NCBI GenBank assembly: GCA_040880805.1
Contig: JBBDHW010000043.1
Span: 18,561 to 82,560, forward strand
Direction: 5' to 3'
Length of the DNA stretch: 64,000 bases
Origin: Acidimicrobiia bacterium
GTDB lineage: Bacteria > Actinomycetota > Acidimicrobiia > IMCC26256 > DASPTH01
Positions 1 to 64,000 of the stretch are shown one piece after another; within the stretch, counting starts at the first letter, position 1, and each line of letters opens with the position of its first letter. Both the position numbers and the translations under genes were made by a program. Under the pieces are notes generated by a model. The model did no database searches, was not told the DNA's origin, and worked only from the letters and a program-made list of their open reading frames with translations.

Positions 1-497
1 AGCGCGTAGGGGTCCACGTGGCGCACGCGACCGTCGTGGACGAACGTCACCGCGGTACGCGCGCCGATCGCCGCCCGCAGCGTGGCGACGAGGTCGTGGA
101 CGCGGAGGACGATCTGCGTCGCGTCGTCGCCCACCGCGCTGCCGAGCGCGCCGGGCACCGGGATGTCGACACCCTCGACGTCGACGGTCGCGGCGGCCGC
201 GATCAGCGCGGCACGCTCCGGCGCGGTGAAGTACGGCGCGCGGAGCGAGTAGCTGTGGTTGGCCTCGTCGTAGGCGAGCTCGATACCCCAGTGCTCATGC
301 AGGTCGGCGATGTCGCGGCCGACGCGCTTGCGCAACGTTTCCCATTCGGGTGTGCCGGCGATCAGCTGTCCGCCGCCCGTGTTCTCGTAGCCGGGGACGT
401 CGGCGACGATGTCGTCGAGCGTGATCGGTCGCCCGACACGGTGGGCGTACGCCGCGAGCCGCAAGATCCGTCCTGCCGGCGCGTCCCGCTCGACCAT
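1..497 (-). CDS. WYL-domain transcriptional regulator, partial (C-terminus off the left edge)
   Basis: The frame enters from the left edge and is open for about 165 codons. Its N-terminal 40 residues (RILRLAAYAHRVGRPITL, then DDIVADVPGY) have the helix-turn-helix layout seen at the start of PafB/PafC-like regulators. A linker with an EWETLRKRVGRDIADL segment follows, and near the edge GRVRHVDPYA matches the conserved R-x-V-x-P-Y opening of a WYL domain. WYL proteins are ligand-sensing DNA-binding regulators. ATG at 497 is used; an in-frame GTG at 500 directly precedes it. The gene is divergent from the nuclease at 535. The ligand and targets cannot be told. Confidence 0.72.
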   Translation of the reverse strand, partial: MVERDAPAGRILRLAAYAHRVGRPITLDDIVADVPGYENTGGGQLIAGTPEWETLRKRVGRDIADLHEHWGIELAYDEANHSYSLRAPYFTAPERAALIAAAATVDVEGVDIPVPGALGSAVGDDATQIVLRVHDLVATLRAAIGARTAVTFVHDGRVRHVDPYA

Positions 498-534
498 CAC
501 GGCACAGTGTCCCACGCCGGCGGCATGATGGCCC

Positions 535-1302
535 GTGGTGGGGGATCGTCTCGAGGTTCGCAGCGCCGCGCTCGCGGTCGTGCTCGTGCTCGCCGTGTCG
601 GTCGCCGCCGCGAGTTGCGCGAGTGAGAAACCCTCGGCCACGCACACGCCGAGCACGCGGGCGCGCGCGACGACGAACGCCGGGCTACCCGCCGGCCTCG
701 ACGCAGTGGTCGTGTCCGTGACCGACGGCGACACGATCACGGTGCGCCTCGACACAGGCGGTACCGAGAAGGTTCGCCTCATCGGCATCGACACGCCCGA
801 GACCAAGGACCCGCGCACCGTTGTCGAATGCTTCGGCGCCGAAGCCTCGGCGCGGACCCACGCGCTCCTCCCGACGCGTACCGCGGTGAGGCTCGAGACC
901 GACGTCGAGCGTCGTGATCGGTACGGCCGGTTCCTCGCCTACGTATGGCGTGTCGACGACGGTCTCTTCGTGAACGAGGCGCTCGTCAAGGACGGCTGGG
1001 CCGCGCCCTATCGTTTCCCACCAAACGTGAAGTATGCGGACCGGTTCAGCCAGCTCGGCGCGGAAGCGCGCGAGGCCAACGCAGGTCTGTGGGGCGCGTG
1101 CGGCGGCACGAACACGCCGGCGGCAAGCGCGGCTCCCGCGAATGGCACTGTCAGCGGATGTGATCCGAACTACGCGGGCGCGTGCGTACCGATCTCCGCG
1201 ACCGACCTCGACTGCAGCGATATCGGCGCACACAACCTCCAGGTGGTCGGAACCGACGTGCATCGGCTCGACGGCAACCACGACGCCGTCGCCTGCGAGT
1301 AG
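535..1302 (+). CDS. Secreted thermonuclease-like (SNase) lipoprotein
   Basis: A hydrophobic N-terminus (residues 9-27) ending AAASC suggests export and lipidation at Cys28. Residues 56-175 form a staphylococcal-nuclease fold: VTDGDT near 62-67, RLIGIDTPE with Arg81 and Glu89, and DRYGRFLAYV with Arg133, which line up with the Arg/Glu/Arg catalytic set of SNase. A Cys-rich tail (CDPNYAGACVP, DLDCSDIG, LDGNHDAVACE) resembles the calcium-binding excalibur-like tails of actinobacterial extracellular nucleases. Expected role: extracellular phosphodiester cleavage. The start is GTG; several downstream alternatives exist. The next gene begins three bases after the stop, so the two are probably co-transcribed. 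Confidence 0.85.
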   Translation: MVGDRLEVRSAALAVVLVLAVSVAAASCASEKPSATHTPSTRARATTNAGLPAGLDAVVVSVTDGDTITVRLDTGGTEKVRLIGIDTPETKDPRTVVECFGAEASARTHALLPTRTAVRLETDVERRDRYGRFLAYVWRVDDGLFVNEALVKDGWAAPYRFPPNVKYADRFSQLGAEAREANAGLWGACGGTNTPAASAAPANGTVSGCDPNYAGACVPISATDLDCSDIGAHNLQVVGTDVHRLDGNHDAVACE

Positions 1303-1305
1303 CTG

Positions 1306-2208
1306 GTGGCCCGACACGCGCGCGTCGTCATCCTCTGCCTGCTCCTCCCCGCGCTCGCGGGGGCAGTGGGCTCGACCGCCCCGCCTCGCGACACCACGGC
1401 CGTACCGCCGGTCAGTGTCACCCGCGACATCGTGTACGGGACCGTCGGCGGTGAACGGCTCATTCTCGACGCCTACGTGCCCAGCGCGAAGACGACCAAG
1501 CGTCCGGTGATCCTGTTGGTGCACGGCGGCGCGTGGCAATCGGGCGACAAGTCGGACTTCACGGGCGACGGCATGAGGCTCGCCGAGCTCGGCTATGTCG
1601 CGTTCTCGCTGAACTACCGCCTCGCGCCGCTCCATCCGTATCCGGCAGCCGTCGACGACGTGAAAGCCGCGGTCCGTTGGGTGCGCGCACGCGCGCCGGT
1701 GAAGACGTACGCGCTCGACCCGAAGCGCATCGGTGCGATCGGCTCGTCGGCGGGCGGTCACCTCGTCGGCATGCTCGCGACCCTGGGCAGCGGCTCATTG
1801 ACGAAAGGCGCGCGCATCAAGGCTGCAGTGAGCTGGTCGGGTCCGATGAACTTCAGCTTGTGGCCACTCGATGCACTCGCTGACGCGCCGGTGTCAATCG
1901 CGGTGCTGCAGTTCCTCGACTGCATCCCCGGCGCAGCGTCGTGCGCGAACGTGACGGCCGCGTCGCCCATCAGTCACATCGACAAGAGTGACGCGCCGAT
2001 GCTGCTCGTCAACTCCGAACAGGAGCTGGTGGCGCTCAGTCAGGCGACGAGCATGGACGCGGCGCTGAAGTCGACAGGGGTGGTCGAGCAGCTCGTGGTG
2101 CTCCCCGGTACGCGTCACGCGCAGGCATTCGGCGCCGACCTTTGGGATCGAACCGTGGCGTTCCTCGAGAAGTACGTGGGCAAGCCGCCGGCTCCGCCGA
2201 AGAAGTGA
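1306..2208 (+). CDS. Secreted alpha/beta hydrolase, BD-FAE/esterase type
   Basis: A 300-residue serine hydrolase with a signal-peptide-like N-terminus (ILCLLLPALAGAVGS). The oxyanion-hole motif VHGGAW lies near residue 72, the nucleophile elbow GSSAGG at 147-151 (Ser148), and a candidate His in GTRHAQ near the C-terminus. The order HGG, GxSxGG, His is that of the BD-FAE/HSL-like esterase families, which hydrolyse ester bonds of small or polysaccharide-linked substrates. GTG start three bases after the nuclease stop, suggesting a two-gene unit of exported hydrolases. The substrate is not predictable. Confidence 0.8.
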   Translation: MARHARVVILCLLLPALAGAVGSTAPPRDTTAVPPVSVTRDIVYGTVGGERLILDAYVPSAKTTKRPVILLVHGGAWQSGDKSDFTGDGMRLAELGYVAFSLNYRLAPLHPYPAAVDDVKAAVRWVRARAPVKTYALDPKRIGAIGSSAGGHLVGMLATLGSGSLTKGARIKAAVSWSGPMNFSLWPLDALADAPVSIAVLQFLDCIPGAASCANVTAASPISHIDKSDAPMLLVNSEQELVALSQATSMDAALKSTGVVEQLVVLPGTRHAQAFGADLWDRTVAFLEKYVGKPPAPPKK

Positions 2209-2225
2209 GTGTCACAGGCCCGCGT

Positions 2226-2231
2226 TAGCCT
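2226..2231 (+). promoter_or_regulatory. Candidate -10 element (TAGCCT) for leaderless xseAB mRNA
   Basis: TAGCCT lies nine bases before the xseA ATG, with no Shine-Dalgarno between. The same arrangement, TAG[C/G]CT-N9-ATG, occurs before the LLM gene and the UPF0182 gene. This suggests transcription starting at or next to the ATG. No convincing -35 was seen. Confidence 0.4.
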
Positions 2232-2240
2232 CGTCGGACC

Positions 2241-3593
2241 ATGAGCCAGACCACCTTCGAGCTCGGAGACGTTGCCGAGGAGCGCACGTTCTCCGTCGGC
2301 GAGCTCACCACCGGTGTGAGCGACGCGGTGCGGCGCGCCTTTCCCGAGCAGGTGTGGGTCAAGGGTGAGGTGCAGAACCTCAAGCGCTACCCGAACGGCC
2401 ACACCTACTTCTCCCTCGTCGAGAAGGCGGCCGGCCCGGGTGACCGGGTGAAGGCGCGCCTCGACTGCGTGCTGTTCCGCGACGACCGGCCTGCTGTCAA
2501 CCGCGCGCTCGAGGAGGTGCCGGGCGCCGAGCTCGGCAACGACGTGGAGGTGCGCATCCGCGGCCGGGTCGGCGTGTACGCGGTTCAGGGGCGGCTCCAG
2601 TTCGTGATGGCCGCGATCGATCCCGTGTTCACGGTGGGTGGGATCGCCGCCAACCGCGAACGGGTGTTGCGCGTGCTGGCGGCCGACGGCCTGCTCGACG
2701 CGAACGGGCGCTTGCCGCTCCCGCTGGTTCCGCTGCGTGTGGGCCTGATCACGAGCATCGAGAGCGCCGCTTACCACGACTTCGTGCACGAGTTGGACAC
2801 GAGCGGGTTCGCGTTCCAGGTGGGCGCGGTCGACGTGCGTGTGCAGGGCGCCGCCGCGTCGCGCCGGATCGTGTGGGCGTTGCACGAGCTTTCGGCGCGG
2901 AACTTCGATGTTGTCGTGATCGTGCGGGGAGGCGGCTCCCGTGCCGACCTCGCTCCGTTCGACACGGAGCAGGTCGCGCGTGAGATCGCGGCGATGTCCG
3001 TGCCCGTGCTCACCGGTGTCGGGCACGAGGTCGACCGCAGCGTCGCCGACGAGGTCGCGCACACCGCGTGCAAGACCCCCACCGCATGCGCGCAGATCCT
3101 CCTCAACCAGGTGCGTTCGTTCGTGCAGAGCCTCGACCGCGCCGCACAACGGGTAGGAGCACGCGCACGATCGCGGGCAGCACTCGCGGCCCGTGAGCTC
3201 GATGATGCGGCCCGCCGCGTGCAGCGCGGCGCGCCCGCGGCCCTCGCCCGTGAGCGCGCGCACGTCGACCAACGAAGCGGGCGTGTCGAGGAGCTCGGCC
3301 GTCGGCGTACACGCGATGCGCAGGTCGCCCTTGCGGCGCGTGAGCGCGCGGTGGTCACCGCCGCGACCCACCACCTGCGGCGGGCAACGACACGCCTCGA
3401 CGGCAGCGTTGCCACGCTCCGCGCCCTCGAGCCCCGCCGCGTGCTCGAGCGTGGCTACACGATCACGCGCATCGCAAGCGGTCGAGTCGTGCGGCGTGCG
3501 TCCGACGCCACCGTCGGCGACGAGCTGGTCACGGAACTGGCCGCGGGGCGCGTCGCGAGTCGCGTCGAACGCGTCGAAGAGGAGACGCCATGA
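2241..3593 (+). CDS. xseA: Exodeoxyribonuclease VII large subunit
   Basis: This 450-residue protein is the catalytic large subunit of exonuclease VII, which degrades single-stranded DNA to oligonucleotides with XseB in the cytoplasm. The N-terminal OB-fold (about 15-115: FSVGELTTGV, VWVKGEVQN, HTYFSLVEK) is followed by the nuclease domain with LITSIESAAYHDF, VIVRGGGSRADL, and FDTEQVAREI-to-GVGHEVDRSVAD. A long Arg/Ala-rich coiled coil (about 285-400) is where small subunits bind. Length and domain order are normal. The stop overlaps the xseB start (ATGA), so translation is coupled. Confidence 0.96.
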   Translation: MSQTTFELGDVAEERTFSVGELTTGVSDAVRRAFPEQVWVKGEVQNLKRYPNGHTYFSLVEKAAGPGDRVKARLDCVLFRDDRPAVNRALEEVPGAELGNDVEVRIRGRVGVYAVQGRLQFVMAAIDPVFTVGGIAANRERVLRVLAADGLLDANGRLPLPLVPLRVGLITSIESAAYHDFVHELDTSGFAFQVGAVDVRVQGAAASRRIVWALHELSARNFDVVVIVRGGGSRADLAPFDTEQVAREIAAMSVPVLTGVGHEVDRSVADEVAHTACKTPTACAQILLNQVRSFVQSLDRAAQRVGARARSRAALAARELDDAARRVQRGAPAALARERAHVDQRSGRVEELGRRRTRDAQVALAARERAVVTAATHHLRRATTRLDGSVATLRALEPRRVLERGYTITRIASGRVVRRASDATVGDELVTELAAGRVASRVERVEEETP

Positions 3594-3832
3594 GCCCCGA
3601 CACCATCGGATACGCCGACGCGATGGCGGAGCTCGGTGAGATCCTCGACGAGCTCGAGCGCGACGACCTCGACGTCGACGTGCTCGCCGAGCGGGTCAAG
3701 CGCGCCAGCGAGCTCATCAAGCTTTGCCGTACCCGCATCGCGCGCGCCCAGGGCGACGTCGACAAGATCGTCACCGATCTCGAGTCGTTCGGCGCGGCCG
3801 AGCCTCACACTGAAAGCGGCGACGATGACTGA
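3590..3832 (+). CDS. xseB: Exodeoxyribonuclease VII small subunit
   Basis: An 80-residue acidic helical protein of the XseB family: YADAMAELGEILDELE, then DVLAERVKRASELIKLC and a short helix. Several copies wrap the coiled coil of XseA. It starts on the ATGA overlap with xseA and its 3' end overlaps the next ATG by eight bases, so the three genes form one translationally coupled operon. Confidence 0.94.
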   Translation: MSPDTIGYADAMAELGEILDELERDDLDVDVLAERVKRASELIKLCRTRIARAQGDVDKIVTDLESFGAAEPHTESGDDD

Positions 3833-4628
3833 CGCGCCGCAGACGGAACGGCTCGAGACCGGCTGGTTCGTCGACACCCCCACCGACGACACGCTCCTGC
3901 GCCGCTACGTGCTCGCGAACGCGGAATGGATGGAAGCGGTCGCGCGCGCCTCCACCGGGCCGGTGCTCCGTACCGACGACGTGCTCGTGGTCGACGCCCA
4001 CTCGCCGCACCTGCTGTTCAACACGGGCATCCTGCTGCGACCGGTCGAGGCCGGCCGCGCCGAGGCCATCGCCGCCGACCTCATGCAGTTCTTCACCGGT
4101 GCCGGAGGTCCCTTCTCGCTGTTCTGCCCTTGGCCAACCGAGCTGCCCGGCTTCGAGACCGCGGGGCACCCGCCGCTCATGCTGCGGGTGCCGGGTGGTG
4201 ACCGACCCGCGACACCGAGCGAGCTCACGATCGAGCATGCCACCACGCGTGAAGCGCTCGGCGAGTACGAGCAGGTGCTCGTCGACGGCTTCCCGCTCGA
4301 ATCGCTCCAGCCGTGGCATGCCGGCGTCGCGTTGCACGCGGCGAACCTCCATGTTCCCGGCACCCGCTTCTTCGTCGGGCGGGTCGACGGCCGCGCCGTC
4401 ACCGTGGCCACGTCGATCGTGGGGTGCGGGGTGAACCACGTCGAGTTCGTGGCCACGCTGCCCGACGCCCGCGGGCACGGTTACGGGGAAGCGGTCACAT
4501 GGGAGGCCACGATCGCCGCGCCCGAACTCCCCGCGGTCCTCGTCGCCACCGACATGGGGCGCCCCGTCTACGAGCGGATGGGCTACGTGGCCCTCACCCG
4601 CTGGACCTTCCTCATGTGCAACCGGTGA
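3825..4628 (+). CDS. GNAT-family N-acetyltransferase
   Basis: A 267-residue protein. The N-terminal half (about 1-125) has no motif I recognise. The C-terminal half has a GNAT fold: TRFFVGRVDGRAV, VEFVATLPDARGHGYGEAVT (the acetyl-CoA loop, R-x-x-G-x-G/A-like), and YERMGYVALTRWTF at the end. GNATs transfer an acetyl group from acetyl-CoA to an amine. ATG at 3825 overlaps xseB and is preferred over the much longer open frame because the upstream part is an out-of-frame reading of xseB. The acceptor is unknown. Confidence 0.78.
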   Translation: MTDAPQTERLETGWFVDTPTDDTLLRRYVLANAEWMEAVARASTGPVLRTDDVLVVDAHSPHLLFNTGILLRPVEAGRAEAIAADLMQFFTGAGGPFSLFCPWPTELPGFETAGHPPLMLRVPGGDRPATPSELTIEHATTREALGEYEQVLVDGFPLESLQPWHAGVALHAANLHVPGTRFFVGRVDGRAVTVATSIVGCGVNHVEFVATLPDARGHGYGEAVTWEATIAAPELPAVLVATDMGRPVYERMGYVALTRWTFLMCNR

Positions 4629-4653
4629 CCATCGCGTGGACCCCGCACTGGGT

Positions 4654-4722
4654 GCCGCGTAAATCAGGTACTCAAAGCCGCGTAGAACTGATACTGTAGG
4701 CCGCGTAATTCTGGTATCAGAG
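4654..4722 (+). repeat. Three tandem 23-bp repeats upstream of the AAA_14 gene
   Basis: Units at 4654-4676, 4677-4699 and 4700-4722 each begin GCCGCGTA and share a C-x-G-x-TA core. A fourth, more degenerate unit (CGCGT, then ACT at matching spacing) may occupy 4631-4653. The second and third units also supply an inverted pair, CTGATAC (4688-4694) and GTATCAG (4714-4720). The array ends one base before the first ATG of the downstream gene, so it overlaps its likely promoter. It looks like a multi-site operator or iteron. Confidence 0.8.
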
Positions 4723-4729
4723 GATGGAG

Positions 4730-5959
4730 ATGGCCTACGTCCCCCGGCTCCTCGATCGGCATCTCGACAGCCTCTTGCGGCATCACCCGGCCATGCTGCT
4801 CACGGGCCCGCGGGCTACCGGCAAGACGACGACAGGGGCGCGGCACGCGGCAACCGTTGTCAGCCTCGACGAACCCGTCCAGGCCTCTGCCGTGGAAGCC
4901 GATCCCGACCAACTCCTGAGCGGTCTCCCCGAGCCCGTGCTCGTCGACGAGTGGCACCTCGCACCTACCGTGCTCGGTGCCATCAAGCGCGCCGTCGACC
5001 GCGATCCTCGGCCCGGAAGGTTCCTCGTCACCGGCTCGGTGCGAGCTGACCTCGAGAGCGCGATGTGGCCCGGAACCGGACGCTTGATACGGGTACCGAT
5101 GTACGGCATGACGGTGAAGGAGCTCCAGGGGCGCCTCGACTCTTCGTGTCTCCTCGACCGACTCGCGGCGGGTGAACGGCCGGAGGCACCGGCAGATCAG
5201 CTCAACGTCCGCGATTATGTCGAGCTAGCGCTGCGGGGTGGATTTCCCGACACGGCGACCCGTCTCCCGGCCGAAGAACGACCGCGATGGTTCGCGAGTT
5301 ACGTAGATCAGCTTCTGACTCGAGACGTCGATCTGCTCGGGGAGACGCGAGACCCTGCGCGTCTACGCCGCTACTTCGAGGTGTACGCGCTGAACTCGGC
5401 GGGATCCATCAGCGACGCCACGCTGCAGGACGCAGCTGGGGTGAACCACAAGACCGCGGCGGCCTACGAACGGCTCCTCGTGAATCTGCTCGTCGTGGAA
5501 CGAATGCCGGCGTGGTCGTCACACCGAGTGGCTCGACTCACGAGGGCACCAAAGCGCTATCTGGTCGATCCTGGGTTGCTCATCGGCATTCATCCGATCA
5601 CGGCCGATGCGGTCCTCCGTGATGGAGATCTGCTCGGCCGGCTTCTCGACGGCTTTGCTGTGGCGCAACTTCGGGCCGAACTTCCGATGTCGGAGCATCT
5701 GGTGCGGCTGTACCACCTGCGGACGCAGCAAGGTCGGCACGAGGTCGACGTCATCGCCGAGCTCGATGCCGATCGAGTGATCGGAATCGAGGTGAAGGCG
5801 ACGTCCGCACCACGCGCCAGCGATGCGACGCACCTCGCGTGGCTCCGTGACGAGCTCGGAGAACGATTCGTGGCAGGAATCGTGTTGAACACGGGCCCGT
5901 ACGTGTTCTCTCTTGGCGAGCGCGTCATTGCGGCGCCGATCTCGACACTCTGGTCCTGA
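4730..5959 (+). CDS. AAA_14 / DUF4143 ATPase with PD-(D/E)XK-like C-terminus
   Basis: About 409 residues. The N-terminus has Walker A GPRATGKTT and Walker B PVLVDEW. DUF4143 follows, with RDYVELALRGGFPD, a winged-helix-like QDAAGVNHKTAAAYERLL and RYLVDPGLL. At the C-terminus HEVDVIAEL and GIEVKAT have the E/D-x-K spacing of a restriction-endonuclease-like fold. Family members are common accessory genes without an agreed role. ATG at 4730 is chosen because GAGG sits six bases upstream; ATG at 4724 is also in frame. It stands alone behind the 23-bp repeats, which suggests self-regulated acquired DNA. Confidence 0.85.
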   Translation: MAYVPRLLDRHLDSLLRHHPAMLLTGPRATGKTTTGARHAATVVSLDEPVQASAVEADPDQLLSGLPEPVLVDEWHLAPTVLGAIKRAVDRDPRPGRFLVTGSVRADLESAMWPGTGRLIRVPMYGMTVKELQGRLDSSCLLDRLAAGERPEAPADQLNVRDYVELALRGGFPDTATRLPAEERPRWFASYVDQLLTRDVDLLGETRDPARLRRYFEVYALNSAGSISDATLQDAAGVNHKTAAAYERLLVNLLVVERMPAWSSHRVARLTRAPKRYLVDPGLLIGIHPITADAVLRDGDLLGRLLDGFAVAQLRAELPMSEHLVRLYHLRTQQGRHEVDVIAELDADRVIGIEVKATSAPRASDATHLAWLRDELGERFVAGIVLNTGPYVFSLGERVIAAPISTLWS

Positions 5960-6079
5960 ACGCCGATACGCGGCCGGTGCGGCGAAGCCCGAGGGACGCC
6001 GATCGAGAGGCTGCTCCGCCTTGACCGGCTGTCCCGAGCGGGTTCACGATGGTCACCCGTCCGAGCGAAGGAGCACGCC

Positions 6080-6376
6080 ATGAAGTTCGTGCAGATCATC
6101 GAGTACAAGACCACCAAGTTCGACGAGGTGATCAACTTGCTCGACGAGTGGCTGGCCGCCACGGAGGGCAAGCGGTTGGCCGGGTCGTCGACGACGTGCC
6201 GCGACCGCGACAACGCCAATACCTACGTCGTAGTCGTGGAGTTCCCGTCGTACGAGGAGGCCATGCGCAACGACGACCTTCCGGAGACGCAGCAATTCGC
6301 CGAGAAGATGATGGCGGTGTGCGACGGCGAGCCGATCTTCCGCAACCTCGACGTGGTCCGCCAGGACGAGGGCTGA
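6080..6376 (+). CDS. Small conserved alpha/beta (ABM-like) protein of unknown function
   Basis: A 98-residue protein preceded by a good Shine-Dalgarno (AAGGAG). The pattern MKFVQIIEYKT, DEVINLLDEWLAA, YVVVVEFPSYEEAM and EKMMAVCDGEPIFRNLDV is strand-helix-strand-helix, like dimeric ferredoxin-fold (ABM/stress-response) proteins. I do not recognise a defined function. The 120 bases between it and the ATPase hold no other signal that I can see. Confidence 0.7.
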   Translation: MKFVQIIEYKTTKFDEVINLLDEWLAATEGKRLAGSSTTCRDRDNANTYVVVVEFPSYEEAMRNDDLPETQQFAEKMMAVCDGEPIFRNLDVVRQDEG

Positions 6377-6402
6377 TTACCTGCCCTGCCAGTACGAGCG
6401 CG

Positions 6403-7317
6403 TCAGCGTAAGCCGGGCCAGGCGTGCAACGGCAGGCCCGGTGTGGGCATGCCGGTCCAGCAGTACACGTGGCCGGGCGCGCCCGCGTCGACGGCGTAGA
6501 GCGTGCGGAGGTCGTCACTGCCGAAGCAGCAGTTCGTGCTCACGGGATGGTCGCCGGGGCACTGGAGCTGTTCGACGGGCGTGCCGTCAGGCTCGTAGAT
6601 CGTGACGACGTGGCCTCCGCCCGCCATGTAGATGCGCCCTTCCACGTCGAGCGCGAACCCGTCCCCGACGCGCCCCGGCGCGAACATCTCGCGCTCGTCG
6701 CCGGGACGGAGACGCACGAACCCGTGGTCGAGGCCGTCGTGACCGTTCTCGACCACGATCAGTGTCGCGTCGTCGACGTCGACGCCGATGCCGTTCGCGT
6801 ACCAGAACCCGTCCGCCACGACGCGCAGCGCACCGTCGGGCGCGAGGGCCATGACGCGACTCTGCGGCGCGTCGGGCATCGGCCAACCGAACGGATCGGT
6901 GAAGAAGACCGTGCCGTCGGCCGCGACCGCGAGGTCGTTCGGCATCTGCATCGGTTCGGAGGTGAGGGAGCTGACGGACCCGTCGGGCGCGACGCGCTGG
7001 ACGCCCGACGTCGTGTACCGCGGCGGTGGCGGGTTGTCGAAGAACGGGAACTGCGAGAGGTCGAGGCCGCCGTTCTGGGTGACGAGGAACCCGCCGTCCG
7101 CGCACAGCGCAGCGCCGTTCGCGCCGCCGCCGACGTCGGCGAGGAGCTCGCGCCGGCCCGATGCCGGCCACACGCGGTACAGGGAACCCTCCGACACGCT
7201 CGTGCACACGAGCGTGCCCTCGCTCTCACCACCACTGCCGCCGCCGCGCGCGCCTCCACTGGCGCTCGCCGGACACCACACCGGGCCCTCGCCGAACGGC
7301 GGCCCCTCGCAGATCAC
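6403..7317 (-). CDS. SMP-30/gluconolactonase-like beta-propeller hydrolase
   Basis: About 304 residues with the SMP-30/LRE layout: an EGPVW metal-ligand motif near the N-terminus, a central MPNDLAVAADGTVFFTDP, then FWYANGIGVD and DGFALDVEGRIYMAG, ending CCFGSDDLRTLYAVDAG. These enzymes hydrolyse lactones at a divalent-metal site. A low-complexity Gly/Ser stretch lies near residue 20. The start is uncertain: GTG at 7317 fits the usual short lead before EGPVW, whereas the longer frame would run into the divergent moxR gene. No operon partner. Confidence 0.8.
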   Translation of the reverse strand: MICEGPPFGEGPVWCPASASGGARGGGSGGESEGTLVCTSVSEGSLYRVWPASGRRELLADVGGGANGAALCADGGFLVTQNGGLDLSQFPFFDNPPPPRYTTSGVQRVAPDGSVSSLTSEPMQMPNDLAVAADGTVFFTDPFGWPMPDAPQSRVMALAPDGALRVVADGFWYANGIGVDVDDATLIVVENGHDGLDHGFVRLRPGDEREMFAPGRVGDGFALDVEGRIYMAGGGHVVTIYEPDGTPVEQLQCPGDHPVSTNCCFGSDDLRTLYAVDAGAPGHVYCWTGMPTPGLPLHAWPGLR

Positions 7318-7450
7318 GTACGGCCCGTCCAGAGCACGGGAGCCTACGCCGTTCGGCGTTTCGCCGCGTCGGACGTGGGCTCGAATTCCGCTGATACGGT
7401 GGCGCGGGTCGGCGCCTCGGCGCCTCTTTCGAACTCGAGGAGATTGCAAC

Positions 7451-8851
7451 ATGTCGCGTCCCGGAACCCTCGGCGAGCTCAAGACCAGCGGGTGGGTGTC
7501 GCGACCCGTCAAAGAAGAGGTGCGCACCAATGCGATTGCGCGCATCGCCGAAGGCAAGCAGCTCGTCGACGGCGTGATCGGCTTCGAGGACACCGTCCTC
7601 CCGCAGCTCGAGAACGCGTTGATCGCCGGGCACGACGTGATCTTCCTCGGTGAGCGCGGTCAGGCGAAGACCCGCATGATCCGCTGGCTCACCGAGCTGC
7701 TCGACGAGTGGATGCCGATCGTCGCGGGGAGCGAGATCAACGACGACCCGTACAACCCCGTGTCGCAGCACGCGCGCGTCCTCGTTGCCGAGCGCGGTGA
7801 CGAGACACCGATCGAGTGGGTGCACCGTGACCGCCGTTTCGGGGAGAAGCTCGCTACCCCCGACACCTCCATCGCCGATCTGATCGGCGAGATCGACCCG
7901 ATCAAGGTGGCCGAGGGCCGGTACCTGTCCGACGAGATGACCATCCATTACGGGCTCGTGCCGCGCACGAACCGCGGCATCTTCTCGATCAACGAGCTCC
8001 CCGACCTCGCGGAACGCATCCAGGTAGGTCTGCTCAACGTGCTCGAGGAACGCGACGTACAGATCCGGGGATACAAGATCCGGCTGCCGATCGACGTGAT
8101 GCTGCTCGCGTCGGCCAACCCGGAGGACTACACGAACCGCGGCCGCATCATCACCCCGCTCAAGGACCGGTTTGGTTCGCAGATCCGCACGCATTACCCG
8201 CTCGACGCCGAGGTCGAGGCCGCGGTGGTGAAGCAGGAGGCGAAGCCGCTCGCGACCAGCGGCGTCAACGTGCACGTGCCGAGCTTCATGACCGAGATCG
8301 TCGCGGAGATGAGCCAGCAGGCCCGGCGCTCACCGCACATCAACCAGCGCTCCGGCGTGTCGGTTCGGCTCTCCATCGCGAACTACGAGACGCTGGTCGC
8401 GAACGCCACTCGCCGCGCGCTGCGGCACGGCGAGACGCAAGTGGTGCCGCGCGTGAGCGACCTCGAAGCGCTCGTCGCGAGCACCGCGGGCAAGGTGGAG
8501 TTCGAGACCGTCGACGAAGGTCGCGAGGAGCAGGTGCTCGACCGCATCGTGAAGGCGTCGGTGCTCGAGACGTTCCGGGCGCGCACCCGTCCGGAGAAGC
8601 TCACCGAGCTCGTCCAGGCGTTCGACGGCGGGCTCGTGGTGCACACGGGCGAAGACATCGCGTCGTCGGAGTACGCCAAGGTGATGTCGGACCTGCCCGG
8701 CTTGAAGGGCGCGCTCAGCGACCTCGACGTGGGGGAGACGCCCGCCGGCGTCGCGTCGGCCATCGAGTTCGTGCTCGAAGGCCTGCATCTCTCGAAGCGG
8801 CTCAACAAAGACGCCGTCGGCGGTCGCGCCGCGTACCGCGGCCGCGGATAG
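7451..8851 (+). CDS. MoxR-type AAA+ ATPase
   Basis: A 466-residue AAA+ protein of the MoxR/magnesium-chelatase branch. Walker A is GERGQAKTR (about 67-75), Walker B is GIFSINELPDL, sensor-1-type DVMLLASANPEDYTNRGR follows, and an arginine-bearing LKDRFGSQI sits after it. MoxR ATPases act as chaperones with VWA-domain partners, and a VWA protein lies 1.5 kb downstream at 10377. ATG at 7451 follows GAGGAG. The nominal frame is open far upstream, but that part is antisense to the SMP-30 gene. The stop is six bases from the convergent membrane-protein gene. Confidence 0.88.
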   Translation: MSRPGTLGELKTSGWVSRPVKEEVRTNAIARIAEGKQLVDGVIGFEDTVLPQLENALIAGHDVIFLGERGQAKTRMIRWLTELLDEWMPIVAGSEINDDPYNPVSQHARVLVAERGDETPIEWVHRDRRFGEKLATPDTSIADLIGEIDPIKVAEGRYLSDEMTIHYGLVPRTNRGIFSINELPDLAERIQVGLLNVLEERDVQIRGYKIRLPIDVMLLASANPEDYTNRGRIITPLKDRFGSQIRTHYPLDAEVEAAVVKQEAKPLATSGVNVHVPSFMTEIVAEMSQQARRSPHINQRSGVSVRLSIANYETLVANATRRALRHGETQVVPRVSDLEALVASTAGKVEFETVDEGREEQVLDRIVKASVLETFRARTRPEKLTELVQAFDGGLVVHTGEDIASSEYAKVMSDLPGLKGALSDLDVGETPAGVASAIEFVLEGLHLSKRLNKDAVGGRAAYRGRG

Positions 8852-8857
8852 CGCGCG

Positions 8858-9877
8858 TTACTTGTCCGGGCTCGCCGGTTCCTCGGAACGTGGAACTTCC
8901 TCGGAATCGAGCGCGTCGACCGACGTTGGCGCTTCGATCGGTTCCCGCACTGACTCCTCGGAGTCGGCAGGAAGTACGGCGACGTCGCGGGTGCGATAGC
9001 CCCAGCCGAACCACCCGAACAGCGCAGCCGCCGCCGCGATCACGAGCGGGAACAACACGATGGAGCCGAGGTTCACGGTCCACCGCCCGTCCTGCCACCC
9101 GAGCAGGCCGATGCCGAGCCCGAGCAGCAGACCCCAGAAGAACGCGGCCACCGGGTGCCCGTGCAGCCGCACCTTTCCCGACCACATGAGACGTTCGTTC
9201 GCGCGCAGGGTTCCTGCCGGGAGCCACGCGTGCGAGCCGCGCTCCTGGAAGTCGACCGCGTCGGGCAGCTCGCGTCCTGTGGTCTGCCACGCCTCCTCGC
9301 GCTCGATCTGGTCTGCAGTGTTGAGCTCCGCGTCGACCCAGCCCGGTTCCTTCGGCTTCCTGCCCTTCGTGAACATCACGCCGACGGCGCCGATGACGAC
9401 CGCCGCGAGCGCAACCAGGCCCGCGGGCTTCGAGAGCGGATCGCCGTCGAGCTTGATGTAACCCGTGTACTCGCATCGCCAGCCGAGCCCGGAATTCACG
9501 ACGTCGACCCGGTAGAGCCCGACGCCGACATTGAAGTAGTCGTCGAGTTCGACGGTGTCGGCGGAGTACGTCGCGCCGGTGCTCTCGTGCGCGTCGGTCG
9601 AGATGCCGAAGAGGCCGTCGACGACCGAGACCTTCACCGTTGTGGTGCTGGGTGGATTCGCCGCCGCGAACTCGGTGGGGATGTTGCCAGAAACCGTGAG
9701 CTGTTCACCCTCGTGCACGACGAGTGGGTCGTCGCGCGTGAGGAGCGTCGCATCCTTGCCGTTGGCCGTGCCGGTGCATCCGCCGGTGATCTCGTCGGCG
9801 ACGGCCGGGCTGGGAGTGAACACGAGTGGGAGCAACACCGACACGAGGGCCAGCGCACACCGCGCCGCGCGCGCCAT
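8858..9877 (-). CDS. Exported membrane-anchored protein of unknown function
   Basis: 339 residues: a signal peptide (ALVSVLLPLVFTPSPAVA), an extracellular beta-rich domain with paired cysteines (GGCTGTANG and WRCEYTG), a membrane segment near 180 (GLVALAAVVIGAVGVMF), a cytoplasmic stretch beginning KGRKPKEPG, then two more membrane segments (FFWGLLLGLGIGLLGW; IVLFPLVIAAAAALFGW) and an acidic tail. I do not recognise the family. ATG at 9877 overlaps the stop of the upstream lipoprotein gene (TGATG), so they are coupled. Its position between moxR and the VWA gene suggests a shared envelope process, which is inference. Confidence 0.7.
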   Translation of the reverse strand: MARAARCALALVSVLLPLVFTPSPAVADEITGGCTGTANGKDATLLTRDDPLVVHEGEQLTVSGNIPTEFAAANPPSTTTVKVSVVDGLFGISTDAHESTGATYSADTVELDDYFNVGVGLYRVDVVNSGLGWRCEYTGYIKLDGDPLSKPAGLVALAAVVIGAVGVMFTKGRKPKEPGWVDAELNTADQIEREEAWQTTGRELPDAVDFQERGSHAWLPAGTLRANERLMWSGKVRLHGHPVAAFFWGLLLGLGIGLLGWQDGRWTVNLGSIVLFPLVIAAAAALFGWFGWGYRTRDVAVLPADSEESVREPIEAPTSVDALDSEEVPRSEEPASPDK

Positions 9878-10245
9878 CAGATGCCGGCCGAATCTTGTTT
9901 GTACAAACCGCAGCCCCTGGCTGCGCGCCGGTTCACGTTGTTGACGGCCTTCTCGATCTTCGGATTGTCGACCACCGATTTGTCGCCGTCCCGTCGTCGT
10001 TCGAGCGCGTCGAGGAATGTATCGGCATCTTGGGCGATGTCCTTGGGGGCATGATCGGCAATCCTTCGCACGATGCGGATCTGTTCGTCGAGGCTTGCCC
10101 GCTTCTCGACCCGCACGTCGTACCGATGCGCAGCCTCGCAGAAAGGTTTGCTCGGGCGCGGGAGCGAGTTGCTCCCGTCGCGCGAGCAAGCGGCAGCGCC
10201 GACAGCCAGGAGGGCTGCCGCGACGAGCAGGGGGGCGGCTCGCAT
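9877..10245 (-). CDS. Small putative lipoprotein
   Basis: 122 residues with a lipoprotein signal peptide (LLVAAALLAVGAAAC), so the mature N-terminus would be a lipidated Cys20. The mature part is helical and charged (EKRASLDEQIRIVRRIAD; DADTFLDALERRR) with Cys in FCEAAHRY and in GCGLYKQ that could pair. No family recognised. It is translationally coupled to the following membrane-protein gene through a TGATG overlap. Confidence 0.68.
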   Translation of the reverse strand: MRAAPLLVAAALLAVGAAACSRDGSNSLPRPSKPFCEAAHRYDVRVEKRASLDEQIRIVRRIADHAPKDIAQDADTFLDALERRRDGDKSVVDNPKIEKAVNNVNRRAARGCGLYKQDSAGI

Positions 10246-10331
10246 GGGTCGCCATTGTTGCCGGACGCGAAACCTTGGTGGGACTCAGGCCGCCAGGATC
10301 AAGGGGGACTAGCGTGGGACCTGACTATGGA

Positions 10332-10375
10332 TCGCTCACGGCTCGCCGGGATACCCGGCTCGCTATCGTTCGCTC
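10332..10375 (+). repeat. REP-like palindromic element, copy 1
   Basis: The core 10341-10363 has left arm GCTCGCCGGG, loop ATA and right arm CCCGGCTCGC, with 8 of 10 positions matching the perfect copies. It is flanked by TCGCTCA on the left and CGTTCGCTC on the right as in the other copies. It ends two bases before the VWA gene start, so it occupies that gene's 5' leader. Confidence 0.75.
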
Positions 10376-10376
10376 T

Positions 10377-12395
10377 ATGAAGTGGTTCACGCGCCAGCGA
10401 GTGGACGGGTTCCGTTACTCACGCTGGGACGGCAGCCAGACCGGCTTCGATCTCGACGCCGAGCAGCTCCTCGACGAGATGAGCGACGACCTGCTCTACC
10501 ACGGCGACCTCAACGCCGCGCTGCGGCGTCTGATGCAGCAGGGGTTCCGCGACCGCAACAACGAAGAGCTCATGGGGCTGCGCGAGATGCTGCAGAAGCT
10601 GCGTGAGCGGCGGCGCCAGGAGCTCGAGAACCGCGACCTCGGCGGTGTCTACGACGACATCGCGCAGCAGCTCAACGAGGTCGTCGATATGGAGCGCGAG
10701 GGGATCGAGCGTCGCGTCGACGAGGCCACGCAATCGGGCGACCGGCGGCGTCAGGAGCTCGTGGAAGAGGTCGCCGACCAGCGGCGCCAGCAGCTCGAGC
10801 AGCTCCCGCCCGACCTCGCCGGCAAAGTGCAGACGCTCCAGGAATACGAGTTCATGGACGACGCCGCGCGCCAGCGGTTCGAGGAGCTGATGGACCAGTT
10901 GCGCGAGCAGCTCATGCAGAGCTACTTCAACCAGCTCTCCGAGGGCATGCAGAACATGACCCCCGAGCGCATGCAGCAGATGAAAGACATGCTCAACGAG
11001 CTCAACCAGATGCTCGAACAGCGAGAGCGCGGCGAAGAACCCGACTTCGACGGGTTCATGGAGCGCTTCGGCGATTTCTTCCCCGGCAACCCGCAGAGCC
11101 TCGACGAGCTGCTCGAGCAGATGGCGCAGTCGATGGCGCAGATGCAGCAGCTCCTCAACTCGATGACTCCCGAGCAGCGCGCGCAGCTCCAGGCGCTCGC
11201 CGAGTCGCTGCTCGAAGACATGGATCTCCGCTGGCAGGTCGACCAGCTCTCGCGCAATTTGCAGCAGGCGTTCCCGAACCTTCCCTGGCAGCGCTCGCAG
11301 CGCTTCAGCGGCGACGACCCGCTCCAGTTCGGGCAGATGGCCGGGCTGCTCGACACGCTCGGCGATCTCGACGACCTCGAGCACCTGCTGCGCTCTGCGA
11401 CCCAGCCGGGCGAGCTCGCCGAAGTCGACCTCGACCGTGCGCGTGAACTCCTCGGTGACGACGCCGCGCGCTCGCTCGACCGGCTGCGCGAGCTCACGAA
11501 GATGCTCGAGGAAGCCGGGCTCATCGAACAGCGCGAAGGCCGGCTCGAGCTCACGCCGCGCGCTATCCGAGCCATCGGCAGGAAGGCGCTCGCCGACATC
11601 TACCGCAAGCTGCTCAAGGACCGCGCCGGTCGTCACGACGTCGAGAACGCCGGCGCCGGGAACGAGTACGCGCACGACCACAAGCCGTACGAGTTCGGCG
11701 ATCCGTTCCACCTGAACGTGCAGGAGACGGTGAAGAACGCGATCTGGCGAGGCGGTGCCGGCACGCCGGTCCGGCTGATCCCCGACGACTTCGAGATCGA
11801 TCGCACCGAGCACATCACGCGTTCGGCCACGGTGCTGATGCTCGACGTGTCGCTGTCGATGCCCATGCGCGACAACTTCCTTCCTGCAAAGAAGGTCGCG
11901 ATGGCGCTCCATTCGCTGATCACCACGCAGTTCCCGCGCGACTACTTCGGACTCGTCGCGTTCGGTCGCGTGGCGCGTGAGGTGAAGCCGGAGCTGCTAC
12001 CGGAGATGAGCTGGGACTTCGAGTGGGGCACGAACATGCACCACGCGCTGCTGCTCGCCCGTCGCCAGCTCAACCGGCAGAGCGGTCAGAAGCAGATCAT
12101 CATGGTCACCGACGGCGAGCCCACGGCCCACATCGAGCACGGCGAGCCGTACTTTCAGTACCCCCCGTCACCGATCACGATCGAGGAGACCCTCAAAGAG
12201 GTCATGCGCTGCACGCGCGACGGAATCCGCATCAACACGTTCATGCTCGACGAGAGCCACTACCTGCGCTCCTTCGTCGAGCAGATGATGCGAGTCAACG
12301 GCGGCCGCGCGTTCTTTACGAACGCCGACAGCCTCGGCGACTACGTGCTCGTCGACTTCCTCGACCACAAGCGCGAACGCCGCCGCGCCGGCTGA
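10377..12395 (+). CDS. VWA-domain protein, probable MoxR partner
   Basis: 672 residues. Residues 40-330 are a Gln/Glu/Arg/Met-rich helical region with many coiled-coil-like repeats (MLNELNQMLEQRERGEEPDF). The C-terminal third is a von Willebrand factor A domain with a MIDAS motif LDVSLSM (D-x-S-x-S) near residue 490, IIMVTDGEPTAH, and a conserved Thr region. Such proteins work with MoxR ATPases in metal insertion or complex assembly. ATG at 10377 follows the REP-like copy; no clear Shine-Dalgarno remains there. It is followed 13 bases later by the chimeric remnant. Confidence 0.85.
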   Translation: MKWFTRQRVDGFRYSRWDGSQTGFDLDAEQLLDEMSDDLLYHGDLNAALRRLMQQGFRDRNNEELMGLREMLQKLRERRRQELENRDLGGVYDDIAQQLNEVVDMEREGIERRVDEATQSGDRRRQELVEEVADQRRQQLEQLPPDLAGKVQTLQEYEFMDDAARQRFEELMDQLREQLMQSYFNQLSEGMQNMTPERMQQMKDMLNELNQMLEQRERGEEPDFDGFMERFGDFFPGNPQSLDELLEQMAQSMAQMQQLLNSMTPEQRAQLQALAESLLEDMDLRWQVDQLSRNLQQAFPNLPWQRSQRFSGDDPLQFGQMAGLLDTLGDLDDLEHLLRSATQPGELAEVDLDRARELLGDDAARSLDRLRELTKMLEEAGLIEQREGRLELTPRAIRAIGRKALADIYRKLLKDRAGRHDVENAGAGNEYAHDHKPYEFGDPFHLNVQETVKNAIWRGGAGTPVRLIPDDFEIDRTEHITRSATVLMLDVSLSMPMRDNFLPAKKVAMALHSLITTQFPRDYFGLVAFGRVAREVKPELLPEMSWDFEWGTNMHHALLLARRQLNRQSGQKQIIMVTDGEPTAHIEHGEPYFQYPPSPITIEETLKEVMRCTRDGIRINTFMLDESHYLRSFVEQMMRVNGGRAFFTNADSLGDYVLVDFLDHKRERRRAG

Positions 12396-12408
12396 ATCGA
12401 GCGTCGGC

Positions 12409-12708
12409 GTGTCGCTCGTCGACGAGCACGCCCTCGTCCTGATCACCGGGATCTCGGCGTCGGGCAAGTCGACGGTCGCGCAACTGCTCGCGGAGCGGTT
12501 TGCACGCGGAGTCCATATACGCGGGGACGTGTTCCGCCGCATGGTCGTCGCGGGGCAGACGCCCGAGTGTGATCAGAGAGGTAGTGCGTACGCGCTCCAT
12601 ATCGCGATCATGCAGCGGTACGGAGTCGATCGAATCCTGAGCTTCGATCGCGGCTTCGATGCAGTACCCGGTATCGAGCGCGTGGGTCAGCCGAGCTCGT
12701 CGACGTAG
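12409..12708 (+). pseudogene. Chimeric remnant: P-loop kinase N-terminus joined to PIN-domain C-terminus
   Basis: The 99-codon frame has two unrelated halves. Codons 1-49 carry a P-loop (LITGISASGKSTVAQLLAERF, GVHIRGDVFRRMVV) like the N-terminus of AAA_33/zeta-like small-molecule kinases. From about codon 58, ALHIAIMQRYGVDRILSFDR and then GFDAVPGIERV match the last third of a PIN-domain (VapC-type) nuclease. The middle of each protein is missing, so this looks like an in-frame deletion joining two genes. The 3' end runs into the end of the convergent macro-domain gene. It is unlikely to be functional. Confidence 0.7.
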
Positions 12709-13184
12709 CGCTCGTGGATCGCGGCGTCGAAGCACACGAAGCGCACGAGCTCTACACCCGTGATGGTGGAGCGAACCATCTCGACGGCGATCCGGGTGGC
12801 TTCGGCCACCGGGTACCCGTACGCGCCGGTGCTGATCGCGGGGAACGCCACCGACGCGGCGCCGAGCTCGTCGGCCACTTCGAGGCACCGCCGATAGCAG
12901 CTCGCGAGTAGCCGGGCCTCGCCGCCGCCGCCGCCCCGCCAGATCGGGCCGACGGTGTGGATCACGAAGCGAGCCGGGAGTGCGAACCCGGGCGTTGCCT
13001 TGGCGTCTCCGAACGCGCAGCCGTTGAGCTGCCGGCACGCTTCGTGGAGTTCCGGGCCCGCGGCACGGTGGATGGCGCCGTCGACACCACCCCCGCCCAG
13101 CAGGGAGTTGTTGGCCGCGTTGACGATGGCGTCGGCGTGCTCGGCGGTGATATCGCCCAGTGCAACCTCGAGACGCGGAGCCAC
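12687..13184 (-). CDS. Macro-domain protein (ADP-ribose / O-acetyl-ADP-ribose hydrolase type)
   Basis: About 165 residues covering a full macro domain: [20 protein letters not shown], then [27 protein letters not shown] and [14 protein letters not shown]. The Asn pair and the [10 protein letters not shown] loop are typical of YmdB-like hydrolases that remove ADP-ribose or deacetylate O-acetyl-ADP-ribose. GTG at 13184 gives the usual length; a longer frame to 13322 adds a segment without family similarity. The 3' end overlaps the kinase-PIN remnant, which may mark a deletion boundary. Confidence 0.85.
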
Positions 13185-13333
13185 GAGCCGTAGCGTAGGT
13201 TCGCTGACGGAAGCGCTACATGGACCAAGTGCGCGCACACCGGAGTGAGCACGAAGGCCCAGAACCCTTGTGGCATCTTCCGCCGCGGGAAAGAAACCCC
13301 TTGCGCTCGGGCCCACGACCAATCATAGTAACA

Positions 13334-13351
13334 CCACTGTAGTTTCAGTGG
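13334..13351 (+). promoter_or_regulatory. Inverted repeat upstream of whiB
   Basis: Perfect six-base arms CCACTG and CAGTGG around TAGTTT lie 47 bases before the WhiB start, in a locally AT-rich stretch (from AATCATAGTAA). It is a candidate operator or the symmetric part of the promoter; no regulator can be named. Confidence 0.4.
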
Positions 13352-13397
13352 CGTCATTCCCGACCCCGCCCTCATCCGCAACCCGAGGAGCCACGCC

Positions 13398-13727
13398 GTG
13401 CCCCAACCCGTCACCACGATCAGCCCCGTCGCGTCGAGCCTCGCAGCTCTGGTCGCGGCCCACCGGGCCGCCGGCCGCGGCGAGCGACGCTGGCAGGAGA
13501 ACGCCAACTGCCTCGGGGTCGATCCCGACCTCTTCTTCCCCGAGCGGGGTGCGTCCACCCGGGAGGCCAAGACCGTCTGCCGGGGCTGCGAGGTCCAGGT
13601 CGACTGTCTCGAGTATGCGCTCGCCCACGGCGAGAAGTTCGGCATCTGGGGCGGGCTGTCGGAGCGAGAGCGGCGCCGGGTCCGTCGTGCGCGGGCGCTC
13701 GAGCGCCGCGGTGCCGTCGGCGCCTGA
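13398..13727 (+). CDS. WhiB-family iron-sulfur transcriptional regulator
   Basis: 109 residues. The four cluster cysteines are in NCLGVDPDLFFP, TVCRGCEVQVDC (C-x2-C-x5-C), followed by the GIWGGLSERERR turn and a basic C-terminal tail (RRVRRARALERR) for DNA contact. WhiB proteins hold a 4Fe-4S cluster and bind sigma factor region 4 to redirect transcription in response to redox change or development. The start is GTG. A symmetric AT-rich site lies upstream at 13334. The 213 bases between the macro-domain gene and this start hold nothing else. Confidence 0.93.
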   Translation: MPQPVTTISPVASSLAALVAAHRAAGRGERRWQENANCLGVDPDLFFPERGASTREAKTVCRGCEVQVDCLEYALAHGEKFGIWGGLSERERRRVRRARALERRGAVGA

Positions 13728-13796
13728 ACAATCGGTCGCCCCGCGCCGAGCGCGCATCGTCGGCCACAATGGTCTCTCGATGAAGGGGGACCACCC

Positions 13797-15059
13797 ATGA
13801 CCACCCTCGACCTCCGCACGCGTCTGCAGGGCAGCGCCGTCGACCTCGACGCCGGCACCTTCTACGACGCCCCGCTCGGCGACCTGCTGGCGGAGAACGG
13901 GCAGCTCGCGGCGCGTGGCTACGCGCACCTCGGGCTCGCGCCGCTCGCGTTCGAGGTGGGCGACGCGCAGTTCTCACTGGCCGCTGAGCGCGACACGTTG
14001 GTGGTGCGCCCCGGCATCGATGACGACGCGACCGTGGTGTCGCTCGGCGCTCACGACTTCTCCGAGCTCGTCCAGGAGGTCACGACCACGCTCGGCCTCG
14101 GGATGCGGGGACGCGTGGAGATGCGGCGCGGCACGATGGACGAGTTCGTGGCGTGGGAGCCGGTACTTCGCGCACTGATCGACGCGCGGCCCGTGCACGA
14201 GCCGGGGATGGTGCAGCTGCTCGACGCCGACGGCGGCGAGCTCGACTTGCACCAGAGCTTCACGCTCGACGACCCGCGCGAGCAGATCGGTGCCTTCCTC
14301 GCCGAAGCCGGTTTCGTGAAGATCCGCAACGTGTTCGAGCCCGACGAGATGGCAGCGATCGTCGACGAGCTGGCCGACGCCGTCGCCGAAGCGGAGCGCG
14401 ACGACGGTCAATCGTGGTGGGCGCGCGACGGCAAGGGCGAGTGGTACGCGGCGCGCATCCTCGGCTTCAACGAGAAGTCGCCCGCGCTGCGCAAGGTCTT
14501 GCACGACGAACGGCTGATCCAGCTCGGTGAGTTCACCGACGACACCTACACGCAGCGCGATCCCGACAACTCTGACGCCGCCGAGGGCCTCACGAAGCGG
14601 ATCGGCGTCACCGACGGCATCTCCGACGTGCCGTGGCACAAAGACTGCTCGCCGGGCGGCCACTCGTACGGGTGTTGCGGCCTCACCGTCGGGCTGTGTC
14701 TCACGCCTGCCGACCGTGAGAGCGGCGAGCTCGGTGTGGTTGCGGGATCGCACCGCGCGAACGTGCAGGGTGGTGGTGTGCGCGCCGACATGGACCTGCC
14801 GCGGGTTGCGCTTCCGGCAGAAATTGGCGACGTCACCATTCACTGTTCGTGCGCGTTGCACATGAGCCGGCCACCGGTGAGCCGTGAACGGCGAGTCGTC
14901 TACACGGGCTTCGGGCTGGCGCGGCGTCCCGGTGATGTGGTCGAGCCGGTCGATCGCGACACCATCCGCCGCGAGCGCGCCGACCTCGACGACGCCGGCC
15001 GCCGCCTGAATCAGCGCGGCTACGGCGCCAAGATCCAGCAGTTCGAGCTCGACTCCTAG
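13797..15059 (+). CDS. Phytanoyl-CoA dioxygenase (PhyH) family protein
   Basis: 420 residues. The N-terminal 140 residues look like a sterol-carrier-type or unrelated domain. The C-terminal 280 are PhyH-like: IGAFLAEAGFVKIRNVFEPD, the iron ligands in VPWHKDCSPG (H-x-D) and a distal His in IHCSCALHMS, then SRERRVVYTGFGL for 2-oxoglutarate binding. These are Fe(II)/2-oxoglutarate hydroxylases. ATG with AAGGGGG upstream. The substrate is unknown; phytanoyl-CoA itself should not be assumed. The 3' end overlaps the convergent formiminotransferase gene by four bases. Confidence 0.83.
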   Translation: MTTLDLRTRLQGSAVDLDAGTFYDAPLGDLLAENGQLAARGYAHLGLAPLAFEVGDAQFSLAAERDTLVVRPGIDDDATVVSLGAHDFSELVQEVTTTLGLGMRGRVEMRRGTMDEFVAWEPVLRALIDARPVHEPGMVQLLDADGGELDLHQSFTLDDPREQIGAFLAEAGFVKIRNVFEPDEMAAIVDELADAVAEAERDDGQSWWARDGKGEWYAARILGFNEKSPALRKVLHDERLIQLGEFTDDTYTQRDPDNSDAAEGLTKRIGVTDGISDVPWHKDCSPGGHSYGCCGLTVGLCLTPADRESGELGVVAGSHRANVQGGGVRADMDLPRVALPAEIGDVTIHCSCALHMSRPPVSRERRVVYTGFGLARRPGDVVEPVDRDTIRRERADLDDAGRRLNQRGYGAKIQQFELDS

Positions 15060-15910
15060 TTGGCGGCGCGGTCGAGGCGCGCCTCGATCGTCTGGTCGGG
15101 ACTGATCCCCGACCAGACGCGGAACTCGTCGTCGCAGCGCGCGAGCTCGGACGCGGGGAGCAGACCAACGAGCTCGACACGCGCCACATCAGCGCCGCGC
15201 CCTCGTGCGAGCGATCGCACGGCCTCGCAGGCCTGCTGCAGCCCGGTCGCCCCGAGGTCGACGAGATTCATCGACACCTGCACCCGCGCCGCCGACTCGA
15301 GCTCGAGCCCGAGCGCGCGCACACCTATCAGGCCACCGTCGATCTCGCGCACCGCGCGAGCGAGCGAGCGCGCGAGCGCGAGATCGTCACGGTCGAGCTC
15401 GCAGTTCACCGCTACCAGCAACGGCCGTGCGCCGACCGCGACCGCACCCAGCTGCGGGTGCGGCTCGGGCGGACCAACGTCGGGCTGCCGTCGGGTGAAC
15501 GCGTCGCGTCGGGTGTCGGGCAGCGCCCGGTGCTGCGGATCAGCGTCGCCGTAGAGGAACACGGGGAGCGCGAGTTCCTCGGCTGCCCACGACGCGAACG
15601 CGCGGGCCGCGTCGACCGCGTCGCCGCTCGGTGTGCCGTCGAGCGCGACGAACGGCACCACGTCGAGCGCGCCGATCCGCGGGTGAACGCCGTCGTGCGC
15701 GGTGAGATCGACTCGGTCGGCCACCGCACGCGCGAGCCGCCGTAGCGCCGGTTCGGCATCGTGCTCGCCGGGACCGGCGAGCGTGAAGACCGAGCGGTGA
15801 TGGTCGGCATCGACGTGGACGTCGAGCAATGACGCACCGCATGCCCTCGCGAGTGCGTCGAGCGCGCGCGTGTTGCGTCCTTCCGACACGTTCGGCACGC
15901 ATTCGAGCAC
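15056..15910 (-). CDS. Glutamate formimidoyltransferase-like protein
   Basis: 284 residues matching the formiminotransferase N- and C-subdomains: ECVPNVSEGRN at the start, DVHVDADHHRSVFTLAG, AHDGVHPRIGALDVVPF and RVQVSMNLVDLGATGL. The family transfers a formimino group between formiminoglutamate and tetrahydrofolate in histidine breakdown. No histidine-degradation genes are nearby and there is no fused cyclodeaminase domain, so the substrate could differ. GTG start at 15910. Confidence 0.87.
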   Translation of the reverse strand: MLECVPNVSEGRNTRALDALARACGASLLDVHVDADHHRSVFTLAGPGEHDAEPALRRLARAVADRVDLTAHDGVHPRIGALDVVPFVALDGTPSGDAVDAARAFASWAAEELALPVFLYGDADPQHRALPDTRRDAFTRRQPDVGPPEPHPQLGAVAVGARPLLVAVNCELDRDDLALARSLARAVREIDGGLIGVRALGLELESAARVQVSMNLVDLGATGLQQACEAVRSLARGRGADVARVELVGLLPASELARCDDEFRVWSGISPDQTIEARLDRAAN

Positions 15911-15934
15911 CGGATCAGGCTATGACGACGCCGG

Positions 15935-15940
15935 TAGGCT
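15935..15940 (+). promoter_or_regulatory. Candidate -10 element (TAGGCT) for leaderless LLM gene
   Basis: TAGGCT is nine bases before the ATG at 15950, with no Shine-Dalgarno between, the same spacing as before xseA and the UPF0182 gene. Confidence 0.4.
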
Positions 15941-15949
15941 CCGGCCCAC

Positions 15950-16975
15950 ATGAAGCTCGGGCTCGCGCTGCCGCAGTACGACTACTCGGTGAGCAACGAA
16001 CCGCATATCCGTTCGAGCACGGAGCCGGCGGCGCGGCTGCGCTGGGACACGATCGTCGAGTACGCAGTGGCAGCCGAGCACGCGGGTTACGACTCGCTCT
16101 GGTTGTCCGACCACCTCACCCTCGACCTTGCGCGCTATGGCGGATCGCCGGAGCCGCGCGGCATCTTCGATCCGCTCGTCACGCTTGCGGCCCTCGCACG
16201 CGTCGTCACGCGACCGCGGCTCGGCACGCTCGTGATGTGCGAAGCGCTGCGACCGGCGTCGGTGTTGGCGAAGGCACTCGCGTCGCTCGACCGCATTTGC
16301 GACGGACGGCTCGATGTGGGGATCGGCGCGGGGTGGTACGAGCCCGACTACAGGCTGATCGGCATGACGATGCCCGCGCCGCACGTGCGGCTCGCGCGTC
16401 TGCGTGAGGCTATCGAGGTGTGCCGCGGACTGTTGGGGGGAGGACCGTTCACCTTCGACGGTCGCTACCACCGCGCGTTCGACGCGCACAACGATCCGAG
16501 CGCGGTGCAGCGCCCGACTCCGCCGATCGTCGTCGGCGGGAAGAGCGACCGGCTCCTCGCGCTCGTCGCCGAAGTGGCCGACGGCTGGAACACCTGCTGG
16601 GTGTGGACTCACGAGGCCTACCGAGAACGCCTCACGGTGCTCGAACGCGCGTGTGCGGCCGTCGACCGCGATCCTGCGACCCTCACCCGCTCGCTCGGCC
16701 TCTACGCGCTGTGCGGTGAAGACGACGCCGACCTAAAACGACGCTTCGAACGCCTCCGCGCCACGAGCCCTCCGGGCGTGCTCGACGGGGTGACCCTCGA
16801 CGAATGGCGCCACGGCCGCCTCGTCGGCACGGTAGAAGAGGTGCGAGAGCAGACCGCGATGTGGGCACGCCTGGGGATCGAGACGCTCGTGGTGGGGGTA
16901 GGGGCAGTGCCGTTTGCCGTGACCGCCGTCGACGACGTCGAGCTGTTGGCCGAGGCGATCCGCGACCGGACATGA
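15950..16975 (+). CDS. LLM-class (luciferase-like, probably F420-dependent) oxidoreductase
   Basis: 341 residues of the bacterial luciferase-like TIM barrel: MKLGLALPQYDYS, AEHAGYDSLWLSDHL, FDPLVTLAALA, LDVGIGAGWYEPDY, and TPPIVVGGKSDRLLAL near the phosphate-binding end. In actinobacteria the usual cofactor of this subgroup is F420, otherwise FMN. The substrate cannot be deduced. The gene stands alone behind a probable leaderless promoter. Confidence 0.85.
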   Translation: MKLGLALPQYDYSVSNEPHIRSSTEPAARLRWDTIVEYAVAAEHAGYDSLWLSDHLTLDLARYGGSPEPRGIFDPLVTLAALARVVTRPRLGTLVMCEALRPASVLAKALASLDRICDGRLDVGIGAGWYEPDYRLIGMTMPAPHVRLARLREAIEVCRGLLGGGPFTFDGRYHRAFDAHNDPSAVQRPTPPIVVGGKSDRLLALVAEVADGWNTCWVWTHEAYRERLTVLERACAAVDRDPATLTRSLGLYALCGEDDADLKRRFERLRATSPPGVLDGVTLDEWRHGRLVGTVEEVREQTAMWARLGIETLVVGVGAVPFAVTAVDDVELLAEAIRDRT

Positions 16976-17023
16976 CGACGAACGGAAGTAGCCTGGTGAG
17001 GTACCTCCGAAAGGAATGGTCCC

Positions 17024-17191
17024 ATGCCTGGTCCGACCGAGTGGCTGATCATCCTCGCAGTTGTCCTCCTCCTGTTCGGCAGCACCCGGCTGCCCAAGCT
17101 CGCCCGCTCGCTGGGGGAGGCGAGCAGGGAGTTCAAGAAGGGCGTGGACGAGGGCACCAAGGAGGACGAAGGGGACGCGAAGAGCACCTAG
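17024..17191 (+). CDS. tatA: Twin-arginine translocase subunit TatA
   Basis: A 55-residue TatA/TatE-type protein: one N-terminal membrane helix (EWLIILAVVLLLFGSTRLP), the conserved hinge F-G-x-x-x-L-P, an amphipathic helix (KLARSLGEASREFKKGV) and a short charged tail. It forms the pore-building oligomer for export of folded proteins. Shine-Dalgarno AAAGGAA lies upstream. TatB and TatC are not in the window. Its position before the ECF sigma operon recalls sigE-rseA-htrA-tatB of mycobacteria. Confidence 0.92.
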   Translation: MPGPTEWLIILAVVLLLFGSTRLPKLARSLGEASREFKKGVDEGTKEDEGDAKST

Positions 17192-17220
17192 GCCTACCTT
17201 CCACCGCCGTCGGGTTTTCG

Positions 17221-17247
17221 GGAACCGGTCCACCCCTCGGCGTCGTT
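17221..17247 (+). promoter_or_regulatory. ECF-type promoter of the sigma gene (GGAACC-N17-CGTT)
   Basis: GGAACC at 17221-17226 and CGTT at 17244-17247, separated by 17 bases, have the shape of an actinobacterial ECF sigma promoter. The ATG of the sigma gene follows seven bases after CGTT, so the transcript would be leaderless. This suggests autoregulation. The same motif with identical spacing occurs before the HtrA-like gene. Confidence 0.65.
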
Positions 17248-17254
17248 CTTGTCC

Positions 17255-17767
17255 ATGGCTGACGGTGTCCCCACGTGGGAAGAGGTCGCGCGCGACCACG
17301 GGCGCTTCCTCTACAACGTGGCGTACCGCTTGGCCGGCAATGACGACGACGCACAGGATCTGGTGCAGGAGGCGCTGCTGCGGGTCCGTAAAGGGCTCGA
17401 GCGCTACCAGCCCGGATCCCTCGAAGGCTGGCTGGCTCGGATCGTGACCAACGTGTTCCTCGACGAGATGCGACGGCGGAAGCGGCGTCCCACCGACGCG
17501 CTCCCCGACGATCCCGGCCGTGTGTTGCCACTCGCACCCGCCGCCGACGAGGTGCAGACCGGCTTGTCGGAGGAGATCCAACACGCGCTCGCGGAGCTCC
17601 CCGACGAGTTCCGCGTGCCGGTCGTGCTCTGCGACGTGAGCGACCTCTCGTACGAGCAGATTGCCGAGTCGACCGGCGTGCCGATCGGCACCGTCAGGTC
17701 GCGTATCCACCGGGGACGCCGGATGCTCCGCGCGTCGTTGACCGCCGGGGGGGTGGTTGGACCGTGA
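17255..17767 (+). CDS. ECF RNA polymerase sigma factor (SigE-like)
   Basis: 170 residues with sigma region 2 (RFLYNVAYRLAGNDDDAQDL, then VQEALLRVRKGLERY and LARIVTNVFLDEMRRRKRR) and region 4 (ALAELPDEFRVPVVLCDVSD, then LSYEQIAESTGVPIGTVRSR). No extracytoplasmic part is present, as usual for group 4 factors. ATG at 17255 is seven bases after a matching ECF -10. The 3' end overlaps the anti-sigma gene by four bases. Neighbours (anti-sigma, RseB-like, HtrA) point to an envelope-stress role like sigE of mycobacteria. Confidence 0.93.
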   Translation: MADGVPTWEEVARDHGRFLYNVAYRLAGNDDDAQDLVQEALLRVRKGLERYQPGSLEGWLARIVTNVFLDEMRRRKRRPTDALPDDPGRVLPLAPAADEVQTGLSEEIQHALAELPDEFRVPVVLCDVSDLSYEQIAESTGVPIGTVRSRIHRGRRMLRASLTAGGVVGP

Positions 17768-18198
17768 CCGACCACGCCTTCCTCTCGGGGTATCTCGACG
17801 ACGAGCTCACCGCGGAAGAACGCATCGAGGTCGAAGCGCAGCTCGCGGAGTCGGCCGAGCTCCGCGCCGAGCTCGACGAGGTACGTACCGCGCGCGACGC
17901 CGTGCGCGCGCTACCCCAGCGCGACGCGCCGGCCGGGTTCTGGGAGGCGGTCGTCGCGGAGGTCGAAGCCGGCGACGTGGTATCGATCGAATCCCGCCGC
18001 CGCCGTGTTCCCGTGGGCTGGATCGCGGGCGCCGCGGCGGTTGCGGCCGCGATCATCGCGGTGATCGTCGTTCCCGGACGCACGTCGGTGCGGCCGAACG
18101 TGACCGCGGTGGCCACCCAACACGGCGCGTCGAGCTCCAAGCTCGGCGACTCGATCAGCTCGCTCGCGCCCGTCGGACCGCTGGTGGGCCGACGGTGA
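17764..18198 (+). CDS. Anti-sigma factor, membrane-anchored, without zinc motif
   Basis: 144 residues. The N-terminal 60 residues (DHAFLSGYLDDELTAEERIE, then a Glu/Ala-rich helix) fit an anti-sigma domain, followed by one membrane helix (GWIAGAAAVAAAIIAVIVV) and a short exported tail. The protein has no cysteine, so the H-x3-C-x2-C zinc motif of many such factors is absent. GTG start overlapping the sigma stop (GTGA); the stop overlaps the next GTG. The coupled order sigma, anti-sigma, RseB-like supports the assignment. Confidence 0.82.
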   Translation: MTDHAFLSGYLDDELTAEERIEVEAQLAESAELRAELDEVRTARDAVRALPQRDAPAGFWEAVVAEVEAGDVVSIESRRRRVPVGWIAGAAAVAAAIIAVIVVPGRTSVRPNVTAVATQHGASSSKLGDSISSLAPVGPLVGRR

Positions 18199-19190
18199 AG
18201 CGGAGGGTCGCGCTCCTGCTGTGTGTGGCGCTGCCCACCGGCGTCGCGCTCGTGAGTGCGCTCCGTCACGCGAGTGCCGACTCGTCGTCGGCCGAAGCAG
18301 CGCGCCTTGTCGCCCGCATGCGCGACGCGCCCAGTTCGATGGAGTTCTCTGGCGTTGTACGCGTTGCATGGCGCGATAACGGCCAGCCGAACGACATCAC
18401 CGTCGACATCACCGACGACCAAGGTTCGATCGAGGTGCAGTCGAGCAGGGCCCGCGTGTTCGACCGTGGCACCCGCACCTATTTCAAGGGCGAGCTCGGC
18501 TGGTCGAGCGCGCTCGTGGAGCCGAACCTGGAGAACATTCCGCCGCCTGACCACCGCTGGTCGCTCAGCGTGCGCCGGGGTCCCGCGATCGTCGGACGCC
18601 CCACGCAGCTCGTCGAGGCAACCCGACGCAACGGCGCGGCTGTGCAGCGCTTGTACCTCGATACCGACACCGGCCTGCTGCTGCGGCGCGAGGTGCTCGA
18701 CGCGCGCGGGCACGTGCAGCGGTCGCTCGAGTTCCTCCAGCTCACCGTCGCGAGCGGCCCTGAGCTGCAGGCTCCGACGGGAGTGAGCGCTCGGAACGCG
18801 GTCCCGCTCGACGAGGTGCCCGCTGGTTACGAGACGACGGGCACGCCGTCGGGCTACGTGCTCGTCGGCCGTTCACGCCACCCGAACGGAGTGGAGCTCG
18901 TGTACGCCGACGGCTTGTTCTCGGTGTCGGTGCTCGAGCAGCGCGGCGAGCTCGATTGGGACGCGCTCCCACGAGGCGGCGTGGCCACCGAAGTCGATGG
19001 CAACCGCGCGCGGCGGTACTCGGAGCCCGGCGTGGATGTCATCCTCTGGGAGCACGACGGCACCGTGTTCACCGCCGTGTCGGACGCGCCAGCCGACGTG
19101 ATCGATGCCATGATCGCGGGATTCTCGCCGGATCGCAGCGCGGCCGAGAAGGTCGCAGACTTCGTGCTCGGTCCGTTCGGCTGGAGCTGA
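18195..19190 (+). CDS. RseB/MucB-like periplasmic sigma-regulatory protein
   Basis: 331 residues with a signal-peptide-like N-terminus (RRVALLLCVALPTGVALVSA) and a MucB/RseB-type region: AARLVARMRDAPSSMEFSGV, an N-terminal LolA-like beta domain, LYLDTDTGLLLRREVLD, and a second beta domain from about 215 on. In proteobacteria RseB shields the anti-sigma from proteolysis; a similar sensor role outside the membrane is inferred here. GTG start overlapping the anti-sigma stop (GTGA). Palindrome copy P2a begins 11 bases after its stop. Confidence 0.78.
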   Translation: MKRRVALLLCVALPTGVALVSALRHASADSSSAEAARLVARMRDAPSSMEFSGVVRVAWRDNGQPNDITVDITDDQGSIEVQSSRARVFDRGTRTYFKGELGWSSALVEPNLENIPPPDHRWSLSVRRGPAIVGRPTQLVEATRRNGAAVQRLYLDTDTGLLLRREVLDARGHVQRSLEFLQLTVASGPELQAPTGVSARNAVPLDEVPAGYETTGTPSGYVLVGRSRHPNGVELVYADGLFSVSVLEQRGELDWDALPRGGVATEVDGNRARRYSEPGVDVILWEHDGTVFTAVSDAPADVIDAMIAGFSPDRSAAEKVADFVLGPFGWS

Positions 19191-19200
19191 GCGCCCCCAG

Positions 19201-19254
19201 CAACGAACCTGCGTCAGCAGTGGTCGCTATACGACCTTTGCTGACGCCGGTTGG
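19201..19254 (+). repeat. 54-bp dispersed palindrome, copy P2a
   Basis: Arms GCGTCAGCAG and TTGCTGACGC around GTCGCTATACGAC, extended outward by CAACGAACCT and GGTTGG. It is a strong stem-loop with few mismatches. It spans the intergenic gap and the last nine codons plus stop of the convergent WhiB gene. The second copy lies at 58329-58383. Confidence 0.8.
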
Positions 19255-19526
19255 AGGGTGGCGGGGGTGGCGCCGCCGACGCGGCGGCGACGCAGGATGC
19301 GGCGGCGTTCGCGCTCGGACGCTCCGCCCCACACACCGTGATCGATTCGATAGGTGAGGGCGTACTCGAGGCACTGCGGCCGCACCTGACACTCGTCACA
19401 GATTTTGCGGGCCTTGTCGACCCCGACGCCGTCGGACGGGAAGAACTCCGACGGGGCCAACGATCGGCACCGCGCCCGGAGCATCCATTCCTGCTCGCTG
19501 TGGTCGGGAGGGGTCATGTCGTCCAT
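19227..19526 (-). CDS. WhiB-family iron-sulfur transcriptional regulator (second copy)
   Basis: 99 residues. Cluster cysteines are in ARCRSLAPSEFFP and KICDECQVRPQC (C-x2-C-x5-C), then YRIDHGVWGGASERERRRIL and a basic tail. The last nine residues (LQPASAKVV) are encoded inside palindrome P2a, so the C-terminus may have been rewritten by element insertion. ATG at 19526, with a second in-frame Met at residue 4. It lies between the sigma operon and the HtrA-like gene on the opposite strand. Confidence 0.9.
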   Translation of the reverse strand: MDDMTPPDHSEQEWMLRARCRSLAPSEFFPSDGVGVDKARKICDECQVRPQCLEYALTYRIDHGVWGGASERERRRILRRRRVGGATPATLQPASAKVV

Positions 19527-19656
19527 CTGCCTGCACCCCAGTGCTCGAGTGGATCAGTCGCCCTAGTAAACGGCCGCGGGACGGGTCCTGGTTCCCACGG
19601 CCTAGCCTGACAGAGTTCGAGTCGTCTGAACAGTACGCCCAGGGTCTGCGGCTTCG

Positions 19657-19683
19657 GGAACCCGCAGGGCTCGGCGCGACGTT
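19657..19683 (+). promoter_or_regulatory. ECF-type promoter of the HtrA-like gene (GGAACC-N17-CGTT)
   Basis: GGAACC at 19657-19662 and CGTT at 19680-19683 match the promoter of the ECF sigma gene in sequence and in the 17-base spacing. It lies 54 bases before the GTG start, leaving room for the GAGAGG ribosome site. This places the protease in the regulon of the neighbouring sigma factor. Confidence 0.62.
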
Positions 19684-19736
19684 TGGTGACCAACCAGCAT
19701 CACTGATCGCCCCCCGAGCTCCACGAGAGGACTTTC

Positions 19737-20930
19737 GTGTCCGATTCGCCCGATCCCGGCGAGCCCGAGGTCCCCACCGAGGACGAGCCGGTCCTCTTGT
19801 CGGCGGGAGCAACCCCGATCGCACCGCCGCCGCCCACTCCCGAACCGATCGCGACCGGCGCCCTGGCTGCACCGCGTCAGAGGCGCGGCGCCCGCCAGGT
19901 GCTCGTCGCCGGGCTCGCCGGTGGCGTGGTGGGCGCGCTCGTGGCCGCCGGGATGTACGCGGTGTTCGACGACAACTCCACTTCGAGCGTGCGGGCACCC
20001 ACGGCGAGCAACGTGATCGTGGGCCCATCCCAGCGCATCGAGCAGAACGGCGACATCGCCGCCATTCTGAAGGCTGACGTGCCCGCGGTCGTCGCGATCG
20101 TCGACGACGGCGGTCCCGACAACGGCGGCGCGGCCGGCACCGGCTTCGTGGTCACGGCCGACGGTGTGATCGTCACCAACAACCACGTGGTCGAGGGCGC
20201 CACCAAGATCCAAGCGCAGTTCTCCGACGGCACGAAGCTCACCGCCAAAGTTCTCGGTACCGCACCGAGCAGCGACCTCGCGGTGGTGAAGGTCGACGGC
20301 ATCAACCTGGCCACGATCGAGCTCGGCGACTCGGATGCGGTGCAGGTGGGCGACGACGTCGTCGCGATCGGCAACGCGCTCGCGCTCGAAGGTGGCCTGA
20401 GCGTGACACGCGGCATCGTGTCCGGTCTGCATCGCGACGTGCCGACCGGGCGCAGCCAGATCCTCGGCGACGTGATCCAGACCGACGCCGCGATCAACCC
20501 GGGCAACTCGGGCGGCCCACTCGTGGACGCGCAAGGTCGCGTGATCGGCATCAACACCGCGATCGCCGATCCGTCGAGTGCGCAGAACGTTGGCTTCGCG
20601 ATCCCGATCTCGCAGGTGAAGTCGTTGATCGGCACGCTGACCGAAGGGAAGCACCCGGCGTTCCTCGGTGTGTCCACCGACCCCACATCCGGCGACGACG
20701 GTGCGCTCATCAACAGCGTCACCCAGGGCTCGCCGGCGGACAAGGGTGGCATCCGGCCGGGCGACGTGGTCGTCCAAGTCGGGACCACGCCCGTTCACTC
20801 GTCTGCGGCGCTCAAGCCGGCCATCCGCCGCTACAAGGCGAGCCAGCAGGTCGACGTGCTCGTGGACCGCGACGGGAAGCGCACCACCCTGCACGTGACG
20901 CTCGGTGAGGCGACCGAAGCCGATTCGTGA
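19737..20930 (+). CDS. HtrA/DegP-like membrane-anchored serine protease with PDZ domain
   Basis: 397 residues: an acidic, Pro-rich cytoplasmic N-terminus, one membrane helix (VLVAGLAGGVVGALVAAGMY), a trypsin-like domain with His in VTNNHVVEG (about 149), Asp in APSSDLAVV (about 178) and Ser in NPGNSGGPL (about 258), then one PDZ domain (INSVTQGSPADKGGIRPGDV). It degrades or refolds damaged extracytoplasmic proteins. GTG start with GAGAGG upstream. Its ECF promoter matches that of the sigma gene. Confidence 0.93.
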   Translation: MSDSPDPGEPEVPTEDEPVLLSAGATPIAPPPPTPEPIATGALAAPRQRRGARQVLVAGLAGGVVGALVAAGMYAVFDDNSTSSVRAPTASNVIVGPSQRIEQNGDIAAILKADVPAVVAIVDDGGPDNGGAAGTGFVVTADGVIVTNNHVVEGATKIQAQFSDGTKLTAKVLGTAPSSDLAVVKVDGINLATIELGDSDAVQVGDDVVAIGNALALEGGLSVTRGIVSGLHRDVPTGRSQILGDVIQTDAAINPGNSGGPLVDAQGRVIGINTAIADPSSAQNVGFAIPISQVKSLIGTLTEGKHPAFLGVSTDPTSGDDGALINSVTQGSPADKGGIRPGDVVVQVGTTPVHSSAALKPAIRRYKASQQVDVLVDRDGKRTTLHVTLGEATEADS

Positions 20931-20957
20931 GCTGGAGGATCTTGCTCGGTTGCCCGC

Positions 20958-20963
20958 TACGCT
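20958..20963 (+). promoter_or_regulatory. Candidate -10 (TACGCT) for leaderless small gene
   Basis: TACGCT lies seven bases before the ATG at 20971, with no ribosome site between, consistent with a leaderless transcript. Confidence 0.4.
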
Positions 20964-20970
20964 GACCATC

Positions 20971-21246
20971 ATGTCGATGGAGTCCGGAGCGATCGAAGAG
21001 CAGATCCCGCCGCAGGGGCACGTGAAGGTCGTCTACCTCGGACCCGTCGCCCCGCACTGGGAGGTGCACGGCATCTTCGGTGACGGTCGCATGATCGACC
21101 AGTTCCGCCAGCGGGCCGTCGCCCGCCTCCAATTGCTCCCCCCACACGACCCGCAGTTCCGCCGCAACCGCGAGCGCGTCGCCCGCGACGCCGAGCGCGA
21201 GCACCTCATTCTCGAGTGGGACCTCGGCTACGACGAAGGGGCGTAA
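20971..21246 (+). CDS. Conserved hypothetical small protein
   Basis: 91 residues: ESGAIEEQIPPQGHVKVVYL, PVAPHWEVHGIFGDGRMIDQ and FRRNRERVARDAEREHLILE. No family recognised; it reads as a compact soluble domain with a basic helix near the C-terminus. ATG at 20971 is chosen because of the -10 seven bases upstream; the open frame extends to 20905 but that part lies inside the HtrA gene. The stop is 16 bases from the convergent phoU stop. Confidence 0.6.
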   Translation: MSMESGAIEEQIPPQGHVKVVYLGPVAPHWEVHGIFGDGRMIDQFRQRAVARLQLLPPHDPQFRRNRERVARDAEREHLILEWDLGYDEGA

Positions 21247-21261
21247 CGGAACACGCGAGAG

Positions 21262-21984
21262 TTACACGTTCTCGTTCTCGTTCTCGTTCTCGTTCTCCGG
21301 TGTCGGGTGCTCGCCCGTCACCATGAAGCCCACCCGCTCGGCGATCGTCACCGCGTGGTCGGCGATGCGCTCGTAGTGCCGGCCAACGAGCGCCATCTGC
21401 ACCGCGAGGAGCACCGCGGCCTCGTCGCTACTGTCGTTCGCGAGGATGTGACGGAACAGGCTCTTGGTGAGGTCGTCCATCGCGTCGTCCATGTCGGCAA
21501 GCGCGGCTGCCCATGACGGGTCGGCGTCGGCGAACGCGTCGATCGCGACGCGCGTCTGGTTGCTTGCCTGCGAACCCATGCGGTCGATGATGCCGCGCAA
21601 CTTCGGGTCGAGCTGATGCGGGTAGAGGCGGCGCGTGGTCTTCGCCACGTTCACCATCAGGTCGGCGCTGCGTTCGAGCTCGTGTCCCAAGCGCATGACC
21701 GTGACGAGGAAGCGCAGGTCGGTTGCCAATGGCTGCTGGCGCGCGAGCAAGAGGAAGGTGCGATCCTCGATCGAGTGCGTGAGGTCGTCGATCTCGTCGT
21801 CGTTCTCGATCACGTGCTCGGCCGCCGCGAGGTCACCGTCGAGCAGAGCCTGTGTTCCCCCGGCGATTGCCTCGGTGGTCAGCGCGGCCAGCCTGATCAC
21901 GTCGACCCGTAACTCGTCGAGTTGCTCGTGGAACGTCTTGCGCGCCTCAGCAGGAAAACTGTCGGGGAGCGGAGTGGTTGCCAC
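21262..21984 (-). CDS. phoU: Phosphate transport regulator PhoU
   Basis: 240 residues of two PhoU three-helix repeats (FHEQLDELRVDVIRLAALTT; DRTFLLLARQQPLATDLRFL; RHYERIADHAVTIAERVGFM). PhoU connects the Pst transporter to the PhoR-type kinase and lowers Pho signalling when phosphate is ample. The tail is an odd (Glu-Asn)n run encoded by five CGTTCT units on the + strand. GTG at 21984 is chosen because CACAAT lies six bases upstream (a leaderless layout). It is divergent from pstS across the Pho-box region. Confidence 0.93.
   Translation of the reverse strand: MATTPLPDSFPAEARKTFHEQLDELRVDVIRLAALTTEAIAGGTQALLDGDLAAAEHVIENDDEIDDLTHSIEDRTFLLLARQQPLATDLRFLVTVMRLGHELERSADLMVNVAKTTRRLYPHQLDPKLRGIIDRMGSQASNQTRVAIDAFADADPSWAAALADMDDAMDDLTKSLFRHILANDSSDEAAVLLAVQMALVGRHYERIADHAVTIAERVGFMVTGEHPTPENENENENENV
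21267..21296 (+). repeat. Hexanucleotide tandem repeat (CGTTCT)5 in the phoU 3' end
   Basis: Five perfect CGTTCT units, read on the minus strand as alternating Glu and Asn codons at the PhoU C-terminus. Slippage by whole units would change tail length without a frameshift. Confidence 0.9.
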
Positions 21985-22045
21985 GCACCCATTGTGCCCC
22001 GTACGCACCGCAGACGCGAAGCCCGTGCGGGCCGGTCCGTTCGCT

Positions 22046-22067
22046 CTTCACCGGTCGTTCACCTGAT
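22046..22067 (+). promoter_or_regulatory. Candidate Pho box upstream of pstS
   Basis: Two 11-base direct units, CTTCACCGGTC and GTTCACCTGAT, match the GTTCACC-N4 layout of actinobacterial PhoP/RegX3 sites. Weaker units may flank them at 22035 and 22068. The site lies 38 bases before a candidate -10 (TACGAT, 22106-22111), a normal place for an activator. It could also act on the divergent phoU gene. The response regulator encoded at 29453 is the obvious candidate. Confidence 0.65.
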
Positions 22068-22105
22068 CGCCATTTCAGGGCAACGGTCCCGCAACACAGC
22101 GTCCC

Positions 22106-22111
22106 TACGAT
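22106..22111 (+). promoter_or_regulatory. Candidate -10 (TACGAT) of the pst operon
   Basis: TACGAT follows the Pho box by 38 bases. If it is used, the pstS leader would be about 415 bases long. No good -35 is visible, as expected for an activated promoter. Confidence 0.35.
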
Positions 22112-22187
22112 CGGCAACGACGAACGGGCTCACACGGGGCTGTTCGGACGGCCTTCGAGGCCCGGAGTGCGTGGCCGAGAGGGCGCC

Positions 22188-22247
22188 AACGCCAGAGAGT
22201 GTGGGGGCGGGACAAACCCCCCGGCCCGCACCCCACACGCTGGCGTT
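22188..22247 (+). promoter_or_regulatory. Large hairpin in the pstS leader
   Basis: Outer arms AACGCCAG (22188-22195) and CTGGCGTT (22240-22247) are perfect; inner arms from GTGTGGGG and CCCCACAC pair with one bulge and continue into a GC stem. It is the strongest secondary structure in the 548-base gap between phoU and pstS. No U-run follows, so a simple terminator is not evident. The rest of this gap shows no gene that I can support. Confidence 0.6.
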
Positions 22248-22532
22248 TCGCCTTCAGCTTGCGACGGGAACGCGCGCGCGGTGTCGGTCGCGACCGCGTT
22301 CATGGTGAGTGACGCGAGACGCACGACCTCGAGGGGCAGGTCACGGAGCCGCGCGGCGGGGAGCGTCGTCTGCACAGGGGTCCATCTTCGACGGAACGCT
22401 GGCCGGCCCGACGTCGCTGTTCTCAGTGTTTGCTCGTTGTTCACCTTCGCGCCACGACGCGGCTACGGCCTCGCTACGGACGGTCCGTACGATCCGACGA
22501 GATGCCACCCCCGACAAGGAGGAACTGTCCTG

Positions 22533-23612
22533 ATGCGTCGCTCCTTCACCCGCGTGTGCGGGTTCGTTCTCGCCGCCCTCGCGCTGCCGGTGCTGGCAGT
22601 CGGCTCGGCCACCGCCGCGACCAAGACACCCACGACGACGACGGTGAAGCTGGCGTCGACGTCGCTGAGCGGCGACGGCTCCACGTTCCAGAAGGGCTTC
22701 AACGACGTCGCCATCGGCTACTTCAAGCAACAGCAGAAGGGCGTGTCGATCAGCTACCAGGGTGTGGGCTCGGGCCAGGGCCGGACCGACTTCGCCAACA
22801 AGGTGGTCGACTTCGCGGGCACCGACGCTCCGTACGCAGCCGGCGCCGCTCCCACCGACCCCTTCTTGTACTTCCCGACGGTCGTCGCACCCATCACGGT
22901 GTCGTACAACGTGTTGGGCGTGACCGGGCTGAAGCTGTCGCCCGACTCGATCGCCAAGATCTTCCAGGCGCAGATCACCAAGTGGGACGACGCAGCGATC
23001 AAGACCGACAACCCCACCGCGAAGCTGCCGAGCACGACGATCACCGTGGTGCACCGGGCCGACGGTTCGGGAACGACGCAGAACTTCACCAACTTCCTGG
23101 TGAAGGCGTCGCCGACCGTATGGACCCTCGGAACGGGCTCCACAGTGCAGTGGCCGGCGAGCACGCAGGGTGCCAGCGGAAACGGCGGGGTCGCCCAGTT
23201 GGTGAAGTCGACCGACGGTGCGATCGGCTACGTGGACTTCTCCGACGCGGTGGCGGGCGAGCTCACCTACGCGTCGATCAAGAACTCGAGCGGCAAGTAC
23301 GTCAAGGCGAGCACGACGTCGGCGTCGTTGGCGCTCGAGGGCCTCACGATCAACCCCGACCTCACATTCGACCCGATCAACGCCTCGGGCGCCGCGGGAT
23401 ACCCGATCACGGCGCCGACGTGGATCATGGTGTACGCGACCCAGGCCGACGCCAAGAAGGGTGCCGCGCTGAAGGCGTTCCTGAAGTTCATCTACGGCAC
23501 CGGTACCAACCAGGGCCAAACGCTCGCCAAGACGGTCGACTACGCGCCGCTGCCCAAGAGCGTGCTCGCCAAGGCCAAGGCCCAGCTCAGCAAAGTCATC
23601 GTCCCCACGTAG
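22533..23612 (+). CDS. pstS: Phosphate ABC transporter substrate-binding protein
   Basis: 359 residues. A signal peptide (FVLAALALPVLAVGSATAA) is followed by the PstS fold: LSGDGSTFQKGF, SYQGVGSGQGRTDFANKVVD with FAGTDAP, HRADGSGTTQNFTNFL and ATQADAKKGAALKAFLKFIY, with phosphate-coordinating Ser/Thr/Gly loops. It binds orthophosphate outside the membrane and delivers it to PstCA. No lipobox is seen, unlike many actinobacterial PstS. ATG at 22533 follows AAGGAGG; the longer open frame upstream is leader sequence. Confidence 0.95.
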   Translation: MRRSFTRVCGFVLAALALPVLAVGSATAATKTPTTTTVKLASTSLSGDGSTFQKGFNDVAIGYFKQQQKGVSISYQGVGSGQGRTDFANKVVDFAGTDAPYAAGAAPTDPFLYFPTVVAPITVSYNVLGVTGLKLSPDSIAKIFQAQITKWDDAAIKTDNPTAKLPSTTITVVHRADGSGTTQNFTNFLVKASPTVWTLGTGSTVQWPASTQGASGNGGVAQLVKSTDGAIGYVDFSDAVAGELTYASIKNSSGKYVKASTTSASLALEGLTINPDLTFDPINASGAAGYPITAPTWIMVYATQADAKKGAALKAFLKFIYGTGTNQGQTLAKTVDYAPLPKSVLAKAKAQLSKVIVPT

Positions 23613-23661
23613 ACGTTCAGCTCCCGCGTTTGTCGTGAACGAATAGATTCGGGATCGCCCG

Positions 23662-24660
23662 ATGGCCGTCAGTGCTCCGCCGCGCCCCAGCACCCCGCCG
23701 GCCCGGACACCGGGCCTGAGCGGCGCGGACCGGCCTCCGGGCGTCGTCACCGACCGCATCTTCGGATGGCTTGCGCTCGCGAGCGGTCTGCTCGTGATGG
23801 TGATCCTGGCACTCATCGTGTACTCGACCGTCGACCACGCCTGGCCCTGGTTCGAGAAGGAAGGGCTCGGGATCTTCGCCGACAACTGGGACCCGGCACA
23901 CGGCGACTTCGGCGCCGGCGCGATGGTCTACGGCACGTTCCTCGTCGGGCTGATCGCGCTCGTGATCTCGGTACCCGTCAGCGTCGGGATCGCGCTGTTC
24001 GTCACCGAGGTCGCGCCGCGCCGGCTGCGCCGTCCGGTCGTCTACACCGTCGACCTGCTCGCGGCGATCCCGTCCGTCGTGTACGGGCTGTGGGCATTCC
24101 TCGTGCTGGCTCAGCCGATCTCCGGCGTCTACGAAGACATCTCGTCGGTGACCGGTGACATCCCCGTGCTCGAGACACTCTTCGCCGATCCGAGCAAGAC
24201 CGGTCTGAGCTACATGACGGCGGGCATCGTGGTCGCGATCATGATCACGCCGATCATCACCTCGATCACCCGTGAGGTGTTCGCGACGACGCCGGTTTCG
24301 TTGCGGGAGGCCGCGTACGGCCTCGGCGCCACTCGGTGGGAGATGATTCGCGGCTCGGTGTTCCCGCACAGTCGCGGTGGCGTGGTGTCGGCAGTGATGA
24401 TCGGCTTCGGGCGCGCCATCGGTGAGACGATCGCGGTCGCGCTCGTCATCGGGAGCAGCCAGCAGATCAGCGCACACCTCTTCGGGCCCGGCGAGACGCT
24501 GGCAAGCATCATCGCCAACCAGTTCGGTGAGTCGACGGGCGTCTACCAGGCTGCGCTGATCGGGATGGGCGTCGTGTTGCTCGCATTCACAGTCGTCGTC
24601 GGCATGTCGGCGCGCTTCGTGATCGCGCGCTACGAACGGCGCACAGGGGCGACGGCGTGA
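23662..24660 (+). CDS. pstC: Phosphate ABC transporter permease PstC
   Basis: 332 residues with about six membrane helices and the ABC permease coupling loop (VSLREAAYGLGATRWEMIRG, then GFGRAIGETIAVAL). The Pro-rich N-terminus is cytoplasmic. It forms the channel with PstA. It lies 49 bases after pstS and overlaps pstA by four bases (GTGA). Confidence 0.95.
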   Translation: MAVSAPPRPSTPPARTPGLSGADRPPGVVTDRIFGWLALASGLLVMVILALIVYSTVDHAWPWFEKEGLGIFADNWDPAHGDFGAGAMVYGTFLVGLIALVISVPVSVGIALFVTEVAPRRLRRPVVYTVDLLAAIPSVVYGLWAFLVLAQPISGVYEDISSVTGDIPVLETLFADPSKTGLSYMTAGIVVAIMITPIITSITREVFATTPVSLREAAYGLGATRWEMIRGSVFPHSRGGVVSAVMIGFGRAIGETIAVALVIGSSQQISAHLFGPGETLASIIANQFGESTGVYQAALIGMGVVLLAFTVVVGMSARFVIARYERRTGATA

Positions 24661-25562
24661 CCGCGCCGGTCGTTACCGATCGCCGGTCTCTCGTCGCGCC
24701 ACGTCCCGGTTCGAGAGGCCGACGAGCGCGGAACGCGGTCGCGACCGCGCTCATCGCATTCGCGTTTCTTCTCGCGCTCGTGCCGCTCGTGTTCATCGTC
24801 GGCTACGTCGTGCAACGAGGCTCCGAGATCCTGAGCTGGAGCTTCCTCACCCAGCCGCTGCCGTTCTCGGAGCGGATACCCGGGCCGGGCATGGGTCCGG
24901 CCGTTGCCGGCACGCTCTTGATCACCGGTAGCGCTGCGTTGATGGCGATCCCGCTCGGGATCCTCGGAGGGATCTATCTGAACGAGTACGGCGCGAAGAG
25001 CCCGCTGGCACGAGTCGTCCGGTTCTTGTCGGAGGTGATGACGGGCGTCCCGTCGATCGTGATGGGCCTGTTCATCTACACGTTCGTGGTCCTGAACACC
25101 CACGAGAAGAACGCATTCGCGGGTGCACTTGCCCTCGCCTGCCTGATGCTGCCGATCGTGATCCGCACCACCGACCAGATGTTGGCGCTGGTCCCGAGCG
25201 AGCTCCGCGAGGGGAGCTACGCACTCGGGAGCAGGCGGGCCCGCACGATCCGGTCGGTCGTGCTGCCGAGCGCGGCACCCGGGATCGTGAGCGGCGCGCT
25301 CCTCGCGGTTGCCCGAGCCGCGGGAGAGACCGCTCCGCTGCTCTTCACCATCGGGCTCGTCGAAGATCACACCAACTGGAGTCTCTTCAACGGCACGAAC
25401 ACGGCGTTGTCGACGCAGATCTTCGCGAACGCTCGGTCGTTGTTCCCGAGCGCGCAAGACCGGGCGTGGGGAGCCGCGCTCACGCTCATCCTGATCGTGT
25501 TCGTGTTCACGATCCTCGCCCGGCTCGTGACCGCATTCTTCGGCCGTCGCCAGACGGCCTGA
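24657..25562 (+). CDS. pstA: Phosphate ABC transporter permease PstA
   Basis: 301 residues, about six membrane helices. The coupling loop reads [20 protein letters not shown], followed by [19 protein letters not shown], the PstA-type version. GTG start on the pstC stop overlap. The N-terminal 25 residues are basic and precede the first helix ([20 protein letters not shown]). Confidence 0.94.
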
Positions 25563-25579
25563 CCCTTTGGACGAAACCC

Positions 25580-26446
25580 ATGCTTACCGAAGAAGACCTT
25601 GCTACTAACGTCGCGGCCGTGGCGACGGTGCCGGCCGAGGAGCCGAGCGCGCAGGAGGAGCCGGCCCGCGAGCTCGTGTTCGAGTTGCACGACGTCGAGG
25701 TGAGGTACAGCGGTCACACCGCCATTCGCGAGGTTGCCCTCGACGTCGCCGCGAAGGAGATCACGGCGTTCATCGGACCGTCGGGGTGCGGAAAAACCAC
25801 GGTGTTGCGTTGCCTGAACCGCATGCACGACATCACCCCCGGCGCGCAGGTGCTCGGATCGGTGAGGTACCACGGCGAAAACCTGTACGGACCCAAGGTC
25901 GACGCGGCCGAGGTGCGGCGTCGCATCGGCATGGTGTTCCAGAAACCCAATCCGTTCCCGAAGACGATCTTCGACAACGTCGCCTACGGCCCGAAGATCA
26001 ACGGACGGAAGCGCTCCGAGCTGTCCGACATCGTCGAGCACGCGCTGAACCGCGCTGCGCTGTGGGACGAGGTCAAGGACAAGCTCGAGCAGAGCGGTCT
26101 TTCGTTGTCGGGCGGGCAACAGCAACGTCTCTGCATCGCACGCGCGCTCGCGGTCGAGCCCGACGTCGTGCTCATGGACGAACCCTGTTCCTCGCTCGAT
26201 CCGATCGCAACCGCGCGCATCGAGGACCTCATGGAGGAGCTCAAGCGCGATTTCACGATCGTGATCGTCACACACAACATGCAGCAGGCGGCGCGCGTGT
26301 CGGATCGAACCGCGTTCTTCACCGCCGAAGTCGACGGCGAGGGACACCGGGTGGGGCGACTCGTCGAGTTCGACGTCACCGAGAGGCTGTTCACCGCACC
26401 GAGCGACCCTCGCACCGAGGGCTATATCACGGGACGGTTCGGCTGA
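25580..26446 (+). CDS. pstB: Phosphate ABC transporter ATP-binding protein
   Basis: 288 residues. Walker [11 protein letters not shown]-loop [15 protein letters not shown], signature LSGGQQQRL, Walker [14 protein letters not shown] and the switch His in [11 protein letters not shown] are all intact. The N-terminus carries an acidic 30-residue extension before the ABC core. It energises PstCA. ATG at 25580 begins 17 bases after pstA. The last 25 bases overlap the end of the convergent 66-residue gene. Confidence 0.96.
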
Positions 26447-26622
26447 TCCGCGTCGGGGGCTTCCCGGTTCCGCGAATGGTTGTCGAGCCAGGACGCGAGC
26501 GCGAGCACCGCATACAGGACCGACAACGCGGCGGTGAACCACCGGTACTCACTCGGCGTCGGGGGTATGAGCACGGCGCACACGATCGCGGCACCGAGGA
26601 AGAAGAGCGCACGCTTGTCCAT
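26422..26622 (-). CDS. Small two-helix membrane protein downstream of pit
   Basis: 66 residues: two predicted membrane helices ([35 protein letters not shown]) and a charged tail. ATG at 26622 overlaps the pit stop (TGATG), so it is translated with pit. Its end overlaps the pstB 3' end on the other strand. Function unknown; the coupling suggests a role with the Pit transporter. Confidence 0.65.
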
Positions 26623-27614
26623 CAGAACGCTTCCAACACGAGGTACGAAAGCGCGGCTACCAGCGCGGCTCCGGGGATGGTGAAGGCCCACGCCCACACG
26701 ACACGCCCGGCAACACCCCAGCGCACGGCCGAGAGCCGTTGGCTCGCGCCCACGCCCACGATTCCGCCGGTGATGGTGTGCGTCGTCGACACCGGAATAC
26801 CGGCGACGGACGTGAAGAACAGCGTGCCGGCGGCTGCCGACTCCGCGCACACACCGCTCACCGGCTGGAGCCGTGTGAGCTTGGTGCCCATCGTCTTCAC
26901 GATGCGCCACCCACCGGTCAGCGTGCCGAGCGCGATCGCGGTGTGGGCTGACAGCACTACCCAGAGCGGCACGCTCGCGTTCGGCCCGAGCTCCTTGGTG
27001 GCGACGAGCAACGCGAGGATTACGCCCATCGTCTTCTGGGCGTCGTTGGCGCCGTGCCCGAGGCTGTACGCGCCGGCCGACAGGAGCTGCGTGCTACGGA
27101 ACCCGCGGTTCAGTCGCTCCACGCGGTGGTACCGGTGTACCAGCCACGACACACCGACCATGCTCACGAACGACAGCGCAAGGCCGGCGAGTGGCGCGAG
27201 CACGATGAACACCGCGATCGTGCGAAGTCCTTCCCACACCAGCACGCTGAACCCGGCCTTGGCCACCGCGGCGCCCACCATGCCACCGATCAGCGCGTGT
27301 GACGACGACGTGGGCAGCGCGAGGAAGAACGTGAAGAGGCTCCAGAGGATTGCGCCGATCAGCGCAGCGAAGATGACGCCGATCGACAGCACGCTCTGGT
27401 CGACCACGTCGTTCGCGATCGCGCTGGCCACGTGGGTGCCGAAGATCAGGAACGCGACGAAGTTGAAGAACGCGGCCCACGCCACCGCGAGCCGCGGTGA
27501 CAGCACACGCGTCGACACGACGGTCGCGATCGAGTTGGCGGCATCGTGGAATCCGTTGACGAAGTCGAATCCGAGCGCGACGACGACAACGAAGCAGAGT
27601 GCGGCAGTCTCCAC
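26622..27614 (-). CDS. pit: Inorganic phosphate transporter, Pit family
   Basis: 330 residues with about ten membrane helices and the two Pit signature repeats (GFDFVNGFHDAANSIATVVS; YSLGHGANDAQKTMGVILAL), plus LPTSSSHALIGGMVGA and IPVSTTHTITGGIVG. It is a low-affinity, ion-coupled phosphate symporter, complementing the Pst system next door. It follows the DUF47 gene by seven bases, a standard pairing. Confidence 0.94.
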   Translation of the reverse strand: METAALCFVVVVALGFDFVNGFHDAANSIATVVSTRVLSPRLAVAWAAFFNFVAFLIFGTHVASAIANDVVDQSVLSIGVIFAALIGAILWSLFTFFLALPTSSSHALIGGMVGAAVAKAGFSVLVWEGLRTIAVFIVLAPLAGLALSFVSMVGVSWLVHRYHRVERLNRGFRSTQLLSAGAYSLGHGANDAQKTMGVILALLVATKELGPNASVPLWVVLSAHTAIALGTLTGGWRIVKTMGTKLTRLQPVSGVCAESAAAGTLFFTSVAGIPVSTTHTITGGIVGVGASQRLSAVRWGVAGRVVWAWAFTIPGAALVAALSYLVLEAF

Positions 27615-27621
27615 GGCGCGA

Positions 27622-28269
27622 TTACGCGTGCTTCAAGACGATGCTCTCGACGATATCGGAGATGTTCTCGATCGCGTTCACCGAGGCCTCGATCGCCTCC
27701 ACGATGTCTTTCCACTTGAGCACGGCGAACGCCTTGAAGTCGCCGGAGAAGAGGTGGGCCACCGATCGGCGGTAGATGTGATCGGCCTCGGTCTCGAGCC
27801 GGCCGATCGTCTCGAGTTCGCCCTCGACGTCGCGCAACCGGGGGAGCTTGGCAACGAGCGCGACGTTCGCCTCGGCTGCCTTCACGAGGATGTCGACGAG
27901 GTCGCGCGCTTCGGGCAGCGGCTTCTCGACTCGGTGCAGCACCAACAGCTCGGCGGCTGCCTGCATCTCGTCGACAACGTCGTCGAGCTCCTCGGCGAGC
28001 GCGTGGATGTCTTCGCGGTCGAAGGGTGTGACGAAGCTCGAGTTGAGGCGCCGGAGGATCGTGCGTGTGAGCTCGTCGCCGCGGAGTTCGCAATCGGTCA
28101 CGAGGTTCACGAGCTTCTCGAGGTCGCGACTCCCGGACACGCTGCCGAGGTCGTCGGAGAACAGGTCGAGGAGCTCACGCAGACGCCGAGCGCATTCGGC
28201 CACGTTCTCGGCCGCTTCGTTGAACAGCGGGTAGAACCCGTCGTCGCGTGGGACGAGGCGGAACCGCAT
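27622..28269 (-). CDS. DUF47 (PhoU-like) Pit accessory protein
   Basis: 215 residues, all-helical, PhoU-related: FYPLFNEAAENVAECARRLR, LTRTILRRLNSSFVTPFDRE, then DIHALAEELDDVVDEM and DIVEAIEASVNAIENISDIV. DUF47 proteins occur with Pit transporters and are thought to regulate them. ATG at 28269 follows GGAGG. It heads the minus-strand operon DUF47-pit-66 aa, divergent from the kinase at 28338. Confidence 0.92.
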   Translation of the reverse strand: MRFRLVPRDDGFYPLFNEAAENVAECARRLRELLDLFSDDLGSVSGSRDLEKLVNLVTDCELRGDELTRTILRRLNSSFVTPFDREDIHALAEELDDVVDEMQAAAELLVLHRVEKPLPEARDLVDILVKAAEANVALVAKLPRLRDVEGELETIGRLETEADHIYRRSVAHLFSGDFKAFAVLKWKDIVEAIEASVNAIENISDIVESIVLKHA

Positions 28270-28337
28270 CGCCGAACCTCCAGGGAGCGTCTCGGAACCG
28301 TAACCTCTGAGCGAAGCCTCCGCGCGAACCGGAACCC

Positions 28338-29453
28338 ATGACACCTCGCCGCCGAGAGCAGCCTTCGATCGCCGCCCTGGAACGGATCGCGGCGGATTCC
28401 ACGACCGCCGCCAACCGTTCCCGCTCCCAACGCGACCGTCTCGCGGCGGTGCTGTCGAGCTCGGCGGAGGGCGTCGTGGTCGTCGATGCCGACGGCATCG
28501 AGGTCTTCCGCAACGCGGCCGCGGCGCGCTTCCGCCATGCCCGTCACGCGGATGCAGTGGCCGAGAGCACCATCACGTCGTTGCTCGAGCGCGCCCTGGC
28601 TGGCGAGACGTGTGAGCACGAGCTGCACCTGTTCGGACCGCCACCTGCCGTCCTCCATCTGCGCGCGCTACCCCTGTCCGAAGGTGGCGTGCCCCTCGGC
28701 GCCGCGGTGCTCGTGCACGATGTTTCGGAGATCCATCGGGTCGAGAGCGTCCGGCGTGACTTCGTCGCCAATGTGAGCCACGAGCTGAAGACGCCGATCG
28801 GCGGGCTCGAGCTCCTCGCCGAGACGCTCGCGTCGGAATCCAAGCCTGCCGTGATACGCCCGCTCGCCGAGCGCATGGTGAAGGAGGCCGAGCGGCTGGG
28901 GCGCATTGTCGACGACCTCCTCGACCTGAGCATCATCGAGACGCAGGCGTCGCCGGCTCGCGACCCGATCCGCGCGACGACGCTGCTCGAGGAAGCGGTC
29001 GATCGCATGCGGCCGGTGGCGTCGGCACAGGACATCAAGATCCGGCTGCGCGACGACGCCGAGGACGCGGTGGTGGCGTGCGATCGGCGGCAGATCGTGA
29101 GCGCGATCGCGAACCTGCTCGATAACGCGATCAAGTACTCGGAGCCGAAAAGCGTTGTGGACGTGAGCGCCCACGTCAACGACGGCGCCTTCGAGCTCTC
29201 GGTGCGCGACGAGGGCATCGGGATACCGAAGCGCGACCTCGAGCGAATCTTCGAGCGCTTCTACCGAGTCGACCAGGCGCGGAGCCGCGCTACCGGGGGG
29301 ACCGGGCTGGGGCTTGCGATTGTGCGACACGTTGCGCAGGCCCACGGCGGCGACGTCACCGTCGAGTCAGTCGAGGGACAAGGTTCGACCTTCCGCTTGA
29401 GGCTGCCGCTCGACACCGTGGGTGATACGCAGCTCGCTTCCGAGGAGCCGTGA
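28338..29453 (+). CDS. Sensor histidine kinase, PhoR/SenX3-like but without membrane segments
   Basis: 371 residues. A PAS-like domain (about 35-130: LSSSAEGVVVVDADGIEVFR) is followed by the H-box DFVANVSHELKTPIGGLELL, N-box ANLLDNAIKYS, G1 DEGIGIP, F-box FERFYRVDQ and G2 GGTGLGLAIV. Mycobacterial SenX3 and E. coli PhoR have N-terminal membrane helices; here the N-terminus is basic and polar, so the kinase should be soluble. It probably reads phosphate status through PhoU and Pst. Its stop overlaps the response-regulator start. Confidence 0.9.
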   Translation: MTPRRREQPSIAALERIAADSTTAANRSRSQRDRLAAVLSSSAEGVVVVDADGIEVFRNAAAARFRHARHADAVAESTITSLLERALAGETCEHELHLFGPPPAVLHLRALPLSEGGVPLGAAVLVHDVSEIHRVESVRRDFVANVSHELKTPIGGLELLAETLASESKPAVIRPLAERMVKEAERLGRIVDDLLDLSIIETQASPARDPIRATTLLEEAVDRMRPVASAQDIKIRLRDDAEDAVVACDRRQIVSAIANLLDNAIKYSEPKSVVDVSAHVNDGAFELSVRDEGIGIPKRDLERIFERFYRVDQARSRATGGTGLGLAIVRHVAQAHGGDVTVESVEGQGSTFRLRLPLDTVGDTQLASEEP

Positions 29454-30154
29454 TGGCGGACGCGCCTTTGATCCTTGTTGTCGACGACGAGCAGTCATAC
29501 CGCGACGCGCTGCGCGTCGCGCTCGAACGGGAGGGCTTCCGCGTGGAGGTGGCGGCCGACGGGGCGGAAGCGATCCAGAAATTCGACGCGGTGCGACCCC
29601 AGCTCGTGCTCCTCGACCTGATGCTGCCGCGCATCTCAGGAGTCGATGTGTGCCGCGAGTTGCGCACGCGCTCGCAGGTCCCGATCATCATGGTGACGGC
29701 TCGCAACGCCGAGATCGACGCGGTCGTGGGGCTCGAGATCGGCGCCGACGACTACGTGACCAAGCCGTTCCGCCTGCGTGAGCTCGTGGCGCGCGTGCGC
29801 GCCGCGTTGCGGCGCGGCCGCCCGGACGACGCTGGCTTCGACGAGCACGGTGATGTGCTCGAAGTGGGCGACGTGCGCCTCGATGCCGCGCGCCACGATG
29901 TCGCGGTGCGCGGCGAGCGCGTCGCACTGCCGCTGAAGGAGTTCGAGCTGCTCGAACTGCTGCTCGCGAATGCCGGGCGCGTGCTCACCCGCGACGTGCT
30001 CATCGATCGCGTGTGGGGCCCCAACTACTACGGCGACACGAGGACGCTCGACGTGCACGTGAAGCGGCTTCGCGCCAAGGTCGAGGACGATCCTGCGCAC
30101 CCGGAGCGCATCGTCACCGTCCGCGGCGTCGGTTACCGCTACGAGCAAGGCTGA
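29453..30154 (+). CDS. OmpR-family response regulator (RegX3/PhoP-like)
   Basis: 233 residues. The receiver domain has acidic pair VVDDE, phospho-acceptor Asp in LVLLDLMLPRISG, Thr in IIMVTARNAE and Lys in DDYVTKPF. The winged-helix DNA-binding domain follows (LPLKEFELLELLLANAGRVL, then RTLDVHVKRLRAKVEDDP). It is coupled to the kinase through GTGATGG; GTG at 29450 is an alternative start. Likely the activator acting at the Pho box before pstS. Confidence 0.92.
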   Translation: MADAPLILVVDDEQSYRDALRVALEREGFRVEVAADGAEAIQKFDAVRPQLVLLDLMLPRISGVDVCRELRTRSQVPIIMVTARNAEIDAVVGLEIGADDYVTKPFRLRELVARVRAALRRGRPDDAGFDEHGDVLEVGDVRLDAARHDVAVRGERVALPLKEFELLELLLANAGRVLTRDVLIDRVWGPNYYGDTRTLDVHVKRLRAKVEDDPAHPERIVTVRGVGYRYEQG

Positions 30155-30170
30155 TCCGGACCAGGATCAG
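30151..30170. terminator. Inverted repeat between convergent genes
   Basis: CTGATCC (30151-30157) and GGATCAG (30164-30170) form a perfect seven-base stem with a six-base loop. It contains the stop codon of the response regulator and the stop of the convergent peroxiredoxin. No T-run is present, so use as a bidirectional terminator is only possible. Confidence 0.35.
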
Positions 30171-30625
30171 CTCACCTTGGCCAGCGCGGCCTCGTACTCC
30201 GCTTTGGCGCGGGGGGTGGCGAGGTCGGGTGACGCGAACGTGTCAACGACCACGCCGTCCTTGTCGAGCACGAACGTGGCTCGGTTCGCGCAACCGAGTG
30301 CCTCGTTGAACACGCCGTAGGCCTTGGCCGCCGCGCCGTGGGGCCAGAAGTCGCTCAGAACGGGGAACGTGAAGCCCTGCTGCCCCGCCCACGTTCGTTG
30401 CGCGTGGCGGGTGTCGCAGGAGATCGCGAGCACCTGCGCGCCGGAACGCTCGAACGCCGACGGGTCGTCGCGGATCTCGCACAGCTCGCCCTGGCACACA
30501 CCGGTGAAGGTGAACGGGTAGAAGACGATCACGACCGGCTGGCCTCGGAACGACGACAGCGTGACGTCGTTGCCGTCTTGGTCTTTCAGGGTCAGGTCGG
30601 GGGCGGTGTCGCCGACTGCGATCAT
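30167..30625 (-). CDS. Peroxiredoxin, AhpE-like
   Basis: 152 residues with thioredoxin-fold peroxiredoxin features: GDTAPDLTLKDQDGNDVTLS, peroxidatic Cys in PFTFTGVCQGELCEI (T-x-x-C) and a catalytic Arg in ANRATFVLDKDG. It reduces peroxides and peroxynitrite. A second Cys three residues after the peroxidatic Cys is notable. ATG at 30625 follows GAGGAG. It lies between the Pho regulator and the arsenic operon; arsenic causes oxidative stress, but an operon link is not shown (50-base gap). Confidence 0.9.
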   Translation of the reverse strand: MIAVGDTAPDLTLKDQDGNDVTLSSFRGQPVVIVFYPFTFTGVCQGELCEIRDDPSAFERSGAQVLAISCDTRHAQRTWAGQQGFTFPVLSDFWPHGAAAKAYGVFNEALGCANRATFVLDKDGVVVDTFASPDLATPRAKAEYEAALAKVS

Positions 30626-30675
30626 CGATGCTCCTCGGCTCGGGGCTCGGCACGCTAGTGCCGCGCTCGCGCTGA

Positions 30676-31086
30676 TCAGCTCGTCGGTACGTCCAGGCTT
30701 TCGAGCAGCGCCCGAACCCGCCGCGCGATCTCGTCGCGGATGGGTCGCACCGCGTCGACGTCCTGGCCGGCGGGATCGTCGAGCTCCCAGTCTTCGTAGC
30801 GCTTTCCCGGGAACAACGGGCACGCGTCACCACAGCCCATGGTGACGACCACATCAGCGGCCTGCACGATCTCGTCGGTCCACGGCTTCGGGAACTCGCT
30901 GCTGATATCGATCCCGACCTCGGCCATCGCCGCGACCGCCGCGGGGTTCACCTCGTTTCCCGGCTCCGAGCCACCCGACCACGCGACCGCGCGGTCACCC
31001 GCCAGGTGTTGGAACCACCCGAGCGCCATCTGCGAGCGCCCCGCGTTGTGGACGCACAGGAACAGGACGGTGGGCCTATCCGTCAT
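30676..31086 (-). CDS. arsC: Arsenate reductase, LMW-phosphatase type
   Basis: 136 residues. The phosphatase P-loop FLCVHNAGRSQMA (C-x5-R) near residue 11 and the second and third Cys in TMGCGDACPLFPGKRYEDW match the three-cysteine relay of the pI258-type enzyme, which reduces arsenate to arsenite with thioredoxin. Overlaps the upstream channel gene by 11 bases. Last gene of the minus-strand arsenic operon. Confidence 0.93.
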   Translation of the reverse strand: MTDRPTVLFLCVHNAGRSQMALGWFQHLAGDRAVAWSGGSEPGNEVNPAAVAAMAEVGIDISSEFPKPWTDEIVQAADVVVTMGCGDACPLFPGKRYEDWELDDPAGQDVDAVRPIRDEIARRVRALLESLDVPTS

Positions 31087-31774
31087 GGGGCATGACGAGG
31101 TCTTTCGCGGGGATGTCGGGGCGCAGGAAGCGAGCCAGCGCGACTGCGAGGAGCGCGCCTGCGACCTGGGCGACGACGAACGGCGGGACGCTACTCGGCG
31201 CGATGCCGGCGAAGGTGTTGGTGAGTGACCGGCCGATTGTGACCGCGGGGTTGGCAAAGCTCGTGGAAGACGTGAACCAGTACGCGGCGGCGATGTAACC
31301 GCCCACCGCGAACGCGGCCACCTGCGCGCGTCCGGCGCGCACGACGCCGAGGATCACGAGGAGCAACCCGAACGTCGCGATCACCTCGCTGAACCAGAGC
31401 GCGCCCGACGATCGTGTGTGCGTGGAAACGGTGACCGCGGGAAGCTCGAACATCAAGTTCGCGACCATGGCGCCGACGGACGCGCCCACGACTTGTGCCG
31501 CCATGTACACGAGCGCTTCAAGGGTCTCGATGCCGCCGAGCACGCGGTCGGCCAGCGTGACCACCGGATTGAAGTGCGCGCCCGATACCGGTCCGAGCGC
31601 GAGGATCAGCGCCACGAGCGCCGCGCCCGTCGCGATCGAGTTCTCGAGGAGCTCGATGCCGATGTCGTCGGGTGAGAGGCGCTGCGCGTAGATCCCGGAG
31701 CCGACGACGGCCGCAACGAGCAGCGCGGTGCCGACGGCCTCCGCCGTCGCGCGTCGCGCGAGGTCGACGTTCAA
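31076..31774 (-). CDS. MIP-family channel (aquaglyceroporin), arsenite exit candidate
   Basis: 232 residues, six membrane helices and the two NPA-type half-helices (SGAHFNPVVTLADRV; SFANPAVTIGRSLTNTF), the first with Val in place of Ala. The conserved Arg follows the second. In Sinorhizobium an AqpS channel paired with ArsC lets arsenite leave down its gradient; no ArsB or Acr3 pump is present here, so the same arrangement is inferred. TTG at 31774 starts seven bases after the ArsI-like stop, which favours it over longer readings. Confidence 0.85.
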   Translation of the reverse strand: MNVDLARRATAEAVGTALLVAAVVGSGIYAQRLSPDDIGIELLENSIATGAALVALILALGPVSGAHFNPVVTLADRVLGGIETLEALVYMAAQVVGASVGAMVANLMFELPAVTVSTHTRSSGALWFSEVIATFGLLLVILGVVRAGRAQVAAFAVGGYIAAAYWFTSSTSFANPAVTIGRSLTNTFAGIAPSSVPPFVVAQVAGALLAVALARFLRPDIPAKDLVMPHDG

Positions 31775-31781
31775 TGCGGAT

Positions 31782-32237
31782 CTAACTGCAACGGCTGGAC
31801 GACTCGGGTGCGTCTGCGCAGCAGAGCGCGTCGCTCGCAGGATCCACGGTACGCAGTTCACCGGGCGCCATCTCCACGTCGGCGAGCACGGTGTAGATCT
31901 CCCACGGACGCTGGTCGGGCGCGTCGACCCAGACCTTGTCTTGCACCGCGTAGCAGCAGGCAACCCCGTCCTCCGTCGCGGTGGGGAGGTCCTCGCCCCG
32001 CAACCGAGCGTCAGTGGCCGCGACTTCTTCCGTGGTCTCGACTTCGACGCCGAGGTGGTTCAGTGACCCGGGTTCGCCGTGTCCCTCGATCAGCACGAGC
32101 TTCAGTGGGGGGTCGCTGACGGCGAAGTTGGCGTAGCCGGGCCGGACCTTGGCGGGTTCGGTGGCGAAGAGCTTGGAATAGAAGCTGATCGCCTCGTCGA
32201 GGTCGGACACGTTGAGGGCGAGTTGGACCCTGCTCAT
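31782..32237 (-). CDS. ArsI/CadI-like glyoxalase-fold protein (C-As lyase type)
   Basis: 151 residues of the vicinal-oxygen-chelate fold: VQLALNVSDLDEAISFYSKL, ANFAVSDPPLKLVLIE, NHLGVEVETTEEV, then the vicinal pair in GVACCYAVQDKVWV and PWEIYTVLADVE. The Cys-Cys pair is the trivalent arsenic site of ArsI lyases, which cleave methyl-arsenic bonds; CadI proteins share it. A second CC (ALCCADAPE) sits at the C-terminus. ATG at 32237 follows GGAG. First gene of the operon, divergent from arsR. Confidence 0.88.
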   Translation of the reverse strand: MSRVQLALNVSDLDEAISFYSKLFATEPAKVRPGYANFAVSDPPLKLVLIEGHGEPGSLNHLGVEVETTEEVAATDARLRGEDLPTATEDGVACCYAVQDKVWVDAPDQRPWEIYTVLADVEMAPGELRTVDPASDALCCADAPESSSRCS

Positions 32238-32257
32238 CACTTGCTCCAGTCGGTGCT

Positions 32258-32301
32258 GATACATTGGCGAATGTCGATTGATTGATCGTAGCCGATGTAT
32301 C
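32258..32301. promoter_or_regulatory. Candidate ArsR operator between arsI and arsR
   Basis: Arms GATACATTGGC (32258-32268) and GCCGATGTATC (32291-32301) are inverted with one mismatch in eleven. The AT-richer centre holds CGAT-N6-ATCG. The site lies in the divergent promoter region, so one repressor could control both directions. Confidence 0.55.
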
Positions 32302-32312
32302 GATGGGTGTCA

Positions 32313-32654
32313 ATGTCTCAGCCTGAGCCAGCCGCCGGTTGTTGTGCCTCGGTGCTCGCGGCGCCGCTGGCAGAGCACGATGCCGAGGATCTCGCCCGGG
32401 TGTTCGCCGCGCTCGGGGACCCCGTCCGCCTCCGCCTCCTCAGCCTCGTCGCGGATGCCGGTGAGATCTGCTCGTGTGACCTCCTCGTGCCGCTCGGCAA
32501 GGCGCAGCCGACGGTGTCGCATCACACGAAGGTGCTCGCCGACGTCGGGCTCATCGTGGGCGAGAAGCGTGGCCGCTGGGTGTGGTGGCGCATCGTGCCC
32601 GAGCGGGTCGCGGCGGTGCGCGGCGCGCTCGAACGCGAGCGTGCGTCAGCCTGA
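32313..32654 (+). CDS. arsR: ArsR-family metalloregulator
   Basis: 113 residues of winged helix-turn-helix type: VFAALGDPVRLRLLSLVADA, the metal motif GEICSCDLLVPLG (C-x-C as in ELCVCDL-type repressors) and recognition helix QPTVSHHTKVLADVGL. Arsenite binding to the Cys pair releases the operator. ATG at 32313 is preferred; an in-frame ATG at 32295 lies inside the proposed operator. Its 3' end overlaps the convergent surE by nine bases. Confidence 0.92.
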   Translation: MSQPEPAAGCCASVLAAPLAEHDAEDLARVFAALGDPVRLRLLSLVADAGEICSCDLLVPLGKAQPTVSHHTKVLADVGLIVGEKRGRWVWWRIVPERVAAVRGALERERASA

Positions 32655-33431
32655 CGGCTGGTCGCGCAGCGCCGACGACACCGCTTCCGCGGCGCCGGTC
32701 AACCGCGCGCGGACCACACTCATCAGTGGCGTGACCGCGACGTAACCGTCGCGGATGATCGCGACGTCGGTCCCGGGCGCGGCATCCGCGCGTCCCTGGA
32801 ACTCGAGCTTGAGATCGCCTCCCGACGCGTCGGCTGACGCGATCCACACCTCGCCATGGGGTGCGAGCTCCGCCTCACGGACGCCCTTCATCTCGTGCAT
32901 CGGCAGGTTCGGGACATTGACGTTGAGGACGCGCGGCATCCCGCCATCGGGCTTCGCAACCCATTCCACCGCCGCCGCCGCGAACGCGGCCGCGGTGTCC
33001 CAGTGGTACTCGTGCTCGGTGTTCCACGGCAGGCTCACCGCCAGTGCGGGAATGTCGAGGCCGGCAGCAGTGAGGGCGGCGCCGACGGTGCCCGAGTGGA
33101 TCACGAGGTGCCCGGTGTTCGCGCCGGGATTGACCCCCGACGCGACGAGATCAGGAGGATCGCCGAAGGCACCGAGGGCCGCGCCCAGCACCGCGGTGGC
33201 GGGCGGCGCGTCGAGCGCGTGCACGGGCACGCCGGGCAGATCCGGCCAGTGGTGACGGACGACCTCCGGCGGCTCGGTGCCGAAGAGCTTGCCGATCGCG
33301 GCACCGGAGCCACTGCGGTCACTGGAGGGCGCGACCACTATGACGTCGTGGCCGTCGGCGACGAGCGCGGCGGCAAGGGATTTGATGCCGGGAGCGTCGA
33401 CACCGTCGTCGTTCGTGACGAGGATCCGCAC
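32646..33431 (-). CDS. surE: 5'/3'-nucleotidase SurE
   Basis: 261 residues. The N-terminal MRILVTNDDGVDAPGI carries the metal-binding Asp pair, followed by VVAPSSDRSGSGAAI (Ser ligand) and DLVASGVNPGANTG (Asn ligand). SurE dephosphorylates nucleoside monophosphates and can act on short polyphosphate, which fits the surroundings. Length is normal. It is followed upstream on its strand by the split MutT1 pair. Confidence 0.94.
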   Translation of the reverse strand: MRILVTNDDGVDAPGIKSLAAALVADGHDVIVVAPSSDRSGSGAAIGKLFGTEPPEVVRHHWPDLPGVPVHALDAPPATAVLGAALGAFGDPPDLVASGVNPGANTGHLVIHSGTVGAALTAAGLDIPALAVSLPWNTEHEYHWDTAAAFAAAAVEWVAKPDGGMPRVLNVNVPNLPMHEMKGVREAELAPHGEVWIASADASGGDLKLEFQGRADAAPGTDVAIIRDGYVAVTPLMSVVRARLTGAAEAVSSALRDQPSG

Positions 33432-33461
33432 CGGCTCACCGTAGTTGCCGGGAGCAGAGCG

Positions 33462-33923
33462 TTATGCAGCTCGCGGTGGGAGGTAGTGCGCGCCGAAGAT
33501 GTCACCGTCGCGGGTGTCGAGCACCCAGATGGAACCCTTCTCGAGGCGTTCGTCGTCGATCGGCACGCCGGCGCGCTCCAGGTGGCCGATCACGTTGGCG
33601 ACGACGTCGCCGTGCGTGCAGAGCGCGGCCGTTTCGGCCGTGACCTTCTCGAGCAGTCGGAGCGTGTCGGTGAGCGATGCGCCCTCTGCGAGCGCGTCGG
33701 ACAACTCGAGGGGAAGGCGCAGGCGCTGCGCGAGCGGATCGAGTGTCTGACGGCATCGCACGAAGGGGCTCGAGACGAGCTGCTGTACTCCCGCGTCGAC
33801 CAGTGCATCGGCGATGCTCTCCGCCTGGCGATGACCCGCCGTCGCCAGGGGGCGGAGGTCGTCATCGGCCGACCAGCCGCGGCGGCTCCCCGCCTTGGCG
33901 TGGCGAACGAGGTAGATGGTCAC
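33462..33923 (-). CDS. SixA-type histidine phosphatase (second half of a split MutT1)
   Basis: 153 residues. IYLVRHAKAGSR holds the catalytic RHG-like motif (RHA), then GHRQAESIADALVDAGVQQL, SSPFVRCRQTLDPL with the second Arg, and CTHGDVVANV with the second His. Mycobacterial MutT1 is one chain with a Nudix domain followed by this domain; here the two are adjacent genes overlapping by four bases in the same order. GTG at 33923 follows GGAGG. Confidence 0.88.
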   Translation of the reverse strand: MTIYLVRHAKAGSRRGWSADDDLRPLATAGHRQAESIADALVDAGVQQLVSSPFVRCRQTLDPLAQRLRLPLELSDALAEGASLTDTLRLLEKVTAETAALCTHGDVVANVIGHLERAGVPIDDERLEKGSIWVLDTRDGDIFGAHYLPPRAA

Positions 33924-34342
33924 CTGTCCTCCAGGGTGTCCTCGGGGAGCGTGGCCAGCAGGCGCCGGTCGGGCAAGTACGACAGCAGTTTGTCGGCTTC
34001 GCGGCGCGTGCACCAGCGCAGGTCGTCGATCTCGTCGTTGGGCGCGAACTCGTGGCTCACGGAGAGTGGTTCCATCAGCCAGTAGCGCGCCACCTTGGGC
34101 CGTCCTGCCGAGTCGGTGTAGCGCGTCTCACCGGCGGGCTCGCCGAGGGTGCAGCGCAGCCCGGTCTCCTCCTCCACCTCGCGAAGCGCCGTGTCCTCGT
34201 CGCTCTCGCCGGGGTCGGCCTTGCCTTTGGGGAAGCTCCAGTCGTCGCGGGGCCGGTGAACCAGCAGCACTCGCCGACCGTCGGGATCTGCCCGAATCAC
34301 GATGCCGCCTGCCGCGCGAACTACATCACCGGCTACATCCAC
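33920..34342 (-). CDS. Nudix hydrolase (MutT1 N-terminal-domain type)
   Basis: 140 residues with a complete Nudix box: GKADPGESDEDTALREVEEE then TGL, matching G-x5-E-x7-R-E-x2-E-E-x-G. The end FAPNDEIDDLRWCTRREADK resembles mycobacterial MutT1, which hydrolyses 8-oxo-dGTP and diadenosine polyphosphates. The GTG start overlaps the CHAD stop by ten bases, and its own stop overlaps the histidine-phosphatase start. In Mycobacterium mutT1 also lies next to ppk, as here. Confidence 0.9.
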   Translation of the reverse strand: MDVAGDVVRAAGGIVIRADPDGRRVLLVHRPRDDWSFPKGKADPGESDEDTALREVEEETGLRCTLGEPAGETRYTDSAGRPKVARYWLMEPLSVSHEFAPNDEIDDLRWCTRREADKLLSYLPDRRLLATLPEDTLEDR

Positions 34343-35919
34343 TGGCGGAGTTGCTTGCGCCGCGCGCGCGCCCAGACTTCGGGCCACTGCTCGCGGGCAG
34401 CGACACGCGCCGCGTCGCGCTCGATCGCGACGAGCTCGCCCGCGACGAACGCCGTGGGCCCGGTCGCATGGGTGCGCAGCCACTGGCCCGTGACGACCGC
34501 GTCCTGGTGTTCGCCGAGCACGTCCTGCACCGACTCCATTGCGCGCGCAAAGCGCCGAGCGTCCTTGCCGAGCGCGGGTGCGACCGCTTCAGCCGCGTAC
34601 CGGCAGCGCTTGGCGTGGATTCGCACGCGGTGGAGCTCGTGGTCGTCCGGTGCGGGACCGAGCGCCTGCACCGCGTCGCGCAAGTTCCGCCATGGCCTCC
34701 GTACGAAATCGGAGAGGTCGCGCTCGTCGTCGTCTTCGTCGAGATGCTCCGCGAACTTCGGTGCGCGCGCCGCGTCGACGAGCGTGTCGAGGAGAGCGAA
34801 GTAGCGTTCGGAACGCATCTCGCGGAGCAACTCAACCCGATATTGCTCACGGCGCTCCGAGAGCGTGTCGAGCAGTTGCTTGCCGTCGTCGGTGTCGGAG
34901 GGTGGGAGCTCGGCGAGCCGCGCCTCGAGGCGATCGAGGAGCACCTCGGTGTCGCGCACTGCGCCGAGCAGCGCGCCGAGCCACTGCAGCTGTGCGCGAA
35001 TCGGCTCGCTCCACGCCTCGTCGAGCACCGAACCGAAGGTCCGCAGGTCGGAGCGGAGCCGGCGCGTGGCAACGCGCGCCTGGTGCACCGCTTCCGGGTC
35101 GGTGCCGAGCCGCACGCCGGGATCGTTGCCGATCAGGCGGAGGGCGGCGGTGGCGATCGCAGCCTGCACCACCTCGGCCGGCGTGGACGCGATGTCGAGC
35201 GGTCGCGGCGGGACGAGATCGGGAGGTTCGGCGGCACGCGGTCCGAGCGCGCGCACGATCTTGGGGACGGGATCGGGATGTCCCGCTCCCGCCGCGCGCA
35301 GCCGCGCGACGAGCGCGGCAACCAGCGTTGGCGATGCCGAATCCTCCAGCTCTACCTCGAGCTCTCGGAACCGTGCCGCGAGTCGGATACCGTCGAGCAA
35401 CGAAACCTCGTCGTCGACGACCTCGCCGATCGTGGCACCGTCTTCGTCGCGCAGTACGACGCGGTTCCTCACCGTGTTGAGCCGCGCAACCGGTGCCAGT
35501 GGCGCGCGGCGGATGAGCGCGAGCACGAGGTCGACGGCGGCTTGGGGTGGTTCGCCCGGCTCGCCGTCGAGATGCAGCTCGTGGCGTGTGAGCGCTTCGG
35601 CATCTCTTGCGACCGGCAGCTTCACCGTCCAGCCTTCCGCGTTCCGGTACCGCAAGCTCGCGCCGGCGCGCGAAAGCCGGAAGTCGTCGGTATCGAAGTA
35701 CGTGGCCTGCAGCCGGATCATGTCAGGCGCGTCGGGATGCAGGCCGTCGACCGTGCTCAGGTCGGGAAGCTGGAAGAGCGGTCCCGGCGAGAACTTGAAC
35801 TCGTGCTCCCGCTGTCCGCTCTCGGCGGCTCCGCCTTCTTGATGGCTCGCTCTCTGCGAGCCGGGATACCCGGCTCGCTCACGATCGCTCGCGTGCGGAC
35901 GCTTCGCTTCCGGCGTCAC
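34333..35919 (-). CDS. CYTH-CHAD protein, polyphosphate-associated
   Basis: 528 residues. The CYTH domain (about 40-240) shows EHEFKFSPG, IRLQATYFDTDDFRLSRAG, ASLRYRNAEGWTVKLPV and VSLLDGIRLAARFRELEVEL, the acidic/basic tunnel of triphosphate-binding enzymes. The CHAD domain (about 265-520) has EAVHQARVATRRLRSDLRTF and ELHRVRIHAKRCRYAAEAV, the histidine/arginine helices that bind polyphosphate. GTG at 35919 overlaps the ppk stop (GTGA). Codons 14-25 are encoded by a REP-like palindrome. Confidence 0.88.
   Translation of the reverse strand: MTPEAKRPHASDRERAGYPGSQRASHQEGGAAESGQREHEFKFSPGPLFQLPDLSTVDGLHPDAPDMIRLQATYFDTDDFRLSRAGASLRYRNAEGWTVKLPVARDAEALTRHELHLDGEPGEPPQAAVDLVLALIRRAPLAPVARLNTVRNRVVLRDEDGATIGEVVDDEVSLLDGIRLAARFRELEVELEDSASPTLVAALVARLRAAGAGHPDPVPKIVRALGPRAAEPPDLVPPRPLDIASTPAEVVQAAIATAALRLIGNDPGVRLGTDPEAVHQARVATRRLRSDLRTFGSVLDEAWSEPIRAQLQWLGALLGAVRDTEVLLDRLEARLAELPPSDTDDGKQLLDTLSERREQYRVELLREMRSERYFALLDTLVDAARAPKFAEHLDEDDDERDLSDFVRRPWRNLRDAVQALGPAPDDHELHRVRIHAKRCRYAAEAVAPALGKDARRFARAMESVQDVLGEHQDAVVTGQWLRTHATGPTAFVAGELVAIERDAARVAAREQWPEVWARARRKQLRQWM
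35844..35890 (+). repeat. REP-like palindromic element, copy 2 (inside CYTH-CHAD coding sequence)
   Basis: Core 35856-35878: perfect arms GCGAGCCGGG and CCCGGCTCGC around ATA. Flanks GGCTCGCTCTCT and TCACGATCGCTC resemble the other copies. It lies in frame within the N-terminus of the CYTH-CHAD gene, encoding the AGYPGSQRA segment. Confidence 0.85.
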
Positions 35920-38012
35920 GACGCGTGTGCGCGAGCGATGGCGAGCTCTTGGAGGCGCCGTTGCGTCGACTCGCCGACCAGGGTGGGCAGCTTCTGCCAC
36001 GCGCCGTCGGAGGTGAGCTCCCACGCCAGCGTGTCGTCGGCGAGGTTGGCGTCGAGCAGCTCCGCCAAGCGCGCGCGCAGGCGAGGGTCACTCACCGGCG
36101 CGAGCGCTTCGACGCGCCGGTCGAGGTTTCGTGGCATAAGGTCGGCCGAACCGATGAGGTATTCGGCCTCGGCGGGATCGGCGCCGAACCGGAACACCCG
36201 AGAGTGCTCGAGGAATCGGCCCACGATCGAGCGCACTCGGATCGTCTCCGACAACCCCGGCACTTGCGGGCGCAGGCAGCAGATGCCGCGCACCAGCAGG
36301 TCGATCCTGACACCGCGTTGAGCCGCCGCGTAGAGCGCGTCGATCATCCCCGCGTCGACGAGCGCGTTCATCTTCATCGTGATGCAACCGTCGCGACCTC
36401 TCGCCGCTTCACGCTCGATGCGCTCGACGATCGCCTGCCGGACGTGTGATGGCGCAACGAGCAGCTTGCGGTAGAAGACCTGGTGGCTGTAGCCGGTGAG
36501 GTGATTGAAGAGGTCGGTGAGGTCGGCGCCGAGATCGGGGTCGGCGGAGAGCAGCCCGAGGTCTTCGTAGGTGTTCGCGGTCTTCGGGTTGTAGTTCCCG
36601 GTGCCGACGTGGCAGTAACGCCGGATACCGTCGGCCTCCTGCCGCACGACGAGGAGCACCTTGGCGTGCGTCTTGAGCCCGACGAGCCCGTACACCACGT
36701 GTACGCCTGCTTCTTCGAGCACGCGGGCACGTTCGATGTTGGCTTGTTCGTCGAACCGCGCGGTGAGCTCGACGAGTGCCACCACCTGCTTGCCCTGCTC
36801 GGCTGCCTTGATGAGAGCACGCACGATCGCGCTCTCCGGACCGGCGGTGCGGTAGATGGTCTGCTTGATCGCGAGGACGGCGGGATCGCTCGCGGCCTGC
36901 TCCACGAACTGCTCGACCGATGTGGTGAACGAGTCGTAGGGATGGTGCACGAGCACATCGCCGGCTTGGAGCAGGCGGAAGAAGTCGGGGGCGGTGTCGC
37001 CCGCCGTGAGCGCAGCCTGGGTCTGCGGCAGCCACACTTCGTCCTTCAAGTCCGGGCGGTCGAGCGCGCACAGTGCCCAGAGCCCACGGAGGTCGAGCGG
37101 TCCCTCGATCCTCGTGACGTCAGCTTCCGAGAGCTCGAGCTCCCGGCAGAGCAGAGCGATCGTCTCGCGGCTCATGTCGGTGTCGACTTCGAGCCGCACG
37201 ACCCGGCCGAACCGGCTCCGGCGACGCAACACGGACTCGACCGCCTCGAGGAGATCCTCGGCTTCGTCTTCGAGCTCGAAGTCGGTGTCGCGGGTGACGC
37301 GGAACGGAGAGTGCGCGAGCACTTCCATTCCGGGGAACAGCGCGTCGAGCTTCGCCGCGATCAGCTGCTCGAGCAGTACGAAGCGCTGGCCGTCGGGGAG
37401 CTCGAGGAAGCGCGGGAGGAGCGGTGGGACCTTGACACGCGCGAAGCGCTCCTCGCCGGTCGCGGAGTCGCGAACAGTGACGGCGAGGTTGAGCGACAGG
37501 TTCGAGATGTACGGGAAGGGGTGGGCGGGATCTACGGCGAGGGGCGTGAGCACGGGAAAGATGCGCTCGGTGAACAGCTCGTCGAGATGGGCACGATCGT
37601 CGGCCGACAGATCGTCCCGGTCGGCGAACGCGACGCCGCGCTCCTCGAGCGCGGGCACGAGTTCCTTCGCGAACACCGCGGCCTCCCGCTCGCAGAGGTC
37701 GCTGACCCGGCTGCGGATCTCGCGGATCAGGTCGACGAGATCGAGGCTGTCGGGCGTGGTGGTGCGCAGGCCGGCCGCGAGCTGTTCCATCATTCCGGCG
37801 ACCCGTACCTGGAAGAACTCGTCGAGGTGCTCGCTCACGATCGCGAGGAACTTGGCGCGCTCGAGGAGCGGGACGGCGGCATCCTCGGCGAGCGCGAGGA
37901 CGCGCGCGACGAAATCGAGGAACGACAGCTCCCGGTTCAGGTAGCGCACGCCGACTGCCGGAATAGCTGAAGGATCGGCCTCCGCGCCGACGGCGACGTC
38001 GATGCCGGCCAT
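35916..38012 (-). CDS. ppk: Polyphosphate kinase 1
   Basis: 698 residues. N-terminal RYLNRELSFLDFVARVLALA; C-terminal phosphotransfer domains with the active-site His in VGLKTHAKVLLVV and the second in RYCHVGTGNYNPKTANTYED. It makes polyphosphate from ATP reversibly. Normal length. ATG at 38012 has TACAGT six bases upstream, a leaderless layout. It heads the operon ppk, CYTH-CHAD, Nudix, histidine phosphatase, with overlapping starts throughout; surE follows 30 bases on. Confidence 0.95.
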   Translation of the reverse strand: MAGIDVAVGAEADPSAIPAVGVRYLNRELSFLDFVARVLALAEDAAVPLLERAKFLAIVSEHLDEFFQVRVAGMMEQLAAGLRTTTPDSLDLVDLIREIRSRVSDLCEREAAVFAKELVPALEERGVAFADRDDLSADDRAHLDELFTERIFPVLTPLAVDPAHPFPYISNLSLNLAVTVRDSATGEERFARVKVPPLLPRFLELPDGQRFVLLEQLIAAKLDALFPGMEVLAHSPFRVTRDTDFELEDEAEDLLEAVESVLRRRSRFGRVVRLEVDTDMSRETIALLCRELELSEADVTRIEGPLDLRGLWALCALDRPDLKDEVWLPQTQAALTAGDTAPDFFRLLQAGDVLVHHPYDSFTTSVEQFVEQAASDPAVLAIKQTIYRTAGPESAIVRALIKAAEQGKQVVALVELTARFDEQANIERARVLEEAGVHVVYGLVGLKTHAKVLLVVRQEADGIRRYCHVGTGNYNPKTANTYEDLGLLSADPDLGADLTDLFNHLTGYSHQVFYRKLLVAPSHVRQAIVERIEREAARGRDGCITMKMNALVDAGMIDALYAAAQRGVRIDLLVRGICCLRPQVPGLSETIRVRSIVGRFLEHSRVFRFGADPAEAEYLIGSADLMPRNLDRRVEALAPVSDPRLRARLAELLDANLADDTLAWELTSDGAWQKLPTLVGESTQRRLQELAIARAHAS

Positions 38013-38018
38013 CGGCCA

Positions 38019-38024
38019 ACTGTA
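38019..38024 (-). promoter_or_regulatory. Candidate -10 (TACAGT) for leaderless ppk mRNA
   Basis: On the minus strand TACAGT lies six bases before the ppk ATG, with no ribosome site between. Confidence 0.45.
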
Positions 38025-38072
38025 TCGGGTACTCCGAGCGGCCGGCTCGGCCCCGGTATCGTGAGTGTGGCG

Positions 38073-39359
38073 ATGAGCACCGACCCTCGCTTCGCCGAGC
38101 CCACTCCGTTCGCGAGGCTCGTCTACGCCCACGCGATCAGCGTCGCGGGGGACGCCTGCCTCACCGTGTCGCTCGCGGGCTCGCTCTTCTTCCAGAACCC
38201 CACCGGTGCGGCGCGGGGCAAGGTCCTCCTCTACCTCGTCCTCACGATGGCGCCGTTCGCCATCGTCGCTCCGGTGCTGGGTCCCGCACTCGACCGAAGC
38301 CGCGGCGGGCGGCGCATGCTCGTGATCCTGTCGGCCGCCGGCCGGGCCGTGCTGTGTCTCGCGATGGCCCAGTACATCAGCAAGTCGGCCCCTGAGGGGC
38401 TGCTCGTCTACCCGCTCGCGTTCGGGGCGCTGGTCCTGGCGAAGGGCTATTCCATCGCCAAGAGCGCGCTGGTGCCCGCGCTCGTCAGGAACAAGAGCGA
38501 GCTGGTCAATGCCAACTCCCGTCTGGCGTTACTGAGCGTGATCGCGGCCATCTTGGGTGGTCTGCCGGCCGCCGGCGTTCAGCACCTCTTCGGTGCCGAC
38601 TGGTCGTTGCGCGTCGCTGCGGTCGTCTTCGCCGCCGCGGCAATCCTGGGGTTCCAGATCCCGAAGGCGCCCACGAGGGGCCCGGCGGACAGTCGCGACG
38701 ACGAGGTGATCGAAGCGGAGCTCCACCAGCCGAGCATCCTGCTCGCCGGGAGCGCGATGGCCGTGCTCCGTGGCAGCGTCGGTTTCCTCTCCTTCTTCAC
38801 GGCTTTCGCGTTGAAGAACGACCTGTTCGGGTTGGGGGTCACGCTCGGCGCGGCTGCGGTTGGCGGATTCGTCGGTGTGGTCGCGGCGCCGATCGCTCGC
38901 CGTTCCGAACGCGAGGAGGTGATTCTCGCGTCGGCGCTCGTGTTGCCGGCGGCGTTCACGCTGTTCGGCGCGTTCATCGGTGGGACGTTCGGGTTCATGA
39001 TGGCCGCGTTCGCCGTCGCGATCGGAGCAGCCGCCGGACGGCTCGGCTTCGACAGCTTGCTGCAGCGCGACGGACCCGACGCCGTGCGCGGTCGTGCGTT
39101 CGCGCGCTTCGAGACGCGCTTCCAGCTCGTTTGGGTGATCGGCGGGATACTCGGCGTGATCCCGATCGCCGAGAAGTTCGGCCTGTTCGTGCTCTCGGTC
39201 GTGTTGCTCTGCGCAGCCGCTTCGTACGTGGCGGCGCTCCGCGCCGCACGACGGCGAGGGATGCGCACGAAGCTGATGCCCGATTCGGTCGATCGAGCCA
39301 TCACTCGGTCGCGCAACCACGCCCTCGACCGCGTCCGCAAGCGCTTCAAGAAGCCTTGA
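38073..39359 (+). CDS. MFS-type membrane transporter
   Basis: About 428 residues with ten to twelve membrane helices. PFARLVYAHAISVAGDACLT at the start, a DRSRGGRRM loop between helices 2 and 3 (MFS motif-A-like) and a basic C-terminal tail (RRRGMRTKLMPDSVDRAITR). It belongs with the major-facilitator proteins; no substrate motif is recognised. ATG at 38073 is chosen; GTG at 38061 is in frame. Downstream is a REP-like element. Confidence 0.78.
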   Translation: MSTDPRFAEPTPFARLVYAHAISVAGDACLTVSLAGSLFFQNPTGAARGKVLLYLVLTMAPFAIVAPVLGPALDRSRGGRRMLVILSAAGRAVLCLAMAQYISKSAPEGLLVYPLAFGALVLAKGYSIAKSALVPALVRNKSELVNANSRLALLSVIAAILGGLPAAGVQHLFGADWSLRVAAVVFAAAAILGFQIPKAPTRGPADSRDDEVIEAELHQPSILLAGSAMAVLRGSVGFLSFFTAFALKNDLFGLGVTLGAAAVGGFVGVVAAPIARRSEREEVILASALVLPAAFTLFGAFIGGTFGFMMAAFAVAIGAAAGRLGFDSLLQRDGPDAVRGRAFARFETRFQLVWVIGGILGVIPIAEKFGLFVLSVVLLCAAASYVAALRAARRRGMRTKLMPDSVDRAITRSRNHALDRVRKRFKKP

Positions 39360-39366
39360 TCATGGG

Positions 39367-39411
39367 TCACTCACTGCGAATCGGGGATACCCCGATTCGC
39401 AGCCGTTCGTT
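39367..39411 (+). repeat. REP-like palindromic element, copy 3
   Basis: Core 39376-39400: perfect arms GCGAATCGGGG and CCCCGATTCGC around ATA. Against copy 2 the stem has GC-to-AT changes on both arms (AGCC to AATC with GGCT to GATT), so base pairing is kept. It lies between convergent stop codons. Confidence 0.85.
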
Positions 39412-39417
39412 CCCGTC

Positions 39418-40152
39418 CTACTTGTCCCAGCCGCTCGTGGCGCCGCGGGTCATGCCGTAGGGGCCGACCGGCCAGTTGAAGCAGTCGACCATGAGCGTGT
39501 CGACCTGCTCGCGGGTGGCGATGCCCTCTTCGACGACGCGGTTCGCCTCCTGGATCATCGCGAAGTACACGCGGTTGGCAACGAAGCCCCACGCCGTCGT
39601 CGTGTCGTTGATGACCACGGGGTTCTTGCCGCACGCCGCAGCGACGTCGGTGACCGTGTCGACGGTCGCGTCGCTCGTACCGGGAGCGCGGATGATCTCG
39701 GCGAGCCGCATGACGACCGGGGGAGACGCCCAGTGCCAGCCGATCACGAGTTCCGGCCGCGAGGTGACCTCCGCGATCTGCACGATCGGGAACCCCGACG
39801 TGTTCGACGCGAGGATCGTCGTAGCCGGCGCGGCCGCGTCGAGGTCGCGGAACACCTGCTGCTTGAGCTCGAGATTCTCGGGCACGGCCTCGACCACGAG
39901 GTCGACCGCGGCCGCCTCGTCGAATGACGACGTGAACGTGAGCCGTGCGACCGCGGCGTCGGCGTCGGCGCGGCTCATCTTGCCGCGCTCCACACCGCGC
40001 TCGAACCCGTACCGTCCGGTGGTGACGTGCTCGAGCGCACGCTCGAGTGCGCCGGCGTCGAGGTCGTAACAGACGGTCTCGTACCCGGCGGTCGCCGTCA
40101 CCTGGGCGATACCGCTTCCCATGACACCCGCCCCAATGACACCCACCTTCAT
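39418..40152 (-). CDS. 3-hydroxybutyryl-CoA dehydrogenase-like protein
   Basis: 244 residues: Rossmann motif KVGVIGAGVMGSGIAQVTA, the domain-linking ASNTSGFPIVQIAEVTSRPE, catalytic His/Glu in IGWHWASPPVVMRLAEII and C-terminal helices with NDTTTAWGFVANRVYFAMIQ. The family interconverts 3-hydroxyacyl- and 3-oxoacyl-CoA with NAD(P). It is shorter than the usual 280 residues. ATG at 40152. Upstream lies a duplicated 46-bp intergenic repeat. Confidence 0.86.
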   Translation of the reverse strand: MKVGVIGAGVMGSGIAQVTATAGYETVCYDLDAGALERALEHVTTGRYGFERGVERGKMSRADADAAVARLTFTSSFDEAAAVDLVVEAVPENLELKQQVFRDLDAAAPATTILASNTSGFPIVQIAEVTSRPELVIGWHWASPPVVMRLAEIIRAPGTSDATVDTVTDVAAACGKNPVVINDTTTAWGFVANRVYFAMIQEANRVVEEGIATREQVDTLMVDCFNWPVGPYGMTRGATSGWDK

Positions 40153-40155
40153 TCT

Positions 40156-40254
40156 TTGCTTCGCTCCCACTGCGCTACTTCCGCTCGCTGCGCTCGCTCC
40201 AACTCTCATTGCTCCGCTCCCACTGCGCTACTTCCGCTCGCTGCGCTCGCTCCA
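40156..40254. repeat. Duplicated 46-bp intergenic repeat
   Basis: Units 40156-40201 and 40209-40254 are identical except for one base, separated by seven bases. They are strongly asymmetric (C/T-rich on the + strand, with GCTCGCTGCGCTCGCT), and occupy the 163-base gap upstream of the dehydrogenase gene. No coding potential was seen. Confidence 0.85.
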
Positions 40255-40316
40255 TCCGCTCCGTTCGCTCCGCGGCGGCCGCACGCGCGCAGGACCCGTC
40301 TTCGGGCTCTGGTTTG

Positions 40317-41600
40317 CTACTCGGGAAGGTTGATCCTGGCAAGCCAGAGGCCGGGGGCTTCGAGTTCGTTCGGTGTGGGGAGCATCGACTCGCTTTCCCA
40401 CAGCCGGTTCAGCCCTTCGACTCCCGCGCGTTCGACGACGCCTTCGCAGAACGCCTGCCCGAGCTCGTAGTGCGCCCGCTCGAGCTTCAAGCCGAGCAGT
40501 CCCTCGATGAACCGCTCGGCCTCGCCGCGCTCGACGCGATGGCGGAGCATCGCTTCGTGGATGCGCTCGAACGTGGGCACCAGACGCCGACCCACGCGTT
40601 CCGTCACGTTGTCGGCGTAACCCTCGATCACCGCCGTCAGGCGCTGCAGCTCCTCGCGCGGCGCCGCCTGGCGCGGTGACTGCATCGCACCGAGGATGCG
40701 CTCGGGGCTCGCGGTCATCGACTCGAACGACGCGGGATCGCTCGGGTCGATCGTGCCGAACTCGGCCTCGAATGCCGCGGGGTCGATCTCGTAGCTCGAC
40801 ACGTAGTCGACCGCGAGTCGGAGGAGTCGGGCCCGAACCCACGGTACCGAACGTTCGGCCGCGTGCACCACTTCGTGGAGCGCGAGGTAGAAGCGCAGGT
40901 CGTCACGCGGGAGCGTCCACTCCTCCTCGAACCCGTCGACGTTCGGTACCACGAAGCACAAGCTCGGTTCGTCGCCGTCGGGCAGCGCGCCGGTTGGCAG
41001 CGGCAGGTCGTAGCGACCGAACGCGTGCTGCGCGAGGTATCCGATCATCGAGCCCGCCTGCACGCCGAGCAGCGCCGGTGCCACCATCCGGAGCACGTCG
41101 CCGAGCGGTAGGCCGGGTGGCAGACCGGGGAACATGGCCGACAGGTCTTCGTCGGACTCGGGAACGTCTCCCGCCGAGCGCATCGCGTCACCGAGCGTGG
41201 TGGCGAGCGCCTCCAGCACGGGGCGGAGCGCGACGAGGTGCAGGTCGACCCAACCCTGCGGGCCGACGGTCTGGATCGAGGTGGCGAAGGTCGCATAGAG
41301 ACCGGTCTCCGCGACCACGAGGGTCTGCGCCGCGTGCACGAGCTCCTCGAACTGCTTGCGGTCGGCCACGTCGATCGGCGGCTCGGGCCGACCCTCGAGC
41401 GCGACCCATTCGGCCGTCTGGCGCGCGACCTCCCAGTTGACCGGGCCCGTCGACGACAGCATCCGCATCATCTGGCTGAAGTCGATCTGGGAGAAGTCGA
41501 ACGTGGACGGGTCGAACAGGAAGGCGGGAAGGAACGGCTCCGTCGAAGCGTTGTCGTCGCCGTCGCCGTTCGGATCCCCGGGTTGAGGATTGTCCGCCAC
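40317..41600 (-). CDS. Zinc-dependent metalloprotease, DUF2342 family
   Basis: 427 residues. The zinc motif ALHEVVHAAE (H-E-x2-H) lies near residue 240, after the Pro/Leu-rich PGLPPGLPLGDVLRMVAPAL and YDLPLPTG. The family is actinobacterial, listed as associated with coenzyme F420 biosynthesis, of unknown substrate. In Mycobacterium its neighbours are a PDZ-Lon protein and UPF0182; here both lie within 12 kb. GTG at 41600 has TACACT six bases upstream. The start is 12 bases from the divergent SDR start. Confidence 0.9.
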   Translation of the reverse strand: MADNPQPGDPNGDGDDNASTEPFLPAFLFDPSTFDFSQIDFSQMMRMLSSTGPVNWEVARQTAEWVALEGRPEPPIDVADRKQFEELVHAAQTLVVAETGLYATFATSIQTVGPQGWVDLHLVALRPVLEALATTLGDAMRSAGDVPESDEDLSAMFPGLPPGLPLGDVLRMVAPALLGVQAGSMIGYLAQHAFGRYDLPLPTGALPDGDEPSLCFVVPNVDGFEEEWTLPRDDLRFYLALHEVVHAAERSVPWVRARLLRLAVDYVSSYEIDPAAFEAEFGTIDPSDPASFESMTASPERILGAMQSPRQAAPREELQRLTAVIEGYADNVTERVGRRLVPTFERIHEAMLRHRVERGEAERFIEGLLGLKLERAHYELGQAFCEGVVERAGVEGLNRLWESESMLPTPNELEAPGLWLARINLPE

Positions 41601-41606
41601 GCGGTC

Positions 41607-41612
41607 AGTGTA
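41607..41612 (-). promoter_or_regulatory. Candidate -10 (TACACT) for leaderless metalloprotease gene
   Basis: On the minus strand TACACT lies six bases before the GTG at 41600, the same spacing as for ppk and moaE. Confidence 0.4.
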
Positions 41613-42655
41613 TGGAGGTGCCTGCGGTCGCCGTCACCGGCGCATCCGGGCTCGTGGGGCAGCGGCTGCTTCCGTTGCTCGTCGAGCACCCCGACGTCAC
41701 GCGTGTCGTCGCGCTCGACGTGCGCGAGCCGGGATGGCGGAGCCGCAACCTCGAGTTCCACCGGGTCGACATCGCGGGCACCAACCTCGAGCCGCTGCTG
41801 GAGGGCATCGACACCGTCGTGCACCTCGCGGGCGTGGTCGACCCGATCTCCGACGAGGCACTGATGGCGCGCGTCAACATCGAGGGAACGCGGCACGTGC
41901 TCGCGGCGGCGGCCGCGGTCGGTGTGAGTCGGGTCGTGCGTATCTCGAGCGCGACGGTGTACGGCGCGTGGCCGAACAACCCGGTTCCGCTCACCGAGCA
42001 GGCGTCGCTTCGGCCGAACCCTTACTTCTCGCCCGCGGTGCAGGGGGCGGAGGTCGAGAGGCTCATCGCCGGGTGGCGCGACGAACATCCCGGGGTGACC
42101 GTCACCACGCTGCGCTCGGCACCGGTTGTCGGCCCGGGCGCCGAACGCCTTCCCGCCCGCATCATCCTCGGACGACCCCCGCTGCGCGTGCGCGGCGCGT
42201 CGATGCCGGTGCAGGTCGTTCATGTCGACGACCTCGCGGCTGCGCTCGTGCTGGCCGCGACGCGCGACATGCCGGGCGTGTACAACGTCGCGGCCGACGG
42301 CTGGCTCGACGCGGCCGCGGCGCGCGCGATGCTCCCGCGCACGAGCGTTCCGCCGGTACCCGCAGAGGTGCTCGAGCGCGTGCTGCGGCGCACGTGGGCG
42401 CTCGGTATGGGTGACGTGCCGCCCGGCGTGGTGCCGTACCTCGTGCATCCCTGGGTGATCGCCAACGACAAGCTCAAGGAGGCGGGCTGGGCGCCGAGCC
42501 GCACGAACGAAGAGGCCATCACCGAAGCGCTCTTCGCGCTGGCGCCTCGTCGCGCCCGGTCGGGGGTGATCGCGGCGGCCGTGGTGCTGGCGGCGCTGTT
42601 CGGTGCAGTCCGGATCCGCCGCCGCCGGCGCACCAAGCGGCACGCCCGACGGTGA
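41612..42655 (+). CDS. Atypical NAD-dependent epimerase/dehydratase (SDR) with C-terminal membrane helix
   Basis: 347 residues. The nucleotide motif is VAVTGASGLVGQRLL and DTVVHLAGVVDP follows, so the Rossmann fold is clear. In the place of the catalytic Y-x3-K, the sequence reads YFSPAVQGAEVERL, with no lysine at the expected spacing. The end has a membrane helix (SGVIAAAVVLAALFGAV) and a basic tail. It may bind NAD without normal SDR catalysis. The stop overlaps the next GTG. The ATG at 41612 is so close to the divergent gene that a later start is possible. Confidence 0.78.
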   Translation: MEVPAVAVTGASGLVGQRLLPLLVEHPDVTRVVALDVREPGWRSRNLEFHRVDIAGTNLEPLLEGIDTVVHLAGVVDPISDEALMARVNIEGTRHVLAAAAAVGVSRVVRISSATVYGAWPNNPVPLTEQASLRPNPYFSPAVQGAEVERLIAGWRDEHPGVTVTTLRSAPVVGPGAERLPARIILGRPPLRVRGASMPVQVVHVDDLAAALVLAATRDMPGVYNVAADGWLDAAAARAMLPRTSVPPVPAEVLERVLRRTWALGMGDVPPGVVPYLVHPWVIANDKLKEAGWAPSRTNEEAITEALFALAPRRARSGVIAAAVVLAALFGAVRIRRRRRTKRHARR

Positions 42656-43272
42656 CGCCCGACGGCGAGCTCGCGTTCCGCACACTGGCGAGGAGCCACT
42701 ACGGCCTGCTCGGCGGGTGGCTCCGGGAGCCTCACGTCGCTCGCTGGTGGATCGGGCCATCCACCCCCGCGGCACTCGAAGCGAAGTACGGCCCGCGCAT
42801 CGACGGCCATGACCCGGCCGAGGTGTTCATCGCCGAAGTCGGCGGGCGGCCGTTCGGGCTGATCCAGCGCTATCGAATCAGTGACTGGCCCGAGTGGTCG
42901 GCCGCGGTCGATGCCGACGACGGCGCCGGCATCGACTATCTGATCGGAGAGCCCGAACGCGTCGGTCGGGGCCTCGGGTCGCGCATGATCCGGGCGTTCG
43001 TACCCACCGTGTTCGAGCGGTACCCCGAGCTCACGCGTGTCGTGGCCGCGCCGCAGCAGGCCAACGTGGCGTCCTGGCGCGCGCTCGAGAAGGCCGGGTT
43101 CGCGCGCATCTGGTCGGGCATGCTCGAGAGCGACGACCCGTCCGATGCGGGCCCGGCATTCGTGTACGCGCGGGAGCGGCTGAGGCGAGCGACCGCGGCG
43201 CAGGTACCCTACGCCGCAGCGAGCCGGGGCCCAGCGGCCCGGCGCCGAAGGCGCCAAGAGCGGGAGAGTTAG
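42652..43272 (+). CDS. GNAT acetyltransferase, AAC(6')-like
   Basis: 206 residues. LARSHYGLLGGWLREPHVAR and WWIGPST resemble the start of the aminoglycoside/lysine acetyltransferase (RimJ/AAC(6')) subgroup, then VFIAEVGGRPFGLIQRYRIS and the acetyl-CoA loop ERVGRGLGSRMIRAF. The tail after about residue 180 is basic low-complexity, encoded by a GC-rich palindromic stretch. It starts on the stop of the SDR gene, so they are co-transcribed. Resistance activity should not be assumed. Confidence 0.8.
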   Translation: MTPDGELAFRTLARSHYGLLGGWLREPHVARWWIGPSTPAALEAKYGPRIDGHDPAEVFIAEVGGRPFGLIQRYRISDWPEWSAAVDADDGAGIDYLIGEPERVGRGLGSRMIRAFVPTVFERYPELTRVVAAPQQANVASWRALEKAGFARIWSGMLESDDPSDAGPAFVYARERLRRATAAQVPYAAASRGPAARRRRRQERES

Positions 43273-44486
43273 CGACCGCGCGCCAGTGCGGCGACGAAAC
43301 GATCGAGCTCTTCTTCGGTGTTGTAGTAGTGGACCGACGCGCGTGCGACGGCGTCGAGGTTGCGCGCGCCGAGGTCGTAGCGCGCAAAGTCGATCGTCGA
43401 GACGGAGATGTTGATGCCGTCGGTGCGCAGGCGCGCCGCAAGCGTGAACGGGTCCTCGTGCTCCACCGTAAAGGTGACGATGCCGCATTGCTCGAGCCCG
43501 CGATCGTGGAGCGTGAGGCCCGGCACGGTGTTCAGTCGTGCGCGGAGCACGTCCCCCAACATCGTGACGCGTTCCGCGATCGCGTTCACGCCGAGGGCGA
43601 GCGCGTAGTCGACCCCCGCGCCGAGGCCGAGTTCGCTCGCCACGCTGTGCTCCCAGGTCTCGAAACGACGCGCGTCGTCGCGGATCTCGATGGCGTCGTC
43701 GCGCACCCAGCGGGCCGCGTGCACGTCGAGGAACGGTGGCTCCAGCCGCTCGATCCACTCGCGCCGCACGTAGAGCAGTCCGGTCCCGCGTGGTCCGCGC
43801 AGGTACTTGCGCCCGGTGGCGGACAGGAAGTCACACCCGAGCACGTCGACGTCGATCGGAAGCTGGCCGGCGGCTTGGCACGCATCGAGCAGGTACGGCA
43901 CTCCCGCGTCGTGTGTCACCGCGCCCACCTCGGCGGCGGGGTTCACGAGCCCGCCTTGCGTGGGGATCCACGAGATCGCTACGAGGCGTGCCCGGTCGTC
44001 CAACATCTCGCGCAGCGCGTCGACCGAAAGCTGGCCGTGCTCGTCGTCGGGGACCACCTCGACGAGCGCGCCCGTCCGGCGTGACGCCTGCAAGAACGCG
44101 ATCACGTTGCTCGCGTACTCGGAGCGTGACGTGAGGATCCGGTCGCCCGGTTCGAATCGCGCCGCCAGCGCGTAGAAGACCATGTCCCACGCGCGCGTCG
44201 CGTTCTCGATCAGCGCGATCTCGTCGGGATCCGCGCCGACGAGTGCAGCGACCGAGCTGTAGACCGCGGCGGACCGCTCGGCGACCGCGTCACCCGCCGC
44301 GTAGCCTCCGATGCGAGCTTCGAGCTCGAGATGCTCGATGACCGTGTCGACCACGATGCGCGGGGGTAGCGACGCGCCCGCGTTGTTGAGGTGGACGACG
44401 TCGCGACAGCCCGGCGTGTCGGCGCGGACGCGCTCGACGTCGATTGTTGTGCTCAGGACGCTGAGACCAGGTTCTTCGCGCGCCAC
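43269..44486 (-). CDS. Class V aminotransferase / cysteine desulfurase-like PLP enzyme
   Basis: About 405 residues. VHLNNAGASLPPRIVVDTVI opens the fold, VAISWIPTQGGLVNPAAEVG and LLDACQAAGQLPIDVDVLGC precede the PLP lysine in SATGRKYLRGPRGTGLLYV. It is nearer the isopenicillin-N-epimerase/CsdA-like group than to SufS, and no SufS-type active-site Cys is obvious. The start is uncertain: GTG at 44486 overlaps the upstream gene by 34 bases; a CTG at 44459, overlapping that gene's stop (CTGA), is an alternative. Confidence 0.82.
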   Translation of the reverse strand: MAREEPGLSVLSTTIDVERVRADTPGCRDVVHLNNAGASLPPRIVVDTVIEHLELEARIGGYAAGDAVAERSAAVYSSVAALVGADPDEIALIENATRAWDMVFYALAARFEPGDRILTSRSEYASNVIAFLQASRRTGALVEVVPDDEHGQLSVDALREMLDDRARLVAISWIPTQGGLVNPAAEVGAVTHDAGVPYLLDACQAAGQLPIDVDVLGCDFLSATGRKYLRGPRGTGLLYVRREWIERLEPPFLDVHAARWVRDDAIEIRDDARRFETWEHSVASELGLGAGVDYALALGVNAIAERVTMLGDVLRARLNTVPGLTLHDRGLEQCGIVTFTVEHEDPFTLAARLRTDGINISVSTIDFARYDLGARNLDAVARASVHYYNTEEELDRFVAALARGR

Positions 44487-45523
44487 TCGGACCAGTCGTC
44501 GGTGAAGTAGCGCACGCGGGTCTTCTTGTACTCCTTGATCGACCACAGGAGCGCGTACTCGTCGACGCCGGTCTCGTCGCGGATCGCCGCGATCGTGGTC
44601 TCGCAGTCCTTGGCGTTCTTGCCATGCACCATCGTGAAGATCGAGTACGGCCAGTCGTCGTAGGTGGGGCGCCGGTAGCAATGGCTCACCAGCGCGAACC
44701 CCGCCATCTTCGGGCCGATCTCCTCGAGCTGGTCCTCGGGCACCGCCCACACGCCCATCGCGTTGGCCTTGAACCCGGCCGAGCGGTGATTCATCACCGC
44801 AGCGAACCGGCGCATGAGCTTGCGCTCCTTGAACGACGACAGCAGGTCGAGCACCGTCGCTTCGTCGCACCCGATCAGCTCGCCGTACGCCCCGAACGGG
44901 CGCTCCACGAGCGGAAGGTCGTCCTGCACCACGCGGACGGCCGCGACCTCGAGCTCCGACAGGTCGGGCGCGTCCATGTGCTCGCGCCGTTCGGGACGCT
45001 CGTGCTCCAGCACCTCGGCCTTGGCGTCGGCCGCGGTGTTTCCCGTCATGTCGAGCTTCACCCCGATCTTGTAGAGCTTCAGCGTGGGAAGCCGGCGCGT
45101 CACGAGCGCGCCAGACTCGCGGTGGAGCACGTCGACATGCTTCTCGAGCGAGTCGCCGGGCGGTACCGCGATCGTGTACCAGAGGTTGTACGCGTGGTTG
45201 CGCTTGTAGTTGTGGCTCACGCCCGGATGGCCGCTGATGACGGCGGCCGCCTCGTCGACGCGCCCAGGGTCGATCTTCGCGGCGACGAGTGCCGAGCCGT
45301 ACCCGAGGGCGCGGGTGTCGAAGATCGCCGAGAGCTGGCGGAGCACGCCGAGCTGTTTGACACGCGCGATTCGCTCGCGAACCGCAGGTTCGTCGATGCC
45401 GAGGCGTTCACCCAGGACCGCGTACGGCCGGGGTTCGAGGGGGAAGTCCCATTGGACCGCGTTGAGCAACTCGCGGTCGAGGTCAACGAGGCGGTCCTCG
45501 CCGGGCGTCGCGGTGGCGGTCAT
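44453..45523 (-). CDS. Fused AhbA/AhbB-like siroheme decarboxylase
   Basis: 356 residues made of two Lrp/AsnC-like halves, each a winged helix plus an alpha/beta domain. The first has GVSHNYKRNHAYNLWYTIAV, the second LVSHCYRRPTYDDWPYSIFT with MVHG. These His/Arg/Tyr signatures are those of AhbA/AhbB and NirD/NirL, which remove acetate carboxyls from siroheme in alternative haem or haem d1 synthesis. It is often labelled as an AsnC regulator, but the tandem signatures argue for the enzyme. No other haem gene is in the window. Confidence 0.75.
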   Translation of the reverse strand: MTATATPGEDRLVDLDRELLNAVQWDFPLEPRPYAVLGERLGIDEPAVRERIARVKQLGVLRQLSAIFDTRALGYGSALVAAKIDPGRVDEAAAVISGHPGVSHNYKRNHAYNLWYTIAVPPGDSLEKHVDVLHRESGALVTRRLPTLKLYKIGVKLDMTGNTAADAKAEVLEHERPERREHMDAPDLSELEVAAVRVVQDDLPLVERPFGAYGELIGCDEATVLDLLSSFKERKLMRRFAAVMNHRSAGFKANAMGVWAVPEDQLEEIGPKMAGFALVSHCYRRPTYDDWPYSIFTMVHGKNAKDCETTIAAIRDETGVDEYALLWSIKEYKKTRVRYFTDDWSEWRAKNLVSAS

Positions 45524-45578
45524 CCCGTCATCGTCGCGCAGCCCGAGCGAAGCGCGGCAATTCAGTCCCCCGCGGAGT

Positions 45579-46844
45579 TCAGTTGTCGGGTGCGACGGGC
45601 GGCGGCCCGGCCGTCAGCGTCGCGGTGGTCGAGTGCTGGACCCGGCCACGGCGGTACCGGATGACGAGCGAGTCGGCGGGTCGGCGTCGCCGCCATTCCG
45701 CCATGAGATCACCCACATCACCCACGCTGTGGCCGCCCGCTCCCGTGATCACGTCGCCCACTTCGAGCTTGGACTCGGCCGCCGGGCTGTCCGGCACCAC
45801 GCCCGTCACCTTTGCCCCGGGACGGTCTCCGGCGTCGACCGCGGTGAGCCCGAGCCAGCCGTGCGTGACCTTCCCGCTCGCTTCGATCTGCTGACGCACG
45901 TCGTCGGCGACGTCGATCGGCACCGCGAGCCCCGGGTCGGGGACGCCGGGTGGCGTGATGAGGATCCCGACGATCCGCCCGTTGGTGTCGAACAGCGCAC
46001 CCCCCGACGTGTCGGGCGCGGTCAAGAGGTTGGCCTGGAGCAACCCCGCGATCGTGGTGCCGATCGTGGTGGGAACCATCCGGTTGAGTCGGGAAATGAC
46101 GTTGATGGCGACAAACGGGTTGTTGCCCTTGGTCATCGCGACGGCGACGACCGGTTCGCCGACGTTTGGAGCCGAATCGGCCAACGGTTGGTACGAGAGA
46201 TCGGCTCCCGAGACTTCGAGGAGCGACAGGTCGGTGTCCGCATCGAAGCCCATGATCTTGGCGGGGAACGTGCGGCCGTCGCTCGTGAAGATGACGACCG
46301 AGCCCGCCCCGATGAGCAGATGTGCAGTGGTGAGGACACGGTTGCTGCTGACCGCGACGCCGGACCAGACCGTGGTGGTGTCGCCGGCAGTGGCGCGAAC
46401 GGTGACGATGCTCGGGCCGCCGGCCTGGCTCACACGCGCAGCAATGGCATAGTCGACTGCGGCGTTCGGGGGGATGATGGCCGGCGGCGGGAGTGGTGAT
46501 CGGTTCCGTTCCCCGAGCGCGCCGAACGCCACGAGGACGAGCAGTGCGGCGGCGACGCCGACCGCCGCCGAGACGAGCCCGATGACCCATTCGCGCGGGC
46601 GCGCCTGCACGGGCGGCAGCGGGTTCGTGACGTACGAGTGCAATTCGCTCGGATGGACCCATGGTCGGTCGAGCGGATCCGGGCGCGGGCCGTTCGGCGT
46701 TTCGTCGCGCTCGGACGCGCCGTCATCGCCCTCCGGACCGGACACCGCGCGGAGTGTACCGACGGCCTTGTCCGCCTTCTTGTCGCCTGTTCTCGCCCTG
46801 GGCGGCCCATCCGTGGCCCTGGGCGGCTCATCGGTGGGTTTCAC
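45579..46844 (-). CDS. Trypsin-like serine protease with PDZ domain, membrane anchored
   Basis: 421 residues: an acidic cytoplasmic N-terminus with WVHPSELHSY, one membrane helix (EWVIGLVSAAVGVAAALLVL), and a protease domain with His in LTTAHLLIG, Asp in DADTDLSLLEV and Ser in APDTSGGALFD. The serine loop reads DTSGG rather than GNSGG. A PDZ domain ends the protein (GVVPDSPAAESKLEVGDVIT). It is a diverged HtrA relative distinct from the gene at 19737. GTG at 46844; divergent from moaE. Confidence 0.85.
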   Translation of the reverse strand: MKPTDEPPRATDGPPRARTGDKKADKAVGTLRAVSGPEGDDGASERDETPNGPRPDPLDRPWVHPSELHSYVTNPLPPVQARPREWVIGLVSAAVGVAAALLVLVAFGALGERNRSPLPPPAIIPPNAAVDYAIAARVSQAGGPSIVTVRATAGDTTTVWSGVAVSSNRVLTTAHLLIGAGSVVIFTSDGRTFPAKIMGFDADTDLSLLEVSGADLSYQPLADSAPNVGEPVVAVAMTKGNNPFVAINVISRLNRMVPTTIGTTIAGLLQANLLTAPDTSGGALFDTNGRIVGILITPPGVPDPGLAVPIDVADDVRQQIEASGKVTHGWLGLTAVDAGDRPGAKVTGVVPDSPAAESKLEVGDVITGAGGHSVGDVGDLMAEWRRRRPADSLVIRYRRGRVQHSTTATLTAGPPPVAPDN

Positions 46845-46850
46845 TACGAT
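46845..46850 (+). promoter_or_regulatory. Candidate -10 (TACGAT) for leaderless moaE mRNA
   Basis: TACGAT is six bases before the GTG at 46857 and no ribosome site intervenes. Confidence 0.42.
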
Positions 46851-46856
46851 GACGCC

Positions 46857-47315
46857 GTGCTCCCACCCGCCGCCGGCGACTGGATCGCCGTGACCGCCGA
46901 GCCGCTGCCCGTCGAGGCGGCCACCGCGTGGGCCACCACGGAGTCGGCCGGCGCGGTCGTGGTGTTCCTCGGGGTGGTGCGCGACCACTCGGAAGGGCGC
47001 GACGGAGTACGCGGCATCACGTACGAGGCCTATCAAGAGGAGGCTGTGCCGCGGCTCGCGGCCGTCGCCGCCGAGGCGCGCCGCCGCTGGCCGGTCATCG
47101 AGCGCCTCGCGTTGCTCCATCGCACGGGCGACCTCGCGCTCTCGGAAGCATCGGTGGCCGTCGTGGCATCCTCACCGCACCGGCCCGAGGCGTTCGAGAT
47201 CGCTCGCTTCTGCATCGACACCCTCAAGCAGACCGTCCCGATCTGGAAGCGAGAGCACTGGGAGGACGGCTCCGACTGGGGCACGGCCTCGCATCCGGTG
47301 CGATCGGTCAACTAG
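46857..47315 (+). CDS. moaE: Molybdopterin synthase catalytic subunit
   Basis: 152 residues. GAVVVFLGVVRDHSEGRDGV, then GITYEAYQEEAVPRLAAVA, and the catalytic basic motif PIWKREHWEDGSDW with the two lysine/arginine positions near the C-terminus. MoaE adds dithiolene sulfur from MoaD to precursor Z. MoaD and other molybdenum cofactor genes are not in the window. A leaderless GTG start is supported by TACGAT six bases upstream; the longer frame to 46638 is antisense to the protease gene. Confidence 0.9.
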   Translation: MLPPAAGDWIAVTAEPLPVEAATAWATTESAGAVVVFLGVVRDHSEGRDGVRGITYEAYQEEAVPRLAAVAAEARRRWPVIERLALLHRTGDLALSEASVAVVASSPHRPEAFEIARFCIDTLKQTVPIWKREHWEDGSDWGTASHPVRSVN

Positions 47316-47324
47316 GAGCGCGTC

Positions 47325-48317
47325 CTGTCTCGCGACCTCGCCATCGACCTCGGTACCGCGAACACCCTTGTGTACGCGCGCGGGCGTGGGATCATCCTGA
47401 ACGAGCCCACCGTCATCGCGATGAACACGCGAACGCACGAAGTGCTCGCGCTCGGGCACGACGCCTGGCAGATGATCGGGCGCACACCGGGCTACATCGT
47501 GGCGGTCCGGCCGCTACGGGGTGGTGCGATCACCGATTTCGAGATCACACAGCGGCTGATTCGCATGCTCTTCCAACGCGCCGGTATCTCGCGCCTGCAA
47601 CGTGCGCGCGTGCTGATCTGCGTACCGTCGGCGATCACGCACGTGGAGCAGCGTGCGGTACTCGAGGCCGCCCGACGCGCCGGTGCGGCGCAGACCTACC
47701 TCATCGAGCAGCCCATGGCCGCCGCGATCGGCGCGTCGCTCCCGATCCACGAACCGCTCGGCAACATGGTCGTCGACATCGGCGGTGGCACCAGCGAGGT
47801 CGCGGTGATCTCGCTCGGCGGCGTGGTCGCCCTGGAGGCGGTTCGCGTGGGGTCGTTCGACATCGACGCCGCGATCCAGAGCTACGTGCGACGAGAGTAC
47901 GGCCTTGCGATCGGTGAGCGCACCGCGGAGGAGGTGAAGCTCGCGATCGGATCGGTGTTCCCTACCGAAGACGAGTACAAGGCCGAGGTGCGCGGCCGCG
48001 ATCTCATGAGCGGCATGCCCAAGACGATCGTGCTCACGCCCGAGGAGATCCGCGACGCGATCGACGAACCCATCCAGGCGATCCTCGGCGCGGTGAAGCA
48101 GGCGCTGGCGCGCACCCCCCCGGAGCTGTCGCAGGACCTCCTCGCCGAGGGCATCCACCTCGTCGGCGGCGGCGCCATGTTGCGCGGCATGGAACTCCGC
48201 ATCGAGCAGGAGACGGCCGTCCCCGCGCAACTGGTGGACCTGCCGCTCGAGACGGTCGTGCTCGGCGCCGGGCGCTGCCTCGAGTCCTTCGACCGTCTGA
48301 AGGACATGTTCATGTAG
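47325..48317 (+). CDS. mreB: Rod-shape-determining actin homologue MreB/Mbl, CTG start
   Basis: 330 residues. Actin-fold motifs: phosphate-1 DLAIDLGTANTLVYARGRG, then CVPSAITHVEQRAV, phosphate-2 VVDIGGGTSEVAVISLGG and adenosine GIHLVGGGAMLRGM. MreB filaments guide lateral wall synthesis. The conserved N-terminus (SRDLAIDLGTANT) lies upstream of any ATG, GTG or TTG; an in-frame stop at 47313 leaves only CTG at 47325, which has AGGAG (47314-47318) six bases before it. A GTG at 47370 would delete the ATP site. Confidence 0.92.
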   Translation: MSRDLAIDLGTANTLVYARGRGIILNEPTVIAMNTRTHEVLALGHDAWQMIGRTPGYIVAVRPLRGGAITDFEITQRLIRMLFQRAGISRLQRARVLICVPSAITHVEQRAVLEAARRAGAAQTYLIEQPMAAAIGASLPIHEPLGNMVVDIGGGTSEVAVISLGGVVALEAVRVGSFDIDAAIQSYVRREYGLAIGERTAEEVKLAIGSVFPTEDEYKAEVRGRDLMSGMPKTIVLTPEEIRDAIDEPIQAILGAVKQALARTPPELSQDLLAEGIHLVGGGAMLRGMELRIEQETAVPAQLVDLPLETVVLGAGRCLESFDRLKDMFM

Positions 48318-48963
48318 GGGCGCTCGATTCGCGCGCGAGATCTTCGGCGGCTTGGCGGACCTGCCAGTCCTTGTCTTCGAGCGCGAGGGTCAGCGCGGCG
48401 TCGACGTCGGGGGTGTCGAACGGCGCGAGTGCGAGCACCGCGCGACGGCGCACGGTGACGCGATCGGAGCACGCGGCGAGCACCGCGGGGAGCCCGGCAG
48501 GATCGCCGAGCGCTCCGAGCGCGGCGACGGCTGCTTCACGTGCGAGCGAGTCGCGATGGGTCTTGACGACGCGTGCCAGCACGGCCACGGCACCGGCGTC
48601 GATCGCGGACTGGCCGAGTTCGCCGAGTGCCCAGGCCGCGGCTTCCACCACCGTGACGTCGCGGTCGTCGAGCAACGGCATGAGCTCCGGAACCATCGCC
48701 GGATTCGTCGCCAGCGCTGGTGCGAGCTCTGCGGCGCGCCGCCGAACCGCCGCCGCCGGGTCCACGACCGAGGCGCGCCACCCTCGCAGCGCGTCGTCTG
48801 CACGGCCTGCCCGCACGAGCGCGCCCAAAGCGGCGGTGCGGACGCGGGGGTCGGGGTCGTCGCTGAGCGCGTGGCCCGCGAGCTCCGCAGCCTCGGCGCG
48901 GAGCGGACCCTGGTGGCCGAGCTCGGCGAGCTCGGCGGCCCGGGCAACGGGCCCGTGTGTCAC
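48310..48963 (-). CDS. HEAT-repeat protein
   Basis: 217 residues built of about six HEAT/PBS-lyase-type helical repeats (DPRVRTAALGALVRAGRADD; VTVVEAAAWALGELGQSAID; DSLAREAAVAALGALGDPAG; WQVRQAAEDLARES). Such solenoids bind other proteins; no enzymatic function is implied. The GTG start overlaps the stop of the small membrane protein gene (GTGA). Its end overlaps the mreB stop by eight bases. Confidence 0.82.
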   Translation of the reverse strand: MTHGPVARAAELAELGHQGPLRAEAAELAGHALSDDPDPRVRTAALGALVRAGRADDALRGWRASVVDPAAAVRRRAAELAPALATNPAMVPELMPLLDDRDVTVVEAAAWALGELGQSAIDAGAVAVLARVVKTHRDSLAREAAVAALGALGDPAGLPAVLAACSDRVTVRRRAVLALAPFDTPDVDAALTLALEDKDWQVRQAAEDLARESSAPT

Positions 48964-49139
48964 TGCAGCTTGCCGTTGATCGCGATCACGAGCCCGCCGA
49001 AGAGCGCGGCGAGGACCATCGCGACGAGCAGACCCGTGAGGAACACCAGTACGCCGGTGCGGACGAGTGCCCAGCCCTTGCGGGCCGTGCGCACGGCGAT
49101 GTTCGTGTTCGGGCGCGCGCTGTAGAAGCCAGGGGGCAT
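48960..49139 (-). CDS. Small membrane protein upstream of the HEAT-repeat gene
   Basis: 59 residues: a polar N-terminus (PPGFYSARPNTNIAVRTARK) and one long membrane helix or hairpin (LVFLTGLLVAMVLAALFGGL, then VIAING). ATG at 49139, stop overlapping the HEAT gene start as GTGA, which supports it as a real coupled gene. No family recognised. Confidence 0.6.
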   Translation of the reverse strand: MPPGFYSARPNTNIAVRTARKGWALVRTGVLVFLTGLLVAMVLAALFGGLVIAINGKLQ

Positions 49140-49196
49140 GGCAGGCTGGGAGTCCGGTGTTCGTGCGATGCATCCACGGTATCGGTTCGGAGTCCG

Positions 49197-50327
49197 ATGA
49201 ACTCAGCAGAAGAACCACCACCCCCGCCGCCGCCCCGGCGGGGCCGCACCATTCTCGCTGTCGCGCTCTCGGTCATCGGCGTGCTCATCGCGGTCGTGCT
49301 GATTGCCGGCTTCCTGATCCACCTCCCGTACGTGATCATCTCGAGCGGATTCGCGACGCCGCTCGACGACAAGGTCATCACCGTCGACGGCGCGCAGACC
49401 TACGACCACCGCGGCAACGTCCTGTTCCTCACCGTGCGCGTCACCACGCACGACCCCACGGTGTGGCGCGTCGTCACGAGCTGGTTCGATCCCGATCGCG
49501 AGGTCGTAAAGCGCACGACGGTGATCGGTTGTCTCTCCGACGCGGAGAACATCGCCGTCAACGCGCAGCTCATGCAACGATCGCAAGACGACGCGAAGAA
49601 CCTTGCGCTCACACATCTCGGATACACGGTCGAGGCGAGCGCGCCCGAGTTCATCGTGGCCGAAGTGTGTCCCGGGTCACCCGCGTACGGCACGTTGCGG
49701 GCGGGTGACAGCCTCCTCGCGATCGACGATCACGCGGTGACGCAACTCGCCGACGTCCGGCCGCTCGTGCAGCAGCATCGTCCCGGAGAGCCCACGAGCG
49801 TCACGTACTCGCGCGGAGGCACCACCGAGACTGCCAAGGTCGTCACCGGTCGGATTGCCAAGGAAGGGCGTGCCTGCGTCACGGCGCCCCGTAGCACGAA
49901 GGGCTCCGCGTGCCTCGGGCTGACGATGGACCCGGAGCCGTTCGTCACCTACCGGTTCCCGATCGACGTGACCATCGACACCCAGAAGGTCGGTGGCCCG
50001 TCGGCAGGGCTCGCCTTCACGCTCGCCATCATCGACGACCTCACTCCCGGCAATCTCACCGGCGGCATGCGAGTCGCCGTTACCGGCACGATCGCGAGTA
50101 ACGGAGCGATCGGTCCGGTGGGTGGCGTCGAACAGAAGGCAATCACCGCGCGGCACAACGGAGTCTCGTTGATGATCGTGCCGAAATCGGAGCTGATGGA
50201 TGCACGCAACGGCGCCGGGAACGTGCGAGTCATCGGCGTCGACACGATCGACGAGGCGCTCGCGGCGCTGCAAAGGGCCGGAGGAGCCCCGGTGCCCCCC
50301 GCGTCGCCGGTCGCGGCGCGATCATGA
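49197..50327 (+). CDS. PDZ-domain Lon-like (S16) membrane protease
   Basis: 376 residues: a Pro-rich start, one membrane helix (ILAVALSVIGVLIAVVLIAG), a PDZ domain (EVCPGSPAYGTLRAGDSLLA) and an S16 domain with Ser in VGGPSAGLAFTLAI and Lys in VGGVEQKAITARH, the Ser-Lys dyad. It has no AAA module, as in YlbL-type proteins. In Mycobacterium the orthologue lies next to UPF0182; here UPF0182 follows after one gene. ATG at 49197. Confidence 0.92.
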   Translation: MNSAEEPPPPPPPRRGRTILAVALSVIGVLIAVVLIAGFLIHLPYVIISSGFATPLDDKVITVDGAQTYDHRGNVLFLTVRVTTHDPTVWRVVTSWFDPDREVVKRTTVIGCLSDAENIAVNAQLMQRSQDDAKNLALTHLGYTVEASAPEFIVAEVCPGSPAYGTLRAGDSLLAIDDHAVTQLADVRPLVQQHRPGEPTSVTYSRGGTTETAKVVTGRIAKEGRACVTAPRSTKGSACLGLTMDPEPFVTYRFPIDVTIDTQKVGGPSAGLAFTLAIIDDLTPGNLTGGMRVAVTGTIASNGAIGPVGGVEQKAITARHNGVSLMIVPKSELMDARNGAGNVRVIGVDTIDEALAALQRAGGAPVPPASPVAARS

Positions 50328-50331
50328 CCGC

Positions 50332-52041
50332 ATGACCGACAGCTCCGGCACGCCAATGTCCCCCGCGCGCGATTCGCGCCTCACGCCGGAGGCCGTCGCC
50401 GAGCGAGGGTTCACACAGGTCAAGCACGGCTACGCGGAGTCCGAGGTGAGGGCGTTCCTTCGCATGGTCTCCGACGATCTCGGATCAATTCGGAGCCGCG
50501 AGCGCGAGCTCCTCGCCCGCGTGCAGGAGCTCGAGGACCGGCTCGCGCGCCCGGTGCAACTTCCCTCCGACCAAGACCTCATCGCCGCGCTGGGCGAGGA
50601 GACGGCCCGCGTGCTGAGCCAGGCGCGCCAAGCGGCGGCCGGCCTTCGCTCGAAGGCGGACGAGCACGCGCGCCACGTGGTGCGGGAAGCGCAGGAGTCT
50701 TCGCGAGAGCTGCGTGCGTCCACCCAGCAGGCGGTGGAGACGAAGACCCGTGAAGCGGAGGACGCAGCACGCGCGCGGGCACGGGAGATCGTGGCTGAAG
50801 CACGCGTATTGCGCGAACGTGTCCTCTCCGACCTGAACGAGCGGCGCAGCGATCTCGAGCGTCAGATCGGCGAACTGCGCGCGGGTCGCGGTCGCCTTGT
50901 CGAGGTGTACCAGGTGGTGGAACGCGCACTGCTGCAGGCGGCGCGCACGATGGCAGAGGAACCGTCGAGGCCGGGCGTGGCCATGCCCGAGGTGAGCGAA
51001 CCCGCGCCCGACGCCGCGCCCGACGCCGCGCCCGACGCAGAGACGCCGAGTGCCGAGGATGGTGGCGACGCGGATGGTGGCGACGCGGAGGGGCACGACG
51101 CCGGATTGCAGAACGCCGGATTGCAGAACGCCGGATTGCAGAACGCCGGATTGCAGAACGAGGGTCACGACGTCGGCGCGCTCTTCGAGAAACTCCGTTC
51201 GGAGGCCGGCGCGACCGACGAACCCGATGAAGGAGCAGGCGAAACCGTCGAGGTCGTCGAGACGATCGATACCACCGAGGCCGCTGCGGGCGCCACGGGC
51301 GACGACGAGACCGCGCTGTTCCCCGACGACGACGACGTGGTCGTGGCCGAACTGGCGGGCGAGCCGCTCGACGACGATCGAGCCGCGCTCGCGGCGCGCG
51401 ACGATGCACTGGACCCGATCGCCGACGATCTCGCTCACCGGGCGAAGCGCGCCGTCCAAGACGAGCAGAACGACGTCCTCGACGGCCTTCGCCGTCAGCG
51501 CGGAAAGATCGATTTCGGGAAGGTCCTGCCGGCCACCGAGGACCAGCTGAGCCGCTGGGCGCACGTGCTCCAGCCGGCGGTCGATGCCGCCTACGGAGCC
51601 GGCGCGGCCTCCATGTCCTCAGGGGCGGCCGGCGCCGCGGCTGCCGCAGTGCCGAGTGCGCTCCTCACCGAGCTCGCGACCACCGTGGTCGCGCCGCTTC
51701 GCACCCGGTTGGAGTCGTCGCTCGAGTCGATCGACGCCCGAACGCCGGCCGACGTCGAGATCGCCATCGCCCAGCGCCTCGGGGCTCGGTACCGGGAGTG
51801 GAGAGGCCAGGACCTCGAGGAGGTGCTCGGCGACGCGCTCGCGGCCGCATACGCCGGCGGCGCGTACGACGCCGCACCGGAAGGTGCCCGGTTGCGCTGG
51901 GTGCCCGCGCGGGTGGGCAAGTGCCCCGACTGTGACGACAACGCGCTCGAGCCGACCGTGCGCGGCGATCACTTCCCCACCGGGCAGTCGCACCCGCCCG
52001 CGCACCCCGGCTGTCGTTGTCTCCTCGTGCTGGCAACCTGA
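50332..52041 (+). CDS. DivIVA-domain protein with Cys/His-rich phage-head-like C-terminus
   Basis: 569 residues. Residues 14-60 are a DivIVA domain (GFTQVKHGYAESEVRAFLRM), followed by a coiled coil to about 210. An acidic, disordered middle (about 220-370) contains AGLQN repeated four times. A second folded part ends GKCPDCDDNALEP, then HPPAHPGCRCLLV; the C-x2-C and HPGCRC pattern resembles the end of phage minor head (SPP1 gp7/Mu F-like) proteins. DivIVA marks curved membrane at poles. ATG at 50332 follows the protease stop by four bases. Confidence 0.75.
   Translation: MTDSSGTPMSPARDSRLTPEAVAERGFTQVKHGYAESEVRAFLRMVSDDLGSIRSRERELLARVQELEDRLARPVQLPSDQDLIAALGEETARVLSQARQAAAGLRSKADEHARHVVREAQESSRELRASTQQAVETKTREAEDAARARAREIVAEARVLRERVLSDLNERRSDLERQIGELRAGRGRLVEVYQVVERALLQAARTMAEEPSRPGVAMPEVSEPAPDAAPDAAPDAETPSAEDGGDADGGDAEGHDAGLQNAGLQNAGLQNAGLQNEGHDVGALFEKLRSEAGATDEPDEGAGETVEVVETIDTTEAAAGATGDDETALFPDDDDVVVAELAGEPLDDDRAALAARDDALDPIADDLAHRAKRAVQDEQNDVLDGLRRQRGKIDFGKVLPATEDQLSRWAHVLQPAVDAAYGAGAASMSSGAAGAAAAAVPSALLTELATTVVAPLRTRLESSLESIDARTPADVEIAIAQRLGARYREWRGQDLEEVLGDALAAAYAGGAYDAAPEGARLRWVPARVGKCPDCDDNALEPTVRGDHFPTGQSHPPAHPGCRCLLVLAT
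51100..51159 (+). repeat. Four tandem 15-bp repeats in the DivIVA-domain gene
   Basis: GCCGGATTGCAGAAC occurs four times without change at 51100, 51115, 51130 and 51145, encoding AGLQN each time. Exact identity indicates recent expansion. It is preceded by shorter Pro-Asp-Ala-Ala repeats near 51007. Confidence 0.92.
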
Positions 52042-52049
52042 TCATTCGT

Positions 52050-52093
52050 CGCTCACTGCGAGCCGGGGTACCCGGCTCGCGGACGTTCGCTCC
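52050..52093 (+). repeat. REP-like palindromic element, copy 4
   Basis: Core 52058-52080: perfect arms GCGAGCCGGG and CCCGGCTCGC around GTA. Flanks CGCTCACT and CGTTCGCTCC fit the consensus. It lies just after the DivIVA stop in the 163-base gap before UPF0182. A further GC-rich stretch (52095-52140) has no clear role. Confidence 0.85.
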
Positions 52094-52189
52094 TGGCGAG
52101 CGGCTTCGTTCGCTGCGCTCCTGCCGCCGCCGCGGCGCCTGAAGTTTGTTCCTGCGCGTCCGCGCTGCACCGAGAGCGGTCCGGCACTC

Positions 52190-52195
52190 TAGGCT
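52190..52195 (+). promoter_or_regulatory. Candidate -10 (TAGGCT) for leaderless UPF0182 mRNA
   Basis: TAGGCT is nine bases before the ATG at 52205, as for xseA and the LLM gene. Confidence 0.42.
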
Positions 52196-52204
52196 GCGGC
52201 TTCG

Positions 52205-55168
52205 ATGCGCGTCCCCACGGCAGAGCCCCGACGCCGATTTCGCCTCCGTGGCTGGATCATCGGCTTGGTTGTGTTGTTCCTCGTGCTGGCGTTCAGCCTG
52301 CGCGGCCTGGCGGGCTTCTACACCGATTTTCTCTGGTTCGACTCCCTGGGGCAGGGCAGCACGTGGAGCAGCCTCCTCGCGGCGAAGGTCGCTCCGGCGC
52401 TCGTCTTCACAGTCGCGTTCTTCGTGATCATGTGGGTGAACCTGGTCATCGCCGACCGGTTGGCACCCAAGTACCGGTCGATGGGTCCCGAAGACGAGCT
52501 CATCGCGCGCTACCAGCAAGTCGCGGGGCCGTACACGGGCCGGATCCGCGTGGGTGTGTCGCTCTTCTTCGCGCTGATCGCGGGCATCGGCGTGTCCTCG
52601 CAGTGGCGGCAGTGGGTGCTCTTCACGCACAGCCAGAAGTTCGGCATGAAAGACCCGCAATTCCACAAGGACATCGGCTTCTACGTCTTCCAGCTCCCGT
52701 TCCTCAAGTTCATCGCCGAGTGGCTCTTCGCGGGTCTGGTGATCGTGCTCATCGTTGCCGCCGTCGCGCACTACCTCAACGGTGGGATCCGGTTCCAGAG
52801 CCCGTTCCAGCGCGTCACGCCGCAGGTCAAGGCGCACTTGTCGGTGATCCTCGCGGTGATGGCGCTCGTCAAGACCGCGCAGTACTACCTCGGCCGCTTC
52901 GAGCTCGACTTCTCCACCCGCGGCGTGGTCGAAGGGGCGAGCTACACCGATGTCAAGGCGCAGCTCCCCGCGCTCAATCTGCTGATCGTCATCTCGATCT
53001 TCGCGGCGGGGCTGTTCATCTGGAACATCCAGCGTCGCGGCTGGGTACTGCCGATCATCGCGGTGGGCCTGTGGGGCTTCGTCTCGATCGTGATCGGCAC
53101 GATCTACCCGGCGCTCATCCAGCAGTTCAAGGTCGGCCCGAACGAGTTCCAGACCGAAGCTCCCTACATCGAGCGCAACATCCGCGCGACGCGGAACGCG
53201 TTCGTGCTCGACGAGGTGAAGCCCGGCGACTTCAACTTCAAGACCTTCGGCCAGCTTCCGACCGCAGAGGCGAACGCGATCGTCGACAGCAACAAGGGAA
53301 CGATCGACAACGCCCGGTTGTGGGACCCGGGGATCATCCAGGAGACGTACAACTCGCTCCAGAACCTCCAGACCTACTACCAGATCGGCGACGTCGACGT
53401 CGACCGATACCTCGTGGACAACGAGGTCCGTCAGGTGTTGATCTCGGCGCGCGGCCTCAACAGCGCCGACCTGCCGAGCCAGTCGTTCGTGAACCGCCAC
53501 ATCATCTACACGCACGGGTACGGCGTGGTCGCGTCGCCGAGCAATTCCGCGACGGCTGACGGCTCCCCCACGTACTACCTGGAGAACGTCCCCACCGAGA
53601 CCGTCCCGAATGGGATCAAGCTCAGCGACGGCGAGGCTTCCCAGATCTACTTTGCCGAGAACCTCGGCAGCTACGTGCTGGTGGACGCGAAGTCGAAGGA
53701 GTTCAATTATCAGACGCCGGGGAAGACCGACCAGTTCACGCGCTACCGGGGGAAAGACGGCGTGGAGCTGTCGAACTTCGTGCGTCGCGCCGCGTTCGCG
53801 CTCCGGTTCGGCAGCATCGATCCGCTGATCTCCGGGCAGGTCACGTCGAACACGAGAGTGCTCATGGAGCGCGACATCCGCGCCCGGGTCGAGAAGCTCG
53901 CGCCGTTCCTGCGCTACGACGGCGATCCGTATCCCGTAGCGATGGGGACGCACACGATCTGGGTCCTCGACGGGTACACCACCACCGACATGTACCCGTA
54001 CGCGCAGTCCACGAGCGGCGAGCAGGGTCTCGCAACCGACTTCAACTATGTGCGCAACTCCGTGAAGGCGACGGTCGACGCGTACGAGGGCACGGTCACC
54101 TTCTACGTGTTCGACAACAAGGACCCGATCATCAAGGCGTGGCGCAGCGCTTTCCCCGACCTGTTCACCGACGCGTCGAGAATGTCGCCCGAGCTCCGCG
54201 CGCATCTGCGCTACCCGGAGGACCTGTTCAAGGTTCAGTCGAACATGTTCGGCCGTTACCACGTCACCGAACCACGCCGCTTCTACGACGGCAGCGCGAA
54301 GTGGCTCGTGTCGCCCGACCCGGGATCGGGGCCGGTGTCGAGCTCCGACTTCGGTTCGTTGATCGACTCTGCGAGCTCCGATACCAGCGCGAACGCGCAG
54401 CCGCAGGCGGCCACGTCCACCGGGCGGCGCATCGATCCGTACTACCTCTATCTCAAGTTGCCGAAGGAAGAATCTGAGCACTTCATCGTCATCACGCCCT
54501 TTGTGCCCGTGTCGAGCAACAACCGCGAGACGCGACTCGTGTCGTTCCTCACCGCGAACTCCGATCCCGGTCACTACGGCGAGATGCGCGCGTTCACGAT
54601 GCCTCAGGGGGAGACGGTCAAGGGGCCGGTCCAGGTCAACAGCGAGATGAACCGCGCGAGCCCGATCTCCCAGGCCGTCACCCTCTTGAACCAGCAGGGC
54701 TCACGCGTCACGCAAGGGAGCCTCCAGCTCATACCCGTGGGCAACTCGCTCCTCTACGTGCGGCCGTTCTACGCCCAGGGGCGTGGGAGCGGGAGCTTCC
54801 CGCAGTTCCAGTTCGTGGCCGTGTTCACCCAAGACTTCGGGCAGGCCGTCTGCGCGCAGAACGTGAACGACGCGCTCAACCAGCTCTTCGGGCAGGCCGA
54901 CCGCTCGGCCTCGTGCAACGTCGCGATCACCGGCGTTCAACCCGGCACGCCGACTTCCACGACCACCACCGCGCCTCCGGGGACCGTCACCACGACCCCC
55001 GGACCCACCACGACGCTTCCCGCTTCCACCCAGGAGTTGATCGCCCTGGCCAGCAAGACCTACGGCGACGCCCAGGACGCCCTCAAGGCCGGCGATTTCG
55101 CCCGCTATGCGACGCTGATCACACAGCTCGGCGACATCCTGGCAAAGCTCGACGCGGCCACCCGGTAG
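52205..55168 (+). CDS. UPF0182 family large membrane protein
   Basis: 987 residues. The N-terminal 320 residues have about seven membrane helices (WIIGLVVLFLVLAFSLRGLA; VAPALVFTVAFFVIMWVNLV; LLIVISIFAAGLFIW; VLPIIAVGLWGFVSIVIGTI). A large extracytoplasmic domain follows with PNEFQTEAPYIERNIRATRN, TRYRGKDGVELSNFVRRAAF and LRYPEDLFKVQSNMFGRYH. The C-terminus has a Thr/Pro-rich linker and a short helical tail. The family is widespread in actinobacteria with no proven function. Confidence 0.93.
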   Translation: MRVPTAEPRRRFRLRGWIIGLVVLFLVLAFSLRGLAGFYTDFLWFDSLGQGSTWSSLLAAKVAPALVFTVAFFVIMWVNLVIADRLAPKYRSMGPEDELIARYQQVAGPYTGRIRVGVSLFFALIAGIGVSSQWRQWVLFTHSQKFGMKDPQFHKDIGFYVFQLPFLKFIAEWLFAGLVIVLIVAAVAHYLNGGIRFQSPFQRVTPQVKAHLSVILAVMALVKTAQYYLGRFELDFSTRGVVEGASYTDVKAQLPALNLLIVISIFAAGLFIWNIQRRGWVLPIIAVGLWGFVSIVIGTIYPALIQQFKVGPNEFQTEAPYIERNIRATRNAFVLDEVKPGDFNFKTFGQLPTAEANAIVDSNKGTIDNARLWDPGIIQETYNSLQNLQTYYQIGDVDVDRYLVDNEVRQVLISARGLNSADLPSQSFVNRHIIYTHGYGVVASPSNSATADGSPTYYLENVPTETVPNGIKLSDGEASQIYFAENLGSYVLVDAKSKEFNYQTPGKTDQFTRYRGKDGVELSNFVRRAAFALRFGSIDPLISGQVTSNTRVLMERDIRARVEKLAPFLRYDGDPYPVAMGTHTIWVLDGYTTTDMYPYAQSTSGEQGLATDFNYVRNSVKATVDAYEGTVTFYVFDNKDPIIKAWRSAFPDLFTDASRMSPELRAHLRYPEDLFKVQSNMFGRYHVTEPRRFYDGSAKWLVSPDPGSGPVSSSDFGSLIDSASSDTSANAQPQAATSTGRRIDPYYLYLKLPKEESEHFIVITPFVPVSSNNRETRLVSFLTANSDPGHYGEMRAFTMPQGETVKGPVQVNSEMNRASPISQAVTLLNQQGSRVTQGSLQLIPVGNSLLYVRPFYAQGRGSGSFPQFQFVAVFTQDFGQAVCAQNVNDALNQLFGQADRSASCNVAITGVQPGTPTSTTTTAPPGTVTTTPGPTTTLPASTQELIALASKTYGDAQDALKAGDFARYATLITQLGDILAKLDAATR

Positions 55169-55195
55169 ACCGGCCGAGAGAACCGCGTCCCGGGA

Positions 55196-55224
55196 TTGTT
55201 CCAGGGCCGGGGGATTGTTACTAT
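55196..55224 (+). promoter_or_regulatory. Housekeeping-type promoter of the sufB operon
   Basis: TTGTTC (55196-55201) and TACTAT (55219-55224) are separated by exactly 17 bases. The -10 is overlapped by the suf inverted repeat at 55219-55234. This is the best sigma-70-type promoter in the window. Confidence 0.65.
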
Positions 55225-55234
55225 CTACGTAGTG
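55219..55234. promoter_or_regulatory. Candidate suf operator, copy 1
   Basis: Half-sites TACTATC and CGTAGTG are separated by two bases. The right half and following GGAAA are identical to the operator of the opposing suf operon at 62925. It overlaps the -10, a position suited to repression. Confidence 0.6.
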
Positions 55235-55276
55235 GAAATCCCCCTGTTCCCTGCTTCCTCCCGGTAGGAGCGCCTG

Positions 55277-56680
55277 ATGGCCGTCTCCGGCATCGATCTC
55301 GGCAAGTACAAGCTCGGCTGGTCCGACAGCACCGAGGACTACGTCTACACGCCCAAGAAGGGCCTCAACGAGGACATCGTCCGGGAGATCTCGCACCGCA
55401 AGAGCGAGCCCGAGTGGATGATCAACTTCCGCCTCAACGCCCTGAAGCGGTTCGAGCGCAAGCCGATGCTCGAGTGGTTCGCCAAGAACATGCCCCACAT
55501 CGACTTCGACGACATCTACTACTACCTCAAGCCCACCGAGGGGCAGGTCTCCGACTGGGACATGCTCCCGGAAGGCATGAAGGAGACCTACGAGAAGCTC
55601 GGCATCCCCGAGGCCGAGCGCAAGTTCCTCGCGGGGGTCACGGCTCAATACGATTCGGAAACGGTGTACCACCGAAACCGCGAAGAGCTCGCGAAGACGG
55701 GCGTGCTCTTCACCGACATGGACACCGCGGTCCGTGAGTACCCGGAGATCGTGCAGCAGTACTTCGGCACGGTGATCCCGCCGGGCGACAACAAGTTCGC
55801 CGCGCTCAACTCGTCCGTGTGGTCGGGCGGCAGTTTCGCGTACATCCCGCCGGGCGTGCACGTGGAGATGCCGCTGCAGGCGTACTTCCGTATCAACGCG
55901 GAGAACGCCGGCCAGTTCGAGCGCACGATGATCATCGCCGACGAAGGCGCGTCGGTGCACTACGTCGAGGGTTGCTCGGCGCCTGTGTACTCCACCGACT
56001 CGCTGCATTCGGCCGTCGTCGAGCTCATCGCCAAGCCGGGCGCGCGCATCCGGTACACCACCATCCAGAACTGGTCGCCGAATGTCTACAACCTCGTCAC
56101 CAAGCGGGCGCGGGCCGAGACCGAGTCCGAGGTCCAGTGGATCGACGGCAACCTCGGCTCCAAGCTCACGATGAAGTACCCGGCGGTGGTGATGGTCGGT
56201 CCGAAGGCGCACGGCGAGGTGCTCTCGGTCGCGTACGCGGGGGAGGGCCAGCACCAGGACGCGGGGGCGAAGATGACCCACGCCGCGCCGGAGACCACGT
56301 CGATCATCGACTCGAAGTCCATCGCGAAGGACGGCGGGCGCACCAGCTACCGCGGCCTCGTGAAGGTCGAAGAGGGCGCGCACCACTCGAAGAGCCACGT
56401 GCGCTGCGACGCGCTGATCCTCGACGACCACAGCCGGTCCGATACCTGGCCGCGCATGGAGGTCGACGAGAAGGATGCCCGCATCGGCCACGAGGCAACG
56501 GTGTCGAAGGTGGGCGACGACCAGATCTTCTACCTGATGAGCCGTGGCCTCACCGAGCAGCAGGCCACCGCGATGATCGTGAACGGCTTCATCGAGCCCA
56601 TCACCAAGACGCTGCCGATGGAGTACGCGGTGGAGCTGTCGCGCCTCATCGAGCTCAACATGGAGGGCGCAGTCGGATAG
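55277..56680 (+). CDS. sufB: Fe-S cluster assembly scaffold SufB
   Basis: 467 residues. Typical start (LNEDIVREISHRKSEPEWMI) and beta-helix core (YIPPGVHVEMPLQAYFRINA; HYVEGCSAPVYSTDSLHSAV, with the conserved Cys; NWSPNVYNLVTKRA), ending VSKVGDDQIFYLMSRGLTEQ. With SufC and SufD it builds Fe-S clusters in the cytoplasm. ATG at 55277 follows TAGGAG. The stop overlaps the sufD GTG by one base (TAGTG). Confidence 0.96.
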   Translation: MAVSGIDLGKYKLGWSDSTEDYVYTPKKGLNEDIVREISHRKSEPEWMINFRLNALKRFERKPMLEWFAKNMPHIDFDDIYYYLKPTEGQVSDWDMLPEGMKETYEKLGIPEAERKFLAGVTAQYDSETVYHRNREELAKTGVLFTDMDTAVREYPEIVQQYFGTVIPPGDNKFAALNSSVWSGGSFAYIPPGVHVEMPLQAYFRINAENAGQFERTMIIADEGASVHYVEGCSAPVYSTDSLHSAVVELIAKPGARIRYTTIQNWSPNVYNLVTKRARAETESEVQWIDGNLGSKLTMKYPAVVMVGPKAHGEVLSVAYAGEGQHQDAGAKMTHAAPETTSIIDSKSIAKDGGRTSYRGLVKVEEGAHHSKSHVRCDALILDDHSRSDTWPRMEVDEKDARIGHEATVSKVGDDQIFYLMSRGLTEQQATAMIVNGFIEPITKTLPMEYAVELSRLIELNMEGAVG

Positions 56681-58008
56681 TGAGCTCGTTCACACCCGAC
56701 GCGTCTCGAGCACTCCCCGGTCCCGATTGGCTCGCCGAGCGACGGCGCGCCGCCGCGGAACGGCTCGCCGACCTGAGCTGGCCCACCACCGAAGAGGAGA
56801 TCTGGCGCTATAGCCGGATCGACGAGCTCGACCTCGAGCGTCTCCGCCCGATCCCGCCGCAGCAACTCGGCGACCCCGGCCAAGAAACGGCGCCGGGCGG
56901 CGGTCCGATCGCGGCCGAGGCCGGTGAGCGATCCGGTCTGATCGTCGTGCGCAACGGCCGCGTCGTGCACCACTCGCTCGACGACGCGCTCGCCGCGAAG
57001 GGCGTGCAGGTGTGCGAGCTCGCAACCTGCGACCGCGCCGACGTGGAAGACGTGCTCGGCGTGTGCTCCGACGCCTCGCCCGACGCGTTCACCGTGCTGC
57101 ACGACGCGTTCCTCGCGGGCGGCGCGGTGGTGAAGGTTCCCGCGGGCGTCGTCGTCGACAAGCCCATCGTGGTGCTGCACTGGTCGGAGGGCGACGGGCT
57201 CGCCAGCTTCCCGCACACGCTCGTGGTCGCCGGTGAGAGTTCCGAGGTCACCGTGTTCGACCGCTTCGGCTCCACCGACACGCACTCCGCCGACGCGGCT
57301 CATCTCGTCGACGCGGTCGTCGAGCTCGTACTCGGCGACGGCGCGCACGTGCGCTACGTGTCGGTGCAGGAACACGGGCCGCGCACGTGGCAGATCGCGT
57401 TGCAACGCGCGCACGTGGGGCGCGACGCAACGCTGCGATCGTCGGCCGTTGCGCTGGGCGGGTACTACGCACGACTTCGGAGTGAATCCCTGCTCGCCGG
57501 CGAGGGCGGCGAGAGCGACCTCACTGCCGTCTACTTCGGCGACGGCAACCAGATGCTCGACTTCCGCACCCTCCAGGATCATGTGGCACCGCATACGCGG
57601 AGCGACCTGCTGTTCAAGGGCGCCGTCGAGGACCACGCGCAGTCGGTCTACTCAGGGCTCATCCGCATCCGGCACGGTGCGCAGGGCGCGAACGCGTTCC
57701 AGACCAACCGCAACCTCGTGCTCACCGAGGGCGCCGAGGCGATGTCGGTGCCGAACCTCGAGATCGAGGCCGACGACGTGCACTGCTCGCACGCGAGCAC
57801 CGTCGGTCCGATCGACGACGACCAGCTCTACTACCTGGCAACCCGTGGCGTGCCGCCGGAGGAGGCGGAGCGCCTCATCGTGCTCGGCTTCTTCGACGAC
57901 GTGTTCGAGCGGCTGCCGCTGCCCTCGCTCGTCGCGCCGCTCCGCCGGGGCGTGATCGAGAAGATCGAGCACCGCGACGCGATCGCGAGAGCCGGTGCCA
58001 GTGCCTGA
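56680..58008 (+). CDS. sufD: Fe-S cluster assembly protein SufD
   Basis: 442 residues. LSWPTTEEEIWRYSRIDELD at the N-terminus, a right-handed beta-helix core and the conserved C-terminal FQTNRNLVLTEGAEAMSVPN, then IEADDVHCSHASTVGPID with the His/Cys-containing motif, and YYLATRGVPPEEAERLIVLG. It pairs with SufB in the SufBC2D complex. GTG start. Its last bases overlap the Rieske gene. Confidence 0.95.
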   Translation: MSSFTPDASRALPGPDWLAERRRAAAERLADLSWPTTEEEIWRYSRIDELDLERLRPIPPQQLGDPGQETAPGGGPIAAEAGERSGLIVVRNGRVVHHSLDDALAAKGVQVCELATCDRADVEDVLGVCSDASPDAFTVLHDAFLAGGAVVKVPAGVVVDKPIVVLHWSEGDGLASFPHTLVVAGESSEVTVFDRFGSTDTHSADAAHLVDAVVELVLGDGAHVRYVSVQEHGPRTWQIALQRAHVGRDATLRSSAVALGGYYARLRSESLLAGEGGESDLTAVYFGDGNQMLDFRTLQDHVAPHTRSDLLFKGAVEDHAQSVYSGLIRIRHGAQGANAFQTNRNLVLTEGAEAMSVPNLEIEADDVHCSHASTVGPIDDDQLYYLATRGVPPEEAERLIVLGFFDDVFERLPLPSLVAPLRRGVIEKIEHRDAIARAGASA

Positions 58009-58315
58009 AATGCGTGTGTGCTCGACGACGGACGTGAAGCCCGGCGCCGCCGCGCGCTTCGACGTCGACGGCCACCGCCTGTGTGTGGTGCGTATCGACG
58101 ACGACTGGTACGTGATCGGTGACCGCTGCTCCCATGCCGACTACTCGCTGTCGGAAGGCGACGTGTGGGAGGACGAGCGCGAGATCGAGTGCCCAAAGCA
58201 CGGCTCCACGTTCTCGCTCGAGACCGGCGAGCCGCTGAGCTTCCCCGCCACCAAGCCCGTCCCCGTCTACCAGGTGCGCGCCGACGGCGACGACGTGATC
58301 GTGAGCCTCCCATGA
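58001..58315 (+). CDS. Rieske-type 2Fe-2S ferredoxin in the suf operon
   Basis: 104 residues. Cluster ligands are in DRCSHADYSL (C-x-H) and IECPKHGSTF (C-x2-H), with normal spacing. Rieske ferredoxins are frequent in actinobacterial suf operons, as electron carrier or cluster acceptor. The start may be GTG at 57995, GTG at 58001 or ATG at 58010; all overlap or abut sufD. Confidence 0.88.
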   Translation: MPEMRVCSTTDVKPGAAARFDVDGHRLCVVRIDDDWYVIGDRCSHADYSLSEGDVWEDEREIECPKHGSTFSLETGEPLSFPATKPVPVYQVRADGDDVIVSLP

Positions 58316-58328
58316 CCCCGACTCACCT

Positions 58329-58383
58329 CCAACTTGCGTCATCAGACGGCGCTATACGACGTCTGCTGACGCAGGTTCGTTGG
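58329..58383 (+). repeat. 55-bp dispersed palindrome, copy P2b
   Basis: Left arm CCAACTTGCGTCATCAGACG, centre GCGCTATACGAC, right arm GTCTGCTGACGCAGG with TTCGTTGG beyond. Compared with P2a (19201) the core GCTATACGAC and CTGACGC arms are shared. It sits between the Rieske and sufC genes in the same operon, ending eight bases before the sufC start. Confidence 0.8.
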
Positions 58384-58391
58384 GACATTCC

Positions 58392-59192
58392 GTGAGCGTG
58401 CTGAGGATCTCGGATCTGTGCGCGTCGGTGGGTGGGGTGGAGATCCTGCGCGGGGTCGACCTCGAGGTCGCGTCGGGCGAGGTGCACGCGCTGATGGGCC
58501 CGAACGGGTCCGGCAAGTCGACGCTGGCCCACGTGCTCATGGGCCGCGGCGACTACCACGTCACCGCGGGTTCGATCACGATCGACGGCGAGGAGCTGCT
58601 CGGCCTCGCCACCCACGAGCGCGCGGCGCGCGGCCTGTTCCTCGCGCTGCAATACCCCGTGGAGCTTCCCGGGGTGCGCCTCGTCGACTTCCTCGGTGCC
58701 GCGCTCCAGGGCCAGGCCCGCGACACCAACGGGGAACTCGAGGCCAGGATCGAGTCCGAGGCGGCCCGCCTCGGTGTCGCGCACCAGTTCCTCGCGCGCG
58801 GTGTGAACGTGGAGTTCTCCGGTGGGGAGCAGAAGCGTTCCGAGACGCTGCAACTCGCGGTGCTCGAGCCGCGGTTCGCGGTGCTCGACGAGATCGACAG
58901 CGGTCTCGACGTCGATGCCCTGCGCGACGTCGCCCGCCGCATCGAGGCGATGACCAAGGAGCGCCAGCTCGGCGTGCTCGCGATCACGCATTACGCGCGC
59001 CTCCTCGACGAGCTGCGGGCCGACCGTGTGCACGTGCTCATGGCCGGCCGCATCGTCGCGAGCGGCGGTCCCGAGCTGGCCGACAAGCTCGAGGAAGTCG
59101 GCTACGAGGGGCTCGCCGCCGAGCTCGGCGTCGAGACCCTCGCAGTGGAGCCGGCCGCGGTGGCGGACCCGTTCGCCGACCCCGGCTTCTGA
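58392..59192 (+). CDS. sufC: SufC ATPase (first copy)
   Basis: 266 residues. Walker A MGPNGSGKST, signature NVEFSGGEQKRSETLQLA, Walker B FAVLDEIDSGLDVDAL and switch His in VLAITHYARLL are intact. SufC drives SufBD conformational change. The C-terminal 25 residues (VETLAVEPAAVADPFADPGF) extend beyond the usual end. GTG at 58392, eight bases after palindrome P2b; TTG at 58380 is a less likely start. A second SufC lies at 62143. Confidence 0.94.
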   Translation: MSVLRISDLCASVGGVEILRGVDLEVASGEVHALMGPNGSGKSTLAHVLMGRGDYHVTAGSITIDGEELLGLATHERAARGLFLALQYPVELPGVRLVDFLGAALQGQARDTNGELEARIESEAARLGVAHQFLARGVNVEFSGGEQKRSETLQLAVLEPRFAVLDEIDSGLDVDALRDVARRIEAMTKERQLGVLAITHYARLLDELRADRVHVLMAGRIVASGGPELADKLEEVGYEGLAAELGVETLAVEPAAVADPFADPGF

Positions 59193-59198
59193 CAACGC

Positions 59199-59243
59199 GC
59201 GAACGGCCGCGAGCCCGGTACGCCGGCCCGCAGTGAGCGACGA
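59199..59243 (-). repeat. REP-like palindromic element, copy 5 (degenerate)
   Basis: Read on the minus strand it begins TCGTCGCTCACTGCG, has GTA at the centre and ends GGGCTCGCGGCCGTTCGC, matching the flanks and right arm of the consensus. The left arm (GGCCGGC) has drifted, so pairing is weaker. It lies between the convergent stops of sufC and the L,D-transpeptidase. Confidence 0.7.
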
Positions 59244-59247
59244 ATTA

Positions 59248-60075
59248 TCAGGTGATGACGACGGGTGTACCGATCGGCAGCGTCGACAGACGCTCGATCG
59301 AGTCGTTGGTGATGCGCACGCAGCCGTGCGACACGTCGCGACCGATATCACCCGGGTTGCTCGTGCCGTGGAGGCCGATCTGACCGTCACTGCCGGCGAA
59401 GTCCGTGAGCACATCGGAGTGCCCGGACAACCCGAACGCGAAGACGCCGTACCCGAGGTTCGGCGTCTTGTGCAGGTCGAGGGGATCGGTGATGTAGAAG
59501 ACTCCTGTGGGCGTGGGGTACTGCTCCGTACCGATCGCGACTCCGGTTTCGAAGTCGACGACCCCGTTGTGCAGAAGCCACAGGTGATGATCGGCGAGGC
59601 TCACGCGGATCTGCCACTCGAGCGGCGTCGAGACGTTCACGTCGGAGGCCTTGACCCACGCGGTCGAGCTGTTCGGACGAGTGGGTAGGTAGACGTGCAG
59701 CCAGTCTTGGTACTGGTCGAACGCGAGCAGTGTGCGCGGGATCAGGTACTCAGTTTTCTTCGTGAGCATCGCCATCGGTTCGGCGTTGTTGTCGGGTGCA
59801 CTGAAGACGGCGATGTCGTCGCCCTTGGTCGCGACAGCGCGGAACGGGACCCGAGCGAGATCTGCCGAGAGGTTCGCGCCCGTCGCGGGCTCCAGCGCAG
59901 ACGTGGCTCCAGTGGACGCGGCCCGTGCCTTGGTTCCGCTGTCACTGCCCGAGAGCGCGACCACGCCGATCCCGGCGGCCGCGACGACCAGCACGATCGC
60001 GCCAACCCATGCCCACACGCGCGTGCGGCGACGGTGACGCAGTTCGGTGCGCGATCTGATCTCCTGGTCGGTCAT
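59248..60075 (-). CDS. L,D-transpeptidase (YkuD) with membrane anchor
   Basis: 275 residues. A cytoplasmic basic start, one membrane helix (WAWVGAIVLVVAAAGIGVVA), a Thr/Ala linker, an SH3-like region (AVFSAPDNNAEPMAMLTKKT), then a YkuD domain with WQIRVSLADHHLWLL, PTPTGVFYITD and the catalytic SHGCVRITNDS. It cross-links peptidoglycan between meso-diaminopimelate residues. ATG at 60075. It lies between the two suf operons and is unlikely to be linked to them functionally. Confidence 0.92.
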   Translation of the reverse strand: MTDQEIRSRTELRHRRRTRVWAWVGAIVLVVAAAGIGVVALSGSDSGTKARAASTGATSALEPATGANLSADLARVPFRAVATKGDDIAVFSAPDNNAEPMAMLTKKTEYLIPRTLLAFDQYQDWLHVYLPTRPNSSTAWVKASDVNVSTPLEWQIRVSLADHHLWLLHNGVVDFETGVAIGTEQYPTPTGVFYITDPLDLHKTPNLGYGVFAFGLSGHSDVLTDFAGSDGQIGLHGTSNPGDIGRDVSHGCVRITNDSIERLSTLPIGTPVVIT

Positions 60076-60100
60076 GTGCCGGGAGTCTACCGGGATGCGC

Positions 60101-60289
60101 TCAGACGGTTCCACCGCCGGCCGGGGCCGGCTCTTCGAGGAGCTGTTCGAGGGACTCCACCTCGAGCAGGAGGAGACGGAGGTCGAGCAGGACATCGAGG
60201 ACCTCGGCGCTCGACACGAGGTCGCGCCCGCGGAAGCGCACCAACGCGTCGTCGACCACTTGGGTGAGCTGCTCCCGACTCGTCTCCAC
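60101..60289 (-). CDS. Small acidic helical protein, unknown
   Basis: 62 residues: ETSREQLTQVVDDALVRFRG and SSAEVLDVLLDLRLLLLEVE, then a Pro/Gly-rich end. GTG at 60289 is chosen because AGGAGG (60298-60303 on the minus strand) is eight bases upstream; the frame is open to 60346. It is leucine-rich and may be a coiled coil. No family recognised. Confidence 0.5.
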   Translation of the reverse strand: METSREQLTQVVDDALVRFRGRDLVSSAEVLDVLLDLRLLLLEVESLEQLLEEPAPAGGGTV

Positions 60290-60385
60290 TGTCACCGCCT
60301 CCTCGTCTGTGCGTTCGTACACCCTACTGTCCGTTCGTTTCACCACCGTGTCGCGTATGTAAGGGCCGTGTCACGCACCACGGCG

Positions 60386-60871
60386 TTACGACGCTTCGGC
60401 CTCGATCTCGTCGAGCCCTTGCTGGAGGGTGTTCCACGCCAAGGTGGCGCATTTGATACGTACTGGGAACTTCACGACACCTTGGAGTGCCTCGAGATCG
60501 CCGAGGGGCACACCTTCGAGCTCGGCGCGGAGATCGTCGCCGTCGGCGTCGCCCTCGAGCTTCGATTCGTGGATCGACATCAGCGCCTTGAACACACGAA
60601 TGAGCCGGCGCGCGTCGGCGACCGAGAGTCCCTTCACGGCTGACGACATCATCGACGTGGATGCTTGGCTGATCGAGCAACCCTGTCCCGCGATCTTGAG
60701 GTCGGTGACCGTGTCGCCGTCGACGTCGAGGTAGAGCACTACTTCGTCACCGCACAGGGGGTTGAAGCCCTCCGCCTTGTGCGCGGGCGGCACGGGCAAC
60801 TCGCCGCGGTTTCGCGGCGCGCGGTAATGGTCGAGGATGATCTCGCGGTACAGGTCTTCGAGGCCGGGCAT
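60386..60871 (-). CDS. sufU: Fe-S scaffold / sulfur acceptor SufU
   Basis: 161 residues of IscU/SufU type: LYREIILDHYRAPRNRGEL, NPLCGDEVVLYLDVDG (first Cys), AGQGCSISQASTSMMSSAVK (second Cys), and VKFPVRIKCATLAWNTLQQG (third Cys). The extra segment between Cys 2 and Cys 3 marks SufU, which takes persulfide sulfur from SufS with zinc at its active site. It lies 18 bases after sufS. Confidence 0.95.
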   Translation of the reverse strand: MPGLEDLYREIILDHYRAPRNRGELPVPPAHKAEGFNPLCGDEVVLYLDVDGDTVTDLKIAGQGCSISQASTSMMSSAVKGLSVADARRLIRVFKALMSIHESKLEGDADGDDLRAELEGVPLGDLEALQGVVKFPVRIKCATLAWNTLQQGLDEIEAEAS

Positions 60872-60889
60872 CGTGTCTCCTTGACGGCC

Positions 60890-62143
60890 CTAGATGGCGA
60901 AGAATTTCTCGGCTCGCTCGAGCCCGTCGACCAGAGCGTCGATATCTGCTTCGTCGTTGTAAACGTAGAACGACGCGCGTGTGTTGGCGGGCACCCCCAG
61001 GACGCGCATCAGGGGCTTGGCGCAGTGATGGCTCGCGCGTACGCAGACGGCGTCTTCGTCGAGCACCTGCGAGATGTCGTGCGCATGGATGCCGTCGAAC
61101 CCGAAGGAGACGATCCCGCCACGCATTTCGGTGCCGCCCGGCCCGTGGACATGGATGCGCTCGCCGAAGCGGTCACTGAGCGCGCGCAACGTGTACTGGG
61201 TGAGCCGACGCTCGTGCTCGCGCACGGTGTCCATGCCGAGGGCCTCGAGATAGTCGATGGCTGCGGCGAGCCCGGTGGCCTCGGCGATGGGCATCGTGCC
61301 GGCCTCGAACTTCCACGGCACCTCGTTGGGGACGTAGCCGTCTTTGCGCACGTCGAGGATCATCTCCCCGCCCCCGAGGAACGGCGGGATCGCCTGGAGC
61401 AGTTCGGGGCGGGCCCAGAAGCCGCCGATGCCGCTCGGGCCGAGCATCTTGTGCCCGGTAAATCCGACGAAATCTGCGTCCCACTCCTGCACGTCGACTG
61501 AACCGTGCGGCACCGCTTGCGCGGCGTCGACGAGCACCGTGGCGCCTGCGGCGTGCGCGGCATCGGCGAGGAAACGGACGTCGTTGACGGTACCGAGCAC
61601 GTTCGACATCGCGGTGAACGCGAAGAGCTTCGCGCCGTCGAGCAGACGGTCGAGCTCGCTGAGATCGAGGCGGTAGTCGTGGTCGATCGGCACCCACCGC
61701 AGCTCGACCCCGCGTTCGGCGCAGAGGATGTGCCACGGCACGATGTTGGCGTGGTGCTCCATCTCGGTGACCACGATCGCGTCGCCCTCGTCGAGGTTCG
61801 TACGCCCCCACGAATGCGCGAAGAGGTTGATCGCCTCGGTGATGTTCTTCGTGAAGACGACCTCGTTCGCGTTGCCCGCGCCGAGGAAGCGGGCGGTCTT
61901 CGCGCGCGCGAGCTCGTACTGCGCGGTCGACTCTTCGGCGATCGTGTAGACGCCGCGGTGGATGTTCGCGTAGTAGGTGCGGTAGTGCTCGTCCATCGCG
62001 TCGAGCACCGACTGCGGCTTCTGTGACGACGACGCGGAGTCGAGGTACACGAGCCGCTTCCCGTTGACCGTGCGCGACAGGATCGGGAAGTCGGCCTTGA
62101 CACGGGCGAGATCCAGGCTCACTTTCCGCTCTCTCGGCTCCAT
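60890..62143 (-). CDS. sufS: Cysteine desulfurase SufS
   Basis: 417 residues. PLP lysine in FVGFTGHKMLGPSGIGGFW, upstream NITEAINLFAHSWGR and VTEMEHHANIVPWHILCAE, and the active-site Cys in the late RASHHCAKPLMRVLGVP. It takes sulfur from cysteine for cluster assembly. ATG at 62143 overlaps the sufC stop (TAATG). Confidence 0.96.
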   Translation of the reverse strand: MEPRERKVSLDLARVKADFPILSRTVNGKRLVYLDSASSSQKPQSVLDAMDEHYRTYYANIHRGVYTIAEESTAQYELARAKTARFLGAGNANEVVFTKNITEAINLFAHSWGRTNLDEGDAIVVTEMEHHANIVPWHILCAERGVELRWVPIDHDYRLDLSELDRLLDGAKLFAFTAMSNVLGTVNDVRFLADAAHAAGATVLVDAAQAVPHGSVDVQEWDADFVGFTGHKMLGPSGIGGFWARPELLQAIPPFLGGGEMILDVRKDGYVPNEVPWKFEAGTMPIAEATGLAAAIDYLEALGMDTVREHERRLTQYTLRALSDRFGERIHVHGPGGTEMRGGIVSFGFDGIHAHDISQVLDEDAVCVRASHHCAKPLMRVLGVPANTRASFYVYNDEADIDALVDGLERAEKFFAI

Positions 62144-62907
62144 TACGCCGCCGCTTCGGTGCGGAAGCTGTCGAAGCCGTCGGCCTCGATGCGCTCGGCG
62201 AGCTCGGGGCCTCCGGTGGCGACGACGCGGCCGTCGAGCAGCACGTGAACCACGTCGGGGGTGAGGTGCTCGAGGATGCGCTGGTAGTGCGTGATGAGCA
62301 GGATCCCGAGTGCCGGACGATCGCTGCGGATCTCGGTGATGCCGTGCGCGACGTTGCGGAGCGCGTCGATGTCGAGGCCGCTGTCGGTTTCGTCGAGCAC
62401 CGCGATGTCGGGGTCCATCAGCGCCATCTGGAGGATCTCGTTTCGCTTCTTCTCACCACCCGAGAAGCCCTCGTTGAGGTACCGCTCGGTGAAACGGTCG
62501 TCCATGCCCAGGCGCTTCGTCCACTCCATCAGCCAGATGCGGACCTCGAGCACCGACAGGTCGGGGATGCCCTTGCGGGCGGCGATCGCCTGCCGGAGGA
62601 AGTTGAGCACGCTCACCCCGGGGATCTCCTCGGGGTGCTGGAAGCCGAGGAAGAGGCCGCGGGCAGCGCGCTCGTCGGTGGGGAGCTTCGTGATGTCCTC
62701 GCCCTCGAGGCGGATGCTGCCGGCGGTGATCTCGTAGGCGGGGTTCGCGAGCAGGGTCTTGGCCAGCGTGGACTTTCCGGACCCGTTGGGGCCCATCAAG
62801 GCGTGCAGCTCGCCCGCCAGGACCGTCAGGGTGACCCCGCGCAGGATCTCGTGCCCCGCGACGGCAACGTGGAGGTGGTCGATTTCGAGCAGCGGGACGC
62901 CGTCCAT
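62143..62907 (-). CDS. sufC: SufC ATPase (second copy)
   Basis: 254 residues. Walker A MGPNGSGKST, signature NEGFSGGEKKRNEILQMALM, Walker B IAVLDETDSGLDIDAL and switch ILLITHYQRIL. It is closer to the usual SufC length and sequence (GFQHPEEIPGVSVLNFLRQA) than the copy at 58392. ATG at 62907 fits a -10 (TAATAC, plus-strand 62918-62923) ten bases upstream; ATG at 62916 would touch the -10. It heads sufC-sufS-sufU. Confidence 0.95.
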   Translation of the reverse strand: MDGVPLLEIDHLHVAVAGHEILRGVTLTVLAGELHALMGPNGSGKSTLAKTLLANPAYEITAGSIRLEGEDITKLPTDERAARGLFLGFQHPEEIPGVSVLNFLRQAIAARKGIPDLSVLEVRIWLMEWTKRLGMDDRFTERYLNEGFSGGEKKRNEILQMALMDPDIAVLDETDSGLDIDALRNVAHGITEIRSDRPALGILLITHYQRILEHLTPDVVHVLLDGRVVATGGPELAERIEADGFDSFRTEAAA

Positions 62908-62924
62908 GCCTGCCATCGTATTAG

Positions 62925-62940
62925 CACTACGCCCGTAGTG
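62925..62940. promoter_or_regulatory. Candidate suf operator, copy 2
   Basis: Perfect seven-base arms CACTACG and CGTAGTG with two bases between. It lies directly upstream of the -10 (TAATAC on the minus strand) of the sufC-sufS-sufU operon. Over 22 positions on the plus strand it matches the site before sufB at 17, including CGTAGTGGAAA. Confidence 0.62.
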
Positions 62941-62970
62941 GAAACCCTGGCACACCTGCTCTGGTGGTGA

Positions 62971-63999
62971 TCAGTCGCAGGTCACGGTTTCGTACAGGCG
63001 CTCGTAGGCGGCGACCATCGCGTCGGCGCTGAAGTTGTGGCTCACCCGCTCGCGACACACGACGGGCGAGCAGCGACCGACCTCGGCAACCGCCTGGACG
63101 AGGCCGTCGATGGATTCGCGCAGATACCCGGTAACGCCTTCGTCGACGAGCTCGACGGCTGCGCCGGCGGGACACGCGACGACCGGTGTTCCGCATGCCA
63201 TCGACTCCACCATCACGAGCCCGAACGGCTCCGGCCACTGGATGGGGAACACCATCGCCCGGGCGCGGCCGAGCAGGTCGACCTTGCGTTCGTGCGGGAT
63301 CGCCTCGTACACCTCGACCTCGTCGTGCAAGAGCGGCGCGACGATCTCGTCCCAGTACGCGCGCTCGAACGGCTCGTTCTTTTTGACGACCATCGCGAGC
63401 GGCAGCCCCGCGCGCCGCGCCACTTCGATCGCGAGTGTCGGTCCCTTGTCGGGATTCGCGCGGCCGATGTACACGAGGAAGTCGTCCTTCTCCTCGACCA
63501 ACGGATAGAGGTCGAGGTCGATCCCGTTGTGTACGACGCCCGCGTACCGGATGTCGGGGTTGTCGGCACGCTGCGCGTCGCTGATCGCGACGAGATGCAC
63601 GTAGTCGGCGAGCAACCCGTAGAGCTTGCGGCTGGGCTCGGTCCACGGGCCGTGCAGTGTATGCACCACTGGCGGTCGCCCGCGGCCCATCGCGCCGAGA
63701 GCGGGTCCCACGATGCCGCTGTGGTCGTGCACGACGTCGAAGTTGTCGGCGAGGTCGAGATACGCCGACGCGGCGTGGAACGCGTCGTACCACGTGTTGC
63801 CGAGGAGCGCCGGGTCGGGTGGGTCGAGCAGCGGGGTCACGAGCGTTGCCTTCGTGTGCGACCCTCCGCTCGCGAAGAGCGTGACGTCGTGGCCGCGTTC
63901 GGCCAGCCGGTCGGTGAGCAGCGCGACCACGAGCTCGATGCCGCCGTAACCGGCGGGAGGAACTGCGTACCAGGGTGGCGCGATCTCCGCGATCCTCAC
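62971..63999 (-). CDS. Glycosyltransferase family 4 protein
   Basis: 342 residues with the GT-B fold: RIAEIAPPWYAVPPAGYGGI and ELVVALLTDRLAERGHDVTL at the N-terminus, NFDVVHDHSG, VHTLHGPW, YIGRANPDKGP, and the donor-binding WPEPFGLVMVESMACGTPVV (E-x7-E). It transfers a sugar from a nucleotide donor; the acceptor is unknown. GTG at 63999 gives the usual N-terminus, but the window ends one base further, so an upstream extension cannot be excluded. Confidence 0.9.
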   Translation of the reverse strand: MRIAEIAPPWYAVPPAGYGGIELVVALLTDRLAERGHDVTLFASGGSHTKATLVTPLLDPPDPALLGNTWYDAFHAASAYLDLADNFDVVHDHSGIVGPALGAMGRGRPPVVHTLHGPWTEPSRKLYGLLADYVHLVAISDAQRADNPDIRYAGVVHNGIDLDLYPLVEEKDDFLVYIGRANPDKGPTLAIEVARRAGLPLAMVVKKNEPFERAYWDEIVAPLLHDEVEVYEAIPHERKVDLLGRARAMVFPIQWPEPFGLVMVESMACGTPVVACPAGAAVELVDEGVTGYLRESIDGLVQAVAEVGRCSPVVCRERVSHNFSADAMVAAYERLYETVTCD

Positions 64000-64000
64000 G

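Follow-up and report, generated by a model that had tools for sequence, protein, structure and literature searches.

A DivIVA-domain protein of Acidimicrobiia with a C-terminal relative of phage minor head proteins, encoded next to UPF0182

The 64,000-nucleotide stretch of Acidimicrobiia DNA that was analysed (the window) contains a gene for a protein in which an N-terminal DivIVA domain is joined, through a helical stretch and an acidic linker, to a C-terminal domain (CTD) whose homology to the minor head (MuF/PF04233) proteins of tailed phages is well supported. This architecture is new within the DivIVA family; a literature search found no paper on a pairing of DivIVA with a MuF domain, nor anything on DivIVA in Acidimicrobiia or on DivIVA with PF04233 or UPF0182. 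The DivIVA-MuF protein looks like a captured part of a virus that has been reused in the envelope or division machinery of the cell.

The reading frame of the gene is open throughout its 569 codons (Table 1). The DivIVA domain named in the preliminary description was confirmed by a match to Pfam family PF05103 (E 1.3e-14, 54.7 bits, against a curated cut-off of 28 bits) and by a match above the cut-off to the NCBIfam DivIVA domain TIGR03544 (3.2e-6). The PF05103 match stops at residue 137, and residues 138-205 have weak matches to many coiled-coil families. The linker is of low complexity (pI 4.05, charge -35.7), with NAGLQ repeats starting at residues 261, 266 and 271, and the CTD comprises 213 residues, ending in CPDC-x23-HPGCRC (tail PPAHPGCRC); the repeat region and the C-x2-C and HPGCRC ending described earlier were thus both found. 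No hydrophobic transmembrane segments are present in the DivIVA-MuF protein, versus seven in UPF0182.

Table 1. Features of the DivIVA-MuF locus, with positions in the window
Feature	Position	Strand	Basis
DivIVA - helical - acidic linker - MuF-like gene	50332..52041	+	569 aa ORF; homologues
DivIVA domain, aa 17-137	50380..50742	+	PF05103 and TIGR03544 matches
Charged helical stretch (predicted), likely coiled coil, aa 138-205	50743..50946	+	composition
Ala/Asp/Glu/Gly/Pro-rich acidic linker, aa 206-356	50947..51399	+	composition
(D/N)AGLQ tandem pentapeptide repeats, 15-bp units, within linker	51097..51159	+	sequence
MuF-like domain helical core, aa 357-520, conserved KR-x3-(D)-x-QN-x2-L-x3-R	51400..51891	+	alignments, AlphaFold helices
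Cys/His tail C531-x2-C534...H558-x2-C561-x-C563, putative metal site	51922..52020	+	alignment, profile comparisons
UPF0182 (PF03699), 7 hydrophobic TM segments, directly downstream	52205..55168	+	family match, synteny
PDZ + Lon-type (S16) protease, YlbL-like, upstream	48957..50327	+	stop 5 nt before ATG 50332
HEAT-repeat protein, conserved neighbour	48310..49221	-	neighbourhood comparison
MreB, two genes upstream of protease-DivIVA-UPF0182 run	47370..48317	+	PF06723 3.9e-119

Single-sequence searches of Pfam and the PDB with the CTD gave nothing useful, and no relative emerged from IMG/VR in a pattern-plus-tblastn scan. When 25 CTDs were searched singly against PHROG families, 23 matched phrog_2662 (portal protein; best 3.2e-9), with the C-terminal end of which (profile positions 530-706 of 717) the window CTD aligns; 24 matched phrog_16493 (head maturation protease; best 6.7e-6); and 22, 20 and 20 matched minor-head or head-morphogenesis families. 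The single match at E<=1 in a phage collection was a Streptococcus phage protein that belongs to PF04233 (1.6e-12) and is encoded directly after the portal gene. Comparison by hhalign of the CTDs with ten aligned phage minor head (PF04233) proteins gave Prob 93.7 and E 2e-7 over 91 columns. A broad CTD profile built from 119 bacterial rows was searched against the ORFs encoded in 12 loci of phages or phage-plasmids and 534 reversed or shuffled decoys: it matched the HJTV-4 head-morphogenesis protein over nearly the whole length of the CTD profile (E 1.5e-5, positions 19-201 of 201) and two further phage head proteins (E 2.1e-5 and 4.7e-5), and none of the 534 decoys. The homologue L102, which comes from another family of the phylum and has a DivIVA domain (3e-13), matches PF04233 itself at 1.2e-3 (profile positions 3-112 of 112) and the capsid maturation protease of Arthrobacter phage Salgado at 2e-3. 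The proteins behind weak plasmid matches of the CTD belong to the head modules of Streptomyces phage-plasmids; they match the same PHROG families and share with the CTD, in order, the elements W-x-P...CPxC...FPxG...PPxHPxCRC. Two Streptomyces plasmids of 91-93 kb, which are probably phage-plasmids, encode an unannotated MuF-like protein within phage head modules (L140:5398-6285 and L141:2395-3288).

The Pfam search returned no PF04233 match for the window protein at the curated cut-off of 29.6 bits; among 75 homologues two matched at E<=1e-3 (best 5.9e-5), and L102 scored 20.0 bits, below the cut-off. The window protein is therefore a distant relative of PF04233 and not a member. Thus, the phage-head resemblance proposed for the tail in the preliminary description holds as homology, on the evidence of PHROG, hhalign, the broad profile and the predicted structure, but does not extend to passing the PF04233 cut-off.

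The AlphaFold model of the CTD (pLDDT 88.9, pTM 0.87) consists of four long helices (residues 5-32, 46-72, 86-109 and 116-158) followed by a short strand-helix-strand tail. A Foldseek search of BFVD with this model gave a best E of 1.3e-4 and TM values up to 0.74; as BFVD holds viral proteins only, the informative point is not the viral nature of the matches but which viral family they represent, and most of the named top matches are head-morphogenesis, MuF, minor capsid or portal-fused phage proteins. The PDB gave no match to the CTD below E 0.6 and, because no solved structure matches, neither supports nor refutes a MuF fold. The alternative to phage ancestry envisaged at the outset, an unrelated zinc ribbon, is not what was predicted: the similarity found was to phage head proteins, and the original reading is not refuted.

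Conservation of the CTD is far beyond chance. An alignment of 25 homologues (36-55% identity) has 27 invariant columns, which include (in CTD numbering) C175, D177, D179-E184, F192-G195, P200, H202, G204, C205 and C207, as well as the KR-x3-D-x-QN-x2-L-x3-R motif of the first helix. The gene is present, essentially in single copy, in 56 of 61 near relatives (28 of the 29 high-quality genomes). The sole carrier with a match in more than one piece is G057, in which the match is split in two by a frameshift within the Cys/His tail (L023, JAOSJK010000001.1, about 6500-6620) that may be either a sequencing error or real decay. Across wider samples the CTD was detected in 164 of 246 Acidimicrobiia genomes and in 58 of 396 genomes of the phylum, 16 of the latter outside Acidimicrobiia; a species-level genome collection yielded 26 CTD-encoding loci, most of them labelled Acidimicrobiia or Actinomycetota. 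A DivIVA domain was detected in 64 of 75 homologues.

The gene stands in a housekeeping order of MoaE, MreB, HEAT, PDZ-Lon protease, DivIVA-MuF, UPF0182 and SufB, and portal and terminase genes are not among its neighbours in the window. Fetched loci contained 92 distinct CTD ORFs, 91 of them assessable for adjacency to UPF0182. In 89 of these, UPF0182 follows immediately downstream in the same orientation, with a gap within 250 nt in 88 cases. The frameshifted copy in L023, for which the measured gap is distorted, accounts for one of the remaining two. In L117 (G583:C140) the CTD gene lies apart from UPF0182, and the UPF0182 gene of the same genome is on another contig. The PDZ-Lon protease gene adjoins the DivIVA-MuF gene in most Acidimicrobiia loci, whereas in other families of the phylum (L098-L109) it is absent from the fetched stretch or several kilobases away, with UPF0182 still adjacent. 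Thus, the closeness to mreB noted previously is real, but HEAT-repeat and PDZ-Lon genes lie between, and the constant gene partner is UPF0182, not mreB. UPF0182 does not need the CTD, since it is present in 236 of the 246 Acidimicrobiia genomes as against 164 for the CTD. Evolutionary distances of the CTD and UPF0182 co-vary (Mantel r 0.71, reached in 0 of 2000 permutations), as expected under vertical inheritance; the correlation reflects shared vertical history and is by itself no proof of contact between the two proteins. One genome (G233) has two UPF0182 copies (on C19 and C23), only one of which adjoins the DivIVA-MuF gene.

Like DivIVA/Wag31 (PF05103), the window protein is a cytosolic actinobacterial protein with an N-terminal DivIVA domain and a predicted helical stretch; unlike DivIVA/Wag31, it adds an acidic linker and a MuF-like domain, and its gene adjoins UPF0182 rather than lying in the dcw region. 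It is a second DivIVA protein of its genome, because another DivIVA gene adjoins a probable sepF gene (assigned from its sequence and not by family search). With the MuF/Phage_Mu_F proteins (PF04233; SPP1 gp7, TP901-1 minor head protein) the CTD shares a helical domain ending C..C...PPxHPxCRC, similar in profile and in predicted fold, but it is chromosomal, situated behind DivIVA and not beside portal or terminase genes, carries the extra KR..D.QN motif, and is acidic (pI 4.6-6.0 in all 25 CTDs, versus pI 8.7-9.4 in 8 of the 10 phage proteins). The first tail cysteine is invariant in the CTDs and the second is often alanine, whereas in phage MuF proteins it is the second that is invariant. An extra tail cysteine occurs in 9 of 15 CTDs with alanine at C178, versus 4 of 37 others (Fisher p 5.6e-4, for sequences that are not independent), a pattern consistent with relocation of a metal ligand; the other 6 of the 15 have no extra tail cysteine. 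MuF polymorphic toxins are likewise fusions built on a MuF domain, but there MuF precedes a C-terminal toxin, in temperate phages (PMC5576092); here the MuF-like domain ends a cell scaffold, and Pfam and NCBIfam searches found no toxin domain in the window protein. The corynebacterial Glp-GlpR system with Wag31 is comparable in that a repurposed protein and its cognate membrane receptor are tied to the DivIVA/Wag31 machinery, although its domains are unrelated to those of DivIVA-MuF (PMC10522489).

Because all 25 CTDs are acidic and most of the phage proteins basic, a protein is a likelier partner of the CTD than DNA. The UPF0182 protein of M. tuberculosis is Rv3193c. A TnSeq study found that Rv3193c, together with pbpA, rodA and perM, interacts genetically with the divisome protein Rv0954 (PMC8093794). 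From this link, the likelier protein partner and the seven transmembrane segments of UPF0182, we draw a model to which we give a slight preference overall: that the protein is a clade-specific second DivIVA scaffold, the MuF-derived domain of which docks on UPF0182 at the pole or septum. The N-terminal DivIVA domain and helical stretch would target the protein to curved membrane at the pole or septum and oligomerise it there, and the long acidic linker would present the C-terminal MuF-homologous domain with its putative Cys/His metal site. To judge from gene order and from analogy with phage, in which MuF proteins dock on the portal (SPP1 gp7; PMC5576092), the CTD may dock on its neighbour UPF0182 from the cytosolic side, and perhaps also on the PDZ-Lon protease; the portal-ring docking of the phage ancestor would then have given the cell a fold for reuse as a docking module. 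By holding UPF0182 at the pole or septum, the CTD would have a role in envelope growth or division. Since MuF occurs widely among tailed phages (PMC5576092) and the CTD was detected within the sampled phylum in Acidimicrobiia and a few other families, transfer from phage to cell appears to be the likelier direction. The fuller history, in which a portal-docking module was captured from phage in deep-branching actinobacteria, fused to DivIVA and put to positioning UPF0182 at the pole or septum, is more tentative, and we regard it as possible rather than probable. If it is true, a contact at the phage capsid vertex has been converted into one of envelope growth, and the protein would be a clear example of a relative of a tailed-phage head domain that has joined the core cellular genes throughout a bacterial class. 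It would also open a way to study UPF0182, an uncharacterised but conserved family of membrane proteins that mycobacteria and corynebacteria have as well.

Most of the sequence signal of the CTD lies in its last 45 or so residues, which might suggest convergence, whereby a helical domain of cellular origin would carry a zinc knuckle that looks like the MuF tail without being related to it. The PHROG head matches vanish once the Cys/His tail is removed, and the model of the tail-less CTD (pLDDT 93) has a best Foldseek E of 0.1; the main basis for MuF homology is thus the tail, together with profile alignments across the entire domain, and the helical core adds weaker support. Alone, the helical part is weakly phage-like: several of the phage targets found with the full CTD are still among the best matches (probability 0.97-1.00, TM 0.53-0.70). 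These core matches, the silence of the decoys, the ordered likeness to the Streptomyces head-module proteins and the whole-domain alignments with PF04233 (L102) and with the head protein of a haloarchaeal virus make convergence unlikely. Considered by itself, MuF homology would also fit a prophage remnant in decay that happened to fuse with a DivIVA gene, but class-wide single copy, fixed synteny and the invariant columns refute this, and the housekeeping neighbours and the lack of a PF04233 match in the genome point the same way; this reading was rejected as extremely improbable.

Accepting homology, the CTD could instead anchor the chromosome at the pole or septum through DNA binding of the SPP1 gp7 type: a reference title within PMC5576092 presents gp7 as a DNA-binding protein that the portal targets, and gp7 is reported to bind DNA (PMC4493119). 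The invariant KR...R motif in the first helix would suit such a tether, but the acidity of every CTD, unlike the basic phage proteins, disfavours it, and what is constantly linked is a membrane-protein gene rather than genes of chromosome segregation; we give it little credence. About as improbable is that the protein serves as an adaptor that positions not UPF0182 but the upstream PDZ-Lon (YlbL-type) protease: the 5-nt spacing of the two genes in the window and their adjacency in most Acidimicrobiia loci would agree with this, but the loci of other families retain UPF0182 where the protease is distant or absent, and the protease domains should lie on the outer side of the membrane, away from a cytosolic scaffold. 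The docking of the CTD on UPF0182 at the pole or septum remains the reading that we prefer.

Several loci depart from the common arrangement, and these losses, like the presence of UPF0182 in genomes in which no CTD was detected, weigh against the docking model. In L006, L007 and L008 a MuF-like domain without a DivIVA domain adjoins UPF0182, and L130:577-1575 encodes a DivIVA domain and helical stretch without a MuF-like domain, yet directly 5' of UPF0182. The Cys/His tail is lost in L110, L113, L114, L115 and L117, and the gene between protease and UPF0182 has seemingly been lost altogether in L122, L131 and L132. The locus L018 (CAMDSG010000075.1), titled Bifidobacterium breve, hardly differs from the IMCC26256 locus (L020) and is probably from a mislabelled metagenome-assembled genome.
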